NCBI RefSeq assembly: GCF_010131535.1 | Contig: NZ_WUBS01000002.1 | Coordinates: 248,001 to 312,000 of the forward strand | Direction: 5' to 3' | DNA from: Acerihabitans arboris | GTDB taxonomy: Bacteria > Pseudomonadota > Gammaproteobacteria > Enterobacterales > Enterobacteriaceae | Length of the DNA: 64,000 nucleotides | Shown here: positions 1 through 64,000 of the stretch, piece by piece | How positions within the stretch are numbered: the first letter of the stretch is position 1 | How the letters are laid out: each line of letters begins with the position of its first letter | Made by a program: the position numbers and the translations under genes | Notes under the pieces: model-generated | The model's database searches: none | Told to the model about the DNA's origin: nothing | What the model saw: the letters and a program-made list of their open reading frames with translations, nothing else

Positions 1-1
1 G

Positions 2-355
2 GTCATGGCGCTGGACGCGCTGATGCGGCGCGAGCGATATTTTACCGACCCCGGCCTGACCATGGTCCGGCTGGCAAAACGCCTCGGCCTGCCCGGTCGG
101 CAGCTTTCCGAGGCGGTTAACCGGGTATGCGGCCGCAACATCTCCCAGGTGATCAATGAATACCGTATCAGAGAGGCCGAGCGGCTGCTTACCGAAACCG
201 ATGACAATATTACCGGCATCATGCTGGCCTGCGGCTTCCAGACCAAATCCAATTTTAACCGCGAGTTCCGCCGTGTCGCCGGCGTTAGCCCCAGCGAGTT
301 TCGACTATCCGCCGGCGGGCAGGCCTCCCTCCGCCGGGACTTATCGTCCCGGTAA
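2..355 (+). CDS. AraC-family transcriptional regulator, C-terminal part
   Basis: The reading frame is open from the window edge, so only the last ~118 residues are present. They form a typical AraC/XylS DNA-binding domain: a first helix-turn-helix around LAKRLGLPGRQLSEAVNR, the linker helix, and a second around ITGIMLACGFQTKSNFNREF, ending in the family-typical GVSPSEFR. The ligand-sensing N-terminus lies outside the window, so the regulated pathway cannot be told. The end overlaps the end of the convergent hydrolase gene by 15 bases, so no terminator separates them. The first ATG is at base 5, but the domain starts too close to it for this to be the real start. Confidence 0.85.
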   Translation, partial: VMALDALMRRERYFTDPGLTMVRLAKRLGLPGRQLSEAVNRVCGRNISQVINEYRIREAERLLTETDDNITGIMLACGFQTKSNFNREFRRVAGVSPSEFRLSAGGQASLRRDLSSR

Positions 356-1381
356 TGAGCGGGCCAGAAATTGCGTGATAAACGCCGCCGCTTGCTGCTG
401 GATTTGTGCGCGCGTGCGGCGGGTATCGCCGTCCTGGCAGATAATACCGTCCCCCGGTGAATCCTGATCGATTAGCGCCGCCGCGCCGGGTTTGCATATC
501 GCCATAAAGCTAAAATGGGTGGCATCGCCGATTTCATGATAGGTGATGACTTCCGGTGGCAACAGGCCCGCCAGATAATGGGATTCCAGGCTCGCAGGCA
601 GTGTTTCCGACGGCGTGCCGGCGGCGATGATCAGCACCGGTACCCGCAGTCCGGACAGGCTGGCGCCGGTAAACCCCCTGGCTAAGCCCGTATCCAGCGT
701 AATCACCGCGCCGACCCGCCGGTCGCGCCAATCACGGGCCAACTGCATTTGCAGGGCCGGGGTACCGCCCGCGTTCATCTGCCAGTAAGCCTGGCAAGAG
801 GCCAACCGTTGGCGCGCGGCGCAGTCGCGGGCAAACAGCTCCGGGTCAAATCGCGCCCCCGCGATTTCCATCGCGGTCCAGCCGCCCAGGGAGTGGCCGA
901 CCACCGCAATGCGTCCAGTCGCCACCGCGCCGTAGCGTTGCGGCTGCGCGCTGACCCTGTCGATCGCCCGGCTGATATCGCCGGGCCGTTGCCATAACCG
1001 GGCGGCTAGAGCCGGATCCCGGTTATCGGTGGTGGTGCCCGGGTGATTGGGCGCGGCAACGATATATCCCTGCCCCACCAGCACCCCGGCCAGCCAGAGC
1101 TGGTTTTTCCAGTTGCCGCCGTACCCATGGGAAATCACCACCAAGGGATGCGGGCCGGCGAGGGGCGCGGCATCTTCGGCCACGGTTAAGCCGATAAAGG
1201 CCGCATTGTCCCCTACCAATCGGGTCTTGCCGCCGCCGGCGGCGGGATACCAGACCGCCATTTCCATCCGCCTGCCGCCGGCATCGCCTACCAGCGACTG
1301 ATGAAAGCCGATATCGGCCTGCGCGCGCATCGTCGCGGCCAACAGGGACAACAGGATAACCACGGCATACAAACTCTTCAT
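341..1381 (-). CDS. Secreted alpha/beta hydrolase (dienelactone hydrolase / PAF-acetylhydrolase-like)
   Basis: A 346-residue protein with an N-terminal signal peptide (MKSLYAVVILLSLLAATMRAQA, cleavage near residue 23), so probably periplasmic or exported. Family signs are the oxyanion-region motif SHGYGGN, the nucleophile elbow GHSLGG, and a late DATHFSF carrying the probable catalytic histidine. Substrate is unknown; esterase or lipase activity is inferred from the fold. The frame extends 43 codons upstream, but the ATG at 1381 is preceded by GGAG at good spacing and places the signal peptide at the N-terminus, so it is preferred. It is divergent from the TetR gene at 1606, which could control it. 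Confidence 0.8.
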   Translation of the reverse strand: MKSLYAVVILLSLLAATMRAQADIGFHQSLVGDAGGRRMEMAVWYPAAGGGKTRLVGDNAAFIGLTVAEDAAPLAGPHPLVVISHGYGGNWKNQLWLAGVLVGQGYIVAAPNHPGTTTDNRDPALAARLWQRPGDISRAIDRVSAQPQRYGAVATGRIAVVGHSLGGWTAMEIAGARFDPELFARDCAARQRLASCQAYWQMNAGGTPALQMQLARDWRDRRVGAVITLDTGLARGFTGASLSGLRVPVLIIAAGTPSETLPASLESHYLAGLLPPEVITYHEIGDATHFSFMAICKPGAAALIDQDSPGDGIICQDGDTRRTRAQIQQQAAAFITQFLARSLPGR

Positions 1382-1605
1382 TTTCACCACTCCATTAGGG
1401 TAACTATCTGCGCATTTATATACGCGGCAAAGGCGGCGCGCGACCTGGATCGCGATTGAGGTCTTGATTTTAATGATTTGTATTTCATCGGGCGACAAAT
1501 TGCGCTGCATGCATAACGTCGCCGCCTTCCCTCGGGTCCCCGCATCCGACTATACTGGGCGACAATCCACATACGTCCCCGATGACCGTGCTTCCTGAGG
1601 GAAAA

Positions 1606-2196
1606 ATGACCGACAAGCCGTTAACCCAACGCCAGAAAAACCGCAACGACACCAAACATAAACTCTCCGCCAGCGCGCTGAAGTTAATGAAACAACGTAG
1701 CCTGGGCGATATCACCATCGAGGATATCTGTTCGGACGCCGGGTTTTCGGTCGGGTCTTTTTATAACCACTTCCATACCAAAAACGATATATTTATCGAG
1801 CTGTATGTCCAGGCCGACAGTTTTTTCGCCGAGAGCTTTGAGCAGGATACGTCGGCGGGCAATAGCGGCGAACGGATCCTGCGCTACTTTGATTTTTATG
1901 CCGGCTATAACCAGTCGACCGGGCTGGAGACGGTAAAACAACTCTATGTCGGAGATAACAAGCTGTTCATTGAAAAGGGCCGCTACATGCAGCGCAAGCT
2001 GGAGTCCTATATCAGCCAGGGGCAGGACCAACAGGAAATTACCCGCCGGTTTTCCGCCGCCTATATCGCGGAGGACCTGTTTATCGCCGCGCGGGGCATG
2101 ATCTACCACTGGTGCCTGCACGAGGGGGATTTTGATTTGGCCGGCAGGATGCGCGATCACCTGGGACGCCTGCTGCAAAGCTATTGCCCGCCATAA
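1606..2196 (+). CDS. TetR-family transcriptional regulator
   Basis: A 196-residue TetR-type repressor. Residues ~10-60 hold the DNA-binding domain, with the recognition pattern ITIEDICSDAGFSVGSFYNHF followed by HTKNDIF. The C-terminal ligand-binding half has no recognisable effector signature. An in-frame ATG lies 24 bases upstream, but GAGG sits just ahead of the ATG at 1606, so the latter is chosen. A TATACT at 1551-1556 could be the -10 box. Its divergent neighbour is the secreted hydrolase and its convergent neighbour the flavin oxidoreductase; the palindrome at 4300-4311 ahead of the oxidoreductase is one possible target (inference). Confidence 0.85.
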   Translation: MTDKPLTQRQKNRNDTKHKLSASALKLMKQRSLGDITIEDICSDAGFSVGSFYNHFHTKNDIFIELYVQADSFFAESFEQDTSAGNSGERILRYFDFYAGYNQSTGLETVKQLYVGDNKLFIEKGRYMQRKLESYISQGQDQQEITRRFSAAYIAEDLFIAARGMIYHWCLHEGDFDLAGRMRDHLGRLLQSYCPP

Positions 2197-2208
2197 ACGA
2201 GATCGTCA

Positions 2209-2230
2209 GCGCCGGGATTAAGCCCGGCGC
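2209..2230. terminator. GC-rich hairpin between convergent genes
   Basis: Perfect 8-bp inverted repeat GCGCCGGG / CCCGGCGC around loop ATTAAG, in the 61-base gap between the converging TetR and oxidoreductase genes. Its position suits a bidirectional terminator, but no T-run follows on either strand. Confidence 0.5.
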
Positions 2231-2257
2231 GTGTTAAAGGGAGAGCGTGCCGGTCAA

Positions 2258-4258
2258 TCAGATATTGCGCGCCACTTCGTAGGCATCCCATACGGCATAC
2301 ATAATATTCTGCACATTTTTGGCATCGCCCAGCAGGTAGCTTTCCGGCACTTCGTCGCGCAGCTCATCGTATAAACGTTGCTCCGGCGCATAGCCGATGG
2401 CCAGGATAACCGAATCAGCCGCGATCGCCACCCCGGCGCCCTGCCCGGTCTTTAACATCAGCCGCCCGTTTTCGGCGGGTTCCAGCCGGGTGTCGGCCAG
2501 CACCCTGATCCCTTTGAACGCCACCAGATCGCGCAGCATATCCTCATTGGCATGACATAACGGGCCGCCCACCTGCAGGATGTCCTGCCGGACTTCCACC
2601 AGGGTAACGGTTTTCCCTTGATTCGCCAGCCACAGCGCCGTTTCGCAGCCCACCAGCCCCCCGCCGATAATAATTACGTTGTCGCCCGGATCTTGCTGTC
2701 CCAACAGCACCTCCTCGGCGGTATACACTCCGGTGGCCGACGCCAGTTCCAGCGTTCGGGGCCGCGAGCCGGTGGCGAACACCACCGCGTCGGCCGCCGC
2801 GTCGCGCAGCTCCCGGCGGGTGGCCCGGCTGTTAAGTTTGACCGTCACGCCAAGCCCGGCCAGTTCGCGCTCATACCAGGCGGCCAGCAGATGATCGTCC
2901 TGTTTAAAGTCAGGTATGCCGCCGGGGATCAGATTGCCGCCCAGCCGATCGCGCTGTTCCATTAACGTCACGCTATGGCCGCGCAGCGCCGCCACCCGGG
3001 CGGCCTCGCATCCGGCCGGTCCGCCGCCGATCACCAGCAACCGTTTCGGCCGCACGGCCGTGCCGGTGCCGTACTCCCGCTCGCGGCCGCAGGCGGGATT
3101 GACCGCGCAGGAAATCGCGGCGAACTGCGCCAGCCGCCCCATGCACCCCTCCTGGCATGACAGGCAAGGGCGGATACGTTCCGGGTGGCCCGCCCGGATT
3201 TTATTCGGGATATCCGCGTCGGCCAGCAGCGGGCGGCCGAGGGCAATCATGTCGGTCTGGCCGTCCCGGATCGCCTGCGAGGCCAGATCGGGATCGTCCA
3301 GGCGCCCGGCGGTGATCACCGGCACGCGCAAAATGCGCTTCAGAATCTGGTTATAAGGCAAATACAGTCCTTTAACCTGATACATCGGCGGATGCGCCCA
3401 GTACCAGGAGTCATAGGAGCCGACGTCGCCGTTAAAGGCGTCGTAACCTGCGGCCTCCAGCATTTTTGCCGCCTCGATCCCCTCCTCGATATCCCGCCCC
3501 CGTTCGGCGAAAGTTTCGTTCGGCAGCCCGCCCCGCCGCCAGTCCTTGATAAAACTTTTAATGCTGTAGCGCAGCGACACCGGAAAATCCTCGCCGCAGG
3601 CCGCTTTGATCGCCTGGACAATCTCGATGGCGAAACGCAGGCGATTCTCCAGGCTGCCGCCGTACTGGTCGGTACGGGAATTAAAAAAAGCGATGGCGAA
3701 CTGATCGAGCAAATAGCCCTCATGCACCGCGTGCACCTCGATACCGTCAAACCCGGCCCGTTTGGCAATCAGCGCCGACTCGGCAAATTTGCGCACATAG
3801 GTGTGGATCTCCCCGACGCTGAGCGCGCGGCAGGTCACATCCGGCAGCCACCGGTGGGGAATGGGCGACGGGGCGACGGCGGTATTGCCGACAATCGCAG
3901 GGATACTCACCCGGCCGAAACCGGCGGACAGCTGGAGGAAAATCTTTGCTCCCCAGGCATGGATGCGTTCGGTCATCATCTTGCCGGTCTTGACAAAATG
4001 AGTCGGGTTTAGCGTGGGGCAAGGCATTGACGGCAGCGCGCAGCGTTCAATCTCGTTTTCCACCATGGTGACGCCGGTAATAAGCAGGCCGGTGCCGCCC
4101 TTGGCGCGCTCCACATAATAATCAACGCCGCGCTGGTTAAAGGTGCCGTCCGCATCGCACAGGCCGCCGGGTCCCATCGGCGCCATCACAAAACGGTTTT
4201 TCAGCGTCAGTTTGCCTATGGTAAACGGCTCGAAAAGGATGTTATGGGATTCTTTCAT
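2258..4258 (-). CDS. NADH:flavin oxidoreductase / enoate reductase (FadH/BaiCD family)
   Basis: A 666-residue two-part flavoenzyme. The N-terminal half is an Old Yellow Enzyme TIM barrel (start LFEPFTIGKLTLKNRFVMAPM; GFDGIEVHAVHEGYLLDQF; NSRTDQYGG). A [4Fe-4S] cluster motif follows (CLSCQEGC then ISCAVNP). The C-terminal half has FAD (VIGGGPAGCEAA) and NAD(P)H (IIIGGGLVGCETA) dinucleotide folds. Length and order match 2,4-dienoyl-CoA reductase FadH (~672 residues) and clostridial enoate/bile-acid reductases; the true substrate is unknown. A GTG five codons upstream is possible, but GGGGAA is best spaced for the ATG at 4258. No acyl-CoA genes lie nearby, so it may be an accessory alkene reductase. 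Confidence 0.85.
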   Translation of the reverse strand: MKESHNILFEPFTIGKLTLKNRFVMAPMGPGGLCDADGTFNQRGVDYYVERAKGGTGLLITGVTMVENEIERCALPSMPCPTLNPTHFVKTGKMMTERIHAWGAKIFLQLSAGFGRVSIPAIVGNTAVAPSPIPHRWLPDVTCRALSVGEIHTYVRKFAESALIAKRAGFDGIEVHAVHEGYLLDQFAIAFFNSRTDQYGGSLENRLRFAIEIVQAIKAACGEDFPVSLRYSIKSFIKDWRRGGLPNETFAERGRDIEEGIEAAKMLEAAGYDAFNGDVGSYDSWYWAHPPMYQVKGLYLPYNQILKRILRVPVITAGRLDDPDLASQAIRDGQTDMIALGRPLLADADIPNKIRAGHPERIRPCLSCQEGCMGRLAQFAAISCAVNPACGREREYGTGTAVRPKRLLVIGGGPAGCEAARVAALRGHSVTLMEQRDRLGGNLIPGGIPDFKQDDHLLAAWYERELAGLGVTVKLNSRATRRELRDAAADAVVFATGSRPRTLELASATGVYTAEEVLLGQQDPGDNVIIIGGGLVGCETALWLANQGKTVTLVEVRQDILQVGGPLCHANEDMLRDLVAFKGIRVLADTRLEPAENGRLMLKTGQGAGVAIAADSVILAIGYAPEQRLYDELRDEVPESYLLGDAKNVQNIMYAVWDAYEVARNI

Positions 4259-4299
4259 GCTCACGTTCCCCACGCATTATTATTAATGAATAAATTCAG

Positions 4300-4311
4300 T
4301 GAATGCATTCA
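4300..4311. promoter_or_regulatory. Palindrome TGAATGCATTCA, possible operator
   Basis: Perfect 12-bp palindrome 42 bases upstream of the oxidoreductase start, next to a TAAAAT (minus strand) that could be a -10 box. The TetR protein encoded at 1606-2196 is a plausible binder. Function is inferred from symmetry and position only. Confidence 0.35.
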
Positions 4312-4548
4312 TTTTACGTGTATGGCATTGGCCCATGATGATATAAATCAAACTGAGGCGGTGTTAGCAGAGATCGGCAGCATCCGCGGATCTTAGCGGC
4401 AGGCCGGGATTCACCAGGTAATAGGGGATTCCGCGAGGTTAATCACATCTTTTTTGTCAGTTTTATGCCGACGGCTATCTTTAGTGATAAAGCCTGTTTT
4501 TTGCCACTATAACAATTTGATTATTTTATTAACAACCGTGAAAAAGAT

Positions 4549-4576
4549 TTGCAACCTGTAAAAATTAATCGATAAT
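4549..4576 (+). promoter_or_regulatory. Candidate fdoG promoter
   Basis: TTGCAA (4549-4554), 16-base spacer, GATAAT (4571-4576): a fair sigma-70 match on the coding strand, giving a leader of about 120 bases before fdoG. Confidence 0.4.
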
Positions 4577-4703
4577 AACCATATAAAATATAAGGTATTG
4601 GCCGGGCTAAAATATGAATAATTCCCGCGCGGCCCCGGCGCAATAAATAATGCCCTTGTTTGATTCCCTTATTATGTGACTAATGTCGTATTCAGGAGCG
4701 TCC

Positions 4704-7700
4704 ATGCAATTCAGCAGACGGCAATTCTTTAAAATCTGCGCGGGCGGAATGGCGGGCACGAGCGCGGCCGCGCTCGGGTTTGCGCCGGATATCGCGCTGG
4801 CGGAAACCCGCCAGTACAAATTACTGCGTTCGCACGAAACCCGTAATAACTGCACCTACTGTTCGGTGGGCTGCGGCATTTTGATGTACAGCCTGGGCGA
4901 CGGCGCCAAAAACGCCAAATCCTCGATCTATCATATCGAGGGCGACCCGGATCATCCGGTCAGCCGGGGCTCGTTATGTCCCAAAGGCGCCGGACTGGTG
5001 GATTTTATCCACAGCGACCAGCGGCTAAAGTATCCCGAATATCGCGCTCCCGGCGCGGATACATGGCGGCGCATCAGTTGGGAGGACGCCTACGAGCGCA
5101 TCGCCCGCCTGATGAAGGCCGATCGGGACGCCAATTTTGTCGAAAAGAACGCGGACGGGGTCACGGTTAACCGCTGGGTCACCACCGGCATGCTGTGCTC
5201 CTCCGCCGCCAGCAATGAAACCGGCATGCTCGACCAGCGCGTCACCCGCGCGCTCGGCATGCTGGCCATCGATACCCAGGCCCGGCTGTGCCATGCCCCT
5301 ACCGTTTCCGCCCTGTCGCCGACCTTCGGCCGCGGCGCCATGACCAATAACTGGGTGGATATCAAAAACGCCAACGTGGTGCTGGTGATGGGAGGTAATC
5401 CGGCGGAGGCCCATCCGGTGGGTTTTAAATGGGTGATGGAAGCCAAAATCAGCAACGGCGCCCAGGTGATCGTGGTCGATCCGCGCTTTAACCGCACCGC
5501 CTCGGTGGCCGATTTTTACGCGCCCATCCGCGCCGGCGCCGATATCGCCTTCCTGCTGGGCGTGATTAACTATCTGCTGGCCAACGATAAAGTGCAAATG
5601 GACTATGTCAAGGCCTACACCAACGCCAGCCTGCTGGTGGGCGAAGCGTACCGCTTCGACGAGGGATTGTTCAGCGGTTATGACGCGGCAAAACATCGCT
5701 ATGATAAATCCGCCTGGCAGTACCAGCTTGATGAAAACGGCTTCGCCCGGCGCGACCCGACCCTGGGCGACCCGCGCTGCGTCTGGAATATGCTCCGGCA
5801 GCACGTCAGCCGCTATACGCCCGAAATGGTCTCGCGCATCTGCGGCACCCCGCAGGCGGACTTTTTGAAGATTTGCCGCATCCTGGGCGAAACCAGCGCG
5901 CCGGACAAAACCGCCACCATCCTGTATGCGCTGGGCTGGACCCAGCACACCACCGGCGCGCAGATTATCCGCGCCGCCGGCATGATCCAGCTGCTGCTGG
6001 GCAATATCGGCATGGCCGGCGGCGGCGTCAATGCGCTGCGCGGCCACTCCAATATCCAGGGTTATACCGACCTGGGCCTGTTGTCGCTGCGCCTGCCCGG
6101 TTATATGGATTTGCCCTCGGAAAAGCAAACCACGCTGGCCGACTATCTGGCGCAGATAACGCCCAAGGCCCTGCTGCCGGATCAGGTCAACTATTGGAAA
6201 AACACGCCGAAATTTTTCGTCAGCCTGATGAAAAGCTTTTACGGCGACAACGCCACCAAAGAGAATGACTGGGGATTCGACTGGCTGCCGAAATGGGACC
6301 AAAGCTATGACGCGCTCAACTTTACCCAGATGATGAGCGAGGGCAAGGTTAACGGGTATATCGCCCAGGGGTTTAATCCGGTGGCGGCGTTCGCTGATAA
6401 AAACAAGGCTTCCGGCGCGCTGTCAAAGCTGAAATACCTGGTGATTATCGATCCGCTGGCCACCGAAACCTCCAGTTTCTGGCAGCATCACGGCGAATTC
6501 AACGATGTCGATCCGGCGGCCATCCAGACCGAGGTGTTCCGGCTGCCCTCCAGCTGCTTTGCCGAGGAAAACGGCACCATCGTCAACTCCGGGCGCTGGC
6601 TGCAATGGCATTTCAAAGGCGCCGAGCCGCCCGGGGAAGCCCGTAACGACGGGGTGATCCTGGCGGGCATTTTCCTGCGCCTGCGCGAGATGTACGCCCG
6701 CGAGGGCGGGGCCAACCCGGCGCCGCTGATGAACATGGCCTGGGACTATCGCGATGCCGAAGACCCTACGCCGGAGGAGCTGGCCCGCGAGAGCAACGGG
6801 CGGGCGCTGGCGGACATAAAAGACGATCGGGGCGCGGTTATCCTGAAACAAGGCCAGCAGTTGGCCGATTTTTCCCAGCTGCGCGACGACGGCACCACCG
6901 CCAGCTTCTGCTGGATTTTCGCCGGCAGCTGGACCGAGCAGGGTAACCAGATGGCCCGGCGCGATAACAGCGATCCGTCGGGGCTGGGCTGCACGCCCGG
7001 CTGGGCCTGGGCCTGGCCGCAAAACCGCCGAATTTTATATAATCGCGCCTCGGCCGACGCCCAGGGCAAACCCTGGGATGCGAAACGAGAGCTGATCCAC
7101 TGGGACGGCGCGCGCTGGACGGGGATTGATATTCCCGACTACGGCAACGCCGCGCCGGACAGCGGCGTCGGCCCGTTTATCATGCAGGCCGAAGGCATGG
7201 GCCGGCTGTACGCCATCGACAAGCTGGTGGACGGCCCCTTCCCCGAGCACTACGAACCGGCGGAATCGCCCATCGGCACCAATCCACTGCACGGGGCGAT
7301 AATTATGAACCCGGCGGCGCGCCTGTTTGACGCCGACAGGCTGCGTCTTGGCGTGGCCGCTGATTTTCCGTATGTCGCCACCACCTATTCCATTACCGAG
7401 CTGTTCCGCCACTGGACCAAACACGCGCGGCTGAACGCCATCGCCCAGCCTGAACAGTTTATCGAGCTTGGCGAAAGGCTGGCGGCCAGCAAAGGCATCA
7501 AGGCCGGCGATAGCGTCAAGATCAGTTGCAAGCGTGGTTATATCAAGGCCAAGGCGGTGGTGACCAAACGTATCCGCACCCTGCTGGTGGACGGCCGCGA
7601 AATCGATACCATCGGCATCCCCTGCCACTGGGGGTACGAGGGCACCACCAAAAAAGGGTTCCTTGCCAACACCCTGACGCCCCACGTCGGCGAAGCCAAT

Positions 7701-7751
7701 TCGCAGACGCCGGAATACAAGGCCTTTCTGGTCAACGTGGAAAAGGTATAG
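4704..7751 (+). CDS. fdoG: Formate dehydrogenase-O major subunit, cysteine form
   Basis: Catalytic molybdopterin subunit of respiratory formate dehydrogenase, oxidising formate to CO2 on the periplasmic side. It is 1015 residues, like E. coli FdnG/FdoG. A twin-arginine signal (SRRQFFK at residues ~4-10) starts the protein, followed by the [4Fe-4S] motif CTYCSVGCGILMYS...SLCPKG. The active-site codon at 5289-5291 (residue 196) is TGC, so the context reads QARLCHAPT where E. coli has selenocysteine. AGGAG precedes the ATG at 4704; an ATG seven codons earlier lacks such a site and would bury the Tat signal. First gene of fdoGHI-fdhE. Cys-type enzymes of this family are generally slower but functional. 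Confidence 0.95.
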   Translation: MQFSRRQFFKICAGGMAGTSAAALGFAPDIALAETRQYKLLRSHETRNNCTYCSVGCGILMYSLGDGAKNAKSSIYHIEGDPDHPVSRGSLCPKGAGLVDFIHSDQRLKYPEYRAPGADTWRRISWEDAYERIARLMKADRDANFVEKNADGVTVNRWVTTGMLCSSAASNETGMLDQRVTRALGMLAIDTQARLCHAPTVSALSPTFGRGAMTNNWVDIKNANVVLVMGGNPAEAHPVGFKWVMEAKISNGAQVIVVDPRFNRTASVADFYAPIRAGADIAFLLGVINYLLANDKVQMDYVKAYTNASLLVGEAYRFDEGLFSGYDAAKHRYDKSAWQYQLDENGFARRDPTLGDPRCVWNMLRQHVSRYTPEMVSRICGTPQADFLKICRILGETSAPDKTATILYALGWTQHTTGAQIIRAAGMIQLLLGNIGMAGGGVNALRGHSNIQGYTDLGLLSLRLPGYMDLPSEKQTTLADYLAQITPKALLPDQVNYWKNTPKFFVSLMKSFYGDNATKENDWGFDWLPKWDQSYDALNFTQMMSEGKVNGYIAQGFNPVAAFADKNKASGALSKLKYLVIIDPLATETSSFWQHHGEFNDVDPAAIQTEVFRLPSSCFAEENGTIVNSGRWLQWHFKGAEPPGEARNDGVILAGIFLRLREMYAREGGANPAPLMNMAWDYRDAEDPTPEELARESNGRALADIKDDRGAVILKQGQQLADFSQLRDDGTTASFCWIFAGSWTEQGNQMARRDNSDPSGLGCTPGWAWAWPQNRRILYNRASADAQGKPWDAKRELIHWDGARWTGIDIPDYGNAAPDSGVGPFIMQAEGMGRLYAIDKLVDGPFPEHYEPAESPIGTNPLHGAIIMNPAARLFDADRLRLGVAADFPYVATTYSITELFRHWTKHARLNAIAQPEQFIELGERLAASKGIKAGDSVKISCKRGYIKAKAVVTKRIRTLLVDGREIDTIGIPCHWGYEGTTKKGFLANTLTPHVGEANSQTPEYKAFLVNVEKV

Positions 7752-7762
7752 GGGGCTGACCT

Positions 7763-8674
7763 ATGGCAATGCAATCACAGGATATTATCCGCAAATCCGC
7801 CACCAATGGGTTAACGCCGGCGCCGCGCGCCCGGGATTTCCAGGATCCGGTGGCCAAGCTTATCGACGTGACCACCTGCATCGGCTGCAAGGCCTGCCAG
7901 GTGGCCTGTTCGGAATGGAACGATCTGCGCGACGAGGTGGGCATCAACGTCGGCGTGTATGACAATCCTCTCGACCTGAGCGCCAAGTCCTGGACGGTGA
8001 TGCGCTTTTCAGAAGTGGAGCAGGACGACCGGCTGGAGTGGCTGATCCGCAAGGACGGCTGCATGCACTGCGCCGATCCGGGCTGCCTGAAGGCCTGCCC
8101 GGCGGAAGGGGCCATTATCCAGTACGCCAACGGCATCGTCGATTTCCAGTCCGAGCACTGCATCGGCTGCGGCTACTGTATCGCCGGTTGCCCGTTTAAC
8201 GTGCCGCGCATCAATAAACAGGACAACCGCGCCTATAAATGCACGCTGTGCGTTGACCGCGTGGCGGTGGGCCAGGAGCCGGCCTGCGTGAAGACCTGCC
8301 CCACCGGCGCCATTCATTTCGGCAGTAAAGAGGATATGACCACCCTGGCGGCGGTACGGGTGGCCGAACTTAATACCCGGGGCTTTCATAACGCCGGCCT
8401 GTACGATCCGGCCGGGGTCGGCGGCACCCACGTAATGTATGTGCTGCATCACGCGGACCGGCCGCAGCTGTACCACGGCCTGCCGGACAATCCCACCATC
8501 AGCCCGGCGATTACCTTCTGGAAAGGGGTATGGAAACCGCTGGCGGCCGTCGGCTTCGCCGCCATTTTCGCCGCCACGGTATTCCATTACGTGGGCGTAG
8601 GCCCCAACCGCGCCGAAGACGACGATAACAATGAACATCAAGAACCTGATGACGAACGGGAGACCCGTAAATGA
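7763..8674 (+). CDS. fdoH: Formate dehydrogenase-O iron-sulfur subunit
   Basis: A 303-residue electron-transfer subunit carrying four [4Fe-4S] clusters. Cysteine clusters are visible in order: [14 protein letters not shown] (~38-51), [26 protein letters not shown] and CTLCVDR...CVKTCP. A single C-terminal membrane helix near residues 255-280 ([24 protein letters not shown]) anchors it to the membrane. Wording throughout is closer to FdoH than FdnH (for example [13 protein letters not shown] and LYHGLPDNP). It begins 11 bases after fdoG and overlaps fdoI by four bases, so the three subunits are translationally linked. Confidence 0.96.
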
Positions 8675-9324
8675 AACCTCAGCAGCGGATTGTGCGTTAC
8701 AGCGCGCCGGAACGCATCAACCATTGGATTGTGGCGTTTTGTTTTATCCTGGTATCGCTCAGCGGCCTGGGCTTTTTTTTTCCGTCGTTCAACTGGCTGC
8801 TGAATATCTTCGGCACCCCGCAACTGGCCAGGATCCTGCACCCCTTTGCCGGGGTGATTATGTTTTGCGCCTTTATGCTGATGTTCCTGCGCTACTGGCG
8901 ACATAACCTGATCACCCGCGACGATCTGTATTGGGCAAAAAACATTCATAAAATCGCCCTTAACCAGGAAGTGGGCGATACCGGCCGGTATAACTTCGGC
9001 CAGAAATGCGTGTTTTGGGCGGCGATTGCGTGCCTGCTGCTGCTGGTGGCCAGCGGCGTGATGATCTGGCGCCCCTGGTTTGCCGGGTATTTCCCCATCC
9101 CCTTGATCCGCGCCGCCCTGCTGGTACATTCGCTGGCGGCGGTGGGACTGATCATGGTCATCATGGTGCATATCTATGCGGCCCTGTGGGTCAAGGGCAC
9201 CATCACCGCCATGGTGGAGGGCTGGGTGCCCGCCGCCTGGGCGAAAAAACACCATCCCCGCTGGTATCGCGAGCTGCAGGAAAAAAATGCGCTGCCGGCG
9301 GAAAACCGCAAGGACCGGACCTGA
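8671..9324 (+). CDS. fdoI: Formate dehydrogenase-O cytochrome b556 subunit
   Basis: A 217-residue membrane subunit that takes electrons from FdoH and reduces quinone. It shows the four-helix pattern of FdnI/Fdo[22 protein letters not shown] (~18-38), the helix near [42 protein letters not shown] and [24 protein letters not shown]. Histidines in these helices (NHW, LHPF, VHS, VHIY) are the expected haem ligands. The start ATGA overlaps the fdoH stop, and its own stop overlaps the fdhE start (TGATG). Confidence 0.95.
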
Positions 9325-10238
9325 TGGCGATACATATCGTGGCCGAACAAGACTTAACCGAGCGGCAGGTATCCTCCTCCACGGCTATCCCGCCGCTGCT
9401 GATCGCCGACCTGCCGCGTCTCTATCAACAGCGCGCCGATCGGCTGCTGCGTCTGTCCGCCGATCATCCGTTCGGCGATTACCTGCGTTTCGCCGCCGGC
9501 GTGGTGCAGGCGCAGCGCCGGGTGCTCGAGGCCCTGCCGCTGGACGCCGGCGCGCCCCTTCCCGCGCCGGATAACGGCGCGCCCCCGCTGGACGCGGCGG
9601 TGTTCCCGCGCTCGCCGCGGTGGCGCGACATGCTGCGGGCGTTGATCCTGCAACTGCTGCCGGCCGCCGCCCCCACCGTGCGCCGGGCGCTGGAGACCCT
9701 GTCCTCGCTGCCGGACAGCGTGGCGGACGCCGAGGCGCAGGCGCTGCTGAACGGGGATTTTGCCCGGGCGGACAGCGCCCGCGCGCCGTTCCTGTGGGCG
9801 GCCCTGTCGCTATACTGGGCGCAGCTGGCCGGCCGCATCCAGGGGCACGCCCTGGCGGACGGCGGACGGCGGCAATACTGCCCGGTCTGCGGCGGCGCGC
9901 CGGTGGCAAGCGTCATCCAGGCGAAAGGCGCCGTCCCCGGCCTGCGTTACCTGCACTGCGCATTATGCGAAAGCGAATGGCATCTGGTGCGGGCGGTGTG
10001 CAGCAGCTGCGAGCAAACCGACGATCTGGTTTACTGGTCGCTGGACGACCGGCGGGCGGCGGTCACGGCGGAAAGCTGCGGTCATTGCCACAGCTACCTG
10101 AAGGTGGTCAGGCAGGATAAAGACGCCGCCGCCGAAAGCGTGGCGGACGATCTGGCCTCGATTATGCTGGATGCCAAACTGGAAGAAAAAGGCTTTAGCC
10201 GCAGCGGCATCAATCCCTTTCTGTTTCCCGCCGGATAA
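9324..10238 (+). CDS. fdhE: Formate dehydrogenase accessory protein FdhE
   Basis: A 304-residue cytoplasmic maturation factor for Tat-exported formate dehydrogenases. The C-terminal half has the diagnostic series of CxxC motifs: CPVCGG (~192), CALCESEW, CSSCEQTD and CGHCHSYL, which bind iron in E. coli FdhE. The N-terminal half is variable and Ala/Leu-rich. The ATG overlaps the fdoI stop by one base, which fixes the start although the frame runs open further upstream. Placement directly after fdoGHI matches E. coli. The sulfur-transfer partner fdhD is not in this window. Confidence 0.93.
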   Translation: MAIHIVAEQDLTERQVSSSTAIPPLLIADLPRLYQQRADRLLRLSADHPFGDYLRFAAGVVQAQRRVLEALPLDAGAPLPAPDNGAPPLDAAVFPRSPRWRDMLRALILQLLPAAAPTVRRALETLSSLPDSVADAEAQALLNGDFARADSARAPFLWAALSLYWAQLAGRIQGHALADGGRRQYCPVCGGAPVASVIQAKGAVPGLRYLHCALCESEWHLVRAVCSSCEQTDDLVYWSLDDRRAAVTAESCGHCHSYLKVVRQDKDAAAESVADDLASIMLDAKLEEKGFSRSGINPFLFPAG

Positions 10239-10270
10239 ATCCTTCGCCGCGTGCGCGCAGGATTTATCCG
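10232..10270. repeat. Perfect 12-bp inverted repeat after fdhE
   Basis: CGGATAAATCCT (10232-10243) and AGGATTTATCCG (10259-10270) around a 15-base GC-rich loop. The left arm includes the fdhE stop codon. It could be a terminator or an RNA-stabilising hairpin; no T-run follows. Confidence 0.55.
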
Positions 10271-10407
10271 CCCCGGCGGTACGTGGCGATAGCGGCTTAA
10301 CGCCCGCAAAAACGCGGGGTGATCAACTCGACCTTGCCGATCGGATACCCCATTCTGCTATAGTTGATCTATTCTGCGATGACCGCCGCCCAACGTGAGA
10401 ACCCGTT

Positions 10408-12459
10408 ATGCCACACAACTTCCATTCCCTTTATCAGCACGGTTTTGCCCGCGTGGCGGCCTGCACCCTGCCCTGCGCGCTGACCGAGCCGTCGGTCAAC
10501 GCGCGCGCCATCGCTGAAGCGGCCGGGGCGCTTGACGCCCGCGGCGTCGCGCTGGCCATCTTCCCGGAATTATCGCTGTGCGGGTATTCCATCGAAGACC
10601 TGCTGTTGCAGGACGTGCTGCTGGACGCGGTGGAGCGCGCCGCCGGGGAACTGCTCGCCGCCACCGCCGAACTTACGCCGGTGCTGGTGGTGGGAGCGCC
10701 GCTGCGCCACGCGGGCCGGATCTATAACACGGCGCTGGTGCTGCACCGGGGCCGGCTGCTGGGCGTGGTGCCGAAATCCTACCTGCCGACCTACCGGGAA
10801 TTTTACGAACGCCGCCAGTGCGCTCCGGGCGATACGGCGCGGGGCGGCGTCATCCGGCTGGCCGGGCAGGAGGCGCCTTTTGGTCCCGATCTGCTGTTCA
10901 GCGCGCGCGATGTGCCTGGGTTGGTGCTGCACGTGGAGATTTGCGAGGATTTATGGGTGCCGATCCCGCCGAGCGCCGAAGCCGCGCTGGCCGGCGCCAC
11001 CGTGCTGGCCAATCTGTCCGGCAGCCCCATCACCATCGGTCGCGCGGATACGCGCCGTCAGCTGTGCCGTTCGCAATCCATGCGCTGCCTGGCGGCCTAT
11101 CTTTACGCCGCGGCGGGCATGGGCGAATCGACCACCGAGGTGGCGTGGGACGGCCAGTGCGTGATCTACGAGAACGGCAGCCTGCTGGCGGAAACCGAGC
11201 GCTTCGCCACCCAGGGCCAAAGCGCGGTGGCCGATATCGACCTCGATCTGCTGCGCCAGGAACGGATGCGCATGGGCACCTTTGACGATAACCGGCGCAC
11301 CCATGAAGCGCGGGTCGGCGCGTTTCGCCATGTCGCCTTCGAGCTGGCGCCGCCGCCGGGCGATATCGGCTTTGAGCGCCGGGTGGCGCGTTTTCCCTTT
11401 GTGCCCGCCGACCGCGATCTCCTGGCCCAGGACTGTTATGAAGCCTACAACATCCAGGTTAACGCCCTGGCGCAGCGCATCGCCGCCACCGGCATTAAGC
11501 GCCTGGTGATCGGCGTCTCCGGCGGGCTGGATTCCACCCAGGCGCTGATCGTTATCGCCAAGGCGGCGGACCGGCTGCACCTGCCGCGCGAAAATATCAT
11601 CGCCTGCGCCCTGCCCGGCTTCGGCACCAGCGCCGGCACGCATAACAACGCGGCAAGCCTGATAAAAGCGCTCGGCGTCACCCACCGTGAAATTGATATC
11701 CGCCCGGCCGCGACGCGCATGCTCGAGGATATCGGCCATCCCTATGCCCGGGGCGAGAAGGTCTACGACGTAACCTTTGAGAATGTGCAGGCGGGGCTGC
11801 GCACCGATTACCTGTTTCGCCTGGCCAATCATGAAAACGGCATGGTGGTGGGCACCGGCGACCTGTCCGAAATGGCGCTCGGCTGGTGCACCTACGGCGT
11901 GGGCGACCAGATGTCCCATTATCACGTTAACGCCGGCGTGCCCAAGACCCTGATCCAGCACCTGATCCGCTGGGCGATCGCCTCCGGCCAGTTCGCGCCG
12001 CCGGTCATGGCCACCCTTGAGGCCATCCTGGCGACGGAAATCTCGCCGGAGCTGGTGCCCGCCGACGATGCCGGCGAGCTGCAAAGCACCGAATCCATTA
12101 TCGGTCCCTACGACCTGCAGGATTTCAGCCTGTTCTATACCCTGCGCTACGGTTTCCGGCCGTCAAAAATTGCCTTTATGGCGCTGCATGCCTGGGGAGA
12201 TGCCGCCGCCGGCGACTGGCCACCGGGCTTTCCGCAGGAAAAACGCCGCGCCTATCCGCTGGTGGAAATACGCCGCTGGCTGAAGGTATTCCTGTGCCGC
12301 TTTTTCACCCTGAGCCAGTTTAAGCGCTCAGCCTCGCCAAACGGTCCGAAGGTGACCGCCGGGGGCAGCCTGTCCCCGCGCGGCGACTGGCGCGCGCCGT
12401 CGGACGGCAACGCCCGCATCTGGATCGAAGAGCTGGAAGCGCGGGTGCCGGAGCGCTGA
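10408..12459 (+). CDS. nadE: Glutamine-dependent NAD+ synthase
   Basis: A 683-residue two-domain enzyme making NAD+ from deamido-NAD+, ATP and glutamine. Residues ~15-290 are a nitrilase-type glutaminase with the Glu-Lys-Cys triad: [24 protein letters not shown] and [11 protein letters not shown]. Residues ~330-683 are the synthetase, with the PP-loop [14 protein letters not shown], followed by [16 protein letters not shown] and the late [11 protein letters not shown]. This long form is the mycobacterial/eukaryotic type; E. coli NadE is a short ammonia-dependent enzyme of about 275 residues. It follows fdhE in the same direction, but 169 bases and a long hairpin separate them, so it is probably its own unit. 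Confidence 0.92.
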
Positions 12460-12577
12460 ACCGGCGGAACGGCCGCGCCGCGGGGGATGGGCTAAATCGT
12501 TAGCGATCGGTTGCCGCAGCCCGGGTTATCCAGGCGGATAGATTGGCGATCAACCCGCCGCCCGGGTTAGCGATACT

Positions 12578-14359
12578 TTAGCGGTCAACCCCGCCGGTCA
12601 GGTTAACCTTGCTGATAAACGAGCCGCCGAACAACCGGCGCAGGGCGCTGTCCTGCGCCAGCGTCACCGCCCCCTCCGCCGTGGCGCTTTCGCCATACAG
12701 CGAGGCGACCACCTCGGTATGGGCGGACAGGCGCTGGACGATTTTGCGCACCGTGGCGCACACCAGCCGATGGCCGCCCACCGGGCCGCCCAGGATCAGC
12801 ATCGCCGGATCGAGGGTAGCCACCAGCCCGGTGGCCAGGTAACCCACCTGGGTAGCATATTCCTGTACCCCTTTGACGGCGGCGGGCTCGCCGGCGTCGG
12901 CCCGCGTCAGCAATTCGGGCAACCGGCGCGCGTTGCTGGGCGGTGAAACCGGCCTGGTGCGGCTAAGGTAATCGGGATAACCGAGGTGTTGCTCGAGCAT
13001 CAGTTCCACCGGGTGCTCGGTGGCGCTCCATGGAAAAGGGATATCCGCCACTTCGCCGGCGCAGCCCCGTACGCCCCGGATCAGCTGTCCGCCGGCGATG
13101 ATGCCCGCGCCGATATGGGTGCCGACCTGCAAAAAAATCACGTCGCGCAAGCCCTTTGCCACCCCGTTGACCGCCTCGGCCGCCACCGCGCAGTTGACAT
13201 TGTTTTCCAGCGCCAGCCTGGCCGGCGAGGCCAGCCGCAGGCGCGACAGGATTTCATCGGGTGTCAACCCGGACTGTGACGGTCCCTCGCGACCGGACAG
13301 CACGATATCCTGGCGTATCGCCTGCGACAGGGCCAGCGTCACGGCGCACAGCGGCCCGTATTCGCGCAGTCCCTGCCGCAGTGCTTCCAGCAACGACGCC
13401 GCCCCGCCGATCAGCTGGTTAAACGGGGTATTGGTAATGCGCCGCTGCGCCAGTACTTTCCCCTCCAGGCTGCGGGCGATAAACAACGCCTGGTAGTTGC
13501 CGATATCGGCGCCCAGCACCCAGCCCGCGGTCTTGGCGATACCATAAACCTTGGCCGCCCGGCCTTTGGGCTGCGTCTGCATAAACAGCGGCCGCACCAG
13601 CCGCAGCTTTTGCAGCTCATCGATGCCCGCGGAGACGGTCGGTTTGGACAACCCGGCCCCCAGCGCCAGTTCCGGCCGCGTGGCCGGGCCCTGCGTCAGC
13701 AAGGTCATGCCCAGCAATTTGGCGATACCGCCCAATACCGGCATCGATGAACCGTCCTGCTCGTCGGGCTGCTGTTCCGCCTGATAAGCCAGGTGATGGC
13801 TAATAAAGGACAGCGCTTCCGGCAAGGCTTTTTCCCTGCCTGTCGCCGCCGCGGTCTTGCGTAGCCGGGCCGACAGCTGCCTTAACGTACCCAGCGACAT
13901 CAGCTGCCGCTGGCGCAGGAACCAGTCGGCAAACAGCGCCTCCGGCCGCCGTTCGGGCGGCAAGGCAAAATAATCCAGCGCCACCCGGGCGGGCGAACTC
14001 ATCCAGACGTCAGGGCCGATCCGGCTGTCGCCCGCCAGGCCTGCGACGCCCGGCCGGGGAATTATGGTGATGCCGGGCAGCGCCAGCTCGCGCCGGCGGG
14101 AATGGACGATAAACAGCGTCCGCCCGCTCACGGGATCGGCGAGCATGGCGGATTCTCCCACCACCAGGCAACCGGGAAAGGCCTGGCCGATAATATGCCA
14201 GATAAAACGACGGACAATCCGCTCGCCGTCTTCGTTGACCGCACCGCTGTACACACCGCGCGCCAGGCGTTTAAGCGTGCCCCGCCGGGTGGCGCGGCTG
14301 ATAACCGCGGCATCGTGTTCATGGGCAAAGACCAGATCCGGCCAGGGCGCTCGCGACAA
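12578..14359 (-). CDS. AbiEi-like antitoxin domain fused to ROK-family repressor
   Basis: A 593-residue fusion. Residues 1-~190 resemble the winged-helix and C-terminal parts of AbiEi-type (type IV) antitoxin domains: LKRLARGVYSG, VRRFIWHIIGQAFPGCLVVGESA, LFIVHSRRRELALPGITIIPR and SPARVALDYF. A short linker (~195-208) leads to a winged helix (~215-262, LSKPTVSAGIDELQKLRLV) and a ROK domain (~280-580, VLGADIGNYQ, LENNVNCAVAAEA, GTHIGAGIIAGG, LILGGPVGGH). Canonical ROK zinc cysteines (CxCG) are absent, arguing for a regulator rather than a kinase. The start is TTG at 14359 with GGAG nine bases upstream. Divergent from the SIS-kinase-transporter operon, which it probably controls. Confidence 0.75.
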   Translation of the reverse strand: MSRAPWPDLVFAHEHDAAVISRATRRGTLKRLARGVYSGAVNEDGERIVRRFIWHIIGQAFPGCLVVGESAMLADPVSGRTLFIVHSRRRELALPGITIIPRPGVAGLAGDSRIGPDVWMSSPARVALDYFALPPERRPEALFADWFLRQRQLMSLGTLRQLSARLRKTAAATGREKALPEALSFISHHLAYQAEQQPDEQDGSSMPVLGGIAKLLGMTLLTQGPATRPELALGAGLSKPTVSAGIDELQKLRLVRPLFMQTQPKGRAAKVYGIAKTAGWVLGADIGNYQALFIARSLEGKVLAQRRITNTPFNQLIGGAASLLEALRQGLREYGPLCAVTLALSQAIRQDIVLSGREGPSQSGLTPDEILSRLRLASPARLALENNVNCAVAAEAVNGVAKGLRDVIFLQVGTHIGAGIIAGGQLIRGVRGCAGEVADIPFPWSATEHPVELMLEQHLGYPDYLSRTRPVSPPSNARRLPELLTRADAGEPAAVKGVQEYATQVGYLATGLVATLDPAMLILGGPVGGHRLVCATVRKIVQRLSAHTEVVASLYGESATAEGAVTLAQDSALRRLFGGSFISKVNLTGGVDR

Positions 14360-14373
14360 TTTTTATCTCCAAA

Positions 14374-14466
14374 AACTTGACCGGAAAAGCAAAAATGCCG
14401 TTTAACGGTCAATAAAATGGCATATCGGTCAGTTTTTATAGGCAATTATTATTAAATGGTCAAGTT
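14374..14466. promoter_or_regulatory. Cluster of four GGTCA half-sites
   Basis: AACTTGACC (14374-14382) and GGTCAAGTT (14458-14466) form a perfect 9-bp inverted repeat 75 bases apart. Two further GGTCA copies lie between (14407-14411 and 14427-14431). They sit in the divergent region, beside the ribosome-binding site of the ROK-fusion gene. A regulator array is likely; which protein binds is inference. Confidence 0.4.
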
Positions 14467-14645
14467 ATAAGCTCAGATAATCCGCTATCGGCACCCATCG
14501 CCGGCCATCTACCGTCATCAAAAAGCAGCCATTAAGCGCTAACCAATTAATATTTAATCATTTCATACCATAGTTTTATACTATTGGCGGGCGACGGTTT
14601 TCACATCGTAAAATCATTTTACATTAAGCAATCAGAGCCGGAACC

Positions 14646-15692
14646 ATGCTTCAACCACAGGAAATTCTGATCCCCTTTGCCGCGGGCATCGACGCGCAGC
14701 CGGACGCCGTGGCGACCACCTGTACCGCTACGCTGCGCTGGCTGGACACCCTGGATATCGAGGCGCTGCGCCATGCCCGCCTGCTGTTTATCGGCATCGG
14801 CGCCTCCCACGCCCTGCTGGCGACCACCGTCGATACCTTGCGCGGCGCGGGCGTCTACGCGTTGCGCAGCGACGGCGACGATCTTCCTCCCGCCTGCCCG
14901 GTACTGGCCGACTGGTACATCTGCGTATCCCAAAGCGGCCGCAGCCCCGAGGTGGTACAGGCGGCCCGGCACCAGCCCGACCCGCGCCGGCGCTTGTCCA
15001 TCGTCAACCAGCCGGACTCGCCGCTGGAGCGGGAGTGCGGCGTCGCCTTGTGCCTGGGCGGCCTGGTTGACTCGGGCATGTCGTCGGTGGCGCTGATGGC
15101 CACCGCGCTGGCGCTCGGCATGCTTGGCGATTACATCACCGGCGACCACCGACTGGCCGACTGGCGGCAACTGCCGCAACGGCTGGTCGCCTTGAGAGCC
15201 GCCGCCCAGCCGGTGGTGGCACGCTTCGCCGAGCAATCAGCCGGTATCGGGTGCGTGGATTTCGCCGCCCGCGCCAGCAGCCTGACCGCCGCCGAGCAAG
15301 GGGCCCTGTTCCTGCGCGAGGGGCCGAAGGTTCCCGCCATGGCCTCGGGCACGCGTAATTACCTGCACGGCATGACCGACTCGGTGGGCAATACCGCGCA
15401 TGTCATTATCGGCGGCGCGCGCGAAGCGCTGCTGGCGCGGCAGCTGACCGAGTTCAACGTGCCCATCCTGCTGGTGACCGATGAGAAGGATGTGGTTATC
15501 CCGGGTGTGGAAATCCTGTATATCCCGCCCCTGGCGGCCGGTCCGCGCGTCCTGCTGGAGATCCTGGTCATGGAACTGCTGGCCTTGTCGCTTGCCGGGG
15601 TGTGGGGCGGCGATATCGACGCCGGGGTGGTGAAACGCCTTGATACCAAGCTTGACCAACAGGGCGCGCCGGCGGGGAACGGACCATTATGA
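14646..15692 (+). CDS. SIS-domain sugar-phosphate isomerase/deglycase-like protein
   Basis: A 348-residue protein with two SIS (sugar isomerase) halves. The first binding loop reads FIGIGASHALLATTVDTLRGAG (~45-66) and the second ISQSGRSPEVV-like CVSQSGRSPEVVQAAR (~95-110). The second half has EQGALFLREGPKVPAMASGTRNYLHG, where Glu and His are candidate catalytic residues as in GlmS/AgaS/FrlB relatives. It is closest in plan to amino-sugar-6-phosphate deaminases and Amadori deglycases. It begins an operon with a kinase (4-base overlap) and a transporter, so a phosphorylated amino sugar or fructosamine-type compound is a plausible substrate (inference). Confidence 0.8.
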   Translation: MLQPQEILIPFAAGIDAQPDAVATTCTATLRWLDTLDIEALRHARLLFIGIGASHALLATTVDTLRGAGVYALRSDGDDLPPACPVLADWYICVSQSGRSPEVVQAARHQPDPRRRLSIVNQPDSPLERECGVALCLGGLVDSGMSSVALMATALALGMLGDYITGDHRLADWRQLPQRLVALRAAAQPVVARFAEQSAGIGCVDFAARASSLTAAEQGALFLREGPKVPAMASGTRNYLHGMTDSVGNTAHVIIGGAREALLARQLTEFNVPILLVTDEKDVVIPGVEILYIPPLAAGPRVLLEILVMELLALSLAGVWGGDIDAGVVKRLDTKLDQQGAPAGNGPL

Positions 15693-16588
15693 CCGACATC
15701 CTGGCCGGTATCGACGTCGGCGGCACCAAAACCCGCCTGATGCTACAAGACGCGTCGGGCGCGATCCTGCTGGATCACACCAGCCCTACCCGGCGCTGGC
15801 GCGGTGAATCCTTTGCCGCCAAGGCGGCTCTGCTGGCGCGCTCGCTGGAGCAGGCCCTGACGTGCCAGGGCGGCAACCGCCGGCTGCGCGCCCTAGCCGT
15901 CGGCGCACATGGCTGCGATCTGGCCGAAGAGTGCCTGGCGCTGGCAAGCCTGCTGCAACCCTGTTTTCCGGCCGCGCGCTGCCGGGTGGTCAGCGATGTC
16001 GCCCTGGTGGCGCCGGCCGCCGGCCAACCCCATGCCATCGGCCTTATCGCCGGCACCGGTTCGGTCGCCATCGCCCTTGACGCGCGTGGCGAATATGTGT
16101 CGGCGGGCGGCTGGGGCTGGATGCTGGGCGATGAAGGCGGCGCCAGCGGCCTGGTGCGGGAAGCGATCCGGGCGCTGCTGGAAGATTACGATCGGGGCAA
16201 CCTGGATGACCCGTTAACCCACGCGCTGCTCGCCGCATTTGGCGCCGGGCACGTCATTGATTTGCCGTCGCAGCTGCTGAAGGGCGACGTCGCCCAGTGG
16301 AGCCGCCATGCGGCCCTTGTTTTCGCCTGCGAACGCGAGGGGTCGTTATTGGCCGCCGCGGTGATAAACCGGGCGGTGGAGGCATTGGCCGGGTTGGTGG
16401 ATCGCCTGCACCGCCGCGGCGTCGCCAGCCGCCGGGTGATTGCCGCCGGCGGGGTGATTTCACACCAGCCGCGGATGTTTGCCGCGCTGGCCGCGGCGTT
16501 AAGCGCCCGCCAGCCGCCGGCCTCCCTGGAACTGCTCGGGGTCGCGCCGGTAAACGGCGCCCTGTCGCTGGCCCGTTCGCTGCTGTAG
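15689..16588 (+). CDS. BadF/BcrA-type kinase (N-acetylglucosamine kinase-like)
   Basis: A 299-residue ASKHA-fold ATPase. The phosphate-1 loop GIDVGGTKTRLML is at residues ~6-18, the middle GTGSVAIALDARG binds phosphate, and AGGWGWMLGDEGGASGLVREA is typical of the BadF/BadG/GlcNAc kinase family. The adenosine motif AAGGVISHQP is near residue 250. It probably phosphorylates the sugar moiety imported by the downstream carrier before the SIS protein acts on it; substrate is inferred from context. Its start ATGA overlaps the SIS gene stop. Confidence 0.82.
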   Translation: MTDILAGIDVGGTKTRLMLQDASGAILLDHTSPTRRWRGESFAAKAALLARSLEQALTCQGGNRRLRALAVGAHGCDLAEECLALASLLQPCFPAARCRVVSDVALVAPAAGQPHAIGLIAGTGSVAIALDARGEYVSAGGWGWMLGDEGGASGLVREAIRALLEDYDRGNLDDPLTHALLAAFGAGHVIDLPSQLLKGDVAQWSRHAALVFACEREGSLLAAAVINRAVEALAGLVDRLHRRGVASRRVIAAGGVISHQPRMFAALAAALSARQPPASLELLGVAPVNGALSLARSLL

Positions 16589-16698
16589 CCGGACGCGGAC
16601 GCGACCGCGCGGTTGCAGTCGCTTTTATACGGCCTTGTCGCCAAGGCACCCTGTTACGTAGCGCGGTTACGCAGCGCGACTTTTTGCGAAGGTATGAT

Positions 16699-18240
16699 AT
16701 GTCCACATCTGAAAAACACTTGCCGGGCCAGGCAACCACCGCGCAAAGCGCGGCGGTTGCCGCGCCCAAAACCGTACGATTCCCCAGCACCTACGCCGTG
16801 CTGCTGGCCATCACCCTGGTGGTCTGGGCGCTGACGTTTGTCATTCCCAGCGGCAAATATCAACTGGCCGACGGCAAACCCGTCGCCGGTTCCTATCAGC
16901 ATATCGACAACCTGCGCTCCTTTGGCGCCAAACTGCTGGATTTGTTCCTGGCGCCGGTCAACGGCCTGTACGGCATGGTCAATGCCGAGAGCGGCCACGT
17001 CGGCCCGTATGAAAGCGGCGGCATGTTCGGCGCTATCGGGGTGTTCTTTTTTGTCCTGGCCATCGGCGCCTTCGTCAATACCACCCTGCGCACCGGCGCG
17101 ATAGACGCCGGCATCGGCCGGGTGGCCGCCCGCTTTAAACAGCGCGGCGCGCTGCTGATAAGCATAGTGATGTTGCTGATTGCCATCGGCGGGTCGACCT
17201 TCGGCATGGGCGAGGAGACGCTCGGGTTCTATGCCATCCTGATCCCGCTGCTGCTGAGCCTGGGCTATGACCGGCTCACCGCCGTGGGCGTAATCCTGGT
17301 GGGATCGGTGGTCGGCAATATGAATTCGACGGTGAATCCCTTTATGACCGGCGCCGCCTCGGCCGGGGCCAATATCCCGCTCGGCCAGGGGATTGGCCTG
17401 CGGGCGGTGATGTTTATCGTGCTCACCGCCGTCGCCGTCGGGTATGTGCTGCGTTACGCCCGCCGGGTAAAACGCGATCCGTCGCGCTCTCCGGTCGGCA
17501 TCAGCGCCGGGGACGCGCTGCTGGCGGCGGCCTGCGATCAAAACCTCGCGCCGATGACCGGCGCGCAAAAAGCGGTCATGGCCTGCTTTGCCGGCACCTT
17601 CGTATTTATGATTTTCGCCCTGGTGCCCTGGGCGCAGGTGATAGTGGCGCCGGATGCCGCCTCCTATCCCTGGCAGCTCGACTGGTACTTTCCGGAACTG
17701 ACCGCCCTGTTTTTCCTGATGGCGCTGGCGATCGGCCTGGTGGGGGGGCTGTACGGCGAGACGTTGGTGGCCGCGATGATCGGCGGCATCGCCGATTTCA
17801 TGGGCGCCGCGCTGGTGATCCTCCTGGCGCGCGGCATCACGGTTATCATGCACAACGCGTTTATCACCGATACGGTGCTGCACTCGGTGGAAAGCCTGAT
17901 CGGCGGCACCGCGTCGTCGGTCTTCTCGGTGGTGATGATGCTGGTGATCATGCCGCTCTCGTTCCTGGTGCCGAGCTCTTCGGGTCTGGCCACGCTTGCC
18001 ATGCCGGTGCTGGCGCCGATGGCGGATTTCGCCGGGGTCGGCCGCGAGGTGGTGGTGACGGCGTTCCAATGCGCGGTGGGCATTGTCGCCCTGGTCACCC
18101 CGACGTCGGCCATCGTGATGAGCGGCCTGGCCCTGGCCAAGGTCAGCTACAGCAAATACCTGCTATGGGTGCTGCCGCTGCTGGCCGTGCTGCTGGTGAT
18201 TGCCGCGCTGTTCCTCGCCCTTGCCGCCTCGTTGCCTTAA
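16699..18240 (+). CDS. YfcC-family (DcuC-like) transporter
   Basis: A 513-residue integral membrane carrier with about 12 helices. Family features are the first helix AVLLAITLVVWALTFVIPSGKY, the FGMGEETLGFYAILIPLLLSLGYD signature, and near the C-terminus VPSSSGLATLAMPVLAPMADFAGV followed by PTSAIVMSGLALAKVSY. YfcC relatives include C4-dicarboxylate and arginine/ornithine-type carriers, and Salmonella FraA, which imports fructose-asparagine. The frame is open far upstream, but GAAGG precedes the ATG at 16699, 110 bases after the kinase gene. Together with the SIS and kinase genes it forms an uptake-phosphorylate-cleave set; the actual substrate is unknown. Confidence 0.82.
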   Translation: MSTSEKHLPGQATTAQSAAVAAPKTVRFPSTYAVLLAITLVVWALTFVIPSGKYQLADGKPVAGSYQHIDNLRSFGAKLLDLFLAPVNGLYGMVNAESGHVGPYESGGMFGAIGVFFFVLAIGAFVNTTLRTGAIDAGIGRVAARFKQRGALLISIVMLLIAIGGSTFGMGEETLGFYAILIPLLLSLGYDRLTAVGVILVGSVVGNMNSTVNPFMTGAASAGANIPLGQGIGLRAVMFIVLTAVAVGYVLRYARRVKRDPSRSPVGISAGDALLAAACDQNLAPMTGAQKAVMACFAGTFVFMIFALVPWAQVIVAPDAASYPWQLDWYFPELTALFFLMALAIGLVGGLYGETLVAAMIGGIADFMGAALVILLARGITVIMHNAFITDTVLHSVESLIGGTASSVFSVVMMLVIMPLSFLVPSSSGLATLAMPVLAPMADFAGVGREVVVTAFQCAVGIVALVTPTSAIVMSGLALAKVSYSKYLLWVLPLLAVLLVIAALFLALAASLP

Positions 18241-18273
18241 GGCGACCCGGCCCGCGCGCGTCGCAGGCGTTGT

Positions 18274-18294
18274 GACCCGCGCCTTGCGCGGGTC
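18274..18294. terminator. GC-rich hairpin after the YfcC-family gene
   Basis: Perfect 9-bp stem GACCCGCGC / GCGCGGGTC with a CTT loop, 33 bases after the transporter stop. No T-run follows, so termination is only suggested. Confidence 0.45.
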
Positions 18295-18338
18295 CGTTAG
18301 CACATTATGCTGTCATAACCGGGTCGAGGATTGCGGTG

Positions 18339-19217
18339 ATGGATGATAAAGACTGGCTGATTATTCGTACCCTTTATGAATTAAAAAACGTCACCCGCGC
18401 GGCGGAGGCGCTCCATACCTCGCAGCCGGCGCTCAGCTACCGGCTGCGGCAGATCGAGAAAAAGCTCGATGTCCAGCTGTTCGACATGAGTCATAAAATC
18501 CTCACGTTTACCCTGCAGGGCGAACAGATTGCCTACTATGCCGTCAAGGTGCTGCGGGACTACCAGAAAATGAAGGACGACCTGCAGCATGCCGGCGACA
18601 GGCTACGCGGCGAAATCCGCATCAGCGCCGCCAGCAATTACGCCGCCTACCGGCTGCCGAAAATATTGCAGCGGTTTAACCAGCAGTACCCGCAGGTGGC
18701 GGTCAACGTCACCAGCGGCCTTAGCCAGGAGGTCTTCGCCCAGCTACAGCACAATGAGGTGCACCTGGCGCTGGTCAAGGACGACCTGAACTGGAAAGAA
18801 GGCAAACATCTGGTGGACCGGAACCGCTTCTATATCGTCAGCCGCCGGCCGCTTCAGCTGGCGGACCTGCCCCATTGGCCGCAGATCCGCATCAGCCACG
18901 GCCCGCATATCAGCACCCTGCTCGACCGCTGGTGGAACGCCAACTTTTCCCGCCCGCCGCGCATCGCCATGACCGTGGATAAGATGGAAATTTGCCTGGA
19001 AATGGTCAAGCACGGCCTGGGCTACGCCATTTTGTCGGATTACCTGCCGTTTGACGCCGACCTGCACCCCTGCCCGCTGCTCGACGAACGCCATCAGCCG
19101 ATCGTCAATCATACCTGGCTGCTTTATCGCCATAATGTCGCCCAGACGCCGCGTCTGGCGCGCTTTATCCAGCTGCTGGCGCCGGCCCATCGGGCGACAG
19201 AGCCGCAGGAAACCTAG
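18339..19217 (+). CDS. LysR-family transcriptional regulator
   Basis: A 292-residue LysR regulator. The helix-turn-helix lies at residues ~15-60 (NVTRAAEALHTSQPALSYRLRQIEKKLDVQLF), and the rest is the two-lobed effector domain (GEIRISAASNYAAYRLPKILQRFNQQYP). A GTG codon directly precedes the ATG at 18339; GAGGA is better spaced for the ATG. It is co-directional with the YfcC-family gene but separated from it by a hairpin. Its target is unclear: the upstream transporter operon or the GST unit downstream are both possible. Confidence 0.88.
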   Translation: MDDKDWLIIRTLYELKNVTRAAEALHTSQPALSYRLRQIEKKLDVQLFDMSHKILTFTLQGEQIAYYAVKVLRDYQKMKDDLQHAGDRLRGEIRISAASNYAAYRLPKILQRFNQQYPQVAVNVTSGLSQEVFAQLQHNEVHLALVKDDLNWKEGKHLVDRNRFYIVSRRPLQLADLPHWPQIRISHGPHISTLLDRWWNANFSRPPRIAMTVDKMEICLEMVKHGLGYAILSDYLPFDADLHPCPLLDERHQPIVNHTWLLYRHNVAQTPRLARFIQLLAPAHRATEPQET

Positions 19218-19259
19218 CTTGACCGGCAGGATCCCCACCGGCCCAGGCGACAGATAGGG

Positions 19260-19288
19260 TTGACAGGGCAGGGTAATGCTTCTAAAGT
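19260..19288 (+). promoter_or_regulatory. Sigma-70 promoter of the GST-tetR unit
   Basis: TTGACA (19260-19265), 17-base spacer, TAAAGT (19283-19288): consensus -35 with a good -10. The predicted start of transcription falls inside the operator at 19291-19312. Confidence 0.75.
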
Positions 19289-19290
19289 TT

Positions 19291-19312
19291 ATCTACCAAG
19301 TGACAGGTAGAT
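19291..19312. promoter_or_regulatory. TetR-type operator
   Basis: Perfect 7-bp inverted repeat ATCTACC-N8-GGTAGAT immediately downstream of the -10 box and nine bases before the GST start. Its position would block transcription initiation. The TetR protein encoded at 20045-20608 is the likely binder. Confidence 0.7.
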
Positions 19313-19321
19313 AGGTTTGCA

Positions 19322-20023
19322 ATGAACTCAGACATCAATAATTTTGACACCGCCAAACCGGCGATGATGAAGATCCACGATTGGCACACCGGCCCTTATC
19401 CGGCCCGCGTCCGCATCGCTTTGGCCGAGAAGAACCTGCAATCGCGCGCCCGTTTTGTGTCGGTCAATCTGTGGAAAGGCGAGCACAAGCAGGCCGGGTT
19501 CCTCGCCAAGAATTTTTCAGGCACGCTACCGGTGCTCGAACTCGACGACGGGACCTTTATCGCCGAGTGCACGGCCATTACCGAATACCTTGACGCGCTT
19601 GACGGCGCCCCTATACTCACCGGCGTGACACCGCGCGAAAAGGGCGTGATCCATATGATGAGCAAGCGCGCCGAGCTGGAGCTGCTCGACGCCATAAGCG
19701 TGTATTTCCACCACGCGACGCCGGGGCTCGGACCCGCCGTGGAGAGTTACCAGAACGCCGAGTGGGGGTTCCGTCAGCGCGACAAGGCCCTGCGCGGGAT
19801 GCACTACTTCAATGCCGTTCTGAAAAACCAGCCGTTCGTCGCCGGCGAGGTTTTCTCGATGGCCGACATCACGGTGATCGGCGGCCTGATCTTTGCGCAG
19901 CTGGTGGAGCTGCCGGTGCCTGAGGAGTGCGGGGCGCTGCAAGCCTGGTACGCCAGGATGCAGGAGCGTCCCAGCGTAAAGAACCGGGTGGCGATGTCGG
20001 TACCGACCGGAGCGAACATTTAA
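19322..20023 (+). CDS. Glutathione S-transferase family protein
   Basis: A 233-residue cytosolic GST. The thioredoxin-like N-terminal domain (~15-95) has the glutathione-binding pattern SGTLPVLELDDGTFIAECTAITEYLD; the all-helical C-terminal domain ends in the conserved FVAGEVFSMADITVIGG and AWYARMQERPSVKNR. It probably conjugates or reduces an electrophile sensed by the TetR partner. The ATG at 19322 lies just after the operator, leaving a very short leader; later in-frame ATGs at 19364 and 19367 lack a ribosome-binding site. The next gene follows after 21 bases. Confidence 0.9.
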   Translation: MNSDINNFDTAKPAMMKIHDWHTGPYPARVRIALAEKNLQSRARFVSVNLWKGEHKQAGFLAKNFSGTLPVLELDDGTFIAECTAITEYLDALDGAPILTGVTPREKGVIHMMSKRAELELLDAISVYFHHATPGLGPAVESYQNAEWGFRQRDKALRGMHYFNAVLKNQPFVAGEVFSMADITVIGGLIFAQLVELPVPEECGALQAWYARMQERPSVKNRVAMSVPTGANI

Positions 20024-20044
20024 CATGGCAGAAAAGGCGGTGAA

Positions 20045-20608
20045 ATGAATTCCAACTCTCGGGAAGCCATCCTGGCGGCCGCCAAAAGGGCCGCGCAGGC
20101 GCATGGCTACAGCGGCCTGAATTTTCGGGAACTCGCGCAAACCGTGGGCATAAAAAGCGCGAGCATCTACTATCACTTCCCGAGCAAGGCCGATCTGGGC
20201 GCCGCGGTGGCCAAACGCTATTGGGAGGATACAGCGGCAGTCCTGCAGGACATGCTGGCCGAAACCCCGGATCCGCTCCGTTGCCTGCGCCAATATCCCG
20301 ATATATTCCGCCGGTCGCTCGAGAGTGAAAACCGCCTGTGCCTCTGCAGCTTTATGTCCGCCGAATATCAAGACCTGCCGGAAACGGTAAAAAAAGAGGT
20401 GCAAACCTTTGCCGACGTCAATGTGGCATGGTTGAGCCGCGTACTCGCCGCCGCGGCGACCATCGGTGCCGGCGAAAGCGAGAAACGGGCGCGCGCCATC
20501 TTTGCCGCCGTCGCCGGCGCGCAGCTTATTGCGAGGAGCCGCGCTGATATCGCGCTCTATGACGAAATAATAGACAGCTATCGCGTGGCCGGCCTCCTGA
20601 CGGCCTAA
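20045..20608 (+). CDS. TetR-family repressor paired with GST
   Basis: A 187-residue TetR regulator with its DNA-binding domain at ~5-52 (LNFRELAQTVGIKSASIYYHFPSKADL). The remainder is a helical ligand domain with two adjacent cysteines (RLCLCSF, ~97-101) that could sense electrophiles. AGGCGG precedes the ATG. It is the second gene of the GST unit, and the operator just upstream suggests autoregulation with derepression by the compound that GST removes (inference). Confidence 0.88.
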   Translation: MNSNSREAILAAAKRAAQAHGYSGLNFRELAQTVGIKSASIYYHFPSKADLGAAVAKRYWEDTAAVLQDMLAETPDPLRCLRQYPDIFRRSLESENRLCLCSFMSAEYQDLPETVKKEVQTFADVNVAWLSRVLAAAATIGAGESEKRARAIFAAVAGAQLIARSRADIALYDEIIDSYRVAGLLTA

Positions 20609-20785
20609 AGCACGACACATCGCGCAACGCCGCTTGCCCGGGGCCGTCTGGCGACGCCTGGCGCCTTCCGGCATCACCCGCGCCGCCCGGCTGATATCGC
20701 CGGGTAAAACTTGCCGGACATCCTCTTACCGCGCCAGGGTTGGCTGCGCGGCGCGGTTGGCCACAAAACCCCAAACAGATCCCAA

Positions 20786-20830
20786 GTGTCATGCCGCCGT
20801 TATAAAAACGTCATTTTACCGCCCTATCCT
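20786..20830 (+). promoter_or_regulatory. Pho-box-like promoter of the Ugp-like operon
   Basis: Three 7-mers with exact 11-bp period: GTGTCAT (20786), CCGTTAT (20797) and ACGTCAT (20808), separated by 4 bases each. They match the PhoB repeat CTGTCAT at 6, 5 and 5 of 7 positions. TATCCT (20825-20830) begins 10 bases after the last repeat, the normal place for a -10 box in PhoB-activated promoters. This predicts transcription start near 20837. Confidence 0.6.
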
Positions 20831-20858
20831 GATGTCTGCTTATCGCCGGATTAAAACA

Positions 20859-21971
20859 ATGACCTATTTAGCGCTGCGGGAAATTCGTAAATCCTGGGGA
20901 AATAACCAGGCGCTGGACGCCGTCAGCTTCGAGGCGGCCGCCGGGGATTTTGTCGCGTTATTAGGGCCGTCCGGCTGCGGCAAAACCACCTTGCTGCGCA
21001 TTATCGCCGGCCTGGAACTGGCCGACAGCGGCACGGTTCATATTCGCCAGGCGGACGTCACCGCCCTGCCGCCTTCGCAGCGCCGGTTATCCATGGTATT
21101 CCAATCCTATGCCCTGTTCCCGCACCTGAACGTCAGGGAAAACCTGCTGTTCGGCCTGCGGGCCAGGGGCGAGGATAAACGCGCCTTCGCCGCGCGCCTG
21201 GCCGACGTGGCCGGGCTGATGGAACTGGGTCCGCTGCTGGATCGCCTGCCCGCCCAGCTTTCCGGCGGCCAGCAGCAACGGGTAGCCTTGGGCCGGGCGG
21301 TCATCGCCAATCACCAGCTCTGCCTGATGGATGAGCCGTTGTCCAACCTGGACGCCAAACTGCGCCAGAGCATGCGCCGGGAGATCCGCGCCCTGCAACG
21401 CCAGCTCGGCCTGACCATGGTATACGTTACCCATGACCAAACCGAAGCCATGAGCATGGCGGATAAAATCATTTTGCTAAATCACGGCCGCGTGGTGCAG
21501 CACGGCGCGCCGGGCGAACTCTATAACCATCCGGCCGATATCTTTACCGCGCAATTTATCGGTTCGCCGTCGATGAATATCATTCCGCATCCGGAAAACA
21601 ACGCGGCGGGAATAAGCCTGGGCGTCAGGGCAGAGGAAATAGCCGTTACCCCCGCGGGCACCGGTAACATCGCCTGCCGGGTCGCGCATTATGAATATAT
21701 GGGCGCCTATACGCTGCTGATCGGCGCCCTGCCGGGGACGGCGGAAAGCATCACCATAAAAGTGGCGGGCATGCGGCATTTTTGCCCCGGCGACATCGTC
21801 GGGCTGAGCTGGCCCGCCGCGGCGGAATACCGTTTTTCAACCCTGACCGGGAAAAGACTGCCGGATCAGGCGTCCCACGGCCGGCCGGGCTGTGGCCGCA
21901 GGTCGCGGCGCGGTAATGGCCGGTCGCCGGGTCCCGGCCGAGGCGCGGCGCTGATTAACCCTGACCTTTAA
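20859..21971 (+). CDS. ABC importer ATP-binding protein, UgpC/MalK-like
   Basis: A 370-residue CUT1-type ATPase. Walker A is GPSGCGKTT (~36-44), the Q-loop MVFQSYALFPHLNV, the signature LSGGQQQR, Walker B LCLMDEPLSNLD and the H-loop THDQTEAM. A C-terminal regulatory TOBE domain follows (~240-340), and the last ~25 residues are Arg/Gly-rich and unlike the family. ATG at 20859 is chosen because the predicted transcription start lies between it and the alternative ATG at 20832. It heads an operon ordered ATPase, binding protein, two permeases, as an sn-glycerol-3-phosphate-type importer. Confidence 0.9.
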   Translation: MTYLALREIRKSWGNNQALDAVSFEAAAGDFVALLGPSGCGKTTLLRIIAGLELADSGTVHIRQADVTALPPSQRRLSMVFQSYALFPHLNVRENLLFGLRARGEDKRAFAARLADVAGLMELGPLLDRLPAQLSGGQQQRVALGRAVIANHQLCLMDEPLSNLDAKLRQSMRREIRALQRQLGLTMVYVTHDQTEAMSMADKIILLNHGRVVQHGAPGELYNHPADIFTAQFIGSPSMNIIPHPENNAAGISLGVRAEEIAVTPAGTGNIACRVAHYEYMGAYTLLIGALPGTAESITIKVAGMRHFCPGDIVGLSWPAAAEYRFSTLTGKRLPDQASHGRPGCGRRSRRGNGRSPGPGRGAALINPDL

Positions 21972-21985
21972 CGCAGAGGAAAAAA

Positions 21986-23281
21986 ATGTCTCTATTCACC
22001 CGCAAATCCAGACGCGACGGCGCGACGGCGCTGGTTTGGCTACTCCTTTCCCTGCCGCCTGCGGCCATGGCGGCGGATCCCGTGCAGTTGCAAATGTATT
22101 ACCCCATCGCGGTCGGGGGCAAGGTGAGCCACACCGTGGAGGAATTAGTGAATGATTTTGAAAAAACCCGTCCCGATATCCATATCCAGCCGGTGTATAC
22201 CGGGGATTACGCCACCACGGTGACCAAGGCGTTAACCGCCTTTCGCGGCGGCAACGCCCCGCAGATGGCGGTCATCGGCGATATCGAGGTCTATTCGCTG
22301 ATGGATGCCGGCGCCATTACCCCGGTCAGCGACTTGGTCGATGACGAGGCCGGCAAGGCGTGGCTCGACGGCTTCTACCCGGCGTTTATACGTAAAATCG
22401 ATAATAAAATCTGGAGCATTCCGTTCCAGCGGTCAACCGTGGTGCTGTACTGGAACAAGCAGGCTTTCCAGGCCGCCGGGCTGGATGGCGATACGCCGCC
22501 GGCCGACTGGCGGGAGGTAGTGGACTTCGGCCGAAAGCTGGTGATTCGCAACGGCGGCGAGGTCAGGCAATGGGGAATTGAAATACCCTCCACGCCAAAC
22601 GGCTACTGGACGTTCCAGGGCATAGCGGCCACCAACGGCAGCCGGCTGGACAACGGTAAAGGCACCGCGGTGAACTTCAATACCCCGGCCAATGTTGAGG
22701 CGCTGACCTGGCTGAGCGATTTGGCCTGGAAACATGAAATTTCGCCTAAAGGCGCCATCGCCTGGAGTACCACGCCGCAAGACTTTATCGATGGAAAAAC
22801 CGCGATGATGGTGACCACCACCGGTAACCTGGCGACGGTGCGCGATAATGCCAAATTCCCGTTCGGCATCGCGATGCTGCCGCAGAAGACCCAGCGCGGC
22901 AGCCCGACCGGCGGCGGCAACCTCTATTTATTCAGCAGCGCCACGCCGCCGCAGCAGCAGGCGGCGCTGGCCTTTATGCGCTGGGTATCCGCGCCGGAAC
23001 AGGCGGCAAGATGGAGCATTGCCACCGGCTATGTCGCCACCTCGCCCGCCGCGTGGCAAACCCCGGCCATGAAAGAGTATGCCGTCAAGGTACCGCAGGC
23101 GCTGGTGGCGCGCGAACAGCTGCAGTTTTCGCAGCCCGAGCTGTCCACCTATAACAGCGTGCAAATCCAGGACCTGATGAACCGGGCGGTGGAAGCGGCC
23201 GTGACCCACGGCAAAACGCCCGGGCTTGGACTGGCCGCCGCGCAACAGCAGGCCGATCGCCTGTTGAAACGTTATCAGTAA
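21986..23281 (+). CDS. ABC importer substrate-binding protein, UgpB-like
   Basis: A 431-residue periplasmic binding protein of the extracellular solute-binding family 1. A signal peptide (LVWLLLSLPPAAMAA) ends near residue 29. The lobes show VQLQMYYPIAVGGKVSHTVEELVNDFEKTRPDIHI, AFRGGNAPQMAVIG and PFQRSTVVLYWNKQAFQAAGL, parallel in order to E. coli UgpB. The ligand is probably a phosphorylated polyol or phosphonate-like compound if the Pho control is real; otherwise a sugar. The ribosome-binding site GAGGAAAAA lies directly ahead of the ATG, 14 bases after the ATPase gene. Confidence 0.9.
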   Translation: MSLFTRKSRRDGATALVWLLLSLPPAAMAADPVQLQMYYPIAVGGKVSHTVEELVNDFEKTRPDIHIQPVYTGDYATTVTKALTAFRGGNAPQMAVIGDIEVYSLMDAGAITPVSDLVDDEAGKAWLDGFYPAFIRKIDNKIWSIPFQRSTVVLYWNKQAFQAAGLDGDTPPADWREVVDFGRKLVIRNGGEVRQWGIEIPSTPNGYWTFQGIAATNGSRLDNGKGTAVNFNTPANVEALTWLSDLAWKHEISPKGAIAWSTTPQDFIDGKTAMMVTTTGNLATVRDNAKFPFGIAMLPQKTQRGSPTGGGNLYLFSSATPPQQQAALAFMRWVSAPEQAARWSIATGYVATSPAAWQTPAMKEYAVKVPQALVAREQLQFSQPELSTYNSVQIQDLMNRAVEAAVTHGKTPGLGLAAAQQQADRLLKRYQ

Positions 23282-23293
23282 GCGCCGATACCT

Positions 23294-24196
23294 ATGACCC
23301 CGCTAGCGTTCAGGATCCGTTATGCCGGCCTTGCCGGCCAGGCATACGGTTATCTGCTGCTGCTGCCGGCGATGGCGTTCCTGGTCGCTTTTACCCACTA
23401 CCCGGCCCTGGCGACCCTGTGGGAAAGCGCCTTCGGCGCGGCGCGCAACGGCAAACCGGCGCCGTTTGTCGGGCTGGCGAACTACCGGGCGCTGCTTAAC
23501 GACGAGACCTTTATGCTGGCGCTGCGTAATAATATTCTCTACGCGGCGATTACCATTCCGGTGTCGGTCGGCCTGGCGCTGCTGATGGCCCTGGCGGTCA
23601 ACCGCCGGATGCGCGGCGGCGCCATGGCGCGCGCCGTCTTTTTTATTCCATCGCTGTTGCCAATGGTGGCGATTGCCAATCTGTGGCTGTTTTTCTATAG
23701 TCCGCAAATAGGCCTGCTTAACCGATTTCTCGCCTGGTTCGGTCTGCCGGCGATTAACTGGCTGGGGGATCCCGATTACGCGCTCTACTGCCTGATGGCG
23801 GTATCGGTATGGCGGGAAGCCGGCTTTTTTATGATTTTTTATTTGGCGGCGCTGCAGCAAATAGCCCCCCGGCTGGCGGAAGCCGCCGGGATCGAAGGCG
23901 CGTCGCGCGGCTATTTTTTCCGGCGCGTCCAGTGGCCGCTGCTGATGCCGACCACCCTGTTCATTTTGATCAATGCGTCCATGAACGCCTTTCGCATTGT
24001 CGATCAGGTGATCACCATGACCAACGGCGGGCCGGACAACAGCACCCATCTGCTGCTGTTTTATATCTACCGTACCGCGTTCGGTTATTGGGACCTGCCC
24101 TACGCCGCCGCCATGACCACCGTACTGCTGGCGATCCTGGCCGCCATCGCGCTGCTGAAATTTACCCTGCTGGATAAACGGATCCATTATCAATGA
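23294..24196 (+). CDS. ABC importer permease, UgpA-like
   Basis: A 300-residue inner-membrane permease with six helices (first YGYLLLLPAMAFLVAFTHYPAL at ~17-38). The ATPase-coupling EAA loop reads EAAGIEGASRGYFFRRVQWPLLMPT (~200-224). It pairs with the next gene to form the channel. ATG follows the binding-protein gene by 12 bases and the stop overlaps the next start by four bases. Confidence 0.92.
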   Translation: MTPLAFRIRYAGLAGQAYGYLLLLPAMAFLVAFTHYPALATLWESAFGAARNGKPAPFVGLANYRALLNDETFMLALRNNILYAAITIPVSVGLALLMALAVNRRMRGGAMARAVFFIPSLLPMVAIANLWLFFYSPQIGLLNRFLAWFGLPAINWLGDPDYALYCLMAVSVWREAGFFMIFYLAALQQIAPRLAEAAGIEGASRGYFFRRVQWPLLMPTTLFILINASMNAFRIVDQVITMTNGGPDNSTHLLLFYIYRTAFGYWDLPYAAAMTTVLLAILAAIALLKFTLLDKRIHYQ

Positions 24197-25071
24197 GCCG
24201 CCCGCCGCCCGCCGCCGCAAAAACAGCTCCGCCGCCCGGCCTCCATGGTCAACCGGCCCGGGCAGCCGGCCTTCGGCGCCGATGCGGCACCCTCATTATC
24301 TGGGCGGGAGCGCTGCTGTGGATGCTGCCGATAATGGTTTCCGTTTGGGTCGCGATCCATCCCGCCTCGCAGCAGGGCGGCTTTACACCGTTGTCCATGC
24401 CGACGCTTGAGAATTTTATCCACGCCTGGCAGGCGGCGCCGTTTGGCCGCTACTTTATCAACACTCTCTTATTAGTGCTGATCATCGTGGCGAGCCAGCT
24501 AATCCTGGCGACCCTGGCCGCCTATGCGCTGGTGCGTTTCCGTCTTAAAGGCGCGGGGATTATCTTTTCGCTGATACTGCTGCAACTGATGATAAGCCCG
24601 GACGTGCTGATCCTGACTAATTATCACACTATCGGCGCGCTGGGGCTGCGCGATACTCTCTGGGGCATTGCCCTGCCCTATTTTGCCTCCGCGTTTGCCA
24701 TATTCCTGCTGCGCCAGACCTTTAAAAGTATTCCGCTGGTGCTGGAAGAGGCGGCGATAATCGAGGGCGCCGGCCGGTTAACTATCCTGCGGCGCATTTA
24801 TATACCGCTGGCAAAACCGGTTTATATTGCCTTTACGCTGGTGTCCATCAGCTTTCACTGGAACGACTTCCTCTGGCCGCTGGTGATTACCGACTCGGTG
24901 CGGGTGCGGCCGCTGACCGTGGGCCTGCAGCTGTTCTCCGCGCCGGAACAGGGCGTGCAGTGGGCGTTGATCGGCGCCGCCACGCTGATGACATCGCTTC
25001 CCCTTTTGATCTTGTTCCTGGTGTTTCAGCGCCAGTTCGTGCAATCCTTTATGCGCGCCGGCATTCGTTAA
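24193..25071 (+). CDS. ABC importer permease, UgpE-like
   Basis: A 292-residue second permease of the CUT1 importer with six helices. The EAA loop is EEAAIIEGAGRLTILRRIYIPLAKP (~190-214). A Pro/Ala-rich cytoplasmic N-terminus of ~30 residues precedes the first helix. Start ATGA overlaps the previous stop. It ends the operon; no phosphodiesterase gene such as ugpQ follows. Confidence 0.92.
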   Translation: MSRPPPAAAKTAPPPGLHGQPARAAGLRRRCGTLIIWAGALLWMLPIMVSVWVAIHPASQQGGFTPLSMPTLENFIHAWQAAPFGRYFINTLLLVLIIVASQLILATLAAYALVRFRLKGAGIIFSLILLQLMISPDVLILTNYHTIGALGLRDTLWGIALPYFASAFAIFLLRQTFKSIPLVLEEAAIIEGAGRLTILRRIYIPLAKPVYIAFTLVSISFHWNDFLWPLVITDSVRVRPLTVGLQLFSAPEQGVQWALIGAATLMTSLPLLILFLVFQRQFVQSFMRAGIR

Positions 25072-25202
25072 TGCTGGTTGCCTCATCTCTTCTCTGGTCA
25101 AGTCCGCGCCACGCGAGTAATGTTAAATAATTAGACCCAGGTGGTATTCAGGCGGTCGAGACATTCTTATTGCTATTTTACAGCCAGGCTGGAGACCTAC
25201 AC

Positions 25203-26480
25203 ATGACCGAGAAAAAAGCGACCCTAGCGCTCAACGATCAACGATCCGTCGAGCTGGATTTTAATGCCGGCTCATTCGGCCCCGCGGCCCTGGACATTCG
25301 CCCTTTCCTTGGGGAAGACCTCTATACCTACGACCCCGGTTTCGTCAATACCGCCGGCTGTGAATCGGCCATCACCTATATTGACGCGCGCAACAGCGTG
25401 CTGCTGCACCGCGGTTTTCCGGTCGACCAGTTGGCGGAGCACTGCTCCTTTCCCGAAGTCTGCTATATCCTGCTGCACGGCCAGGCGCCGTCCAGGGAAG
25501 AGTACGACCGGTTTACCGAGTCCATTACCCGGCATACGCTGATCCATGAGCAGATGACCCGCATGCTGAGCGGCTTTCGCCGCGACTCCCACCCCATGGC
25601 GCTGATGTGCGCGGTAGTGGGCGCGCTGGCCGCGTTCTACCACGACGTGCTGGACGTCGACAATGCCGGGGACCGGGAGCTGGCGGCGCTGCGGCTGCTG
25701 GCGAAAATGCCCACGGTGGCGGCCATGTGTTATAAATATTCCATCGAGCAGCCCTCGGCCTATCCACGCAATTCGCTCTCGTACACCGGCAATTTCCTGC
25801 ATATGCTGTTTGCCATCCCGGCGGAAAAATATGAGGTCGATCCCATCCTTGAGCGGGCCATGAACCGCATTTTGATTTTGCATGCCGACCACGGCCAGTG
25901 CCCGTCCACCACCACCGTCAGGACGGCGGGATCGTCCGGGGCCAACCCGTTTGCCTGCATCGCCGCGGGGCTGGCCTCCATGTGGGGGCCGTTGCACGGC
26001 GGGGCAAATGAAGCCTGCATGCGCATGCTGGAAGAGATCAGCACCGTCGATCGCATCCCGGCGTTTGTCAACCGGGCCAAAGATCGCCATGACTCCTTCC
26101 GGCTGATGGGTTTCGGCAACTCCATCTATCATCATTTCGATCCCAGGGCCGCCATCCTGCGCAAGACCTGCCATGAAGTGCTCAGCGCGCTGGGCATGGA
26201 GGACAACCTGCTGCAGGTGGCCATGGAGCTGGAGCATATCGCGATGACCGACGCCTTCTTCCTGGAAAACAAGCTTTATCCCAGCGCGGATTTTTATACC
26301 GCGCTGATCCTCAAGGCGATGGGGCTGCCGTCCTCCATGTTTACGGTGATAACCGCCGTCGGGCGCACCACCGGCTGGATTGCCCATTGGAATGAAATGC
26401 ACAGCCGGCCGCTGAAAGCCTGCCGGCCGCGCCAGGTCTATACCGGCGAGGAGCGCCGTGATTTTGTCTCCAGGCTCTGA
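25203..26480 (+). CDS. Citrate synthase homologue with altered active site
   Basis: A 425-residue type II citrate synthase homologue, aligning nearly end to end with E. coli GltA (427). Two catalytic residues are kept: His in WGPLHGGANEA (~265) and Asp in YPSADFY (~362). The third, the His of FGHRVYKNYDPR, is Asn here (residue 306, AAC at 26118-26120; local FGNSIYHHFDPR). HADHEQNAST is also changed to HADHGQCPST. Anion-binding arginines (DPRA, GRTTGW, CRPRQ) remain. Normal citrate formation is doubtful; another condensation or a binding role is possible. GGAG precedes the ATG. The helicase gene starts inside its 3' end. Confidence 0.88.
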   Translation: MTEKKATLALNDQRSVELDFNAGSFGPAALDIRPFLGEDLYTYDPGFVNTAGCESAITYIDARNSVLLHRGFPVDQLAEHCSFPEVCYILLHGQAPSREEYDRFTESITRHTLIHEQMTRMLSGFRRDSHPMALMCAVVGALAAFYHDVLDVDNAGDRELAALRLLAKMPTVAAMCYKYSIEQPSAYPRNSLSYTGNFLHMLFAIPAEKYEVDPILERAMNRILILHADHGQCPSTTTVRTAGSSGANPFACIAAGLASMWGPLHGGANEACMRMLEEISTVDRIPAFVNRAKDRHDSFRLMGFGNSIYHHFDPRAAILRKTCHEVLSALGMEDNLLQVAMELEHIAMTDAFFLENKLYPSADFYTALILKAMGLPSSMFTVITAVGRTTGWIAHWNEMHSRPLKACRPRQVYTGEERRDFVSRL

Positions 26481-28644
26481 TAACGCAAATCAACGGCCGG
26501 TGGTTGACCCTATCGATAGCATGAACGCCGGGCAGCGGCAGGCGGTGGTGACCACCGAAGGCGCGCTGCGGGTAATCGCCGGCGCCGGCACCGGTAAAAC
26601 GCGCACCCTGACCGAGCGTTATTGCTATCTGGTGTCAAGGCTCGGCATCGCGCCGAAAAATATCCTGTGCGTCACCTTCACCAACCGGGCGGCCAACGAA
26701 ATGAAGCGCCGGGTACGGGCGGTGCTGGGCGATCGGGATCTCGGCACCATCTGCACCTTCCACGCCTTCTGCGTGCAGCTGTTGAAAGAAGATATCCATC
26801 TGCTCAACTACCCGCGCAATTTTATTATTCTCGACATGGAGGATCTTAAGCAGATCCTGCTGAAAATTTTTGCCGATATGGGGCTGACGCTGCGCGACAC
26901 CACCGTGAAACGCACCCTGGACGACGTGCTGGAGGCCAGGAAACTGTACGCCACCACCTATATCGACGATATCTACCAGCTAAACAACGAGCAGCTTAAG
27001 GCCCGGTTCGCCGACGCCCGGGATCGCGACGAGGAAATCTTCCTGCGCTACCTGTATGAGCAGAAAAAATGCTTTGGCTGCGATTTCAACGATCTGATTA
27101 ACTTCGCCACCTGGATCCTGGAAAAATTCCCCGCCGTGCGGCAAAAATGGCAGGACCGGATGCAGTATGTGATGGTGGACGAGTTCCAGGATGTCAGCAA
27201 ACGGCGGTACAGGCTGGCCCAACTGCTGGCGGGCAAGCACGGCAATCTGTTTATCGTCGGCGATCCCGATCAGACCATCTACTCCTGGCGCGGGTCCCAT
27301 CTGCGGCTGTTCCTGGATTTTGACCAGGTCTATCCGGGGGCTGAAACCATCGCGCTCGGCACCAACTACCGCTCGACGCCGGAAATCCTGGCCGCCTCCA
27401 ACTGCCTGATTGAAAAAAACCAGGTCAGGTTTCCCAAAACCCTGCACGCCGTAAAAGCCGGCGGCTGGCGGCCGCGTTATTTCCATGCCAAAAGCGATAA
27501 GCTGGAAGCGCAATGGATCGTCGGCGAAATCACCCGATTGCGCAATACCGGCGTCCCGCCGGACCATATCGCCGTACTCTACCGCGCCCATTACCTGACC
27601 CGCGCCCTGGAGGAAAGGTTTATCGAGCGCGGCGTGCCCTACCAGATCTTCAGCGGTATCGAATTTTACGGCCGGCGGGAAATCAAGGATGTGATCTGTT
27701 ATCTGCGCATGGTCACCGCCGGCGACGACGTAGCCTTCCTGCGCACCCTGAACGTGCCGGCGCGCAAGTTTGGCAAAAAGCGGCTGGAGACCCTGGCCGC
27801 CTATGCCGAGGCGCGCAACCTGTCACTGTACCGGGCGCTGAAGGAAAACCTGGATACGGATCTGCTGAAGGGCACCCAGGCCAGACGCTACGTGGACGCT
27901 ATCGAACAGGTGCGGGCGCAGCGCTCTGGATGGTCGCTCGGCAATACGCTGCAAGCCCTGCTGGATTTAAGCGGTTACGAAGCCTTCCTGCGCCTGCAGG
28001 GCGACCAGGAGCGGCTGGATAACGTGGCGGAGCTCAAGCGCGCGGTACAAAACGAAGGCGAGGATGAAGAGGCCACGCTCGAGGACTTCCTGGCGCGGAT
28101 AGCGCTGTTCACCACCCTGGATAACGAAGGCAAAAACGACCGGGTGAAGCTGATGACCATCCATGGCGCCAAGGGCATGGAGTTTCCCTACGTGTTTATC
28201 TGCGGCATGAACGAAGGGGTGTTCCCCGGCCGCAAGATAAGCTCCGCCGAGGAGATGGAGGAGGAGCGGCGGCTGGCCTATGTCGCCATGACCCGGGCCA
28301 TGGACGGGCTGTTTTTAAGCGATTCGGCAGGGGTGGCCAATGACGGTATCTTTAAGTATCCGTCGCGCTTTATCTTTGACGCCGGCAGCGAGAATGTGGC
28401 GTTCGATGTCCCACTGGATCAGGCGCTGCTGGGCGGCATGCAAAACGTGGCCCGGCCCGGCCCGCCGCCGCCCGCCGCCGGCGCGTCCCGCTTCCGGGTG
28501 GGCGATCGGGTGGCGCACGGCGTGTTCGGCGGCGGCACCGTTATCGCGGTGAACGGATATGAAAGCGCCTATTCCATAAAATTCGACGGGCTGCCGACCG
28601 AGCGCAGCATCCAGTTCAGCGCGCCGCTGGCCAAAATGACCTGA
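26458..28644 (+). CDS. UvrD/Rep-family ATP-dependent DNA helicase
   Basis: A 728-residue superfamily 1A helicase with all motifs: Q (MNAGQRQAV), I (AGAGTGKTRTL), Ia (TFTNRAANEM), II (MVDEFQDVS), III (GDPDQTIYSWRGS), IV (GTNYRS), V (TIHGAKGMEFPYVF) and VI (EERRLAYVAMTRA). The last ~45 residues (VAHGVFGGGTVIAVNGYE) look like the Tudor-like tail of UvrD/PcrA. So it should be an active 3'-5' translocase. The start is GTG at 26458, with GAGGAG five bases ahead, 23 bases inside the citrate synthase homologue gene. That overlap implies coupled translation of two proteins with no known link. It is probably an extra paralogue, since uvrD and rep normally sit elsewhere. Confidence 0.93.
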   Translation: MILSPGSDNANQRPVVDPIDSMNAGQRQAVVTTEGALRVIAGAGTGKTRTLTERYCYLVSRLGIAPKNILCVTFTNRAANEMKRRVRAVLGDRDLGTICTFHAFCVQLLKEDIHLLNYPRNFIILDMEDLKQILLKIFADMGLTLRDTTVKRTLDDVLEARKLYATTYIDDIYQLNNEQLKARFADARDRDEEIFLRYLYEQKKCFGCDFNDLINFATWILEKFPAVRQKWQDRMQYVMVDEFQDVSKRRYRLAQLLAGKHGNLFIVGDPDQTIYSWRGSHLRLFLDFDQVYPGAETIALGTNYRSTPEILAASNCLIEKNQVRFPKTLHAVKAGGWRPRYFHAKSDKLEAQWIVGEITRLRNTGVPPDHIAVLYRAHYLTRALEERFIERGVPYQIFSGIEFYGRREIKDVICYLRMVTAGDDVAFLRTLNVPARKFGKKRLETLAAYAEARNLSLYRALKENLDTDLLKGTQARRYVDAIEQVRAQRSGWSLGNTLQALLDLSGYEAFLRLQGDQERLDNVAELKRAVQNEGEDEEATLEDFLARIALFTTLDNEGKNDRVKLMTIHGAKGMEFPYVFICGMNEGVFPGRKISSAEEMEEERRLAYVAMTRAMDGLFLSDSAGVANDGIFKYPSRFIFDAGSENVAFDVPLDQALLGGMQNVARPGPPPPAAGASRFRVGDRVAHGVFGGGTVIAVNGYESAYSIKFDGLPTERSIQFSAPLAKMT

Positions 28645-28806
28645 ACCGACGTGTCTCGCAGCCGAACGGCGCCGGTGCCCGTCGGCCGGCGGACCGGCGC
28701 GGGAATGCGGCTCAATAGGTATTGTCGTCCCCGCCGCGCCGCCACCCGCCACATGATCTAGGCTACACTATGTATAAGTAACACATTTATTACAGAGAGG
28801 AATGCG

Positions 28807-30195
28807 TTGTTGGATTATGCCGGGGAACTTTTCCCCACCAGACAAACCCAGCCGTCAGCCAGCGATCAACAGGTCTGGAACTGGGCGCAAAACGCGACGC
28901 TGGGTTCACGCGCCAGTATCCGCAGGCCGGGCAATGAAGACCAGCTGCGGGAACTGGTCGCCGGGCAGCGCGGAAAAATCAGGGTCATGGGCAGCCGGCT
29001 CTCCACGGGCAGCCTGCTGCGCGCCGACGGACCGCAGGATATCCTGCTGGATACCGGCCGGATGGAGGGATTGATCTCAGCCACCGACGACTCGGCCACC
29101 TTCGCCGCGGCCACCCCGCTGGATCAGGTTTACCGCACGCTGACGGCCATGGGCCGCATGTTGCCCTCCTCACCCGGCGTGATAGCCCTGCAAACCCTGG
29201 CCGGCGCCATCGCCACCGGCACCCATGGCCAGGGACTGCGGCAAAGCTCCATTGCCGATGAGGTACTGCGTATCCGCATGATCCTGGCCGACGGCGGCAT
29301 TGCGGTTTTCGATCGCGACCACGCCTGGTTCGGCGCCGCGCAGCTGGCGCTGGGCGCCTTGGGCGTGGTCACCGAGGTGACGCTCAGGACGGTGCCGACG
29401 ACGCTGTTTACCTGTTTCAAAAGCGCCTGCGCCGCCGGTGAGCTGGAATCCCTGTTGTATGACTGGAACGAAGGATATCCGCTCAGCAAGGCCTGGTGGT
29501 TTCCCGAGGAGGATAAAGTCCACGTCTGGTCCGCCCGGCAGGCCAATGAGGCCGAGGAAAAATCATACCGGGATAACGGCGGCCGGACCGTCGCGTTGTC
29601 CACCGGCGACGAATCCATGAACGCCACGGTTGAACGCACGCTGGGCCATATGCGTGCCGACACTAAAATCCTGGGCAAAGACGGCACGCCGTTTAAAACC
29701 GTCGCGCGCTTCAAGGACTTTTCCGACATCACCGGCGATGTCTACCAGGTGTTTTGCCGGGGCATCGCCACGCCGCAGATCAATATCGAAATCGGCATTC
29801 CCTTCAGCCGCGCCGGCGAGGTGATCCAGAAAATAAAACGCTGGTATGCGCAGACGCACCCCCATATGCACTATCCGGTGATCCTGCGCTGCACCGGCCC
29901 TTCGTCAGCCTGGCTCAGCCCCGCCTATGGGGAAGCCACCTGCTTTTTCGGCTTTGTGGTGTATTACGCCGAGGACGGCACCCTGTCGCGTGACGGCGTG
30001 CATTTTCTCGGCGAGGTCGAGAAATTGCTGGCCCGGGAGGGCGGACGACCGCATTGGGGAAAATATTATAACCGCCATCTTTACCCGTGGCGCGAAATGT
30101 ATCCCCGGTGGGAACACTTTCGCCAGGCGAAAGCCGATCTCGACCCCAAAGGAAAATTCGCCAACGCGTTTATCGCGGATATCTTCAAGTCCTGA
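28807..30195 (+). CDS. FAD-linked oxidoreductase, aldonolactone oxidase family
   Basis: A 462-residue VAO-fold flavoprotein. The FAD domain (~35-210) shows PGVIALQTLAGAIATGTHGQG; the C-terminal ALO domain ends in HWGKYYNRHL...YPRWEHFRQAKADLDPKGKF, diagnostic for D-arabinono/L-gulono-1,4-lactone oxidases and alditol oxidases. The histidine that carries covalent FAD in those enzymes (GSGHS/GTRHS) is Leu65 here (MGSRLSTGS), as in plant L-galactonolactone dehydrogenase, so FAD is probably non-covalent. No signal peptide. The start is TTG at 28807, six bases after GAGAGG; a nearby ATG is in the wrong frame. It lies 162 bases after the helicase and 29 before the glycosyltransferase. Confidence 0.86.
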   Translation: MLDYAGELFPTRQTQPSASDQQVWNWAQNATLGSRASIRRPGNEDQLRELVAGQRGKIRVMGSRLSTGSLLRADGPQDILLDTGRMEGLISATDDSATFAAATPLDQVYRTLTAMGRMLPSSPGVIALQTLAGAIATGTHGQGLRQSSIADEVLRIRMILADGGIAVFDRDHAWFGAAQLALGALGVVTEVTLRTVPTTLFTCFKSACAAGELESLLYDWNEGYPLSKAWWFPEEDKVHVWSARQANEAEEKSYRDNGGRTVALSTGDESMNATVERTLGHMRADTKILGKDGTPFKTVARFKDFSDITGDVYQVFCRGIATPQINIEIGIPFSRAGEVIQKIKRWYAQTHPHMHYPVILRCTGPSSAWLSPAYGEATCFFGFVVYYAEDGTLSRDGVHFLGEVEKLLAREGGRPHWGKYYNRHLYPWREMYPRWEHFRQAKADLDPKGKFANAFIADIFKS

Positions 30196-30224
30196 TGAGC
30201 GTGCTTTGACCGGGAGAGTGACTG

Positions 30225-31070
30225 ATGAAGGCCTGGATTACGTTACTGACCGATCCTGCTTATCTGGCAGGGGTCAGGACGCTGCATCAATCATTAAAAA
30301 ATACGCAAACCCGTTATCCGCTGGTGGTAATGGTTACCGCTGATATCAGTCAGAAAACCCGGGATAGCCTGGCGGCCGGGGGGTGCGACGTACGCGCCAT
30401 TACGCCGCTTAGCCCCAGGGACGGGGTAGCCGGCAACTATGCCTACGCCCGTTTCGCCGAGGTATGGAGCAAGCTGTGCGCCTGGCATCTTACCGACTTC
30501 ACCCGGCTGGTGCTGCTCGACGCCGATATGCTGGCGCTGAAAAACATGGATGAGCTGTTTGACTTGGCCCTGCCCGCCGGCGGCATAGCCGCCTGCCACG
30601 CCTGCCGATGCAATCCCAACCATATCGCCACCTACCCGGCAAGCTGGGTGCCGGAAAACTGTTATTACACCTATTGCCACGGCCAGAACGCCGCGCCGCT
30701 GCCCGGGGAATTTTCGCCCTATTTTAACTCCGGCACTATCGTGTTATCACCGGATGAAAAAACCTATAGCGAACTGGCCGGGCAGTTGGCGCAGATTGAC
30801 GATCTGGCCGGGTTCCCATTCCCGGAGCAGGATTTGCTCAACCGCTATTTCCAGGGACGCTGGCTGGCGCTGCCGTATGGCTATAATGCGTTGAAGACGC
30901 TGTCGGTACAGCATGAGGAAATATGGGATATCAATAAAATCAAAAACCTGCACTATATCCTTACCAAGCCATGGAAATACGCCCCCGACCGGCTCAGCAC
31001 CCGGCGGGATCCCTATTTTCCCCTGATCGCGCTCTGGTGGAATACCTATCGCGCGCTGACGGTGAAATAG
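30225..31070 (+). CDS. Family 8 glycosyltransferase (glycogenin/galactinol synthase-like)
   Basis: A 281-residue soluble GT-A fold glycosyltransferase. The start MKAWITLLTDPAYLAGVRTLHQSL and the metal-binding DxD in LVLLDADMLALKNMDEL (~98-114) are typical of family 8. PYFNSGTIVLSPDE and FPEQDLLNRYFQGRW match the second conserved block. The acceptor is unknown; with the lactone-oxidase-like enzyme beside it, a sugar acid or ascorbate-like acceptor is conceivable but unproven. It converges on the ROK gene with 30 bases between. Confidence 0.87.
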   Translation: MKAWITLLTDPAYLAGVRTLHQSLKNTQTRYPLVVMVTADISQKTRDSLAAGGCDVRAITPLSPRDGVAGNYAYARFAEVWSKLCAWHLTDFTRLVLLDADMLALKNMDELFDLALPAGGIAACHACRCNPNHIATYPASWVPENCYYTYCHGQNAAPLPGEFSPYFNSGTIVLSPDEKTYSELAGQLAQIDDLAGFPFPEQDLLNRYFQGRWLALPYGYNALKTLSVQHEEIWDINKIKNLHYILTKPWKYAPDRLSTRRDPYFPLIALWWNTYRALTVK

Positions 31071-31100
31071 CGTTTGGGTTGGCTATCGGCGCACATCTGA

Positions 31101-32147
31101 TCAACGGGAAACGGCCGCGCCAAACAGCCGCTGGTAATTGGCGCTCTCCAGCGTCATTTCGGCGATGCCTTTCAGATAGTCGTCTTCCATGCCTTCACGG
31201 TAGATGATTTCCGGCAGGTGTTCCCTGGGGATGGCCGCCTGGCACAGCCGCGCGGCGGTGGCCATCGTCTCCGGCCCGATACGCGCGCCGGTTATGGCGA
31301 TGATGCCCGGATTGATAATCGAAATCAGCGAGATGGCGATATCGGCCACGGTGCGCGCCAGCCCGTCGGCGGGCCCGCCGTATCGCGCCCCATCGGCGGC
31401 AACCTCGCCGACGCCGACATGCCAAGGTAAATGGGCAACCTCGCCGGCAAACTGCGTGGCGCCCTCCAGCGCTTTACCCCCCACGATAATACCGCAGCCG
31501 GGACAGTGTTTTTCCGGAAACATCAGGTAAGCGAGCGGCTGGTCTTTGCCCAGGCCCCGGTTTTTATAAAAACCGTAGGCGGTGTAGTTCATATCGTTGC
31601 CGACCTTGGTAAACAGGCCAAACCGGTCCGTGAGGATCCGCTGCAGCGCCACGCCCTCGAAGGCGGGAATATCGCAGGTCAATACTTTACCGCCGACAAT
31701 CACGCCGGGCAGGCCGATGCCGACGGCCTGGATATTGTAGCGGCCGGCGTGTTCGGCGATACAGGCGATAATGCCGCCGGTGTCCGCGACCGCGCCCGGT
31801 TCCTTGCCGGCGCAGACGATATTGCCCCCGGCCGACGTCACCCTATAAGAAATGACGTGGTCGCTGTACACATCGGCGACAAACAGGCTGAGCACATAAA
31901 AAAAGTGTTCGTTATAGACGAAGCGCTGCGCCGGCCGCCCCCCGCTTGACTCTTCCAGCGCCTGCTGCAGCACTTCTCCCGTTGCGCACAGGCCGTTAAG
32001 GATGGTGCCGCAGGTGGCGACGCTTAATCCCGTCGCCTGCGCCACGGCTGATTTGGTGGCCCCGTTCAGCGCCTTTAGCGCTTCAATCACGTGGGCAACA
32101 TTGATCAGCTTGAGCTGCTGAGTGTTGCTGGTAAGGGGATAATCCAT
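31101..32147 (-). CDS. ROK-family transcriptional repressor (Mlc/NagC-like)
   Basis: A 348-residue repressor. Residues ~15-60 form a winged helix (TKSAVAQATGLSVATCGTILNGL); the rest is a ROK sugar-binding domain (VGIGLPGVIVGGKVLTCDIPAFEG, KVGNDMNYTAYGFY, GCGIIVGGKAL, FAGEVAHLPW). The full zinc CxCG motif is missing, with only HCPGCGIIVGG. GAGG five bases ahead supports the ATG at 32147. It sits between the glycosyltransferase (convergent) and an amino-acid ABC operon (same strand), and could regulate either. Confidence 0.87.
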   Translation of the reverse strand: MDYPLTSNTQQLKLINVAHVIEALKALNGATKSAVAQATGLSVATCGTILNGLCATGEVLQQALEESSGGRPAQRFVYNEHFFYVLSLFVADVYSDHVISYRVTSAGGNIVCAGKEPGAVADTGGIIACIAEHAGRYNIQAVGIGLPGVIVGGKVLTCDIPAFEGVALQRILTDRFGLFTKVGNDMNYTAYGFYKNRGLGKDQPLAYLMFPEKHCPGCGIIVGGKALEGATQFAGEVAHLPWHVGVGEVAADGARYGGPADGLARTVADIAISLISIINPGIIAITGARIGPETMATAARLCQAAIPREHLPEIIYREGMEDDYLKGIAEMTLESANYQRLFGAAVSR

Positions 32148-32307
32148 AAGGCCTCATCGCTATCAATCCCAAGATCCCGGCGGGCATACCCTTCCCGGAC
32201 GGCGCCGCGCCCATTGGCCTCCGGATGGAGAACAAGCGCGGTACACCACCATGTTACCGTTATTTGCGCGGTATTAGGGCGGGCAGTTGTTAAAAAAATC
32301 CATCCTT

Positions 32308-33135
32308 TCAACGCTGCCGGTGGCCAGGAGCACCGGTTTCGGGTTCATCAGGCTGCAGCGGACGTTTAAGCCAGGGAGCCAGAAACGTTTTCAGGCGACC
32401 GCTCGCCGGACGGCGAAACAGCCTCAGGGGCGCCCCTTGTTCCACTATGGCGCCGTCGGCCATAAACACCACGTGGGTGGAAATATGGGCGGCAAAGGAC
32501 ATTTCATGGGTGGCCATCACCATGGTAATCCCCTTTTGCGCCAGCGCCCTGATCACCTCCAGCACCTCCTCAACCCGTTCGGGATCGAGGGCGGACGTGG
32601 GTTCATCCAGTAGCAACAGCTCCGGCTCCAGCGCCAGCGCGCGGGCGATGCCGACGCGCTGCTGCTGCCCGCCAGACAGCCTGCCCGGCCAGGCGCCGGC
32701 CTTCCCGCCCATGCCCACCTGCGCCAGGGCGGCGGCGGCGCGGCGGCGGGCCTCCTGGCGCGGCAGCCGTTTGCCCAGGATCAACGGCGCGGCCACGTTC
32801 TCCAGTACCGTCATATGCGGCCACAGGTTAAATTGCTGGAACACCATGGCCAACGGGCGCCGCACCCGGGCGATAAGCGCGGCGCTGTCCCGGTCCCCTG
32901 CCCCCCGGCCCGGCCCGCTGTAGCCCAGCAGGCGCCCCTTGATCAGGATCTCGCCACGATCATAGGCTTCCAGGAAATTCATGCAGCGCAGCGCGGTGGT
33001 TTTACCCGACCCCGACGGCCCGATCAGGGTCACCACTTCCCCGGCATGTACCGCCAGATTGATATCATGCAGTACCGCGTGGCCGCCAAAAGTCTTGCCG
33101 ACGCCGCGCAATTCAAGGATCGGTTGCCCGCCCAT
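32308..33135 (-). CDS. Polar amino-acid ABC importer ATP-binding protein
   Basis: A 275-residue GlnQ/HisP-type ATPase: Walker A GPSGSGKTT, Q-loop MVFQQFNLWPHMTV, signature LSGGQQQR, Walker B LLLLDEPTSALDP and H-loop ATHEMSFA. The frame is open upstream, but GGAGG eight bases before the ATG at 33135, one base after the permease stop, fixes the start. Last gene of a four-gene importer operon. Confidence 0.9.
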   Translation of the reverse strand: MGGQPILELRGVGKTFGGHAVLHDINLAVHAGEVVTLIGPSGSGKTTALRCMNFLEAYDRGEILIKGRLLGYSGPGRGAGDRDSAALIARVRRPLAMVFQQFNLWPHMTVLENVAAPLILGKRLPRQEARRRAAAALAQVGMGGKAGAWPGRLSGGQQQRVGIARALALEPELLLLDEPTSALDPERVEEVLEVIRALAQKGITMVMATHEMSFAAHISTHVVFMADGAIVEQGAPLRLFRRPASGRLKTFLAPWLKRPLQPDEPETGAPGHRQR

Positions 33136-33136
33136 A

Positions 33137-33781
33137 CTAGTGTCCTCCGGATAACCAATTGCGGCCGAGCCAACCAATGCACAGGCTGATCGCCTGCGCC
33201 AGCAGCCAGTAGCTGGCAATAAGCAGCGCATAAGGCAGGATATAGCCATAGGTGCTGGCGACGATCCGCCCGGTGGTCATGGTCAGTTCGGGCACCGTGA
33301 TAATCGACGCCGCCGCGCTTTCCTTCAGGGTTAAAATCGCCTGGTTGCCCAATAGCGGCAGGCTAAAGCGTAACGCCTGGGGGGTCTGGATATGCCAGAA
33401 GCTTTGCCAGGCGGAGATGGCGTGCGCCTGCGCGGCCTCTTTCTGCCCGCGCCCGATGCACAACCACGCGCCGCGGAATATTTCGCCGAAGTAGGCCGCG
33501 CTGTAGAGCGCGAGCGACAGGATGGCGGCCTGCACGGCGCTCAGCGTCAGCCCCAGCGCCGGCAGGCCGAAGTAGATTACCGACAGCTGCGCCAGGTAAG
33601 GCGTGCCGCGTACCAGCCACACATAAGCGCGCCACGGCCAGTACACCAGGGGGCTGCGGCAGCATAGCGCCTGGAACATAAAGCCGCCCACGGCGCCGGC
33701 CGCGGCCGCGCACAGGCTGACGGCCAGGGTCATCCCCATGGCGCGGGCAAAATCAGGCAGGTAAAGCAGCATATCGCTCAC
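33137..33781 (-). CDS. Polar amino-acid ABC importer permease
   Basis: A 214-residue HisQ/GlnP-type permease with about five helices and the RGTPYLAQL motif (~59-67) that marks amino-acid permeases. The EAA-like loop is QKEAAQAHAISAWQSFWHIQTPQ. It overlaps the preceding permease gene by four bases and abuts the ATPase gene. Confidence 0.9.
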   Translation of the reverse strand: MSDMLLYLPDFARAMGMTLAVSLCAAAAGAVGGFMFQALCCRSPLVYWPWRAYVWLVRGTPYLAQLSVIYFGLPALGLTLSAVQAAILSLALYSAAYFGEIFRGAWLCIGRGQKEAAQAHAISAWQSFWHIQTPQALRFSLPLLGNQAILTLKESAAASIITVPELTMTTGRIVASTYGYILPYALLIASYWLLAQAISLCIGWLGRNWLSGGH

Positions 33782-34437
33782 AATGCCTCCTTGCGCCAGC
33801 GTTGTTCGATATGGCGTCCCGCCAGGGCCAGCAGGCTGGTCAGGGCCAGATAGGCCAGGGCGACGGCGAGATAGGCCGACAGCATGTGATAGCTGGAGGA
33901 CGCCAACTGTTGCCCGACCCGCATCAGGTCGGTGATGGCGATCGCCGATACCACCGCAGACGCCTTGATCACATCAATCAGCTCGGAGATCGTCGCCGGC
34001 AGCGTCAGCCTGAGCACCTGCGGGAGACGGATATGCCGGAGCGCCTGCCACGGGCCCAGCCCGCAGGCAACGGCGGCTTCCAGCTGTCCGGCGGGGATGG
34101 CCGCCAGGCCGCCGCGCAGGATCTGCGATTGATAGGCGGCGCTGTTCAGCGCCAGCGCCAGCGCGGCCGCGGCATAAGCGCCGATATCCACGCCCAGCTC
34201 GCAGGGCAGGTAATAGCAAAGCAGCACCTGCGCCAGCACCGGCGTGCCGCGAAACAGGCTGATATAGACGCGGGCAAAGATCCGGCAGGCATACGGGCGG
34301 GCGTCCTGCAGCAGGTGGATGCCGACGCCGGCAAAAAAGCCGCCCGTCATGGCGACCGCGCAGAGCGAGGCGGTGGTCGCCGCCCCCTGGGCCAGCATCG
34401 GCAGCCAGGACACAAACAGTGGCAAAAAGTCGTCCAT
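33778..34437 (-). CDS. Polar amino-acid ABC importer permease
   Basis: A 219-residue second HisM/GlnP-type permease with RGTPVLAQVLLCYYLP (~59-74) and loop GQLEAAVACGLGPWQALRHIRLPQ. Its Ala/Leu-rich helices and length match the partner permease. It lies 12 bases after the binding-protein gene. Confidence 0.9.
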   Translation of the reverse strand: MDDFLPLFVSWLPMLAQGAATTASLCAVAMTGGFFAGVGIHLLQDARPYACRIFARVYISLFRGTPVLAQVLLCYYLPCELGVDIGAYAAAALALALNSAAYQSQILRGGLAAIPAGQLEAAVACGLGPWQALRHIRLPQVLRLTLPATISELIDVIKASAVVSAIAITDLMRVGQQLASSSYHMLSAYLAVALAYLALTSLLALAGRHIEQRWRKEAL

Positions 34438-34449
34438 GTCGGTTTTCCG

Positions 34450-35301
34450 TTACAGCGCCGGCGCCGGCATGGCGTCGTGCGGCAGCGCCGTCTCGGCCCC
34501 AAACCATGTTAACTGCAGCCGTTTCAGGGTGCCGTCGCGGTTAGCCTCGGCGATGCCGTCGCTGAATAGCTGCACCAGGGCGGCGCTGTCCGCGTCCTGG
34601 CGCCCCGCCCAGCCAAAATACGCGGTGGGCCCGAGCATCGGTTGCAGCACGGCAAACACGCCGGGACGGCTTTTGATCAGCGGCCCGAGATTGGCCAGGG
34701 ACTGGGCCACGCCGTCAAGACGCTTATTGGCCAGGTCGGCATAGGCCTCGTCGAAGGCGATATACTGCCGGATCTCCTTGATACCGGGCCTGCCGCCATC
34801 CAGCAGCCGCTGGTTGAACGCCTGCAGCACCCGCAGGTGGGCCGAGCCTGCCAGGGAGCCCACCACCTTGCCGTCCAAATCCTCCAGGGTGGCGAGGGAC
34901 GTGTCGTTCTCACGTTTCAGCAGCGCCACCGTGGCTTCAGCCACCGGAACGGTAAACGCGAAGCGCGCCATGCGCTGCCGGTCCACCATCACCGCGGTGA
35001 TCACCAAATCGAATTTCCTGGCGTCCAGTCCCGCCAGGATCCCCTGGAAGGGCAAGTCCAGCTGTTTAACGCGCACCCCCGGCAGGTGTTTATGGAGGAT
35101 ATGGTTCATCAGATCCACATCATAACCGATAATGTTTCCGTCCCGGACCGTCTCGAAGGGCGCATAACGGGCTTCCGTCGCCACGGTCAGGGTTTTGTCC
35201 GCCCTGATGCGCGCCAGCAGGTCCGCGCCCGGGGCCGGGAGGCTAAATACGCCCGCGGTCAAGAGCGCGGCGGCGCATAAGGTCATGAGGTGTGTTCGCA
35301 A
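34450..35301 (-). CDS. Polar amino-acid ABC importer substrate-binding protein
   Basis: A 283-residue periplasmic family 3 binding protein. The signal peptide MTLCAAALLTAGVFSLPAPGA lies near the N-terminus, then LTVATEARYAPFETVRDGNIIGYDVDLMNHI and GKVVGSLAGSAHL. A TTG at 35301 has GGAGAT at good spacing, whereas the in-frame ATG at 35286 has none, so TTG is preferred. First gene of the operon, divergent from sotB. Ligand is unknown. Confidence 0.88.
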   Translation of the reverse strand: MRTHLMTLCAAALLTAGVFSLPAPGADLLARIRADKTLTVATEARYAPFETVRDGNIIGYDVDLMNHILHKHLPGVRVKQLDLPFQGILAGLDARKFDLVITAVMVDRQRMARFAFTVPVAEATVALLKRENDTSLATLEDLDGKVVGSLAGSAHLRVLQAFNQRLLDGGRPGIKEIRQYIAFDEAYADLANKRLDGVAQSLANLGPLIKSRPGVFAVLQPMLGPTAYFGWAGRQDADSAALVQLFSDGIAEANRDGTLKRLQLTWFGAETALPHDAMPAPAL

Positions 35302-35571
35302 GATTATCTCCGCTCCAAAAACGTTAACGGGCGCGGCGCAGCCCGTGCCAGAAAAATATATTAACTTCCTGTAATTGAATGGTTAATGAATTGGGGGCGT
35401 AAAAAAGACTTTTTTGGCAGATCGACAACTAATGTTAGGCGTTTATCGGCTGTTCATTTTATTATCATTACCGCGCCAGCACGTCGTCTTGCAGAAAGGA
35501 CTGTCGGATTTTTGTGTAACCTTGATTGCACGTTCAACCAATCGATCGTAAATAATAGCCTGCTAATTTCA

Positions 35572-36756
35572 ATGAATAATTCTGATGTCTCACGTTCGAC
35601 CGCCTGGCTGAGGGTCATAACCCTCGCGTTTGCCGCCTTTATCTTCAATACGTCCGAGTTCGTGCCCGTCGGCCTGCTGACCGACATCGGCCAAAGCTTT
35701 TCCATGGAAACCGCGCAGGTCGGGTTGATGCTGACCATCTACGCCTGGGTGGTGGCCTTGATGTCGCTGCCGTTTATGTTGCTGACCAGTAATCTTGAAC
35801 GGCGCGGCCTGCTGGTGAAAATTTTCATCCTGTTTATCGCCAGCCACTTGCTGTCGTTTATGGCCTGGAATTTCTGGGTGCTGGTCATCTCCCGTATCGG
35901 TATTGCCTTGTCCCATGCGGTATTCTGGTCAATAACCGCGTCGCTGGCGATCCGGGTGGCGCCGATGGGCAAAAAAACGCAGGCGCTAAGCATGCTGTCC
36001 ACCGGCACCGCCCTGGCCATGGTGCTGGGTTTACCGCTGGGCCGCATCGTCGGCCAGCTGTTGGGCTGGCGGATTACCTTCCTGCTGATTGGCGTTTGCG
36101 CCCTGGCAACGCTGGTGTTTATCATTAAGCTGCTGCCGAAGTTGCCCAGCGAGCACTCGGGTTCGCTTAAAAGCGTGCCCATGCTGCTCAAGCGCCCGGC
36201 GCTGATGTCGCTTTATCTGCTGGCGGTGCTGATTGTCACATCGCACTACACCGTCTACAGCTATATTGAGCCGTTTATCCGCCATGCCGCGGCGCTGGGA
36301 GACGATGACACCACCCTGCTGCTGCTGATTTTCGGCGGATCGGGCATCATCGGCAGCGTGGTGTTCGGCGTATGCAGCAACAGATACCCGACCGCCCTGC
36401 TGGTGGGTGCAATCGTCCTGGTGGCGCTGTGCCTGATGATTTTGCACCCCGCCGCCGGCCAACTGATGAGCTTTGCCGCCCTCAGCGTGATTTGGGGTAT
36501 GGCGTTCATGGCCATCGGGCTGAGCATGCAGGTCAAGGTCCTGGCCCTGGCGCCGGACGCCACCGACGTCGCCATGTCGCTGTTCTCGGGCATCTTCAAT
36601 TTGGGCATCGGCGCCGGCGCGCTGCTGGGTAATCAGTTTATCCTGCGCGCGGATATCGGCAATATCGGTTACCTGGGCGCCCTGCTCGCCTGCATCTCCC
36701 TGGCATGGTGTCTGTTTATCTTCCGTCGCTACAGGCTTGAGCTGCGGCGGGCCTAA
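35572..36756 (+). CDS. sotB: Sugar efflux transporter SotB
   Basis: A 394-residue major facilitator protein with 12 predicted helices, matching E. coli SotB/YdeA (396). The start [32 protein letters not shown], the loop [28 protein letters not shown] and [18 protein letters not shown] are family-typical. It exports arabinose-like sugars or IPTG in E. coli. The frame is open further upstream, but those residues do not resemble the family; the ATG at 35572 lacks a strong ribosome-binding site. Divergent from the ABC operon. Confidence 0.86.
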
Positions 36757-36991
36757 ACCCGCGGTCCCGCCCGCGGCATCGCGGTTTGCCGCCGACGGGG
36801 CCGCCGGCGATAGCAAAAAATCGTCAAGCCCGGCGTTGTGTGATGGGTTTCTCGTTTCCTCCCCTGGGATTTTGTTAATTCTACCTACGGCAATGGCGTG
36901 GTAGCCGTTTTGTCGTGGGCTTTTTTTGGCAATGCCCCGGCGGCGCGGCGGGCGGAAGAGACGTGTCGGCAGCAGGGCGTAAACAGCGATT

Positions 36992-37912
36992 ATGAGTATT
37001 TTTGTTTCCAAGAAACTGGTTAACTTTATCGTATTGGCCCAAACCAATAATATCGCCAAGGCCGCCGAAAAACTGCATATGACCGCCTCGCCTTTCGGTA
37101 AGAGCATTGCCGCGCTGGAAGAGATGGTCGGTTATGAACTGTTCTCGCGCACCGATAACAGCATCAGCCTGAACAAGGCCGGGCAGGAGCTGTACCAGAT
37201 GCTCTACCCCATTTACCAGCGCCTGGCGGGTATCGACGCCGATATCATGCTGGCGGCCAGCCACCATCAGAAAAACTGCGTGATCGGCATCGACACCGCT
37301 TACCCGACGATGATTTTTGACCAGCTGATTAGCCTGGGCGACAAGTTCGACGGCTTCACCACCAAACCGTTCGAGTTTAATGAAAACGATCTGGTCTCCG
37401 GTCTGCTTGACCATGACGTGGACATGGTGATCTCGCCGCAGCAGGCGTCAAAACGCACCGCTGAAATGTCCAGTATGCTGATCACCCGGCTCGAACCGCT
37501 CAGGCTCGGTTTCCTGGTGTCGCGCATCCATGACAATGTGCAGGCCAGCGTGCTGCTGCATACCCTGCCCTGGCTGCAGATGCGCTTCCAGCACCGGGCC
37601 AATTTCGAGTCGCTTATCGACTCGCATTTCCGTTTTGCCGGCATTACGCCGACCATTATCTACCGTCCCTACAGCTTCCTGGCCAAGATCAGCGCCGTCA
37701 GCCGGGGGCAATTCCTGACGGTGGTGCCCCATTTCGCCTATCGGTTTGTCAACCCGGCCAGCCTGAAATACTTCGACGCCCCCAACCAGCCGATGTACAT
37801 GCCGGAATATCTTTATTCGCTGCGCGGCTGCAAGACCATCGGCCGGCTGGCGGAGGCCATCGAGCACGACCGCAACGGCACCACCCCCGCGGCCCCGCCG
37901 CCGTCATACTAG
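36992..37912 (+). CDS. LysR-like transcriptional regulator
   Basis: A 306-residue regulator with an N-terminal LysR helix-turn-helix (LVNFIVLAQTNNIAKAAEKLHMTASPFGKSIAALEEMVGYELFSRTDNSISLNKAG). The effector domain is less typical. The motif TASPFGKSI replaces the usual QPALSRQI, placing it in a divergent LysR branch. Its last 9 bases overlap the end of scpC on the other strand, so the two transcripts converge with no terminator between them. Confidence 0.85.
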   Translation: MSIFVSKKLVNFIVLAQTNNIAKAAEKLHMTASPFGKSIAALEEMVGYELFSRTDNSISLNKAGQELYQMLYPIYQRLAGIDADIMLAASHHQKNCVIGIDTAYPTMIFDQLISLGDKFDGFTTKPFEFNENDLVSGLLDHDVDMVISPQQASKRTAEMSSMLITRLEPLRLGFLVSRIHDNVQASVLLHTLPWLQMRFQHRANFESLIDSHFRFAGITPTIIYRPYSFLAKISAVSRGQFLTVVPHFAYRFVNPASLKYFDAPNQPMYMPEYLYSLRGCKTIGRLAEAIEHDRNGTTPAAPPPSY

Positions 37913-39382
37913 CATGCTGCCGTGCTGTTCCAGGTTCTGGTACAGGTCGAAGGCGTGGGCCAGGTCATGGTGGATATGGCCGCTCTTGCCCCGGGCCAGG
38001 TAACCATAGAGGTAGTCCCGGTACAGCGGATGGGCGCAGTTGCCGATAATGGCCTCGGCGCGCTGGATCGGCGAAAGCCCGCGCAGGTCGGCCACGCCGT
38101 GTTCGGTGATGATCACCTTTACGCTGTGTTCGCTGTGATCCACATGGGAACACATCGGCACGATGGTGGAAATCTTGCCGCCCTTGGCAATGGACGGCGC
38201 CATAAAAATCGACAGATAGGCATTGCGTTCAAAATCCCCGCTGCCGCCGATGCCGTTCATTAAATTCACGCCGGCCACGTGGGTGGAGTTGGCGTGGCCG
38301 TAGATATCAAATTCCAGCCCGACGTTCAGGGCAATCACGCCCAGGCGGCGGATAATCTCCGGGTTATTGGAAATTTCCTGCGGCCGCAGCACGACGCGTT
38401 CGCTGAAAAAATCCATATTTTGATAAATATGCTCCAATACCGACGGCGGCACGGTCAGGCTCGAGGCGCTGGCGCCAATAATCCTCTCCTGCTCGAGCAG
38501 TTCGATAACCGAGGTTTGCAGTACCTCGGAATACATCATAAACGGCGGAATATCCGGATTCCTGCCCAGCACCTTCAGCACCGCGTTGTTGATATTGCCG
38601 ACGCCGCTTTGCAACGGCAGGAAACCCGCGGGAATACGTTTGGCATGCAGTTCCTTCAGCAAGAACCGTTCGACGTTGCGGGCAATTTGCAGGCACAGCG
38701 GGTTCTCGTTACCAAATTCGGTAATCTGATCCGGCAGATGGGTATGCACCACCGCGACGATTTTTTTCGGGTCGATTTGCACATAGCCTTCGCCGACCCG
38801 GTCGAGGGTATGGAAAATCGGCACCATGGTGCGCAGCGGCGGCGCGCCGAGGGAGACGATATCGCTCATTTCCCGGATGCGCGGGGAGTGATAAGCGTTA
38901 AGCTCGATAATCACCCGCCGCGCCTGCTGCAGGTAAACCGGCGCGTTGCCGATGCCGCTGGTCAGGTAGACCCGCCCCTCAGGGGTCACGGCCGAGGCTT
39001 CGATGACCGCGATATCGATCGGGCCGAAAAAGCCATAATTGACCATTTGCGCCACTTCGCTCAGGTGCAGGTCGACAAAATTGACCTCGCCCCGGTTGAT
39101 TTTATCGCGCAACGCCGGCGCCGTCTGGTACGGCGCGCGCCACTCCACGGCATCGGCCTCCGCCAGTTGGTTATCCGCCAGCGCGCCGATGGATGCGCCG
39201 GTGAGCAGTTTTATCCGGAAGGGCTGTTCCCGGCGATGCAGCGCAACCGCCCGCCGGGCCAGGGCTTCCGGCAGGGCTTTAGGCGCGCCGGCCGGGGTAA
39301 AGCCGCTAAAGGCCACCATATTGCCATGGGAGATTAACCGTGCGGCTTCATCCGCCGTCATTACCGTAAAATCCTGGTTCAT
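37904..39382 (-). CDS. scpC: Propionyl-CoA:succinate CoA-transferase
   Basis: A 492-residue CoA-transferase, the same length as E. coli ScpC/YgfH. It moves CoA from propionyl-CoA to succinate, closing the Sbm cycle. Acetyl-CoA hydrolase/transferase features include FSGFTPAGAPKALPEALA, the catalytic-Glu region MMYSEVLQTSVIELLE, and GIGGSGDFERNAYLSIF. AAGGAG precedes the ATG at 39382, although the frame is open upstream. Fourth gene of scpA-argK-scpB-scpC. Confidence 0.94.
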   Translation of the reverse strand: MNQDFTVMTADEAARLISHGNMVAFSGFTPAGAPKALPEALARRAVALHRREQPFRIKLLTGASIGALADNQLAEADAVEWRAPYQTAPALRDKINRGEVNFVDLHLSEVAQMVNYGFFGPIDIAVIEASAVTPEGRVYLTSGIGNAPVYLQQARRVIIELNAYHSPRIREMSDIVSLGAPPLRTMVPIFHTLDRVGEGYVQIDPKKIVAVVHTHLPDQITEFGNENPLCLQIARNVERFLLKELHAKRIPAGFLPLQSGVGNINNAVLKVLGRNPDIPPFMMYSEVLQTSVIELLEQERIIGASASSLTVPPSVLEHIYQNMDFFSERVVLRPQEISNNPEIIRRLGVIALNVGLEFDIYGHANSTHVAGVNLMNGIGGSGDFERNAYLSIFMAPSIAKGGKISTIVPMCSHVDHSEHSVKVIITEHGVADLRGLSPIQRAEAIIGNCAHPLYRDYLYGYLARGKSGHIHHDLAHAFDLYQNLEQHGSMLV

Positions 39383-39416
39383 ACTCGTCACTCCTTGCGC
39401 CGGCTGGCGGCGCGGC

Positions 39417-40202
39417 CTAATGGCCGAGAAAATTCGCCTTGCGTTTTTCCAAAAAGGCCGACATCCCCTCCTGGTAATCCTGGCTGTCGTACACCACCCG
39501 CCGCAGCCCCTGGATACGTTCAAACTCATCGGAATTGAGGGTGTGGGCCTCTCCGAGCACCCGTAGCTCCTCCTTGATGACCGCCACCGCCAGCGGCGCC
39601 TTTTCAGCAATGGTGCTGGCCATCCTCATGGTGAACGCCTCGAGTTCCTGCGGGTCGATGATATGGTTAAGAATGCCGACGTTCAGCGCGCGTTCGGCGG
39701 TGATCGGCGCGGCGGTAAAGATGAGCTCCTTGACGATATGGAACCCGGCGTCGCGGATCAGGTTATGGATGCCCACCAGGTTGTAGGGCACGCCGAGGTT
39801 AACCGGCGTCATGGAGAAGGTGGACTGGTTACTGGCAATAATGATGTCGGAGCTCATAATAAGTTCGAACGCCCCGCCCCAGACGCTGCCTTCCACCATG
39901 GAAATAATCGGCTTGGGGAATTTCTGGATGGCGCGGGTAATCTGGCGCAGCGGGTCGTCGTAGGCCAGCGGGTCGCGCCGGGTTTTCGGCAACTCATGGA
40001 TATCGTGTCCGGCGGAAAATACCTTGGTGCCCCGCGGCGCGCGTAAAATAACGCAGCGTATGTCGATATTATTCAGATCTTCCAGCGCCTGCAGGATATC
40101 GCGGATAAACACCGCGCTCAGCGCGTTAAGTTTTTTGGCATAATTGAATTCAATAATACCCACGCGATTTTCTATCAGCACTTTGACAAATTCATACGCC
40201 AT
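39417..40202 (-). CDS. scpB: Methylmalonyl-CoA decarboxylase
   Basis: A 261-residue crotonase-fold enzyme, the same length as E. coli ScpB/YgfG, decarboxylating methylmalonyl-CoA to propionyl-CoA. The oxyanion-hole segments FSAGHDIHELP and EGSVWGGAFELIMSSDI and the later NLGVPYNLVGIHNL match the family. It lies 34 bases before scpC. Confidence 0.95.
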   Translation of the reverse strand: MAYEFVKVLIENRVGIIEFNYAKKLNALSAVFIRDILQALEDLNNIDIRCVILRAPRGTKVFSAGHDIHELPKTRRDPLAYDDPLRQITRAIQKFPKPIISMVEGSVWGGAFELIMSSDIIIASNQSTFSMTPVNLGVPYNLVGIHNLIRDAGFHIVKELIFTAAPITAERALNVGILNHIIDPQELEAFTMRMASTIAEKAPLAVAVIKEELRVLGEAHTLNSDEFERIQGLRRVVYDSQDYQEGMSAFLEKRKANFLGH

Positions 40203-40214
40203 AATTCTTCTTCC

Positions 40215-41210
40215 TTAATGGTTTAACATTTCGACGATATATTGGGTGACGCTGTTGACGCCCGCGCGCGGCGATACGCGGTGGTTTTCCACCTGCTCCA
40301 GCGCCTGCCGGTACCGGTCCTGGATATCATGGCGGGCAAACAGCGCCTCGAGGGTGTTCTCCTCGATTTGTTTACGCATGGCGTCCAGTTGCTGGCGTTG
40401 GCGCAATAACCCAAGGCCCCGGTCAACCGCCATCAGATCATAAAAGGCGCCGACGGCGCGCCAGATTTCGGCGACGCCCCGGCCCTCAAGGGCGCTGCAG
40501 GCCAGCACCGGCGGGGTCCAGGCCGGATATTTGCGCCGGGTAATGGCAAGCGAGGCGCGATACATCTGCTGGGTCAGCATTACCCGGGCGCGGTTATCGC
40601 CGTCATCCTTGTTGATGACGATAATATCGGCCATTTCCATAATGCCTTTTTTGATGCCCTGTAATTCGTCGCCGGCGCCGGCCAACTGCAGCGACAGGAA
40701 ACAGTCCACCAGTTGGGCGATATCCACCTCGCTTTGTCCGACGCCCACCGTTTCCACAATTACCAGGTCATACCCCCCCGCCTCGCACAGCAGCATCAGT
40801 TCCCGGGTGCGGCGGCTGGCGCCGCCCAGGTAGCCGCCGGTGGGCACCGGCCGGATAAACGCCCGCTGCGCGCGGGAAAGCATCGACATGCGCGTCTTAT
40901 CGCCGAGAATGCTGCCGCCGCTGAGCGGGCTGCTGGGGTCGATGGCGATCACCGCCACCTTCAGGTCCAGCGTCAGCACGTAGCTTCCCAGGGCCTCGAG
41001 GAAGGTGCTTTTGCCCGCGCCCGGCACGCCGGTAATACCCAGCCGTTTCGCCCGGCCGGTATGGGGCATGATCCGATCCAGCAGCTGGGTGGCCAGCGCC
41101 TGGTGCGCGGGATGGACGCTCTCGATAAGCGTCATGCCCTGCGCCAGCGCCACCCGATCGCCCGCCAGCAGTTGCCCGACGATATGGTCAAGCTGGCCGG
41201 CGCTAAGCAT
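40215..41210 (-). CDS. argK: Methylmalonyl-CoA mutase-associated GTPase (ArgK/MeaB)
   Basis: A 331-residue G3E-type P-loop GTPase, the length of E. coli ArgK/YgfD, that protects and reloads the B12 mutase. Motifs are [18 protein letters not shown] (Walker A), [35 protein letters not shown] and VINKDDGDN. The ATG overlaps the scpA stop by eight bases. Confidence 0.95.
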
Positions 41211-43347
41211 GGCACAGCCCGATTTTGTCCAGCACATCGCGCACGCTGGCCAGCATCGGCGTGCCCGGCCCATAGATCGCCGTCACGCCCCGGCTGAACA
41301 GGAAGTCGTAATCCTGCGGCGGGATCACCCCGCCCGCCACCACCTTGATGTCCTGCCGCCCGTACCCCGCCAGCGCGTCCAGCAGCGCCGGGATCAGCGT
41401 TTTATGTCCCGCGGCCAGGGAGGAGGCGCCGATCACGTGCACGTCGTTTTCCACCGCCAGCTTGGCGATTTCCCCGGGCGTGGAGAACATCGGGCTGAGA
41501 TCGACATCAAACCCGAGATCGGAATAGGCGCTGGCAATCACCTTGGCCCCGCGATCGTGGCCGTCCTGGCCCATTTTTGCCACCAGGATGCGCGGCCGCC
41601 GGCCCTGTTCGGCCAGAAAACGGTCGGTGGCGGCCTTGATCTGATCGAACTCCTCCGCCCCTTCCGCGCTCTGGTGGTAACTGTTGGCGATCACGCCGGT
41701 CACGCAGTTGGTCTGGACCAGATAGCGGCCAAAGGCGTCCTCGATGGCCGAGGAAATTTCGCCAAGGGTGGCGCGCTGGCGGGCGGCGTGGATGGCCGCT
41801 TCCAGCAGGTTGCCCCCGTCGCGGGCGGCGCGCTTAATCATGCCGAGCGCGTCGGCCACGCCGGCCTGGTCGCGGTCGGCGCGGATTTGCCGCAGGCGCT
41901 CGACCTGTTCCTGGCGCACCTTGACGTTATCGATTTCCAGCACCGAGGTGGCGTCTTCGCGCGCCAGCTTATATTTGTTGACCCCGACGATGACCCGTTT
42001 GCCCTGATCGATCAGCGACTGCTGGCGGGCGGACGCCTCCTCGATCATGCGTTTCGGCAGGCCCGCCTCGATGGCCTTGGCCATGCCGCCCACCTCGCCT
42101 ATCTGGTGGATAATCTCGCGCGCCGCCTTGACGACCTGGTCGGTAAGGTTTTCCACATAATAGGAGCCGGCCAGGGGATCCACGGTACGGCATACCGCCG
42201 ACTCTTCCTGCAGGATGATCTGCGTATTGCGGGCGATGCGGGCGGAGAAATCCGTGGGCAGCCCCAGGGCCTCGTCAAAGGCATTGGTATGCAGCGACTG
42301 GGTGCCGCCCAGTACGGCCGCCAACGCCTCGACGGTGGTGCGGATGACATTGTTGTAGGGGTCCTGTTCCGTCAGGCTCCAGCCCGAGGTCTGGCAATGG
42401 GTGCGCAGCGCCTGGGATTTTGGATTGGTGGACCCGAAACCGCTTACCGCCTCGCTCCATAAATAGCGGGCGGCGCGCAGCATGGCGACATTCATGAACA
42501 GATCCATGCCGATGCCGAAGAAAAATGACAGGCGGGGGGCAAAATCATCGATATCCAGTCCGGCGGCCAGCGCCGCCTGGATATATTCTATGCCGTCGGC
42601 GATGGTGAACGCCACCTGTTGTACGCAGTTGGCGCCCGCTTCCCCCATATGGTAGCCGCTGATGCTGATGGTATTGAATTTCGGCATATTGCCGGAGCAG
42701 TAGGCAATAATATCGGAAATAATGCGCATCGAGGGTTTGGGCGGATATATATAGGTATTACGGCAGAGGTATTCCTTCAGGATATCATTTTGGATGGTGC
42801 CGGTGAGCTGCGCCGGCGGCACGCCCTGTTCCTCGGCGGCCACGATATAAAACGCCATGATGGGGATGACCGCGCCGTTCATGGTCATGGAGACCGACAT
42901 TTTGTCCAGCGGGATCCGGTCGAACAATATTTTCATATCCTCGACGCTGTCGATGGCGACGCCGGCTTTGCCGACATCGCCGGCCACGCGTTCGTTATCC
43001 GAGTCATAGCCGCGGTGGGTGGGCAAATCAAAGGCCACTGACAGCCCTTTTTGGCCCGCCGCCAGGTTGCGGCGGTAAAAGGCATTGGATTCGGTGGCGG
43101 TGGAAAAGCCGGCGTACTGGCGGATGGTCCAGGGCTGGGCGGCATACATCGTCGCCCGGGGTCCGCGCACAAAGGGCGCCATGCCCGGCAGCGAGCCGGT
43201 GACTTCAAGATCGGACAGGTCTTCGGCGGTATAAAGCGGCTTGATGGTGATTTCTTCCGCGGTAAGGGTATTTAAATCGGCAACGTTTTTACCCAATCGC
43301 CCCAATTCTTTATTGGCAAGTGTTTCCCATGCCCCTGACTGAGCCAT
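41203..43347 (-). CDS. scpA: Methylmalonyl-CoA mutase
   Basis: A 714-residue single-chain, B12-dependent mutase, the length of E. coli ScpA/Sbm, interconverting succinyl-CoA and methylmalonyl-CoA. The N-terminal barrel has [18 protein letters not shown] and [14 protein letters not shown]; the C-terminal cobalamin domain (~580-714) has the DxHxxG ligand motif in [19 protein letters not shown]. First gene of the scp operon. TGGAG lies ahead of the ATG, and a good promoter at 43368-43397 is close upstream. Confidence 0.97.
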
Positions 43348-43783
43348 TATATTTCTCCAAATGGAATTAAATAATGTTTATTTCATCTTCTTGTCAATGC
43401 GGGACAATGGGCTGCCTTGCCGGACGGGTAATAATGATTCGGCGCGGAAGTTAACAATAAAATAAGGCGTATTCATCTCTTTTAGTTGAAGAGAATTCTC
43501 GTTGAATAGAGCCTTTGGTTAATGGGTCATGATTGCCTGCATTACACTGAATGAAATACCTGAGGTTATTGATACCACCGCCGGGTTATTTTTACAGCCT
43601 CAAAAAATGCATGCTGAGCAATCATTATTTGCCGCATGGGCAAGGAGATGTAACACGCAGGATTGACGTTAAGCGTGGGCCGGCATACCGCGCCATGGGG
43701 CCGCCCGGTCGGGCGGAAGAACCCTGCCCGGGCCGGCCTCACTGGCGCGCTCTTCCTTTAACCGGCCGGCTTTGAGACCGGCG
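43348..43783. other. Intergenic region, scpA / frmA
   Basis: A 436-base spacer between the starts of scp transcription (leftwards) and the 3' end of frmA (also minus strand). It holds the scp promoter and a short GCCGG/CCGGC stem near 43760. No frmB, which follows frmA in E. coli, is present and no other gene was seen. Confidence 0.6.
43368..43397 (-). promoter_or_regulatory. Promoter of the scp operon
   Basis: On the minus strand TTGACA (43397-43392), 18-base spacer, TATTTA (43373-43368). Transcription would begin near 43361, leaving a leader of about 14 bases before the scpA start. Confidence 0.6.
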
Positions 43784-45223
<1,440 letters not shown>

Positions 45224-45246
45224 AACCGGTCCCGCCGCTGATGTAA

Positions 45247-45270
45247 TATAGTATAGGGGGGTATGGTATA
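45247..45270. promoter_or_regulatory. FrmR-type operator over the frmRA promoter
   Basis: A G6 tract flanked by AT-rich near-inverted repeats, TATAGTATA-GGGGGG-TATGGTATA, the layout of CsoR/RcnR/FrmR operators. It overlaps a minus-strand -10 TATACT (45255-45250) with TTGCCC 19 bases upstream, so binding would shut off frmR itself. Confidence 0.7.
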
Positions 45271-45353
45271 GCGAGGGCAAAGAAAGATCAACCTCCAGCG
45301 TCCGCCCGGGCGGTCAGGAGTCAGGGCGCGGCCGGCGCCGCGCCCGCATGGCG

Positions 45354-46133
45354 TCAGTCGCCGTAGATATTGTAGTTAAAGTATTTGGCGGACAATTTGT
45401 CGTAGGTGCCGTCGCTTCTGATTTTAGCGATCGCCCGGTTAAGGGAGGCCTGCAATTCGCCATCCTCTTTGCGCAATCCGATACCGGTACCGGGGCCGAA
45501 GATTTCCCGGTCATTGACGCGCGGCTGGATCAGTCCGAACTTCTGGCCCTGCGGTTTGCTGAGCAGGGACTCGGTAACCACGGTGGCATCGTCAAGGGTG
45601 GCGTCAAGCCGTCCGACCACTAAATCGGCGTAGACCGCGTCGGCGCTGGGATAAGGGATGACTTCCACGCCTGCCGGCGCCCAGAATTTTTTCGCATAGG
45701 CTTCAAATACCGAACCTTGCTGCACGCCGACGCGCTTGCCTTTCAGCGATTCCGCCGTCGGCTTCAGGCCGCCGCTTTTGTCGGCCACCAGGAACGCCGG
45801 GGTGTTGAACAGCTTATCGCTGAAATTAATCGCCTTGGCGCGCTCTTCGGTAATACTCAGCGACGAGAGGATGCCGTCGAATTTCTTGGCCTTCAGCGCC
45901 GGGATCAGGCCGTCAAAACCGTTTTCCACCCAGCGGCATTTGGCCTGCAGCTCGTGGCAAATGGCGTTGCCGAGATCAATATCAAAACCGGCCAGTTCGC
46001 CGTTTTGGGTCTTAAATTCGAACGGGGGGAACGTGGGGTCCACGCCAAAGCGAATTTCCTGCGCCTGCGCGCTTAAGGCAAACAGGGCAAGCGCGGCGGG
46101 TAACCAATGTCTTATTTTACGCATAGGCATCAT
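45354..46133 (-). CDS. Basic amino-acid-type periplasmic binding protein (ArgT/HisJ-like)
   Basis: A 259-residue family 3 binding protein with a signal peptide (MRKIRHWLPAALALFALSAQA). RFGVDPTFPPFEFKTQNGELAGFDIDLGNAIC and SSLSITEERAKAINFSDKLFNTPAFLV are close to the lysine/arginine/ornithine binding proteins. No permease or ATPase gene accompanies it, so it is an orphan that may share another importer. GGAG precedes the first of three near ATG codons. Divergent from a GntR gene. Confidence 0.88.
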   Translation of the reverse strand: MMPMRKIRHWLPAALALFALSAQAQEIRFGVDPTFPPFEFKTQNGELAGFDIDLGNAICHELQAKCRWVENGFDGLIPALKAKKFDGILSSLSITEERAKAINFSDKLFNTPAFLVADKSGGLKPTAESLKGKRVGVQQGSVFEAYAKKFWAPAGVEVIPYPSADAVYADLVVGRLDATLDDATVVTESLLSKPQGQKFGLIQPRVNDREIFGPGTGIGLRKEDGELQASLNRAIAKIRSDGTYDKLSAKYFNYNIYGD

Positions 46134-46472
46134 TAGAGCGGCTCCAAAATTATATGACCCTCAGGCGCGACCATTTAAAACCACAATGGCGCTGTGTGCT
46201 GGCAAAAACATACCAAAAAATAGACCAACATCTACTGGTATAACCGATTGGGCCGGCGCTGGCAACAGCCGCCGGAAAAATTTAATCCGCGCCGCGGCCC
46301 GCGATGCCGTGGCTCCGACGTTACCGGCGGCAGTAGCCTGCGCTCTGGCGGCGTCTGGCGGCGGGTGGTATGATTAGGTCATGTTGGCATGCTTGCCGCC
46401 CGGGCTATGGTCCGGGAATATACGCGTGTTCCCGCGCATCAACAGCGTTACTGCGCCAAGGTAAAATAGACC
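46134..46472. other. Divergent intergenic region, binding protein / gntR
   Basis: A 339-base spacer holding two ATAGACCA octamers (46220-46227 and 46466-46473, the second touching the GntR start codon) and a near-inverted TGGTATAACC at 46236. These resemble TGGTATAGACCA half-sites of HutC-type GntR regulators. No further gene was seen. Confidence 0.45.
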
Positions 46473-47273
46473 ATGGACACACAAAGTCATTTCCCGGCCG
46501 CCAGGCGGCCACGCAAGGCCTACCTGGCCGCCCGGCGGGCTCTGCTGATGCTGCTGGAAACGCCGGAATACAATCCCGGCGATCAGATCCCCGCCGAGCG
46601 CGAACTGGCGCAGACGCTGGACATCAGCCGCATGACGCTGCGCAAAATCCTCGATGAACTGATAGGTTCGGGCATTTTGGCGCGCAAAGGCAATCGCGGC
46701 ACGTATCTCGCCGGAATGGCCATCGAGCGACCGCTGAACGAGCCGCTCGAGCATGGCATCAGCAAAATTGTCGAACTTAACGGCGCGGTGCCCAGCAGCA
46801 GGCTGATCTTTTTTCACCAGACCACGGCCAGCGCGCGCATCGCCCGGCTGTTGGCGATCGAGACCGGCATGCCGGTCATTATCATCAAACGCCTGCGGTT
46901 GGCCGATACCCGGCCGTTTTGCCTGGAAACCAGCTACCTGCCCCGGGAACGGGTGCCGGGTTTATGCGCCGAGGATATGCGCCAGGACGCCTCGCTCAAT
47001 CTCCTGCTGGCGCAACGCTACCAAATTGTCGGCACCTCGGATCGGGGCACCATCCGCGTGGGAGTGATGACCGAGGAGGAGCAGGCGTTACTGCAGGCCG
47101 AGGCCGGCACCCCGGCGCTGACCTATCGCGGCGTGATCTTCGACCAGCATAACCGGCCGAACGAATACCTGGTATCGATTAACCATCCGGGCCGCGTGGC
47201 GTTCAAAATCGCCACCCGCCATCCGCTCTCCATGGCGCTGGAGCGTCAGGAATACGACGCCGAACCGGAATAA
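46473..47273 (+). CDS. GntR-family regulator, HutC/UTRA type
   Basis: A 266-residue regulator. An unusually Arg-rich start precedes the winged helix (~30-90: YNPGDQIPAERELAQTLDISRMTLRKILDELIGSGILARKGNRGTYLAG). The UTRA effector domain follows (~110-255). ATAGACCA sites around its start codon suggest autoregulation. It is divergent from the orphan binding protein and upstream of the aldehyde dehydrogenase, its two likely targets. Confidence 0.9.
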   Translation: MDTQSHFPAARRPRKAYLAARRALLMLLETPEYNPGDQIPAERELAQTLDISRMTLRKILDELIGSGILARKGNRGTYLAGMAIERPLNEPLEHGISKIVELNGAVPSSRLIFFHQTTASARIARLLAIETGMPVIIIKRLRLADTRPFCLETSYLPRERVPGLCAEDMRQDASLNLLLAQRYQIVGTSDRGTIRVGVMTEEEQALLQAEAGTPALTYRGVIFDQHNRPNEYLVSINHPGRVAFKIATRHPLSMALERQEYDAEPE

Positions 47274-47419
47274 TAAAAAACATCCGGGTTGTTCATATGA
47301 CCAATGGCTTTGATAGTTCAAGACGATGAGGAATAACCTCGGCGTGGACTATACTGCCAGGACAGGATCCAACGTCAGCTCCTTCCCTTTATCGGTAGTT
47401 TCATAAGGACATTGCTATC

Positions 47420-48826
47420 ATGAGCGTCAAGACACCAACAACATCCTCGATCAAAACGGTTAATCCCGCCACCAACCAAGTTGAAAAACAATTTGATGTG
47501 ATGTCCGAAGAACACATCGAACATATCCTGGCCTCGGCCCACGGCGCATTTCAACAATGGAAAAAAACGCCGTTCGGGCGGCGCGCCACGCTATTGCACA
47601 ACGTGGCCGCCATCATGCGCGACCGCCGGGACGAACTGGGCAAGCTGTGCACCCTGGAGATGGGCAAACTGCATGCCGAAGGCGTGGGCGAGGTGCAGCT
47701 GTGCGCCGATATCTTTGATTATTACGCCGACCACGGCGAACAGTTCCTGGCCGACAAGCCTCTGGAAACCGCGATTGGCAGCGCGTTTCTCAGCTACCAG
47801 CCTATCGGCGTGCTGCTAAGCGTACAGCCCTGGAACTTCCCGTTCTACCAGATCACCCGTTCGGCGGCGCCGAATATCATGGCCGGCAATACCATGGTGT
47901 TGAAACATGCCTCCAACGTACCGCAGTGCGCGGCTATTATGGAGCAGATCTTTATTGACGCCGGCGCGCCCATCGGCATTTACACCAACCTGTTCGTCCC
48001 CGGCGCCAAAGTATCGCAGCTGATAGGCGATACGCGCATCAAAGGCGTTTCCCTGACCGGTAGCGAAGCGGCGGGCGCCAGTTTTGCCGCCGAGGCGGGA
48101 AAACATGTCAAGAAATCGACCCTCGAGCTGGGCGGCAGCGACGCCTTTGTGGTCCTGGCGGACGCCGATCTGGATCTGGCGGTAAAAACCGCCGCGCTCG
48201 GCCGTTTATGGAACGCCGGCCAGGTATGCGTATCGCCCAAGCGCATTATCGTATTGGCAGAGGTTGCCGAAGCCTTTATCAGCAAAGCGCGGGCCATTTA
48301 TGAAAATATCAGGATAGGCGACCCGCTGGATCCGTCTACCCAGCTCGCGCCCTTAAGCAGTGAAAAAGCGGCGCAGGAAATTATCCAGCAGGTGGAAACC
48401 GCAGTAAAGCAAGGCGCCAAGCTGGTTTACGGCGGCCACCGCGTCGATCGCCCGGGCGCCTATATGGAACCGACCATCCTGACCGGCATCAAACCCGGCA
48501 CGGCGGCCTATTCAGAGGAAATCTTCGGGCCGGTGCTGTGCGTTTACGCCGTCAAGGATGAGGCCGAGGCGATAGCGCTGGCCAACGATACGGTCTTCGG
48601 GCTAGGCGGCACCGTCTTTGGTACCGACACCGCCAAAGCCGTGGCGGTGGCGCGGCAAATCGATACCGGCATGGTCTATATTAACCATACCACCGGTATT
48701 GCGGCGGAATTGCCGTTTGGCGGCACTAAAAACTCCGGCTACGGCCGTGAGCAGTCCCTGGCGGGGATCCATGAATTCGTCAATGAAAAATTGATCCGGA
48801 TCACCACGCCGGACGCGCCTTACTGA
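47420..48826 (+). CDS. NAD(P)-dependent aldehyde dehydrogenase (succinate-semialdehyde type)
   Basis: A 468-residue aldehyde dehydrogenase. PWNFPFYQITRSAAPNIMAGNTMVLKHA binds the cofactor, the general base Glu is in LELGGSD (~245) and the nucleophile Cys in NAGQVCVSPKR (~279). PFGGTKNSGYGREQSLAGIHEFVNEK closes the fold. Length and motifs resemble E. coli Sad/YneI. The substrate is unknown; context with an amino-acid binding protein suggests a semialdehyde from amino-acid or polyamine breakdown (inference). Confidence 0.9.
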   Translation: MSVKTPTTSSIKTVNPATNQVEKQFDVMSEEHIEHILASAHGAFQQWKKTPFGRRATLLHNVAAIMRDRRDELGKLCTLEMGKLHAEGVGEVQLCADIFDYYADHGEQFLADKPLETAIGSAFLSYQPIGVLLSVQPWNFPFYQITRSAAPNIMAGNTMVLKHASNVPQCAAIMEQIFIDAGAPIGIYTNLFVPGAKVSQLIGDTRIKGVSLTGSEAAGASFAAEAGKHVKKSTLELGGSDAFVVLADADLDLAVKTAALGRLWNAGQVCVSPKRIIVLAEVAEAFISKARAIYENIRIGDPLDPSTQLAPLSSEKAAQEIIQQVETAVKQGAKLVYGGHRVDRPGAYMEPTILTGIKPGTAAYSEEIFGPVLCVYAVKDEAEAIALANDTVFGLGGTVFGTDTAKAVAVARQIDTGMVYINHTTGIAAELPFGGTKNSGYGREQSLAGIHEFVNEKLIRITTPDAPY

Positions 48827-49283
48827 TGATGCCCCGGCGTTGGCGTTACCCGAGCCGGTACAGGGCGCGGGCCTGCAACCAATTGGGTTAAACCTGTCCC
48901 CCGGCCGACGCGCCGGGGGTCACAAGCCGGCACAATATCCCCGCCGCGCAAATTCAGACGGCGGCATCGGTTATCCCCGCGCTTGCCCGACTTTGATATA
49001 AACGCACGACCGTAAATCCAGCTAGCAAGCTGATTAATGATAAAATCAAACCGGCGTTTCATTTTTATTAACTTTTACTCGATACATGACCCGCTGCACT
49101 GGCCGTCCGAAATAGACCAGAAAAAGAACGGCGTATATTAAACTTATTCCGCCAGGCGGCGTCGGCATCAAAATATAAATTTATTTTAAATTATCAACAA
49201 ATAATACAATACTTGTGAGAACGCAAAACGTGACCTTAAGTTAGGGCAAAAACGTCTACTTAAGTGAAATTTAATCTTTTAAT

Positions 49284-49297
49284 TGTGCATATGCACA
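49284..49297. promoter_or_regulatory. Palindrome TGTGCATATGCACA
   Basis: Perfect 14-bp palindrome about 345 bases upstream of the carrier gene. Half-site spacing (TGTGC-N4-GCACA) is two bases shorter than a CRP site, so another regulator is likely. Confidence 0.35.
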
Positions 49298-49427
49298 TAT
49301 TAAAGTGATCAACATCTAATAATTGATATTTAAAATCGCTAAAACATATAACTATGATCCACAGCACAGACACTCCATTATTACAAACATAGCCTCATTT
49401 TACCGCCAAATATTGGTCATTTGCATA

Positions 49428-49456
49428 ATGACTTCCCCTGACGCCATTTTTATACT
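49428..49456 (+). promoter_or_regulatory. Candidate promoter of the aldarate carrier
   Basis: ATGACT (49428-49433), 17-base spacer, TATACT (49451-49456). It would give a leader of about 180 bases before the ATG at 49643. Confidence 0.4.
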
Positions 49457-49642
49457 GCCAGCTCAAATTTCGAATGGCGATTGATACTTTTACTATTTTT
49501 GTATCGCGCCGACACCTATTAAAAACATACCCGGACCCCTACCGACAAACAGAATTTTAATAATGAGGCCTATGGCGGAGGCGGGCTGTTTTTGCCCGTG
49601 CATTCATGCCGCAGGCTCGAAGCGTTGACGCGGAGAAATACA

Positions 49643-50977
49643 ATGGCAATCGAGTCCACCTTGGACGGCAAAGGCAGAACCCATGTTCGTTATGTGGTGC
49701 TGTTATTTATTTTTATTATTACAGCGGTTAACTATGCCGACAGGGTCACCCTGTCGATAGCCGGCACCGCGGTTTCCCATGATTTGGGATTGGACGTGGT
49801 CAACCTGGGCATGATTTTTTCATCGTTCGGCATTGCCTATCTGCTGATGCAAATCCCCGGCGGATGGTTGCTGGACCGGTTCGGGTCGATCAAGGTCTAC
49901 AGCTATAGCCTGTTCTTCTGGTCGCTGTTCACCCTGCTGCAGGGCTTTGTCGGCGCGCTGTCGGTGCCGATGGCGGTATTTTCGCTGTTCATGCTGCAGT
50001 TCCTGCTGGGTTTTGCCGAGGCGCCCGCCTTTCCGGCCAATGCCCGCATTGTCGCCGCCTGGTTCCCCGCCAGGGAGCGCGCCACGGCATCCTCGATTTT
50101 TAACGCGGCGCAGTATTTCTCGCTGGCGATCTTTTCCCCCTTCCTGGGATGGCTGGTCTATGCCTGGAGCTGGAAACACGTCTTTACCGTAATGGGTATC
50201 ATCGGATTTATCCTGACGTTCCTGTGGATAAAGTTCGTGCATAACCCGTTTGAATCTCCCTACGCGTCACGTTCCGAGCTGGATTACATCGAGCAAGGCG
50301 GTGGCGTGGTCAATATGGATAGCAAGAAAGCGGCCGATACCGGTCCTAAATGGAATTACGTTAAGCAGCTGCTCACCAGCCGCATGATGCTGGGCATCTT
50401 TTTCGGCCAGTATTTCCTCAACACCATTACCTGGTTCTTCCTGACCTGGTTCCCTATCTACCTGGTGCAGGAAAAAGGCATGAGCATCCTGAAGGTGGGC
50501 ATTATCGCCTCCATCCCGGCGTTATGCGGCTTCGTGGGCGGGATATCGGGCGGCGTGGTGTCGGATTTCCTGCTTAAGCGCGGCTGTTCGCTGACCTTCG
50601 CCCGTAAGGCGCCGATTGTCTTCGGCATGCTGCTCGCGTCCAGCATGATTTTATGCAACTACACCGATAATACGGTGCTGGTGGTGGCGCTGATGGCGCT
50701 GGCCTTCTTTGGCAAAGGCTTCGGCGCGCTGGGCTGGCCGGTGATTGCGGATACCGCGCCGAAAGAAGTGATTGGGCTGTGCGGCGCCATCTTCAACGTG
50801 TTCGGTAATATCGCGTCCATCGTTACGCCGCTGCTGATTGGTTTCCTGGTGAAAAACCTGCACTCCTTTAATAGCGCGCTGATTTTTGTCGGCTGTTCGG
50901 CCATCATGTCGATGCTGTGCTATTTGCTGGTAGTGGGTAAAATCCAGCGGCTGGAACTGAAAAAAGTTCCGGCATAG
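49643..50977 (+). CDS. garP: Galactarate/glucarate-type MFS carrier (GarP/GudP-like)
   Basis: A 444-residue anion:cation symporter, the length of E. coli GarP. Near-identical family stretches are RYVVLLFIFIITAVNYADRVTLSIAG, MQIPGGWLLDRFGSIKVYSYSLFFWSLFTLLQGF, WFFLTWFPIYLVQEKGMSILKVG and ALGWPVIADTAPKE. Twelve helices are expected. GGAG precedes the ATG at 49643. No galactarate or glucarate catabolic gene (garD, garL, gudD) is nearby, so it is an orphan and its substrate may differ; GarP and GudP cannot be told apart here. Confidence 0.85.
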   Translation: MAIESTLDGKGRTHVRYVVLLFIFIITAVNYADRVTLSIAGTAVSHDLGLDVVNLGMIFSSFGIAYLLMQIPGGWLLDRFGSIKVYSYSLFFWSLFTLLQGFVGALSVPMAVFSLFMLQFLLGFAEAPAFPANARIVAAWFPARERATASSIFNAAQYFSLAIFSPFLGWLVYAWSWKHVFTVMGIIGFILTFLWIKFVHNPFESPYASRSELDYIEQGGGVVNMDSKKAADTGPKWNYVKQLLTSRMMLGIFFGQYFLNTITWFFLTWFPIYLVQEKGMSILKVGIIASIPALCGFVGGISGGVVSDFLLKRGCSLTFARKAPIVFGMLLASSMILCNYTDNTVLVVALMALAFFGKGFGALGWPVIADTAPKEVIGLCGAIFNVFGNIASIVTPLLIGFLVKNLHSFNSALIFVGCSAIMSMLCYLLVVGKIQRLELKKVPA

Positions 50978-51115
50978 GCCGGCGACCGCCTGCCCAGGAC
51001 TTGAAGCGGGTATGGCGGGCAAGAAGAGTAAGGCGCGGCGTCCCTGGGACGGATCTACGGCGTATTTACCATCTTGCCCATCATGACCGCACATCCCGGT
51101 TTGTCCCTGGCATGA

Positions 51116-51140
51116 GGCCATCTTTCGATGGCCTTTTCTT
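51116..51140 (+). terminator. Rho-independent terminator
   Basis: Stem GGCCATC / GATGGCC with TTTC loop followed by TTTTCTT, 139 bases after the carrier gene and just before the 3' end of the convergent receptor gene. Confidence 0.75.
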
Positions 51141-51142
51141 GT

Positions 51143-53287
51143 TCAGAAATCGTAGCCCAGGGTTGCCACCAGCGAGCGTTCAGCCCCCCAATAGCAGTAG
51201 CCGGTGCCATAACAGGCGGCCACGTATTTCCTGTCGGTGAGGTTATTGGCGTTCAGCTGCGCATAGGCGCCTTTCCACCGCGGGTTCCAGGCGGCCAGGT
51301 CGGCGCGCACCGACAGATCCAGCAGGGTCGCCGAAGGCACGCGGCGCGTATTTTCATTGTCCGCCCATTGCCGGCCGATATAACGCACCCCGCCCCCCAG
51401 GTTAATGCCGTAATCCGCCCGGTACTGCGCCCAGAGCGACGCCATCTGATCCGGCGTCACATACGGCGTATTGCCGTCGTTGCCGTCCACCGCGTCCTTG
51501 AATCTCACCCGGTTATAGGTATACCCGGCAATGCCGCTCAGGCGCTCCGTAAGCTGCGTACGGGCCTCCAGTTCGATACCCCGGGAACGCACCTTGCCCG
51601 CCGGCACATAATAACTGCCCTGTACTATCCGGTTGGCCACGTCCTTTTGCGTCAGGTCGTACAAGGCCACCGTATAGAGCGAGGACGTGCCCGGCGGCTG
51701 GTATTTTACCCCGGCCTCATACTGCTCGCTGGTGGTGGGCTTGAGCAAATTGCCGTCGGCGCCCGACAGGGCCTGGGGAGTGATGGCCTGGCTATAGCTG
51801 ACATAAGGCGAGACGCCGCTGTCAAAGGCATAGAGCAGCGAACCGCGGCCGCTAACGTGGTCATCCTGGCGCCGGTAGGTGGTGTCGGTGTTAAGGGTGG
51901 TATTATTGGCCACGATACGATCGTAGCGGCCCGACACATCCAGATGCCATTTATCCAATACCATCTCATCTTGCAAATACACCCCGCTCTGGGAGTAGCG
52001 GCGTTTGGCGTCGACGCGCGTCGCTCCCGGCACGGTCAGGCCATAGTCGGTAAACAGCCCCGGGCCGCCGCTGGCGCCGGTCGCCGGATCCAGCTGGGTG
52101 GCATAGGCGCCGTCGTCCCACAGATCATTGGTATATTCATGGTATTCACCGCCCAGCACGACTTTATGGCGGATGCCGCCGGTAGTGAAGTCGGCCGCCA
52201 GTTGGTTATCGACGGCATAGGCGGAAAGCGAGGATGATTCGCCGGAATAATAGCGGTTCAGGGCCGAGCGGTCGGTATTCCAGCCAATCTGGTACACCTG
52301 CTGCTGGTCGACGTTGGCATGGGTGTAACTGCCGTTGGAGCGAAACGACCACACGTCGTCAAAGACATGGTCGAATTCATACCCGTAGATTTGCTGGCGC
52401 CGCTTGAATTCATTCAGGCTGCTTTCGCCGTCGAAAAATCCCCGGCCCAGCTTCGAGCCGCCGCTGGCATAGAGGCTGCCGTCCGCCGGCACCGCGCTGT
52501 GATAGCCGCCCGAGGGATCTTTTTGCAAATAGGCTTTTAACAGCAGCGAGGTATTGTCATCCGGCTGCCATAACAGCGACGGCGCGATGGCATAGCGCTC
52601 CTCGCGCTGGCGATCGTACTGGGTATCGCTATTACGCGTAATGCCGGTCAGGCGGAAGGCCCATTGATCGTTGATGGCGTCGGTATAGTCGAACGCCGCG
52701 CCGGTGGTGGCGTTATTGCCGGCCATAAGCTTGAAATGCCCTTCGCTGGTGAACCGGGGCCGCCTGGAGGTCATCATCACCAGTCCGCCGGGAATGGTTT
52801 GGCCGTACAGCGCCGACGACGGACCGCGTATCACATCGACCCGTTCCAGGAACCACGGATCGATCTGCAGGTTGTTATAACTGCCGCCGTCGCTCATCAG
52901 CCGCAGGCCGTCCAGGAAGGTATTATTGGTGTCGCCGCCGTGGAACCCGCGTAGGGAAACGGTCTCATAACGCGTTGCGCCGCCGGCGAAGTTGGTAAAT
53001 ACCCCCGGCGTATAGTTCAGGGCGCTGTTGACCGTCAGGGCGCCCTGATCGTCCATTTGCCGGCGGGTAATCACCGATACCGACTGGCCGGTGGTGATCA
53101 GCGGTTTATCGGTCTTGGTGGCGCCACGGCTGGTTTTGGCGGTATAGCCCTGGGTCGGCGAATCGGCGGTATCGGCGGGTTGGGCGGCGGTGACCACCAG
53201 GGTATCCCCGGCATAGGAGAACAACGGCGCCGTAAACGCGAGTGTGCAAAGCAGAGTGAAGCGCTGTAAGCTAAAAACCCTTCTCAT
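51143..53287 (-). CDS. TonB-dependent siderophore receptor (FoxA/FhuA-like)
   Basis: A 714-residue outer-membrane receptor. Signal peptide (~1-24, ending FSYA), TonB box DTLVVTAAQ directly after it, plug domain (~50-160: PLITTGQSVSVITRRQM, ALNYTPGVFTNF, VDVIRGPSSALYGQTIPGG), then a 22-strand barrel ending in YCYWGAERSLVATLGYDF with terminal Phe. The C-terminal CYGTGYCYWGAER pattern is typical of hydroxamate receptors such as FoxA and FhuA. The frame runs 17 codons further upstream, but GGAAAG precedes the ATG at 53287. A Fur-box-like site lies about 105 bases upstream. No siderophore synthesis or ABC genes adjoin it. Confidence 0.92.
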   Translation of the reverse strand: MRRVFSLQRFTLLCTLAFTAPLFSYAGDTLVVTAAQPADTADSPTQGYTAKTSRGATKTDKPLITTGQSVSVITRRQMDDQGALTVNSALNYTPGVFTNFAGGATRYETVSLRGFHGGDTNNTFLDGLRLMSDGGSYNNLQIDPWFLERVDVIRGPSSALYGQTIPGGLVMMTSRRPRFTSEGHFKLMAGNNATTGAAFDYTDAINDQWAFRLTGITRNSDTQYDRQREERYAIAPSLLWQPDDNTSLLLKAYLQKDPSGGYHSAVPADGSLYASGGSKLGRGFFDGESSLNEFKRRQQIYGYEFDHVFDDVWSFRSNGSYTHANVDQQQVYQIGWNTDRSALNRYYSGESSSLSAYAVDNQLAADFTTGGIRHKVVLGGEYHEYTNDLWDDGAYATQLDPATGASGGPGLFTDYGLTVPGATRVDAKRRYSQSGVYLQDEMVLDKWHLDVSGRYDRIVANNTTLNTDTTYRRQDDHVSGRGSLLYAFDSGVSPYVSYSQAITPQALSGADGNLLKPTTSEQYEAGVKYQPPGTSSLYTVALYDLTQKDVANRIVQGSYYVPAGKVRSRGIELEARTQLTERLSGIAGYTYNRVRFKDAVDGNDGNTPYVTPDQMASLWAQYRADYGINLGGGVRYIGRQWADNENTRRVPSATLLDLSVRADLAAWNPRWKGAYAQLNANNLTDRKYVAACYGTGYCYWGAERSLVATLGYDF

Positions 53288-53655
53288 TATATCTTTCCAT
53301 TGACAGGTGAGTGACGCAATAACCCCGGCGGGTAACAAAACCTCGCGATGAGGGCGGGGTGTGGGTAAAGGTCAGGCACGCGTTAGTAAAACGCAATGAG
53401 AATTATTATCTTTATTAATTAATGTTTCAATAAGTAATTAATAGATAACATTTGGCGGGCAAAAACACATCGGATAATGGATCATGAACGGCCAAGACTT
53501 GCGCCTTTGGATGATGGGTCAATAAAAGGAGGGTATCGCCGCCGCAGCGGCGCGAGCAACCCGGGCAACGGCCACGCGCGCCTTCGCCGGCAGGTGGTGG
53601 ATTACCGTCCCCGATGGCGCCCTGTTATAGGGACCGGGGGGCTCGCCGCGCAGGC
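53288..53655. other. Intergenic region, receptor / XRE gene
   Basis: A 368-base spacer upstream of the receptor gene and downstream of the XRE gene. It holds the Fur-like box at 53392-53410 and an AT-rich promoter zone to about 53460. The rest is GC-rich with a rightward open frame (53477-53743) that lacks a ribosome-binding site and family features, and is judged chance. Confidence 0.55.
53392..53410. promoter_or_regulatory. Fur box upstream of the receptor gene
   Basis: CGCAATGAGAATTATTATC matches 14 of 19 positions of the Fur consensus GATAATGATAATCATTATC, including the whole right half but one base. Its place ahead of a siderophore receptor fits iron repression. Confidence 0.7.
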
Positions 53656-53976
53656 TTATCCCCGTTTCTGCATATCGGACGCGTCTTCTTCCCCTTCATT
53701 CGACGCCTCGTGGGAACGATTCGATGCCGAATGGGAGGTGTAAAGCACCATCAACGCGGCGGCAAACTCATCATCCACCGTATAGAAATAGCACTCCGGC
53801 ACGTCGAGGATTCGGGCAAACGCGCAGCAGGTCTCAAAGTTGGGACGGTAGATCCCATTTTCATACTGACTGATCCTGGAACGGGCGGTGGACTCATCGA
53901 TACCTGCCATGACCGCCAATTTTTCCTGTGTCAGCTTGGCCCGATGCCGGGCTTCTCTCAGGCGTTTTGGAATCAT
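53656..53976 (-). CDS. XRE-family helix-turn-helix regulator
   Basis: A 106-residue protein. Residues ~3-62 form an XRE (HTH_3) domain: IPKRLREARHRAKLTQEKLAVMAGIDESTARSRISQYENGIYRPNFETCCAFARILDVPECYFYT. The last ~30 residues are acidic and polar (SNEGEEDASD). It resembles phage-repressor-like single-domain regulators. The ATG at 53976 has almost no ribosome-binding site. Upstream lie two tandem 19-bp inverted repeats over a divergent promoter, its probable operators. Confidence 0.9.
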   Translation of the reverse strand: MIPKRLREARHRAKLTQEKLAVMAGIDESTARSRISQYENGIYRPNFETCCAFARILDVPECYFYTVDDEFAAALMVLYTSHSASNRSHEASNEGEEDASDMQKRG

Positions 53977-53999
53977 CTTAATACATTAATAATGTTAAC

Positions 54000-54028
54000 T
54001 TGATAATCTGTTTAGCATCACTTAACAT
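54000..54028 (+). promoter_or_regulatory. Promoter divergent from the XRE gene
   Basis: TTGATA (54000-54005), 17-base spacer, TAACAT (54023-54028). Operator A covers the spacer and most of the -10; operator B begins at the expected transcription start near 54035. Confidence 0.5.
54009..54027. promoter_or_regulatory. Operator A for the XRE regulator
   Basis: Near-perfect inverted repeat TGTTTAG-CATCA-CTTAACA (6 of 7 base pairs), with the same half-site and 5-base gap as operator B. Confidence 0.6.
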
Positions 54029-54034
54029 CACAGT

Positions 54035-54053
54035 TGTTTAGAATTACTAAACA
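54035..54053. promoter_or_regulatory. Operator B for the XRE regulator
   Basis: Perfect inverted repeat TGTTTAG-AATTA-CTAAACA, centred 26 bases from operator A. Two equal sites in tandem suggest cooperative binding by a dimeric repressor. Confidence 0.65.
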
Positions 54054-54085
54054 CCTAATAAGAATAGAACAAACATCAGGGTTAG

Positions 54086-54117
54086 GGCCGGCATTTGCCG
54101 GCCTGATTTGGTGTTTT
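54086..54117 (+). terminator. Hairpin with delayed T-run
   Basis: Perfect 7-bp GC stem with ATTT loop, followed after nine bases by TTTTT. The T-run is further from the stem than usual, so strength is uncertain. Confidence 0.45.
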
Positions 54118-54370
54118 TGCTAACGCCATAATTCCACAGCATTAAATCCTGTTGCTCTCCTGAAAATCCCGTGTTTTTAAGAATTTCCTCGGTGTCTAGC
54201 CCTGCGGAATCGCGTCTGTTAACACCCGAAAATCGCCTGCCGCCTTAGGCGGAAGCGATCTGGACATCCGGCGGCGAAAAATTTTGCTCAATACGCGGTT
54301 TTGTACACTTGATCACAGAGGCCCGGACAAAATATCGCCATGCTGAAGACGTCAGAAAAAAGAGGTGGCT

Positions 54371-54448
54371 ATGTATATCGAAGACATCGAAGTGGTCACG
54401 GCGATAGCCGTTATCATGATCATCCTGATCTGGAACCTGGCTGCGTAA
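54371..54448 (+). CDS. 25-residue predicted membrane protein
   Basis: A short frame beginning MYIEDIEVVTAIAV and ending MIILIWNLAA. An acidic N-terminus (four acidic residues in the first seven) is followed by one hydrophobic helix of about 17 residues and no basic residue at all. A strong ribosome-binding site, AGAGGT, sits six bases ahead of the ATG, which is the main reason to believe it. It does not match any small enterobacterial membrane protein I recall (such as KdpF, CydX, MgtS or YnhF). It could be a peptide regulator or a type I toxin-like peptide, but it lacks the usual positive tail of the latter. Neighbours are the XRE control region and a GntR gene. Confidence 0.55.
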   Translation: MYIEDIEVVTAIAVIMIILIWNLAA

Positions 54449-54649
54449 CGACGCTCCCGCATCCCTGCGCACTAGTCTGCGCCATAGCGATCCCCCAGCC
54501 GCCGTCGCCACCCCAATCCGCCCCACTGATTGCACCAACCGTGCTTTTCCTGCACTAAAACACAACAGCAGTATTTTTATGGTTATTTATAAGTCGTTGT
54601 ATTTAAACTGAATAAAATACTGGCACAGATTATGCTTTGAAAAATACAT

Positions 54650-54667
54650 AAAACTGGATCCAGTTTT
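54650..54667. promoter_or_regulatory. Palindrome AAAACTGGATCCAGTTTT, GntR operator candidate
   Basis: Perfect 18-bp palindrome ending 39 bases before the GntR start codon. Its ACTGGATCCAGT core suits FCD-type GntR regulators, so autoregulation is likely. Confidence 0.55.
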
Positions 54668-54706
54668 GTTTATTTCAAAAACGGATGCTTCCATAGTAAA
54701 TACAAT

Positions 54707-55342
54707 ATGGCTGAAACCACTGAAGAACAGATGTATAAGCATATTAAAATGCGCATCCGTAAAGGTGTATATCCTTCGGGTATGAGACTGGTCCCGGAAT
54801 CGCTGGCCGCCGAATTTGGCGTAAGCCGTATGCCGGTACGCCAAGCGCTGAGAAAATTAACCACCGAAGGTTTTGTTTCCTCGCTGCCCAATCGCCGTCT
54901 GGTGGTAAGCGAAATAGATTTAGCCTCGATGAAGGAAATATTCGAAATGCGCGCCGTGCTGGAAGGGCTGGCTACCCGGCTGGCTATGGAAAATAAGGAT
55001 GCCCGGCTTAAACAGCTGCGTGAGGACAATCTGGTCGCCATGGAACAGCTGATCGGTAATATTGACCAGTGGAGCATATTGCATCGCCGTTTTCATGAAG
55101 ATATCTATCGTGGCTGCGGGCGCCCAATGTTATTGCAGCAAATTTCCAATTTATTGACCATGGTGGAGCCTTATATGAAAGTCTGGATCAGCGACACGAC
55201 TTTTCAGCAGCATGCCCTGCTGGGGCATCGGGAAATCCTCAACGCTATAAATAACAAAAGCGCCGATGAATGCGAGCAGGTTATGCGGGACCACATCATG
55301 AATACCATCCCGGATTTACATGAACTTTATTGCAAGCGATAA
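54707..55342 (+). CDS. GntR-family regulator, FCD (FadR C-terminal) type
   Basis: A 211-residue regulator. The winged helix lies at ~5-70 (YPSGMRLVPESLAAEFGVSRMPVRQALRKLTTEGFVSSLPNRRLVV). The helical FCD domain (~80-205: IFEMRAVLEGLATRLA, RRFHEDIYRGCGRPML, HREILNAINNKSADECEQVMRDHI) carries the metal-binding His/Asp set. It is the first gene before the amide-uptake operon, 69 bases upstream of the binding-protein gene, and probably its ligand-responsive repressor. Confidence 0.92.
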   Translation: MAETTEEQMYKHIKMRIRKGVYPSGMRLVPESLAAEFGVSRMPVRQALRKLTTEGFVSSLPNRRLVVSEIDLASMKEIFEMRAVLEGLATRLAMENKDARLKQLREDNLVAMEQLIGNIDQWSILHRRFHEDIYRGCGRPMLLQQISNLLTMVEPYMKVWISDTTFQQHALLGHREILNAINNKSADECEQVMRDHIMNTIPDLHELYCKR

Positions 55343-55411
55343 CGAGTGAATTGAAAAGATGATCCTTTAACAGCGGTATAAATCCAACCTTTTACTCCAG
55401 GGGAGAATGTC

Positions 55412-56284
55412 ATGAATAATCTCAAGTTAATTATCTTGAGCGGTTTACTGTTGTCTTCAACTTTTATTTCCTCCACGGTTTTTGCCGCTGGGATAGCCGA
55501 TTCGGCGGTCTGCAAACAGCTAAAGGCGGATAATCCCGAATTGCAGGGGAAAACGCTCGTTAATGCCATTAATCCCCATACACCGGGCTACGAAGCGCTG
55601 GACCCTAACGATCCCAGTAAATACATCGGATTCGATATCGATCTGGGCGAAATGATGGGGGAATGCCTGGGCTTTAAGGTGGAATATAAATCGGTGGCCT
55701 TCGCAGCATTGCTGCCCACGCTGCAAAGCGGCCAGGCCGATTTTGTGATATCGGATATTTACGCCACCTCCGATCGCGCTAAAGCCGCTGATTTCATTAC
55801 CTATTCTAAAGTCTTTGACGGAGTGCTGGTCGCCAAGGGCAACCCGAAAAAAATCACCGGCATCAACACGTCGTTATGCGCGGCCACCGCGGCGGAAAAT
55901 ACCGGTTTTGTCGAAGTACCGCTGATCCAGGCCCTGGCAAGCGAGTGCAAGGCCGTCGGCAAGCCGGCGCCGGAAATCCAGCTTTATGATAATAACGCCA
56001 GCTGTATCCAGGCGGTGCTGAATGGCCGCGCCGATACCTACATCAATGATATCAACACCGTTGAACAGGCGGTAAAGGCCTATCCGGACAAACTGGAGAA
56101 AGCCGTGGCGGTGACATTGCCTTATTCGGTGGGCATCGCGGTGCCTAAAGGCAAGGAAAAATTCAGGACGGCGATGTTGAATGCGCTGGTGGAAATCCAA
56201 AACCTGGGCCTCCAGACCGAACTCCTTGATAAATGGGCGCTGGGCGCAAGTAACCTGGAAAAGCCCAGGCTGATACTTAACTGA
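55412..56284 (+). CDS. Polar amino-acid/amide ABC binding protein
   Basis: A 290-residue family 3 periplasmic binding protein with signal peptide (LIILSGLLLSSTFISSTVFA). Ligand lobes show YEALDPNDPSKYIGFDIDLGEMMGECLGF and ISDIYATSDRAKAADFITYSKVFDGVLV. GGGGAG precedes the ATG. The first ~45 mature residues include a disulfide-capable cysteine pair and a lead segment longer than usual. Second gene of the operon with the fused permease-ATPase. Confidence 0.9.
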   Translation: MNNLKLIILSGLLLSSTFISSTVFAAGIADSAVCKQLKADNPELQGKTLVNAINPHTPGYEALDPNDPSKYIGFDIDLGEMMGECLGFKVEYKSVAFAALLPTLQSGQADFVISDIYATSDRAKAADFITYSKVFDGVLVAKGNPKKITGINTSLCAATAAENTGFVEVPLIQALASECKAVGKPAPEIQLYDNNASCIQAVLNGRADTYINDINTVEQAVKAYPDKLEKAVAVTLPYSVGIAVPKGKEKFRTAMLNALVEIQNLGLQTELLDKWALGASNLEKPRLILN

Positions 56285-56349
56285 TTTTTTCCATCCTTGG
56301 TCTTATATAGCGGCAGACTGCCGCTATAGCCGTTTAGCAAAGGTTAACC

Positions 56350-57873
56350 ATGGAACACTTTTTACATTATTTGACGCTCGGTTATCTCTTGCAGGGTATC
56401 CTGTTCACCCTGCAAATCACGGTCTATGGCTTGATTGGCGGGACTATTATCGGCGTGCTGCTGGCTACCATGCAGCTGTCCCGCTTCAGGCTGCTGGCCG
56501 GTATTTCGCGGGGTTATGCGGTTATTTTCCGCGGCACGCCGCTGATATTGCAACTGGTATTCGTTTATGACGCCTTGCCTTATATCGGTTTGAAATTCAG
56601 CGCCGTTGCCGCCGGCGCTATTGCCTTATCGCTGAATGAAGCCCCGTTTATTTCCGAAATTATTCGCTCGGGCATCCTATCCATTAATCGGGGCCAGATC
56701 GTCGCCGGCCAGGCATTGGGCATGATACCCCATGTCATTACCCGTAAAATTGTTTTCCCCCAGGCTATCAGGACCATGATCCCCGCCTTTGGCAGCGAAT
56801 CGGTATCGGCGTTAAAAAACTCCTCGTTGGCATCGTTTATTTCCGTGCAGGAATTAACACTGCGCAGCACCCAGCTGGCATCATCGACCTTTGATTTTTT
56901 TTCCATTTTTATCGCCTCGGGGGTCATGTATTTAGCCCTGACCGGCATTATCACCGCCCTGCAGCTGGTATTTGAGCGTTTCCTCGATTTTGATTTTAAA
57001 AATAATCATAAAATTAAAAAGATTGACGCCATCCTCACATCACTGCCCGCCCGGCAAAAAGAAAAAATCAGCGATGCTGATATGGTGTCCACCGAAGCCA
57101 GCGACGAGATTTTGATTGATATAAAAGATCTGCATAAATCCTACGGCAAAACGCCGGTGCTCAAAGGATTAAACCTGCGCGTTAAAAAGGGCCAGATCGT
57201 AGCCCTGCTGGGACCGAGCGGATCGGGGAAAAGCACCCTGCTGCGCTGTATCAACGGCCTGGATCAGTATGATGGCGGGTCTATTACCATTGGCGGTGAT
57301 TTGATTGGCAAAACCCTTGCAGGCACGTTTTTATTGGAAAAAGAGGCGGCCCGGCAACGCATTAAAAATAAAATCGGTATGGTCTTCCAAAATTTCAATC
57401 TATTCCAGCATATCAACGCCATTGAAAATGTCGCCATGCCGCTCATCTGGACTTACGGCGAAACCACGCCGGCGGCGTATCAGCACGCCTTCGGCCTGCT
57501 CAAACGGGTAGGCCTGGAAAACCGCTACGGCGCGCTGCCGGGCCAGATGTCCGGCGGCCAGCAGCAACGGGTGGCCATCGCGCGCACCCTGGCCACCCGC
57601 CCGCAGTTGCTGTTGCTCGATGAACCCACCTCGGCGCTGGATCCCGAACTGGTGGGCGAAGTGCTGGAAATCATCCGAGACCTGGCCCAGGTCGACGGCC
57701 TCACTATGATTATCTCTACCCACCAAATCCGCTTTGCCGAGCAGGTCGCCGATTATTGCGTGTTCCTGGACGGCGGCGTGGTGGTGGAGGAAGGCGCGGC
57801 CAAGGTGGTTATCAACCAACCGCAAAATCCACGCACCCAACGTTTTTTATCCCTTATGGAACAATCGAAATAG
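56350..57873 (+). CDS. Fused amino-acid ABC permease and ATP-binding protein
   Basis: A 507-residue fusion. Residues ~1-215 are a HisQ/GlnP-type permease (five helices, FRGTPLILQLVF motif, GQIVAGQALGMIPHVITRKIVFPQ loop). A charged linker of ~40 residues (DFKNNHKIKK...EKISDADMVSTEASDE) leads to a GlnQ-type ATPase (~255-507) with GPSGSGKST, FQNFNLFQHI, MSGGQQQR, LLLLDEPTSALDP and STHQIRFA. One gene thus encodes channel and motor, which as a homodimer gives a complete importer with the binding protein. No sign of frameshift: codons are normal across the join. Confidence 0.92.
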   Translation: MEHFLHYLTLGYLLQGILFTLQITVYGLIGGTIIGVLLATMQLSRFRLLAGISRGYAVIFRGTPLILQLVFVYDALPYIGLKFSAVAAGAIALSLNEAPFISEIIRSGILSINRGQIVAGQALGMIPHVITRKIVFPQAIRTMIPAFGSESVSALKNSSLASFISVQELTLRSTQLASSTFDFFSIFIASGVMYLALTGIITALQLVFERFLDFDFKNNHKIKKIDAILTSLPARQKEKISDADMVSTEASDEILIDIKDLHKSYGKTPVLKGLNLRVKKGQIVALLGPSGSGKSTLLRCINGLDQYDGGSITIGGDLIGKTLAGTFLLEKEAARQRIKNKIGMVFQNFNLFQHINAIENVAMPLIWTYGETTPAAYQHAFGLLKRVGLENRYGALPGQMSGGQQQRVAIARTLATRPQLLLLDEPTSALDPELVGEVLEIIRDLAQVDGLTMIISTHQIRFAEQVADYCVFLDGGVVVEEGAAKVVINQPQNPRTQRFLSLMEQSK

Positions 57874-57890
57874 CCCGGAGGAACAGGACC

Positions 57891-58283
57891 ATGGAAAAGA
57901 AAAGTTTTCAGTTCGCCGCCGATACCGGCGTGCCGCCGCAGGTCGGCCCATTTTCCCATGCAACGCGTTGGGGGGATATGTTGTTTATTACCGGCCAGAT
58001 GCCCACCTCCCCCAGCAGCGGCAAGATGGTTGACGGCGATGTGACGGCGCAGGCCCGCCAGGTCAGGCGCAACCTGGAGGCGGTGCTTAAACAGTTCAAC
58101 CTTACCCTAGACGCCTCGCTGATGGTGCGGGTGTACCTCGCCTCCTTCGAGGATTACGATGCCTTTAACCAGGAGTATGCCTCCTGGTTCCAAGGCCCCC
58201 TGCCCAGCCGGACCTGCGTGGGCACCACGGGACTGGCGGTCGGCGCCCTGGTTGAAATCGATCTGATTGCCGGTATCAGTTGA
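57891..58283 (+). CDS. RidA-family protein (YjgF/YER057c)
   Basis: A 130-residue protein with the RidA pattern VGPFSHATRWGDMLFITGQMPTSP at the N-terminus, RRNLEAVLKQFNLTLDASLMVRVYLA in the middle and LPSRTCVGTTGLAVGALVEIDLIA at the end. The Arg of PSRT is the one that binds the imine or carboxylate in active members. It may hydrolyse a reactive enamine/imine made from the imported compound. CGGAGG precedes the ATG at 57891, 17 bases after the transporter gene. Confidence 0.9.
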   Translation: MEKKSFQFAADTGVPPQVGPFSHATRWGDMLFITGQMPTSPSSGKMVDGDVTAQARQVRRNLEAVLKQFNLTLDASLMVRVYLASFEDYDAFNQEYASWFQGPLPSRTCVGTTGLAVGALVEIDLIAGIS

Positions 58284-58323
58284 TTATCGGCCACGCCATG
58301 CGGATAAAACACAGGAGAAGCCC

Positions 58324-59400
58324 ATGTCTTTGATCAAACCCGAACACGACAGCCTGCGCCCGGAACATCAGCCGCGCACCCATGTGCTGGAAGCCACCCC
58401 CGCCACCGTGCACTGGGGTTATTTTGACGCCGCCCTGCCCCCCGCGCTGACCATTGTCTCCGGGGATATCGTCTGCGCCGAGGCGGTGACCCAACATGCC
58501 GGCGACGCGCCGGAACTGATGATGGATGCGGAGATCGACCGCATCTACCGTGAAGTGCCGAAGGCGGATCGCGCCCCCGGCGTCCATATCATGACCGGAC
58601 CTATTTATATTCAGGATAGCCAGCCCGGCGATATGCTGGAAGTGCGCTATCTGCAAATGAAACCGCGCTTTATGTACGGCTCCAACCTGGCGGCCAGTTG
58701 GGGGCATCTGTTTAAGGAAATGGGCGAAAAGGAGCGAGTGACTATTTACAGAATGGATGATTTCAGCCAAACCGCCACCCCGGTGTTCGCCTATGACTTC
58801 CCCGGTAAATACGAAATACCTGGCACCATTACCCCGGCCTGCGACTGCTGCCGCGCCGAGATAACGGACGGGATCCGGGTGCCGGTGCGTCCGCATCTGG
58901 GCACCGCCGGCGTAGCGCCCAACGCCCAGGGTCGGGTCAGCACCGTTCCGCCGGGGGAGCATGGCGGCAACATCGACAACTGGCGCATCGGCGCCGGGGC
59001 CACCATGTATTATCCGGTGCAGGTGCCGGGCGCGCTGTTTTCCATCGGCGATCCGCATATTTCCCAGGGTGACGGTGAAATCAGCGGCACCGCCATCGAA
59101 GCCTCGCTCAGCGTTATTATGCAAATCAAGGTACGCAAGGATTTCCATTTTCCATCGCCTTTACTGGAAACGCAGGAGTTTTTCATCACCCATGGTTTTA
59201 ATGAAGACCTTGATTTAGCCATGCGCCAGGCCAGCATCAATATGCTGACGCTGCTGACCGAGCATTTTGGCTTAAGCCGTGACGACGCGTACTCACTGAT
59301 GAGCGTCACCGTCGATTTTTCCGTGACCCAGGTGGTGGACGGCAGACAGGGCGTGCACGCCAAAATCGGTCGTCATCTGCTTAAGGAGCGTCACGCTTAG
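58324..59400 (+). CDS. Acetamidase/formamidase-family hydrolase
   Basis: A 358-residue FmdA/AmdA-type amidase releasing ammonia from small amides. Conserved blocks are VSGDIVCAEAVTQHAGD, VHIMTGPIYIQDSQPGDMLEV, RPHLGTAGVAPNAQGRVSTVPPGEHGGNIDNW, the gap YYPVQVPGALFSIGDPHISQGDGEISGTAIE and a late RDDAYSLMSVTVDFSVTQVVD. Metal ligands are probably in the HGGN and GDPHISQGDGE blocks. AGGAG precedes the ATG at 58324; 19 upstream codons are open but unlike the family. Last gene of the operon, suggesting that the importer brings in an amide. Confidence 0.9.
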   Translation: MSLIKPEHDSLRPEHQPRTHVLEATPATVHWGYFDAALPPALTIVSGDIVCAEAVTQHAGDAPELMMDAEIDRIYREVPKADRAPGVHIMTGPIYIQDSQPGDMLEVRYLQMKPRFMYGSNLAASWGHLFKEMGEKERVTIYRMDDFSQTATPVFAYDFPGKYEIPGTITPACDCCRAEITDGIRVPVRPHLGTAGVAPNAQGRVSTVPPGEHGGNIDNWRIGAGATMYYPVQVPGALFSIGDPHISQGDGEISGTAIEASLSVIMQIKVRKDFHFPSPLLETQEFFITHGFNEDLDLAMRQASINMLTLLTEHFGLSRDDAYSLMSVTVDFSVTQVVDGRQGVHAKIGRHLLKERHA

Positions 59401-59480
59401 GGCGGGCCGCCGGTGGGTTCTTGCGGCCGATGCGGCGGATGGATCGATAGGGATGCTTTCAAAACAATGTTTTAATAAAA

Positions 59481-59511
59481 TTTTTTGAAATACATTTTTT
59501 TTGAAATACAT
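59481..59511. repeat. Tandem direct repeat of TTTTTTGAAATACAT
   Basis: Two 15-base copies with a 16-base period between the amidase gene and the small periplasmic protein gene. It may reflect local slippage or a tandem binding site. Confidence 0.5.
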
Positions 59512-59561
59512 GAACTTGATCACAACTGAAAGCCGATGGAATTGGGTAGTATTGCCGCTCT

Positions 59562-59573
59562 TTAAGTACTTAA
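59562..59573. promoter_or_regulatory. Palindrome TTAAGTACTTAA
   Basis: Perfect 12-bp palindrome 16 bases ahead of the start codon at 59590, near the expected transcription start or leader. Confidence 0.25.
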
Positions 59574-59589
59574 CTGGTAAGGAATAACC

Positions 59590-60030
59590 ATGAAAAAAAT
59601 TGTAGGCGCGGCCCTCTTTTCACTGCTGTTAAGCAGCACCTGTTTTGCCCAAAGCGCCGATACAACGTCGGTGACCAAAGCCGTGGAATCCATGCGCCAG
59701 GCCATGGTCAGCGCGAAAAAAGCCGATCTGGAGAAAGTCGGCGCGCCGACGCTGAGCTATGGCCATTCCAGCGGTAAAATCCAGAATAACGCCGAATTTG
59801 TCGACGCCATCGTCACCGGCCAATCCAAATTCCTGACGCTGGACCTGAAGAACCAGACCGTACAGGTCGACGGCGATGTGGCCATTGTCAGGCATATCCT
59901 GCAGGCCAAGACCGCCGACGCCGGCAAGCAGCCGGGCGAAGTGAAAATCGGCGTCATGCAGGTATGGCAGAAAAATGCGTCCGGCGCGTGGAAACTACTG
60001 GCCCGCCAGGCCTATGCGTTGCCTAAATAA
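59590..60030 (+). CDS. Secreted NTF2-like (DUF4440-type) protein
   Basis: A 146-residue protein with a clear signal peptide (MKKIVGAALFSLLLSSTCFA). The mature part looks like the SnoaL/NTF2-like cone fold of nuclear-transport-factor-like proteins: an early helix VTKAVESMRQAMVSAKKADLEKVGAPTLSYGHSSG, then VQVDGDVAIVRHILQAK and a closing KIGVMQVWQKNASGAWKLLARQAY strand pair. Such proteins are found in the periplasm with unknown substrate. AAGGAAT precedes the ATG. Confidence 0.8.
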   Translation: MKKIVGAALFSLLLSSTCFAQSADTTSVTKAVESMRQAMVSAKKADLEKVGAPTLSYGHSSGKIQNNAEFVDAIVTGQSKFLTLDLKNQTVQVDGDVAIVRHILQAKTADAGKQPGEVKIGVMQVWQKNASGAWKLLARQAYALPK

Positions 60031-60431
60031 GCATTAACCGCAGCGGCTCTCGCCCATGAGGGCCGTTTTGCCTTTCATCCTCTTCCCGGCTCGCCGGCCC
60101 TGCGTCCCGGAAAATTATGTAACTTTTTGTCAACAAGAACGCGGTTCAACGCCGCGCATCCACCGCTTAATAAGCGCTTTACATAATTGAAATCAACACA
60201 TTACAGACACGCTTCTTTTCACCCCGCTGCCGACCCCCTTTTTTTCGCCCGCCGCCGCCCGGCCCGGCCTGTCTACCGCTGTCACATCAGGGTAATAATC
60301 TCTCGCGCCGGCGCGGATAAATTGCTATATAGATACAGATAGTCATCACCAAGAGCTTACCGGAAGACTACCTTGAAACGCTGCTGCTTTGGCCGGGGGT
60401 TTGTCCCTTATTGTTTGATGGAGGGGGAATA
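60031..60431. other. Intergenic region upstream of opgB
   Basis: 401 bases holding the terminator of the preceding gene, small inverted repeats (GCGGTTCAACGCCGC near 60142) and a pyrimidine run at about 60233-60245. The opgB promoter is probably in the AT-richer stretch 60315-60350. No gene seen. Confidence 0.5.
60044..60069 (+). terminator. Rho-independent terminator
   Basis: Stem CGGCTCTC / GAGGGCCG (one G-T pair), six-base loop, followed by TTTT, 14 bases after the stop at 60030. Confidence 0.7.
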
Positions 60432-62309
60432 ATGCCTACGGAAACATTATCGATAGGATTTTTTTTAGCGGCAATTATTCTCTATTCAGCCAAAGCTAAA
60501 AAAAACAAATATGTATTTTTTTTGGTGCTGTTTTTGTTGGGCATCTATATTCTGCTTAATCTGATCCGGGTAGCCAGTAATTATTTTACCGGTGCCGGCA
60601 TTAACGATTCGGTGTTGTATACCGTCACCAGCAGCTTGACCGGCGCCGGCCTGGGTAAATATATTTTGCCTTTTGCCGGCTTCCTGCTGGCGTCCCTGCT
60701 GGTGTTCGCCCTGATGTCATGGCTGTTGTTATTACGTAAATCCGGCGGCGGCCGCAACGCTTACAGCCTGTTGGCCTTGTTACTGGCCGCCGGCGCCGTG
60801 ATTGCCACCCCGGCCAGCAGGGAAATCGCCGGCCTGGTTAAATCCCAGATGGCAAATGGGGATACGGACTTTCATGTCTATTATAAAACCCCTAACAAAC
60901 TGTTATCAGGTAACAGCCCTAATCTTATTTACATCTATGCCGAAAGTCTTGAAAGAACCTACTTTGATCAGGATAATTTTGCCGGTTTAACCACCGCGCT
61001 CAACAGCCAGAAAGATAATTCGATTGACTTCAGCAATACCGCCCAACTGCCGGGCACCGGTTATACCATTGCCGGGATGGTGGCGTCGCAATGCGGCATT
61101 CCCCTATTCGCGCCCTTCGATGGCAATGCGTCAAGTTCATTATCCACCTTTTATCCCCGCGATATTTGTCTTGGCGATATCCTGCGCGCCTCCGGCTATG
61201 ATAACTATTTTTATCAGGGGGCCGACCTGGCCTTTGCGGGCAAGGGCCTGTTCCTGAAGTCGCATGGTTTTGATCATATCTATGGCTTCCAGGAGCTTAA
61301 GGGGCTGGTCAAGGACCCGGACTACCGCAACGAATGGGGCTGGTACGACGATACCTTGCTGGACCTGGTTTATGATAAATTCATTGATTTGTCGCGCAAT
61401 AAACAACGGTTCGCCTTATTCGCGCTAACGGTTGATACCCATCATCCCGACGGATATATTTCGCAGTCGTGCGTAAACCGGTCTTATCAGTATGACAACG
61501 CGGAGAACAGTTCCCTAAGCGCCGTGGCCTGTAGCCAGGAGCATATCGCGCGGTTGATAAAAAGAATCAGGGAATCCGGTTATTTTAAAAATACGGTGAT
61601 CGTGGTGTCTTCCGACCACCTGGCCATGAATAACACCGCCTATGATATTTTGAACCAGCACGACAGAAAAGACCTGTTTTTTATCATTCGCGGCGATCGG
61701 GATGAACGGCAGGTCAGCAACGTCAAAAGGAGCACGCTGGATAACGGCGCTACCGTGTTGGACGTGATGGGGGGTGATAATTATATCGGCTTAGGCAGGA
61801 GCAGCTTATCCGGCACCTCGTTATCGACCTATTTTTTAAATATCGATGACAAAATAACCGCCTGGATACCGGATGTTATCCGGCAATGGGATTTCCCGAC
61901 CAGGATAAAAAAATACAAAATAGATGTTAATGACAAAACCATCGGGTTTTCCGGGGTAAAATTCAAGATCCCGCTGATTTTAAAAATTGACCATAATAAT
62001 ATCGAGCCGATGTTTGATGTGTATTTATCCGCTCCGTTAAAACAGCAGTTGGCCAAGCTCAATGCCAAGGATAAATTCTTGTGGATTGATGACTGCAACA
62101 AAATGGCCGACGTGTGGGATGCCTCGCTCAGCCAAGTGTCAAACTATTGCGTTGCCGTCGGGAACCTGAGCACGCGCCCGCAAATTGTTAGAATAGACAG
62201 CGACGTCTATCGCGGCAAGGTGTCGTTTAAAAAACTACCCGCCGGGGACGAAGCCCAGTTCCAGCAAACCGTCGGCCGGCTTAATTTAACCGATCCCCCG
62301 ACCAATTAA
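60432..62309 (+). CDS. opgB: Phosphoglycerol transferase I, short form
   Basis: A 625-residue enzyme that transfers phosphoglycerol to periplasmic glucans. Residues ~1-135 hold four membrane helices; the alkaline-phosphatase-fold domain follows with ESLERTYFDQDNF (nucleophile region near LPGTGYTIAGMVASQCGIPLFAPFDGN), KSHGFDHIYG, LTVDTHHPDG and VVSSDHLAMNNTAYD. Similarity to E. coli OpgB is strong, but that protein has 763 residues; about 130 C-terminal residues beyond VYRGKVSFKK are absent. The stop is followed by GC-rich non-coding DNA, so no frameshift explains it. GGAGGGGGA precedes the ATG at 60432. Confidence 0.9.
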   Translation: MPTETLSIGFFLAAIILYSAKAKKNKYVFFLVLFLLGIYILLNLIRVASNYFTGAGINDSVLYTVTSSLTGAGLGKYILPFAGFLLASLLVFALMSWLLLLRKSGGGRNAYSLLALLLAAGAVIATPASREIAGLVKSQMANGDTDFHVYYKTPNKLLSGNSPNLIYIYAESLERTYFDQDNFAGLTTALNSQKDNSIDFSNTAQLPGTGYTIAGMVASQCGIPLFAPFDGNASSSLSTFYPRDICLGDILRASGYDNYFYQGADLAFAGKGLFLKSHGFDHIYGFQELKGLVKDPDYRNEWGWYDDTLLDLVYDKFIDLSRNKQRFALFALTVDTHHPDGYISQSCVNRSYQYDNAENSSLSAVACSQEHIARLIKRIRESGYFKNTVIVVSSDHLAMNNTAYDILNQHDRKDLFFIIRGDRDERQVSNVKRSTLDNGATVLDVMGGDNYIGLGRSSLSGTSLSTYFLNIDDKITAWIPDVIRQWDFPTRIKKYKIDVNDKTIGFSGVKFKIPLILKIDHNNIEPMFDVYLSAPLKQQLAKLNAKDKFLWIDDCNKMADVWDASLSQVSNYCVAVGNLSTRPQIVRIDSDVYRGKVSFKKLPAGDEAQFQQTVGRLNLTDPPTN

Positions 62310-62405
62310 CACGGGGGACGGGTGGGCGCGTAAGCTGCGCCGCTTTACACATTAACGTTTTATGCAAAACTGCATCATTTCCTGGCAATATAACCGGCCA
62401 AAGTG

Positions 62406-62421
62406 AATAACCATGGTTATT
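62406..62421. promoter_or_regulatory. Palindrome AATAACCATGGTTATT
   Basis: Perfect 16-bp palindrome about 330 bases upstream of the binding-protein gene; a dimeric-regulator site is likely from symmetry. Confidence 0.35.
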
Positions 62422-62591
62422 AATTAAACAACATTATTTATCGATGTTATAAATGTCCATTTCCTGGACGGCGATGTTAATAAGCCTGTGCTCCCCGAAG
62501 TAATAATTATTCTTATTTGAAACGCCCCTTTTTTGTCTTCATTTCCCGCCGCCCGACGGGAAAGAGCCTTATGAGACGCGGCCCCGCGGGT

Positions 62592-62608
62592 CATAAGTTA
62601 TTCTTATG
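62592..62608. promoter_or_regulatory. Inverted repeat CATAAG-N5-CTTATG
   Basis: Perfect 6-bp arms around TTATT, 140 bases upstream of the binding-protein gene; candidate operator. Confidence 0.3.
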
Positions 62609-62626
62609 CTTAGCGGTGATAAACAT

Positions 62627-62761
62627 ATGCTTTTTTATACGTGGTTAATTATCTTTGCCTATGCAATATTCCTGTGCAGAAAACCATGCTCTTGGGATAA
62701 CCCCATGAAGTGGTTAAATTATTTAATAATTATATCAAGGAAAAGCAAATGGCTTTATTAA
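62627..62761 (+). CDS. Possible 44-residue hydrophobic leader protein
   Basis: An open frame starting MLFYTWLIIFAYAIFLC and ending RKSKWLY, with one hydrophobic helix and a basic second half. GGTGAT lies eight bases ahead of the ATG, a partial ribosome-binding site. Its end overlaps the start of the binding-protein gene by 13 bases, which could couple translation. It may equally be chance in AT-rich leader DNA. Confidence 0.25.
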   Translation: MLFYTWLIIFAYAIFLCRKPCSWDNPMKWLNYLIIISRKSKWLY

Positions 62762-63579
62762 TCAATAAACGGCCCGCCGTTTTATCGCTATTGACCTTAC
62801 TGGCCCTGGGCAGTCTTTCTTCCGTTGCCGTCCATGCCGATCAATTGGCCGATATTAAACAGGCCGGCGTTATTCGCGTCGCCACCTTTGATTCCAACCC
62901 GCCGTTCGGGTCCGTGGACGCCAAAACCCATGCCATCGTCGGCTACGACGTGGATTTCGCCAAGGCGCTGGCAACCGCCCTGGGCGTAAAACTGGAGCTG
63001 GTGCCCACCAATCCCGCGAATCGCATTCCGCTGCTGCAGTCGGGCAAAGCCGACATTATTGTTGCCGATATCACCATCACGCCGGAGCGGGCCAAGGTGA
63101 TCGCTTTTTCCATCCCCTATTTTGTCACCGGGCAGCAGTTCCTGGCGCCGGTGAATTCACCGGACAAGCTGGACGGCTATGCCGATGCCCGCATCGGCGC
63201 GGTGAAAGGCACCACCGGCGAGCAGGAACTGCATCATCGTTTCCCGAATGCCCGCGTCCTGTCCTATGACGATATCCCGCTGGCGCTGACCGCGCTGCGC
63301 AACGGCAATGTGCAGGCCATCACCCAGGACAGCACCATCCTGGCCGGCCTGCTCGACGGCGCGCCGGATAAAGCCAAGTATAAAGTGCTGCCGGAGTTGC
63401 TGAGTAAAGAAGAGATCGGCGTCGGCGTTAAAAAAGGCGAAACCGCGTTACTCTCCTTTGTTAATAATGAGCTGCTGAAACTGGAGCAAAACGGCCAGGC
63501 CACCTCTATTTATAATATTTGGTTTGGGCCGCAGACTAAGTCGCCTCAACCACGTTTGTTTAAAATAAAAGCGAACTGA
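62749..63579 (+). CDS. Polar amino-acid ABC binding protein
   Basis: A 276-residue family 3 binding protein with signal peptide (AVLSLLTLLALGSLSSVAVHA). IKQAGVIRVATFDSNPPFGSVDAKTHAIVGYDVDFAKALA and IIVADITITPERAKVIAFSIPYFVTGQQFL are typical. AAGGA precedes the ATG at 62749; 13 upstream codons are open but would displace the signal peptide. The ATPase gene follows after 13 bases. Confidence 0.92.
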   Translation: MALLINKRPAVLSLLTLLALGSLSSVAVHADQLADIKQAGVIRVATFDSNPPFGSVDAKTHAIVGYDVDFAKALATALGVKLELVPTNPANRIPLLQSGKADIIVADITITPERAKVIAFSIPYFVTGQQFLAPVNSPDKLDGYADARIGAVKGTTGEQELHHRFPNARVLSYDDIPLALTALRNGNVQAITQDSTILAGLLDGAPDKAKYKVLPELLSKEEIGVGVKKGETALLSFVNNELLKLEQNGQATSIYNIWFGPQTKSPQPRLFKIKAN

Positions 63580-63592
63580 TCGGGCTGAACTA

Positions 63593-64000
63593 ATGCAATC
63601 CAAGTACGACAATATGCAATCATCCGCCGCCCCGGTGGCGGATACCCCTGCCCCACATGCTTCCCCCGCCGTCGAATTCCGCCAGGTAGATAAATTTTTC
63701 GGGCCGCACCAGGTGATCAGCCAGGTGGATTTCAGCGTCGGGCGCGGCGAAGTGGTGGCGATTTGCGGCCCCTCGGGATCGGGCAAATCCACCCTGATAC
63801 GCCTGATTAACCAGCTCGAAAGCGTAAGCGGCGGTGAAATCCTGATCAACGGCCGGCCAACCTCGGCCTTGACAGGCCGGGCGCTGCGCGAGTTACGCAC
63901 CCATATCGGGTTCGTGTTCCAGCAGTTTAATTTGTATGCCCATCTCAGCGCGCTGGACAATGTCAGCCTGGCGCTGGTCAAGGTGCACGGCTGGACGCGG
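63593..64000 (+). CDS. Polar amino-acid ABC ATP-binding protein, partial
   Basis: The frame is open from the ATG at 63593 to the window edge (136 codons). An unusual polar Ala/Pro/Ser-rich extension of ~25 residues precedes the GlnQ-type domain VEFRQVDKFFGPHQVISQVDF. Walker A is GPSGSGKST and the Q-loop FVFQQFNLYAHLS; signature, Walker B and H-loop lie beyond the edge. It pairs with the binding protein upstream; permeases are expected outside. Confidence 0.9.
   Translation, partial: MQSKYDNMQSSAAPVADTPAPHASPAVEFRQVDKFFGPHQVISQVDFSVGRGEVVAICGPSGSGKSTLIRLINQLESVSGGEILINGRPTSALTGRALRELRTHIGFVFQQFNLYAHLSALDNVSLALVKVHGWTR

Follow-up and report, generated by a model that had tools for sequence, protein, structure and literature searches.

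The window analysed here, a stretch of 64,000 nucleotides from contig NZ_WUBS01000002.1 of Acerihabitans arboris, contains on its reverse strand a frame (14359-12578) that runs uninterrupted for 593 codons and joins an AbiEi-type domain to a winged helix of the MarR type and to a ROK domain in a single chain (Table 1). A GGAG Shine-Dalgarno sequence lies 7 nt 5' of the TTG start, and 286 bp of divergent intergenic DNA separate the regulator gene from an operon encoding a SIS-domain protein, a BadF/BadG-type kinase and a DcuC/YfcC-type transporter; a NAD synthase and a LysR gene are further neighbours. The transporter frame as listed starts inside the kinase gene, with its DcuC match beginning at residue 162, and its true start is probably near 16690, past the kinase gene.

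Table 1. Coordinates of the regulator, its domains, the operator-like motifs and the divergent operon (positions within the window)
Feature	Position	Strand	Basis or remark
AbiEi-ROK fusion regulator, 593 aa, TTG start	12578..14359	-	ORF, Pfam, orthologues
ROK domain, residues 273-590	12590..13543	-	Pfam; ENNVNC for END; without CxCG
MarR-type winged helix, residues 209-272	13544..13735	-	Pfam MarR_2, AF2
AbiEi-type N-terminal domain, residues 1-195	13775..14359	-	Pfam, PADLOC, hhalign, AF2, Foldseek
Inverted TTGACC copy (CTTGACC 14376-14382)	14377..14382	+	Just upstream of the regulator's ribosome-binding site
TTGACC copy 3	14407..14412	-	20 bp from copy 2
TGACC copy 2	14427..14431	-	31 bp from copy 1
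TTGACC copy 1	14458..14463	-	-35-like hexamer of regulator promoter
Putative ROK-wHTH operator: perfect palindrome of 15 bp, GTAAAATCATTTTAC, with YTWACGA half-site	14608..14622	.	23 bp 5' of SIS gene
SIS-domain protein (GlmS/NagB-II type), first gene of divergent operon	14646..15692	+	
BadF/BadG-type kinase, GlcNAc/MurNAc-kinase-like	15689..16588	+	
DcuC/YfcC-type transporter, ORF as listed	16297..18240	+	

Kinship of the N-terminal domain with AbiEi antitoxins, which the earlier note had proposed for residues 1 to about 190, was borne out over residues 1-195. Comparison of a profile of six fused N-terminal domains with one of 19 AbiEi-family proteins, drawn from genomes of the order to which a Micrococcales metagenome-assembled genome (MAG) with a fused copy belongs, aligned residues 16-180 (hhalign P 91.7%, E 7.7e-7; reversed-profile controls, P 0.1 and 0.2%), and the N-terminal domains of all six homologues tested with PADLOC matched AbiEi models only (best 1.9e-5). 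Sequence homology to AbiEi extends over the winged helix-turn-helix (wHTH) and the C-terminal domain. Pfam AbiEi_4 matches residues 18-37 at 9.8e-4 and 19.6 bits, below its curated cut-off of 25 bits; a search of PDB sequences with the N-terminal profile gave chance matches only. AlphaFold2, run on the full-length alignment, predicts residues 10-195 at a pLDDT of about 90, with a recognition helix and wing at about residues 16-38 and a putative nucleotidyltransferase (NTase)-like core at 45-195; the ROK half of this model is poor, and no inter-domain arrangement is therefore claimed. Both the model and the hhalign alignment show a truncated wHTH that lacks helix 1; of a three-helix wHTH with a three-stranded sheet, the model contains just the recognition helix and the wing. 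The best Foldseek match of the domain model is a weak one to 5KQJ, ANT(2'')-Ia (E 0.023, prob 0.92, TM 0.38-0.40), with the MenT1 toxin among the next matches and AbiEi entries not returned. A published DALI search with the AbiEi crystal structure lists Rv2827c first and then adenylyltransferases including 5KQJ (PMC7319586), and the weak Foldseek match therefore agrees with the structural neighbours of the AbiEi family itself.

The domain has in common with the AbiEi/Rv2827c type IV antitoxins (AbiEi_4; 1ZEL) a recognition helix and wing ending in RGVY, an S-P-A-R motif ahead of a helix, 5KQJ as structural neighbour and, putatively, an NTase-like C-terminal core, but it lacks wHTH helix 1, has no toxin partner and does not stand alone. 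No toxin gene was seen next to the regulator in the fused loci examined. Elsewhere in the Acerihabitans arboris genome, a separate AbiEi-AbiEii pair is found on contig C56 at 2758-3892 (L055, L105); its AbiEii match contains one TGA and is the only AbiEii found in that genome.

Downstream of this domain the chain follows the order of ROK repressors such as Mlc, NagC, XylR and Lmo0178 (PDB 1z6r, 5f7q), a MarR-type winged helix and then ROK, and the continuity with a complete wHTH-ROK repressor read by the earlier note from the sequence holds throughout the open frame. Pfam identifies ROK (PF00480) at 1e-23 and MarR_2 at 6e-4, profile and fold searches match ROK-family repressors, and the gene, like theirs, stands beside a catabolic operon; with its winged helix N-terminal to ROK, the protein belongs among the ROK transcriptional regulators. 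It departs from them in its additional 195-residue N-terminal domain, in the absence of the zinc-binding CxCG, in the replacement of the kinase Asp of END by Asn (ENNVNC) and in a promoter region that holds a second operator-like motif, unrelated to the first. The full CxCGxxGCxE motif is absent from the fused regulator, its unfused close relatives and the L004 ROK comparison; because it does not separate them, its absence is not taken to exclude membership of the family. ENNVNC occurs in all eight fused proteins and in eight of nine unfused relatives, the ninth (L051) having no match, and in place of END it makes the ROK domain most likely a sensor.

A survey of the architecture and its neighbours recovered the fusion in eight lineages, seven enterobacterial (the window, bin_314 from the same genus, Edaphovirga, Franconibacter, Rahnella, Biostraticola and Klebsiella plasmids) and one actinobacterial (the Micrococcales MAG, L031), one of the eight being known from a MAG contig. 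The SIS gene is divergent from the regulator in 8/8 loci; a BadF-type kinase and, where the contig allows, a DcuC/YfcC transporter are likewise divergent in the fused loci. Seven Klebsiella plasmids carry identical or near-identical copies, currently annotated simply as 'ROK family protein'; at megablast sensitivity the Klebsiella version is in no E. coli genome. The fusion is rare, being present in 4/295 sampled genomes of the family and 1/395 of the order, with Acerihabitans arboris counted in both. Searches of PHROGs and viral contigs gave no relatives, and none of the ten papers listed by a literature search contained both AbiEi and the ROK family, a weak indication that the combination is new.

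The fusion is no artefact, and it has a single origin: in a tree of the ROK part, the eight fused sequences form one clade (100/100) to the exclusion of nine unfused relatives from rhizobia, Rhodobacter and Streptomyces. No segment of the protein is better conserved than residues 1-40, with 85, 82, 70 and 64% identity between the window and L026, L027, L028 and L031, respectively, against 74, 73, 52 and 45% for ROK and 62, 69, 40 and 45% for the second wHTH; nucleotide changes in this segment fall mainly at codon position 3 (0.15/0.07/0.42 and 0.17/0.05/0.62 for positions 1/2/3 in the two nearest orthologues). A read-through or mis-called start, with the true protein beginning near residue 205, is very improbable: unfused relatives start at about the equivalent position and nothing else was found in its support, whereas codon-level conservation from M1 is strong and the frame intact from the equivalent start in eight loci, start position and Shine-Dalgarno sequence are conserved, residues 1-195 have a high-confidence predicted fold, and the conservation and third-position changes of residues 1-40 exclude, on comparative grounds, that translation begins only near residue 205. 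In the Micrococcales protein the AbiEi part is shortened in its C-terminal half, with recognition helix and wing retained; a frameshift was sought in the shortened domain and not found. In Edaphovirga the regulator frame shifts towards the end of the ROK domain (L027 9500-9520), beyond which homology goes on in another frame; the operator motifs of that locus are intact.

Two types of motif occupy the divergent intergenic DNA, whose alignment shows islands of identity amid diverged sequence. The first is an array of three TGACC direct repeats that lies over and just downstream of the regulator promoter in 7/7 enterobacterial loci, at invariant spacings of 31-32 and then 20 bp, or about three and two helical turns. 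Copy 1 overlaps a -35-like TTGACC, a -10-like hexamer follows after 17-18 bp (in the window TATAAA at 14440-14435, 17 bp from copy 1), copy 2 lies past the -10 and copy 3 20 bp further; the first copy of bin_314 reads TGACT, and the inverted fourth copy is kept in the window's clade only. A generic promoter scan returned nothing, TATAAA failing its last-T rule. Dinucleotide shuffling reproduced the triple in 0/20,000 trials at each of the seven loci, for motifs that had been spotted by inspection before counting. The triple occurs once in the whole Acerihabitans arboris genome, where a pattern search found no wider TTGACC-triple regulon. At the actinobacterial locus, 185 bp contain three copies of CTTGACC/GGTCAAG, with 0.05 TTGACC expected.

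The second motif is the palindrome beside the SIS gene, which reads GTAAAnTnAnTTTACGAT at 14608-14622 in the window's clade and TCGTTAGGCAAGTGCCCTTACGA in the corresponding place at the Micrococcales locus, and which is kept in four fused loci, the latter included. It was not recognised in Franconibacter, Rahnella, Biostraticola and Klebsiella, where TTGACC persists and divergence affects the second winged helix (in the two compared, 38-40% identical to that of the window).

The closest ROK kin of the fused regulators are unfused regulators of rhizobial and actinobacterial SIS/BadF cassettes (about 35% identity for the rhizobial ones), sampled here as plasmid-borne, mostly alphaproteobacterial genes and from large actinobacterial genomes. 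Like the fused proteins they have ENNVNC and, in many cases, a YTWACGA-type palindrome (GTAAR/GTTAG..YTWAC; GTAAGGCAGCCTAACGAA-like in rhizobia, TCGTTAGGAAGTTAACTAACGA upstream of unfused genes in large actinobacterial genomes), and the rhizobial loci have SIS and, in most, BadF neighbours, together with ABC transporters; unlike the fused proteins they have neither the AbiEi domain nor the TTGACC triple. No TTGACC array was present upstream of the regulator in the rhizobial relatives, and ten actinobacterial unfused genes, whose products are 40-44% identical to the fused Micrococcales protein, have none or one TTGACC. Rhodobacter L051 is a partial exception, since two TTGACC precede its regulator gene (p 0.016); matches at Agrobacterium L047 were discarded as lying within coding sequence. 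A GTTAG..CTAACGA-type palindrome is conserved upstream of the same ten actinobacterial genes (L095-L104) and is a candidate operator of that unfused subfamily.

The YTWACGA half-site fits the ROK winged helix that fused and unfused proteins share, the TTGACC array the AbiEi-type module. These two operator types, which the earlier note did not mention, offer the strongest evidence that both modules are used, and the reading favoured here, with reasonable confidence, is that of a dual-operator repressor, a single chain carrying two modules for DNA binding, which would control the divergent amino-sugar or fructosamine cassette with its predicted SIS deaminase/isomerase, BadF kinase and DcuC transporter. 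The MarR-type winged helix would probably bind the palindrome beside the SIS gene, an assignment suggested by the occurrence of this palindrome with unfused relatives, and the AbiEi-type module would probably bind the helically phased repeats over the regulator's own promoter; such sites would be phased direct repeats, in contrast to the inverted repeats reported for AbiEi (PMC7319586). Through its oligomeric ROK domain the protein would grip the intergenic DNA at either end, at a distance of about 150 bp and with looping between, so that both promoters would be repressed cooperatively, and both would be released on binding of a pathway ligand that the ROK domain most likely senses without phosphorylating it.

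As regards the cassette, the sugar operon of the earlier note stands as a divergent catabolic operon, but its gene families point away from a plain sugar and to an amino-sugar or fructosamine compound as substrate. The fra locus of Salmonella, which has a Dcu-like transporter (FraA), a kinase and a phosphosugar isomerase, is an analogue (PMC4072780). An FrlB/FraB-like deglycase was considered for the SIS protein with the Dcu-like FraA in mind and rejected, as profile matches favour GlmS/NagB-II. The AbiEi module itself was upheld as to its relationship over residues 1-195, but with a truncated wHTH and no adjacent AbiEii toxin. Co-option of a toxin-antitoxin regulator, as the earlier note suggested, is plausible and unproven, because AbiEi-type domains commonly occur without a toxin.

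The main alternative to a dual-operator repressor, which we consider unlikely, assigns TTGACC as well as the palindrome to the ROK winged helix and leaves the AbiEi-type domain as an accessory for oligomerisation or DNA bending. The truncation of the AbiEi wHTH speaks for it, since without helix 1 DNA binding could be weakened, as do the two TTGACC of unfused L051 and the reported role of the AbiEi C-terminal domain in cooperative binding and DNA bending (PMC7319586); the palindrome left unrecognised in four fused lineages likewise weighs against two separate operators. Against a single reader, however, the TTGACC array is missing from unfused relatives whose ROK recognition helices (SKPT[VM]S) are similar, and TTGACC is invariant, with residues 1-40 conserved, despite variation in the second wHTH (38-45% between clades).

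Less probable still is that TTGACC represents the sites of another regulator or an unusual promoter, the N-terminal domain mediating contacts with other proteins, such as a nucleotidyltransferase-type partner of the kind that antitoxins have. AbiEi C-terminal domains do neutralise AbiEii toxins (PMC7319586), an AbiEii-family protein is encoded elsewhere in the genome, and copy 1 doubles as a -35 box; copies 2-4, however, are not explained in this way, no toxin gene adjoins the regulator in the fused loci examined, the motif tracks the fusion across two phyla in intergenic DNA that has otherwise diverged, and it is the C-terminal half of the domain that is shortened in the Micrococcales protein, where recognition helix and wing are kept.

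Taken one step further, the dual-operator repressor would, on balance, define a distinct class in which phased TTGACC direct repeats at the regulator's own promoter are read by an antitoxin-derived module and the palindrome at the target operon by the ROK winged helix. Such a class would have arisen once, after which regulator, operators and cassette would have spread together, on plasmids and from phylum to phylum. If this is true, a metabolic regulator uses an abortive-infection antitoxin-type domain as its specificity module, and the matching operator tracks the domain and not the species. TTGACC would then be a candidate recognition sequence for the AbiEi-type domain, and as both operator types are short and separable, the assignment of module to site is directly testable. 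The fusion protein is also a candidate regulator for the uncharacterised SIS/BadF/DcuC cassette found on Klebsiella plasmids. On one of these, a conjugative, IncF-type plasmid (L042 1-5194), the cassette adjoins a cluster of a second SIS gene, a PfkB kinase, an amino-acid ABC transporter and a LacI gene that resembles fructosamine utilisation.

Follow-up and report, generated by a model that had tools for sequence, protein, structure and literature searches.

A controller-like XRE repressor with paired operators over the promoter of a predicted short noncoding RNA in Acerihabitans arboris

What does an XRE repressor control when the divergent promoter under its operators appears to lead into a short, untranslated transcript? 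The question is raised by a locus of Acerihabitans arboris that lies within the window, i.e. the 64,000-nucleotide stretch of DNA analysed here (contig NZ_WUBS01000002.1, positions 248,001 to 312,000). A preliminary description of this locus had proposed an XRE repressor with two operators covering the -10 element and the start site of a divergent promoter, and had suggested that the rightward product is an RNA of about 85 bases and not a protein. The operators, two 19-bp palindromes 26 bp apart from centre to centre, were found where they had been claimed, and so were the repressor reading frame and the promoter (Table 1).

Table 1. Features of the XRE locus, in window coordinates.
Feature	Position	Strand	Remarks
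XRE/HTH repressor gene	53656-53976	minus	106 aa, HTH_3 E 4e-12
Class of the XRE protein: C.Csp231I/C.EcoO109I controller			residues 1-77 against PDB 3lfp, E 2.2e-18
Sigma-70-type promoter TTGATA-17-TAACAT	54000-54028	plus	for the rightward transcript; register kept in relatives
Operator 1, TGTTTAGCATCACTTAACA (TGTTTAG-N5-CTTAACA)	54009-54027		in promoter spacer/-10; pairwise identity 0.926, 6 genomes
Operator 2, TGTTTAGAATTACTAAACA (TGTTTAG-N5-CTAAACA)	54035-54053		over expected start site; pairwise identity 0.856, 6 genomes
Predicted short noncoding RNA	54035-54112	plus	start ~54035, end ~54110-54118, both ends inferred
[CT]CAGGG motif	54076-54081	plus	just 5' of terminator stem; in 6/6 genus genomes and the Serratia/Yersinia plasmid versions
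GC hairpin, terminator-like, GGGCCGGC-ATTT-GCCGGCCT	54085-54104	plus	8 pairs

Controller-type XRE proteins are the timers of restriction-modification (R-M) systems, and the window XRE protein is, judged by its sequence, of the C.Csp231I/C.EcoO109I class of such controllers. It also matched PDB 4o8b (BswR) over residues 1-77 (E 3.5e-12) and was recognised by the PADLOC Control_protein model (2.5e-19). An R-M partner was sought and rejected, there being no endonuclease or methyltransferase gene among the eight neighbouring genes scanned between 49.6 and 60.0 kb, which are of MFS, FoxA-like receptor, GntR, solute-binding, ABC, RidA-like, acetamidase and DUF4440 type. Because the class match and the likeness of the operators come without an R-M neighbour, we take the protein to be probably controller-like in its mode of action, and its role as an R-M controller to be only putative. 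Distant XRE relatives in our set of upstream regions have TACTAAG-N5-CTTAGTA sites, which fits the CTAAG-N5-CTTAG specificity of the controller class. Relatives of the protein were present in 60 of 392 family genomes (E <= 1e-20), and named relatives of the window genome include Sodalis sp. dw_96 and a record labelled Martelella alba, the XRE gene of which groups with that of the window; on this basis the genus is called Sodalis-like here. With the Yersinia-type protein (L140) as query, 413 of 72,556 plasmid records were matched, 204 of them conjugative. One of 50,697 phage records was matched, weakly, and an origin as a phage gene was rejected on these grounds.

We then asked how usual this arrangement is within the XRE family, using 104 unique upstream regions from 135 XRE starts in chosen loci, i.e. 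a subset of all matches. A divergent Ner-like gene lay within 900 nt in 71 of the 104, other loci (L047, L036 and kin) had a different divergent ORF instead, and no Ner-like match was found within 900 nt at the window locus. Palindrome pairs at exactly 26 bp passed the score at 42 of the 71 Ner-linked loci and at 16 of the remaining 33, as compared with 3 of 520 shuffles. Of the loci with this operator pair, 29 of the 42 Ner and 15 of the 16 non-Ner ones also have a TTG-N20-TWnnnT promoter at the same register. Taken alone the window promoter is at chance level (3 promoter-like sites found against 2.5 expected), and the weight of the promoter evidence rests on conservation and not on the sequence by itself. 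The preliminary description had called a repressor guarding an untranslated RNA an unusual module; this holds for the RNA output only, as paired operators and promoter are common in the family and a Ner-like product is the usual one.

The operators also bear on what else the repressor could regulate. TGTTTAGN5CTWAACA was found nowhere else in the 5.6-Mb genome at 0 or 1 mismatch, and matches with up to 2 mismatches were at background level (20+24 against 18+22 in the control). On plasmid pWVU-005-1 there was no other site at 0-1 mismatch beyond the XRE-linked pair, and pYE854 has one further site, at 69465, which departs from the relaxed operator pattern at one position. As no other genomic operators occur at up to 1 mismatch, the RNA is the likely output and the only candidate effector in sight.

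The rightward product is predicted to be a noncoding RNA of about 75-85 nt ending at the GC hairpin. Between the expected start and the hairpin there is, as had been claimed, neither an ATG nor a GTG with a ribosome-binding site, and TTG-started frames are broken by length differences between genomes. A tiny peptide starting at an ATG (MQYARKHQG...) in the g26/Serratia plasmid version was rejected by eye, since its frame is lost in the genus and has no ribosome-binding site. At the 5' end of the predicted RNA, operator 2 would form a hairpin of its own, and the fold of 54034-54118 gave a z of -5.64 relative to shuffles. All seven regions folded were stabler than the shuffle mean (z -2.95 to -5.64). 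In another set, of four folds, those of L133 and L177 ended before the terminator and are uninformative on it. No Rfam family matched the window above its gathering score. The usual marks of a small RNA, i.e. an own promoter, a noncoding body and a terminator, are present as sequence features and in comparison only, and the T-run of the genus is weak.

Across all six genomes of the genus the operators, their 26-bp spacing, the promoter, the [CT]CAGGG motif and the hairpin were all kept, so that the poor conservation of the repeats that would have spoken against the preliminary description was not seen, and operators, hairpin and XRE locus occur together in each. In one of these genomes (G005, L035 8135-8400) there is a frameshift close to the start of the XRE gene, operators, motif and hairpin being intact; it could reflect decay or an assembly error. 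Mean pairwise identity was 0.578 in the linker (54054-54074), 0.840 over 54075-54084 and 0.823 in the hairpin, and fell past the hairpin to 0.657 in the tail, 0.295 at 54112-54118 and 0.407 and 0.303 further on. The conserved block stops at the hairpin, and the ends of BLAST matches agree. The preliminary description had given the hairpin a T5 tail: the hairpin is there and is conserved, but the T5 (54114-54118) lies 10 nt past it, in the unconserved stretch. The tail right after the stem is GATTTGG or GATTTTG, and the T-run in genus members is short, 2-4 T. Because this run is short and the T5 unconserved, termination at the genus hairpin may be leaky.

Genes downstream of the unit differ among genus members, being GntR in the window and L034, DUF4440/SnoaL-like in L031 and L032, and a third gene in L033 and L035. 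All have the same direction and lie more than 500 nt from the hairpin, and the left-hand neighbours likewise differ. Together with the stop of conservation at the hairpin, these three differing genes argue against read-through into 54371 being what the promoter serves, in keeping with the original proposal. Position 54371 is the start of a 25-aa ORF, MYIEDIEVVTAIAVIMIILIWNLAA (54371-54448), which has a ribosome-binding site (AGAGGTGG), is 84% identical in L031, and resembles a small membrane protein with no relation to the RNA.

Outside the genus, a noncoding version with [CT]CAGGG, hairpin and usually a T-run, and with no clear gene after the promoter, was found in S. silvae, in three g26 genomes, in G350 and on pYE854-type and Serratia plasmids. 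Its hosts include conjugative plasmids, both of Serratia and of Yersinia, and another genus, one with plasmid-sized contigs. The motif lay within 60 nt of operator 2 at 10 of the 16 non-Ner loci having an operator pair and at 0 of the 42 Ner loci having one, and it was absent from all 71 Ner-linked loci. Five of the six non-Ner operator-pair loci without it have a divergent ORF (by eye), and the sixth is Regiella plasmid L134, with CCAAGG. The motif turns up in 7% of random 60-nt stretches of the same composition, so single occurrences prove little and it is the recurrence that carries weight; its invariance outside the genus in the motif alignment is partly built in, because the non-genus rows were chosen for having it. 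The spacing of operator 2 and motif varies between loci. Longer T-runs follow the hairpin in these relatives, namely T6 in pYE854 (L173), T8 in Serratia silvae (L052) and T4-T5 in several Serratia plasmids, and E. coli pM1-5_30 and its kin (L177) have CCCAGGG, then a weaker GGTC...GACC stem and T6. These plasmid versions, with the conserved repeats, promoter and hairpin of the genus, support the prediction of an RNA of about 85 bases in place of a protein. Judged by eye, the complement of the motif did not recur near the starts of genes on the three plasmids searched.

Pairing in the hairpin was maintained as its sequence diverged. In an alignment of 13 sequences (A5, from which L140 and L188, present in A4, were excluded as their hairpin was unalignable), 98.1% of cells were paired and five of the eight pairs had changed on both sides, and none of 500 shuffles scored as high. 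The six genus members by themselves gave one compensatory pair, which 77 of 500 shuffles equalled. Two models of the hairpin were used for searches. Model R1 (hairpin part, genus only) had matches at E <= 0.01 in 22 of 392 family genomes; five of these were the sampled genus members (E <= 1.9e-7), all others had E >= 0.0011, and the best non-genus match (L105) was rejected as a gene-end terminator. Model R2 (the 13 sequences) matched in 65 of 394 genomes of the order, with true matches in the window genome (1.9e-9) and S. silvae (2.7e-6); among the next matches (7.3e-6 and weaker), the six loci inspected had gene-end terminators or similar hairpins with no XRE-like match and were rejected. Applied to 35 loci, R2 missed or barely scored the Yersinia and rep_cluster_312 versions, because the hairpins differ there. 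Among the loci inspected, neither model found the hairpin away from such an XRE gene.

On a tree with 106 XRE proteins the RNA-linked state required six changes, at least three of them forced by well-supported branches; the tree has about 90 columns and poorly resolved branches, and one of its 15 'srna' labels (L138) is wrong, being a chance TCAGGG without a hairpin. Because of these six changes, the RNA form would either be ancient, Ner having replaced it more than once, or have moved from branch to branch.

How does the unit compare with known systems? In the available excerpts of PMC4321490 and PMC4824078, the C.Csp231I/C.EcoO109I class binds CTAAG-N5-CTTAG pairs and the Csp231I C gene has a nearly leaderless transcript. 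The window resembles this class in its paired operators upstream of the regulator's own gene, each made of two 5-bp inverted repeats round a 5-bp centre (PMC4321490, in the part available). The protein is homologous over residues 1-77, autoregulation from paired sites would be shared, and the window XRE gene has no clear ribosome-binding site where the Csp231I transcript is nearly leaderless. The half-site core differs, however (TTTAG/CTAAA in the window, CTAAG/CTTAG in the class), as do the gap between the 15-bp sites (11 bp, 54026-54036, versus 18 in Csp231I and 25 in EcoO109I) and the centre-to-centre distance (26 bp versus 33 and 40 bp). In addition, the controller class is found with R-M genes, whereas in the window there are none among the scanned neighbours and the guarded divergent product is a predicted RNA.

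A second comparison is with the regulation of rsmZ, which is an RsmA-binding RNA. According to the excerpt of PMC3985676, in which the code 4o8b appears, BswR of Pseudomonas aeruginosa acts at a site from -226 to -208 relative to the start of rsmZ and increases its transcription; BswR is thus an XRE protein related to that of the window whose reported target is a small-RNA promoter. BswR activates from this upstream site, whereas the window operators lie on the -10 and +1 and the RNA adjoins the repressor gene. The Mu-like c repressor and Ner form divergent switches, and most XRE relatives resemble them in having a divergent Ner-like gene, often under the same type of operator pair; the window differs in having the predicted short RNA in place of such a gene. 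SGI1 reportedly encodes a small RNA. Plasmid pNDM-HK encodes sRNAs too (PMC5880898, excerpt). The likeness is that of short RNAs on conjugative or mobilisable elements, but the partial descriptions of them name no adjacent XRE controller with paired operators, and it is by these descriptions, not by sequences, that they are set apart.

Restriction controllers, XRE/Ner switches, plasmid sRNAs and an XRE protein raising an sRNA (BswR/rsmZ) are therefore already known. What would be new is a repressor of the controller class with a divergent promoter of its own that apparently makes only a short RNA, no XRE-sRNA unit of this kind being described in the openly licensed papers searched.

The reading that we prefer, with a probability of about two in three, is that the locus is an autoregulated, controller-like repressor gating a small RNA of about 75-85 nt, derived from a plasmid and domesticated on the chromosome. 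The repressor, a small dimer of the C.Csp231I class, would bind both operators on the divergent promoter, controlling its own gene too, as known controllers do, and shutting the rightward promoter when bound at both sites. When the protein is scarce, e.g. just after entry of a plasmid into a cell, as for controllers, the RNA would be made. The [CT]CAGGG before the terminator would serve as a pairing or protein-binding site, and the RNA, not a protein, would be the output of the switch and act in trans. The unit would be of plasmid type, as on Serratia and Yersinia conjugative plasmids, and kept on a Sodalis-like chromosome; the plasmid setting suggests a role in transfer, replication or establishment, and the chromosomal unit, which sits between ordinary uptake genes, may have another use. 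Conservation of operators, promoter, motif and hairpin, the noncoding nature of the interval and its tie to the XRE gene are established by comparison, and from these we infer transcription, repression and action in trans. In one lineage of chromosomes and on several conjugative plasmids alike, a controller relative that lacks an R-M system has the predicted RNA as its only evident output. Should this RNA be made and be active, plasmids would carry an RNA switch that has had no name so far, and the idea is testable, as the regulator has solved relatives and operators that can be read directly.

The same features could be those of a remnant promoter, whose divergent gene (Ner-like or other) has been lost and whose hairpin is a protective terminator stopping stray transcription, the RNA itself being functionless. 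The presence of a Ner-like gene at the same place in most relatives, the resemblance of the hairpin to ordinary gene-end terminators such as that at L105 and the weak T-run of the genus would all be expected on this explanation. We nevertheless consider it unlikely, for conservation in motif and hairpin almost reaches that of the operators, unlike in the linker and the downstream DNA, and several distinct branches of the XRE tree, as well as plasmids that differ in transfer type, share the [CT]CAGGG-hairpin layout.

Instead, a downstream operon might have the hairpin in its 5' leader as a regulated terminator that is read through under some condition. This is how two IncX-like plasmids (L183 and L187) could be understood, where the promoter and a CA[CT]CAGGG lead into genes for a NusG-like antiterminator and a T4SS, and in the window both the 25-aa ORF and the GntR gene lie downstream in the same direction. 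For the genus such a leader is quite improbable, given three different, distant downstream genes in six members with little conservation in between, and in pYE854 the unit is followed by a convergent gene of the Abi family. Still less credit is due to the idea of a DNA-level element, i.e. a palindrome that acts as a further protein-binding site or insulator and gives no stable RNA. The related BswR does bind a hairpin-like GC palindrome, ACCCGGCGTTCGCCGGGT (PMC3985676, excerpt), but the variable distance between operator 2 and motif, the changes of sequence under maintained pairing, and the T-runs of relatives on the RNA side, as for RNA terminators, make this reading very improbable.

Beyond the locus itself, we put forward, with more doubt than belief, a family, so far undescribed, of small RNAs that share a [CT]CAGGG core and are gated by a repressor, encoded with controller-class XRE proteins on enterobacterial conjugative plasmids and domesticated on Sodalis-type chromosomes, in which the RNA replaced or preceded the Ner-type output and has plasmid or host genes as its targets in trans.

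Several variants of the arrangement were encountered. On the IncX-like plasmids L183 and L187, where the CA[CT]CAGGG lies in the leader of the NusG-like gene with no adjoining hairpin, the NusG-like/T4SS operon is apparently transcribed from the promoter under XRE control. In Serratia silvae (L052 1346-2398) a putative plasmid replication initiator gene (named by eye) follows the RNA in the same direction, at a distance of some hundreds of nt. The window genome has a second XRE gene (L022, G000:C6), 43% identical to the first, with a divergent TTGACG-17-TAACAT promoter (1786-1814) followed about 65 nt later by a T8 hairpin without CAGGG (1881-1906), possibly another short terminated RNA. Tandem XRE pairs are frequent (L037, L038, L048, L070, L074, L076, L078, L082, L083, L085 and L087), each copy having its own 26-bp operator pair, and the rightward promoter of the second copy runs antisense into the 3' end of the first.
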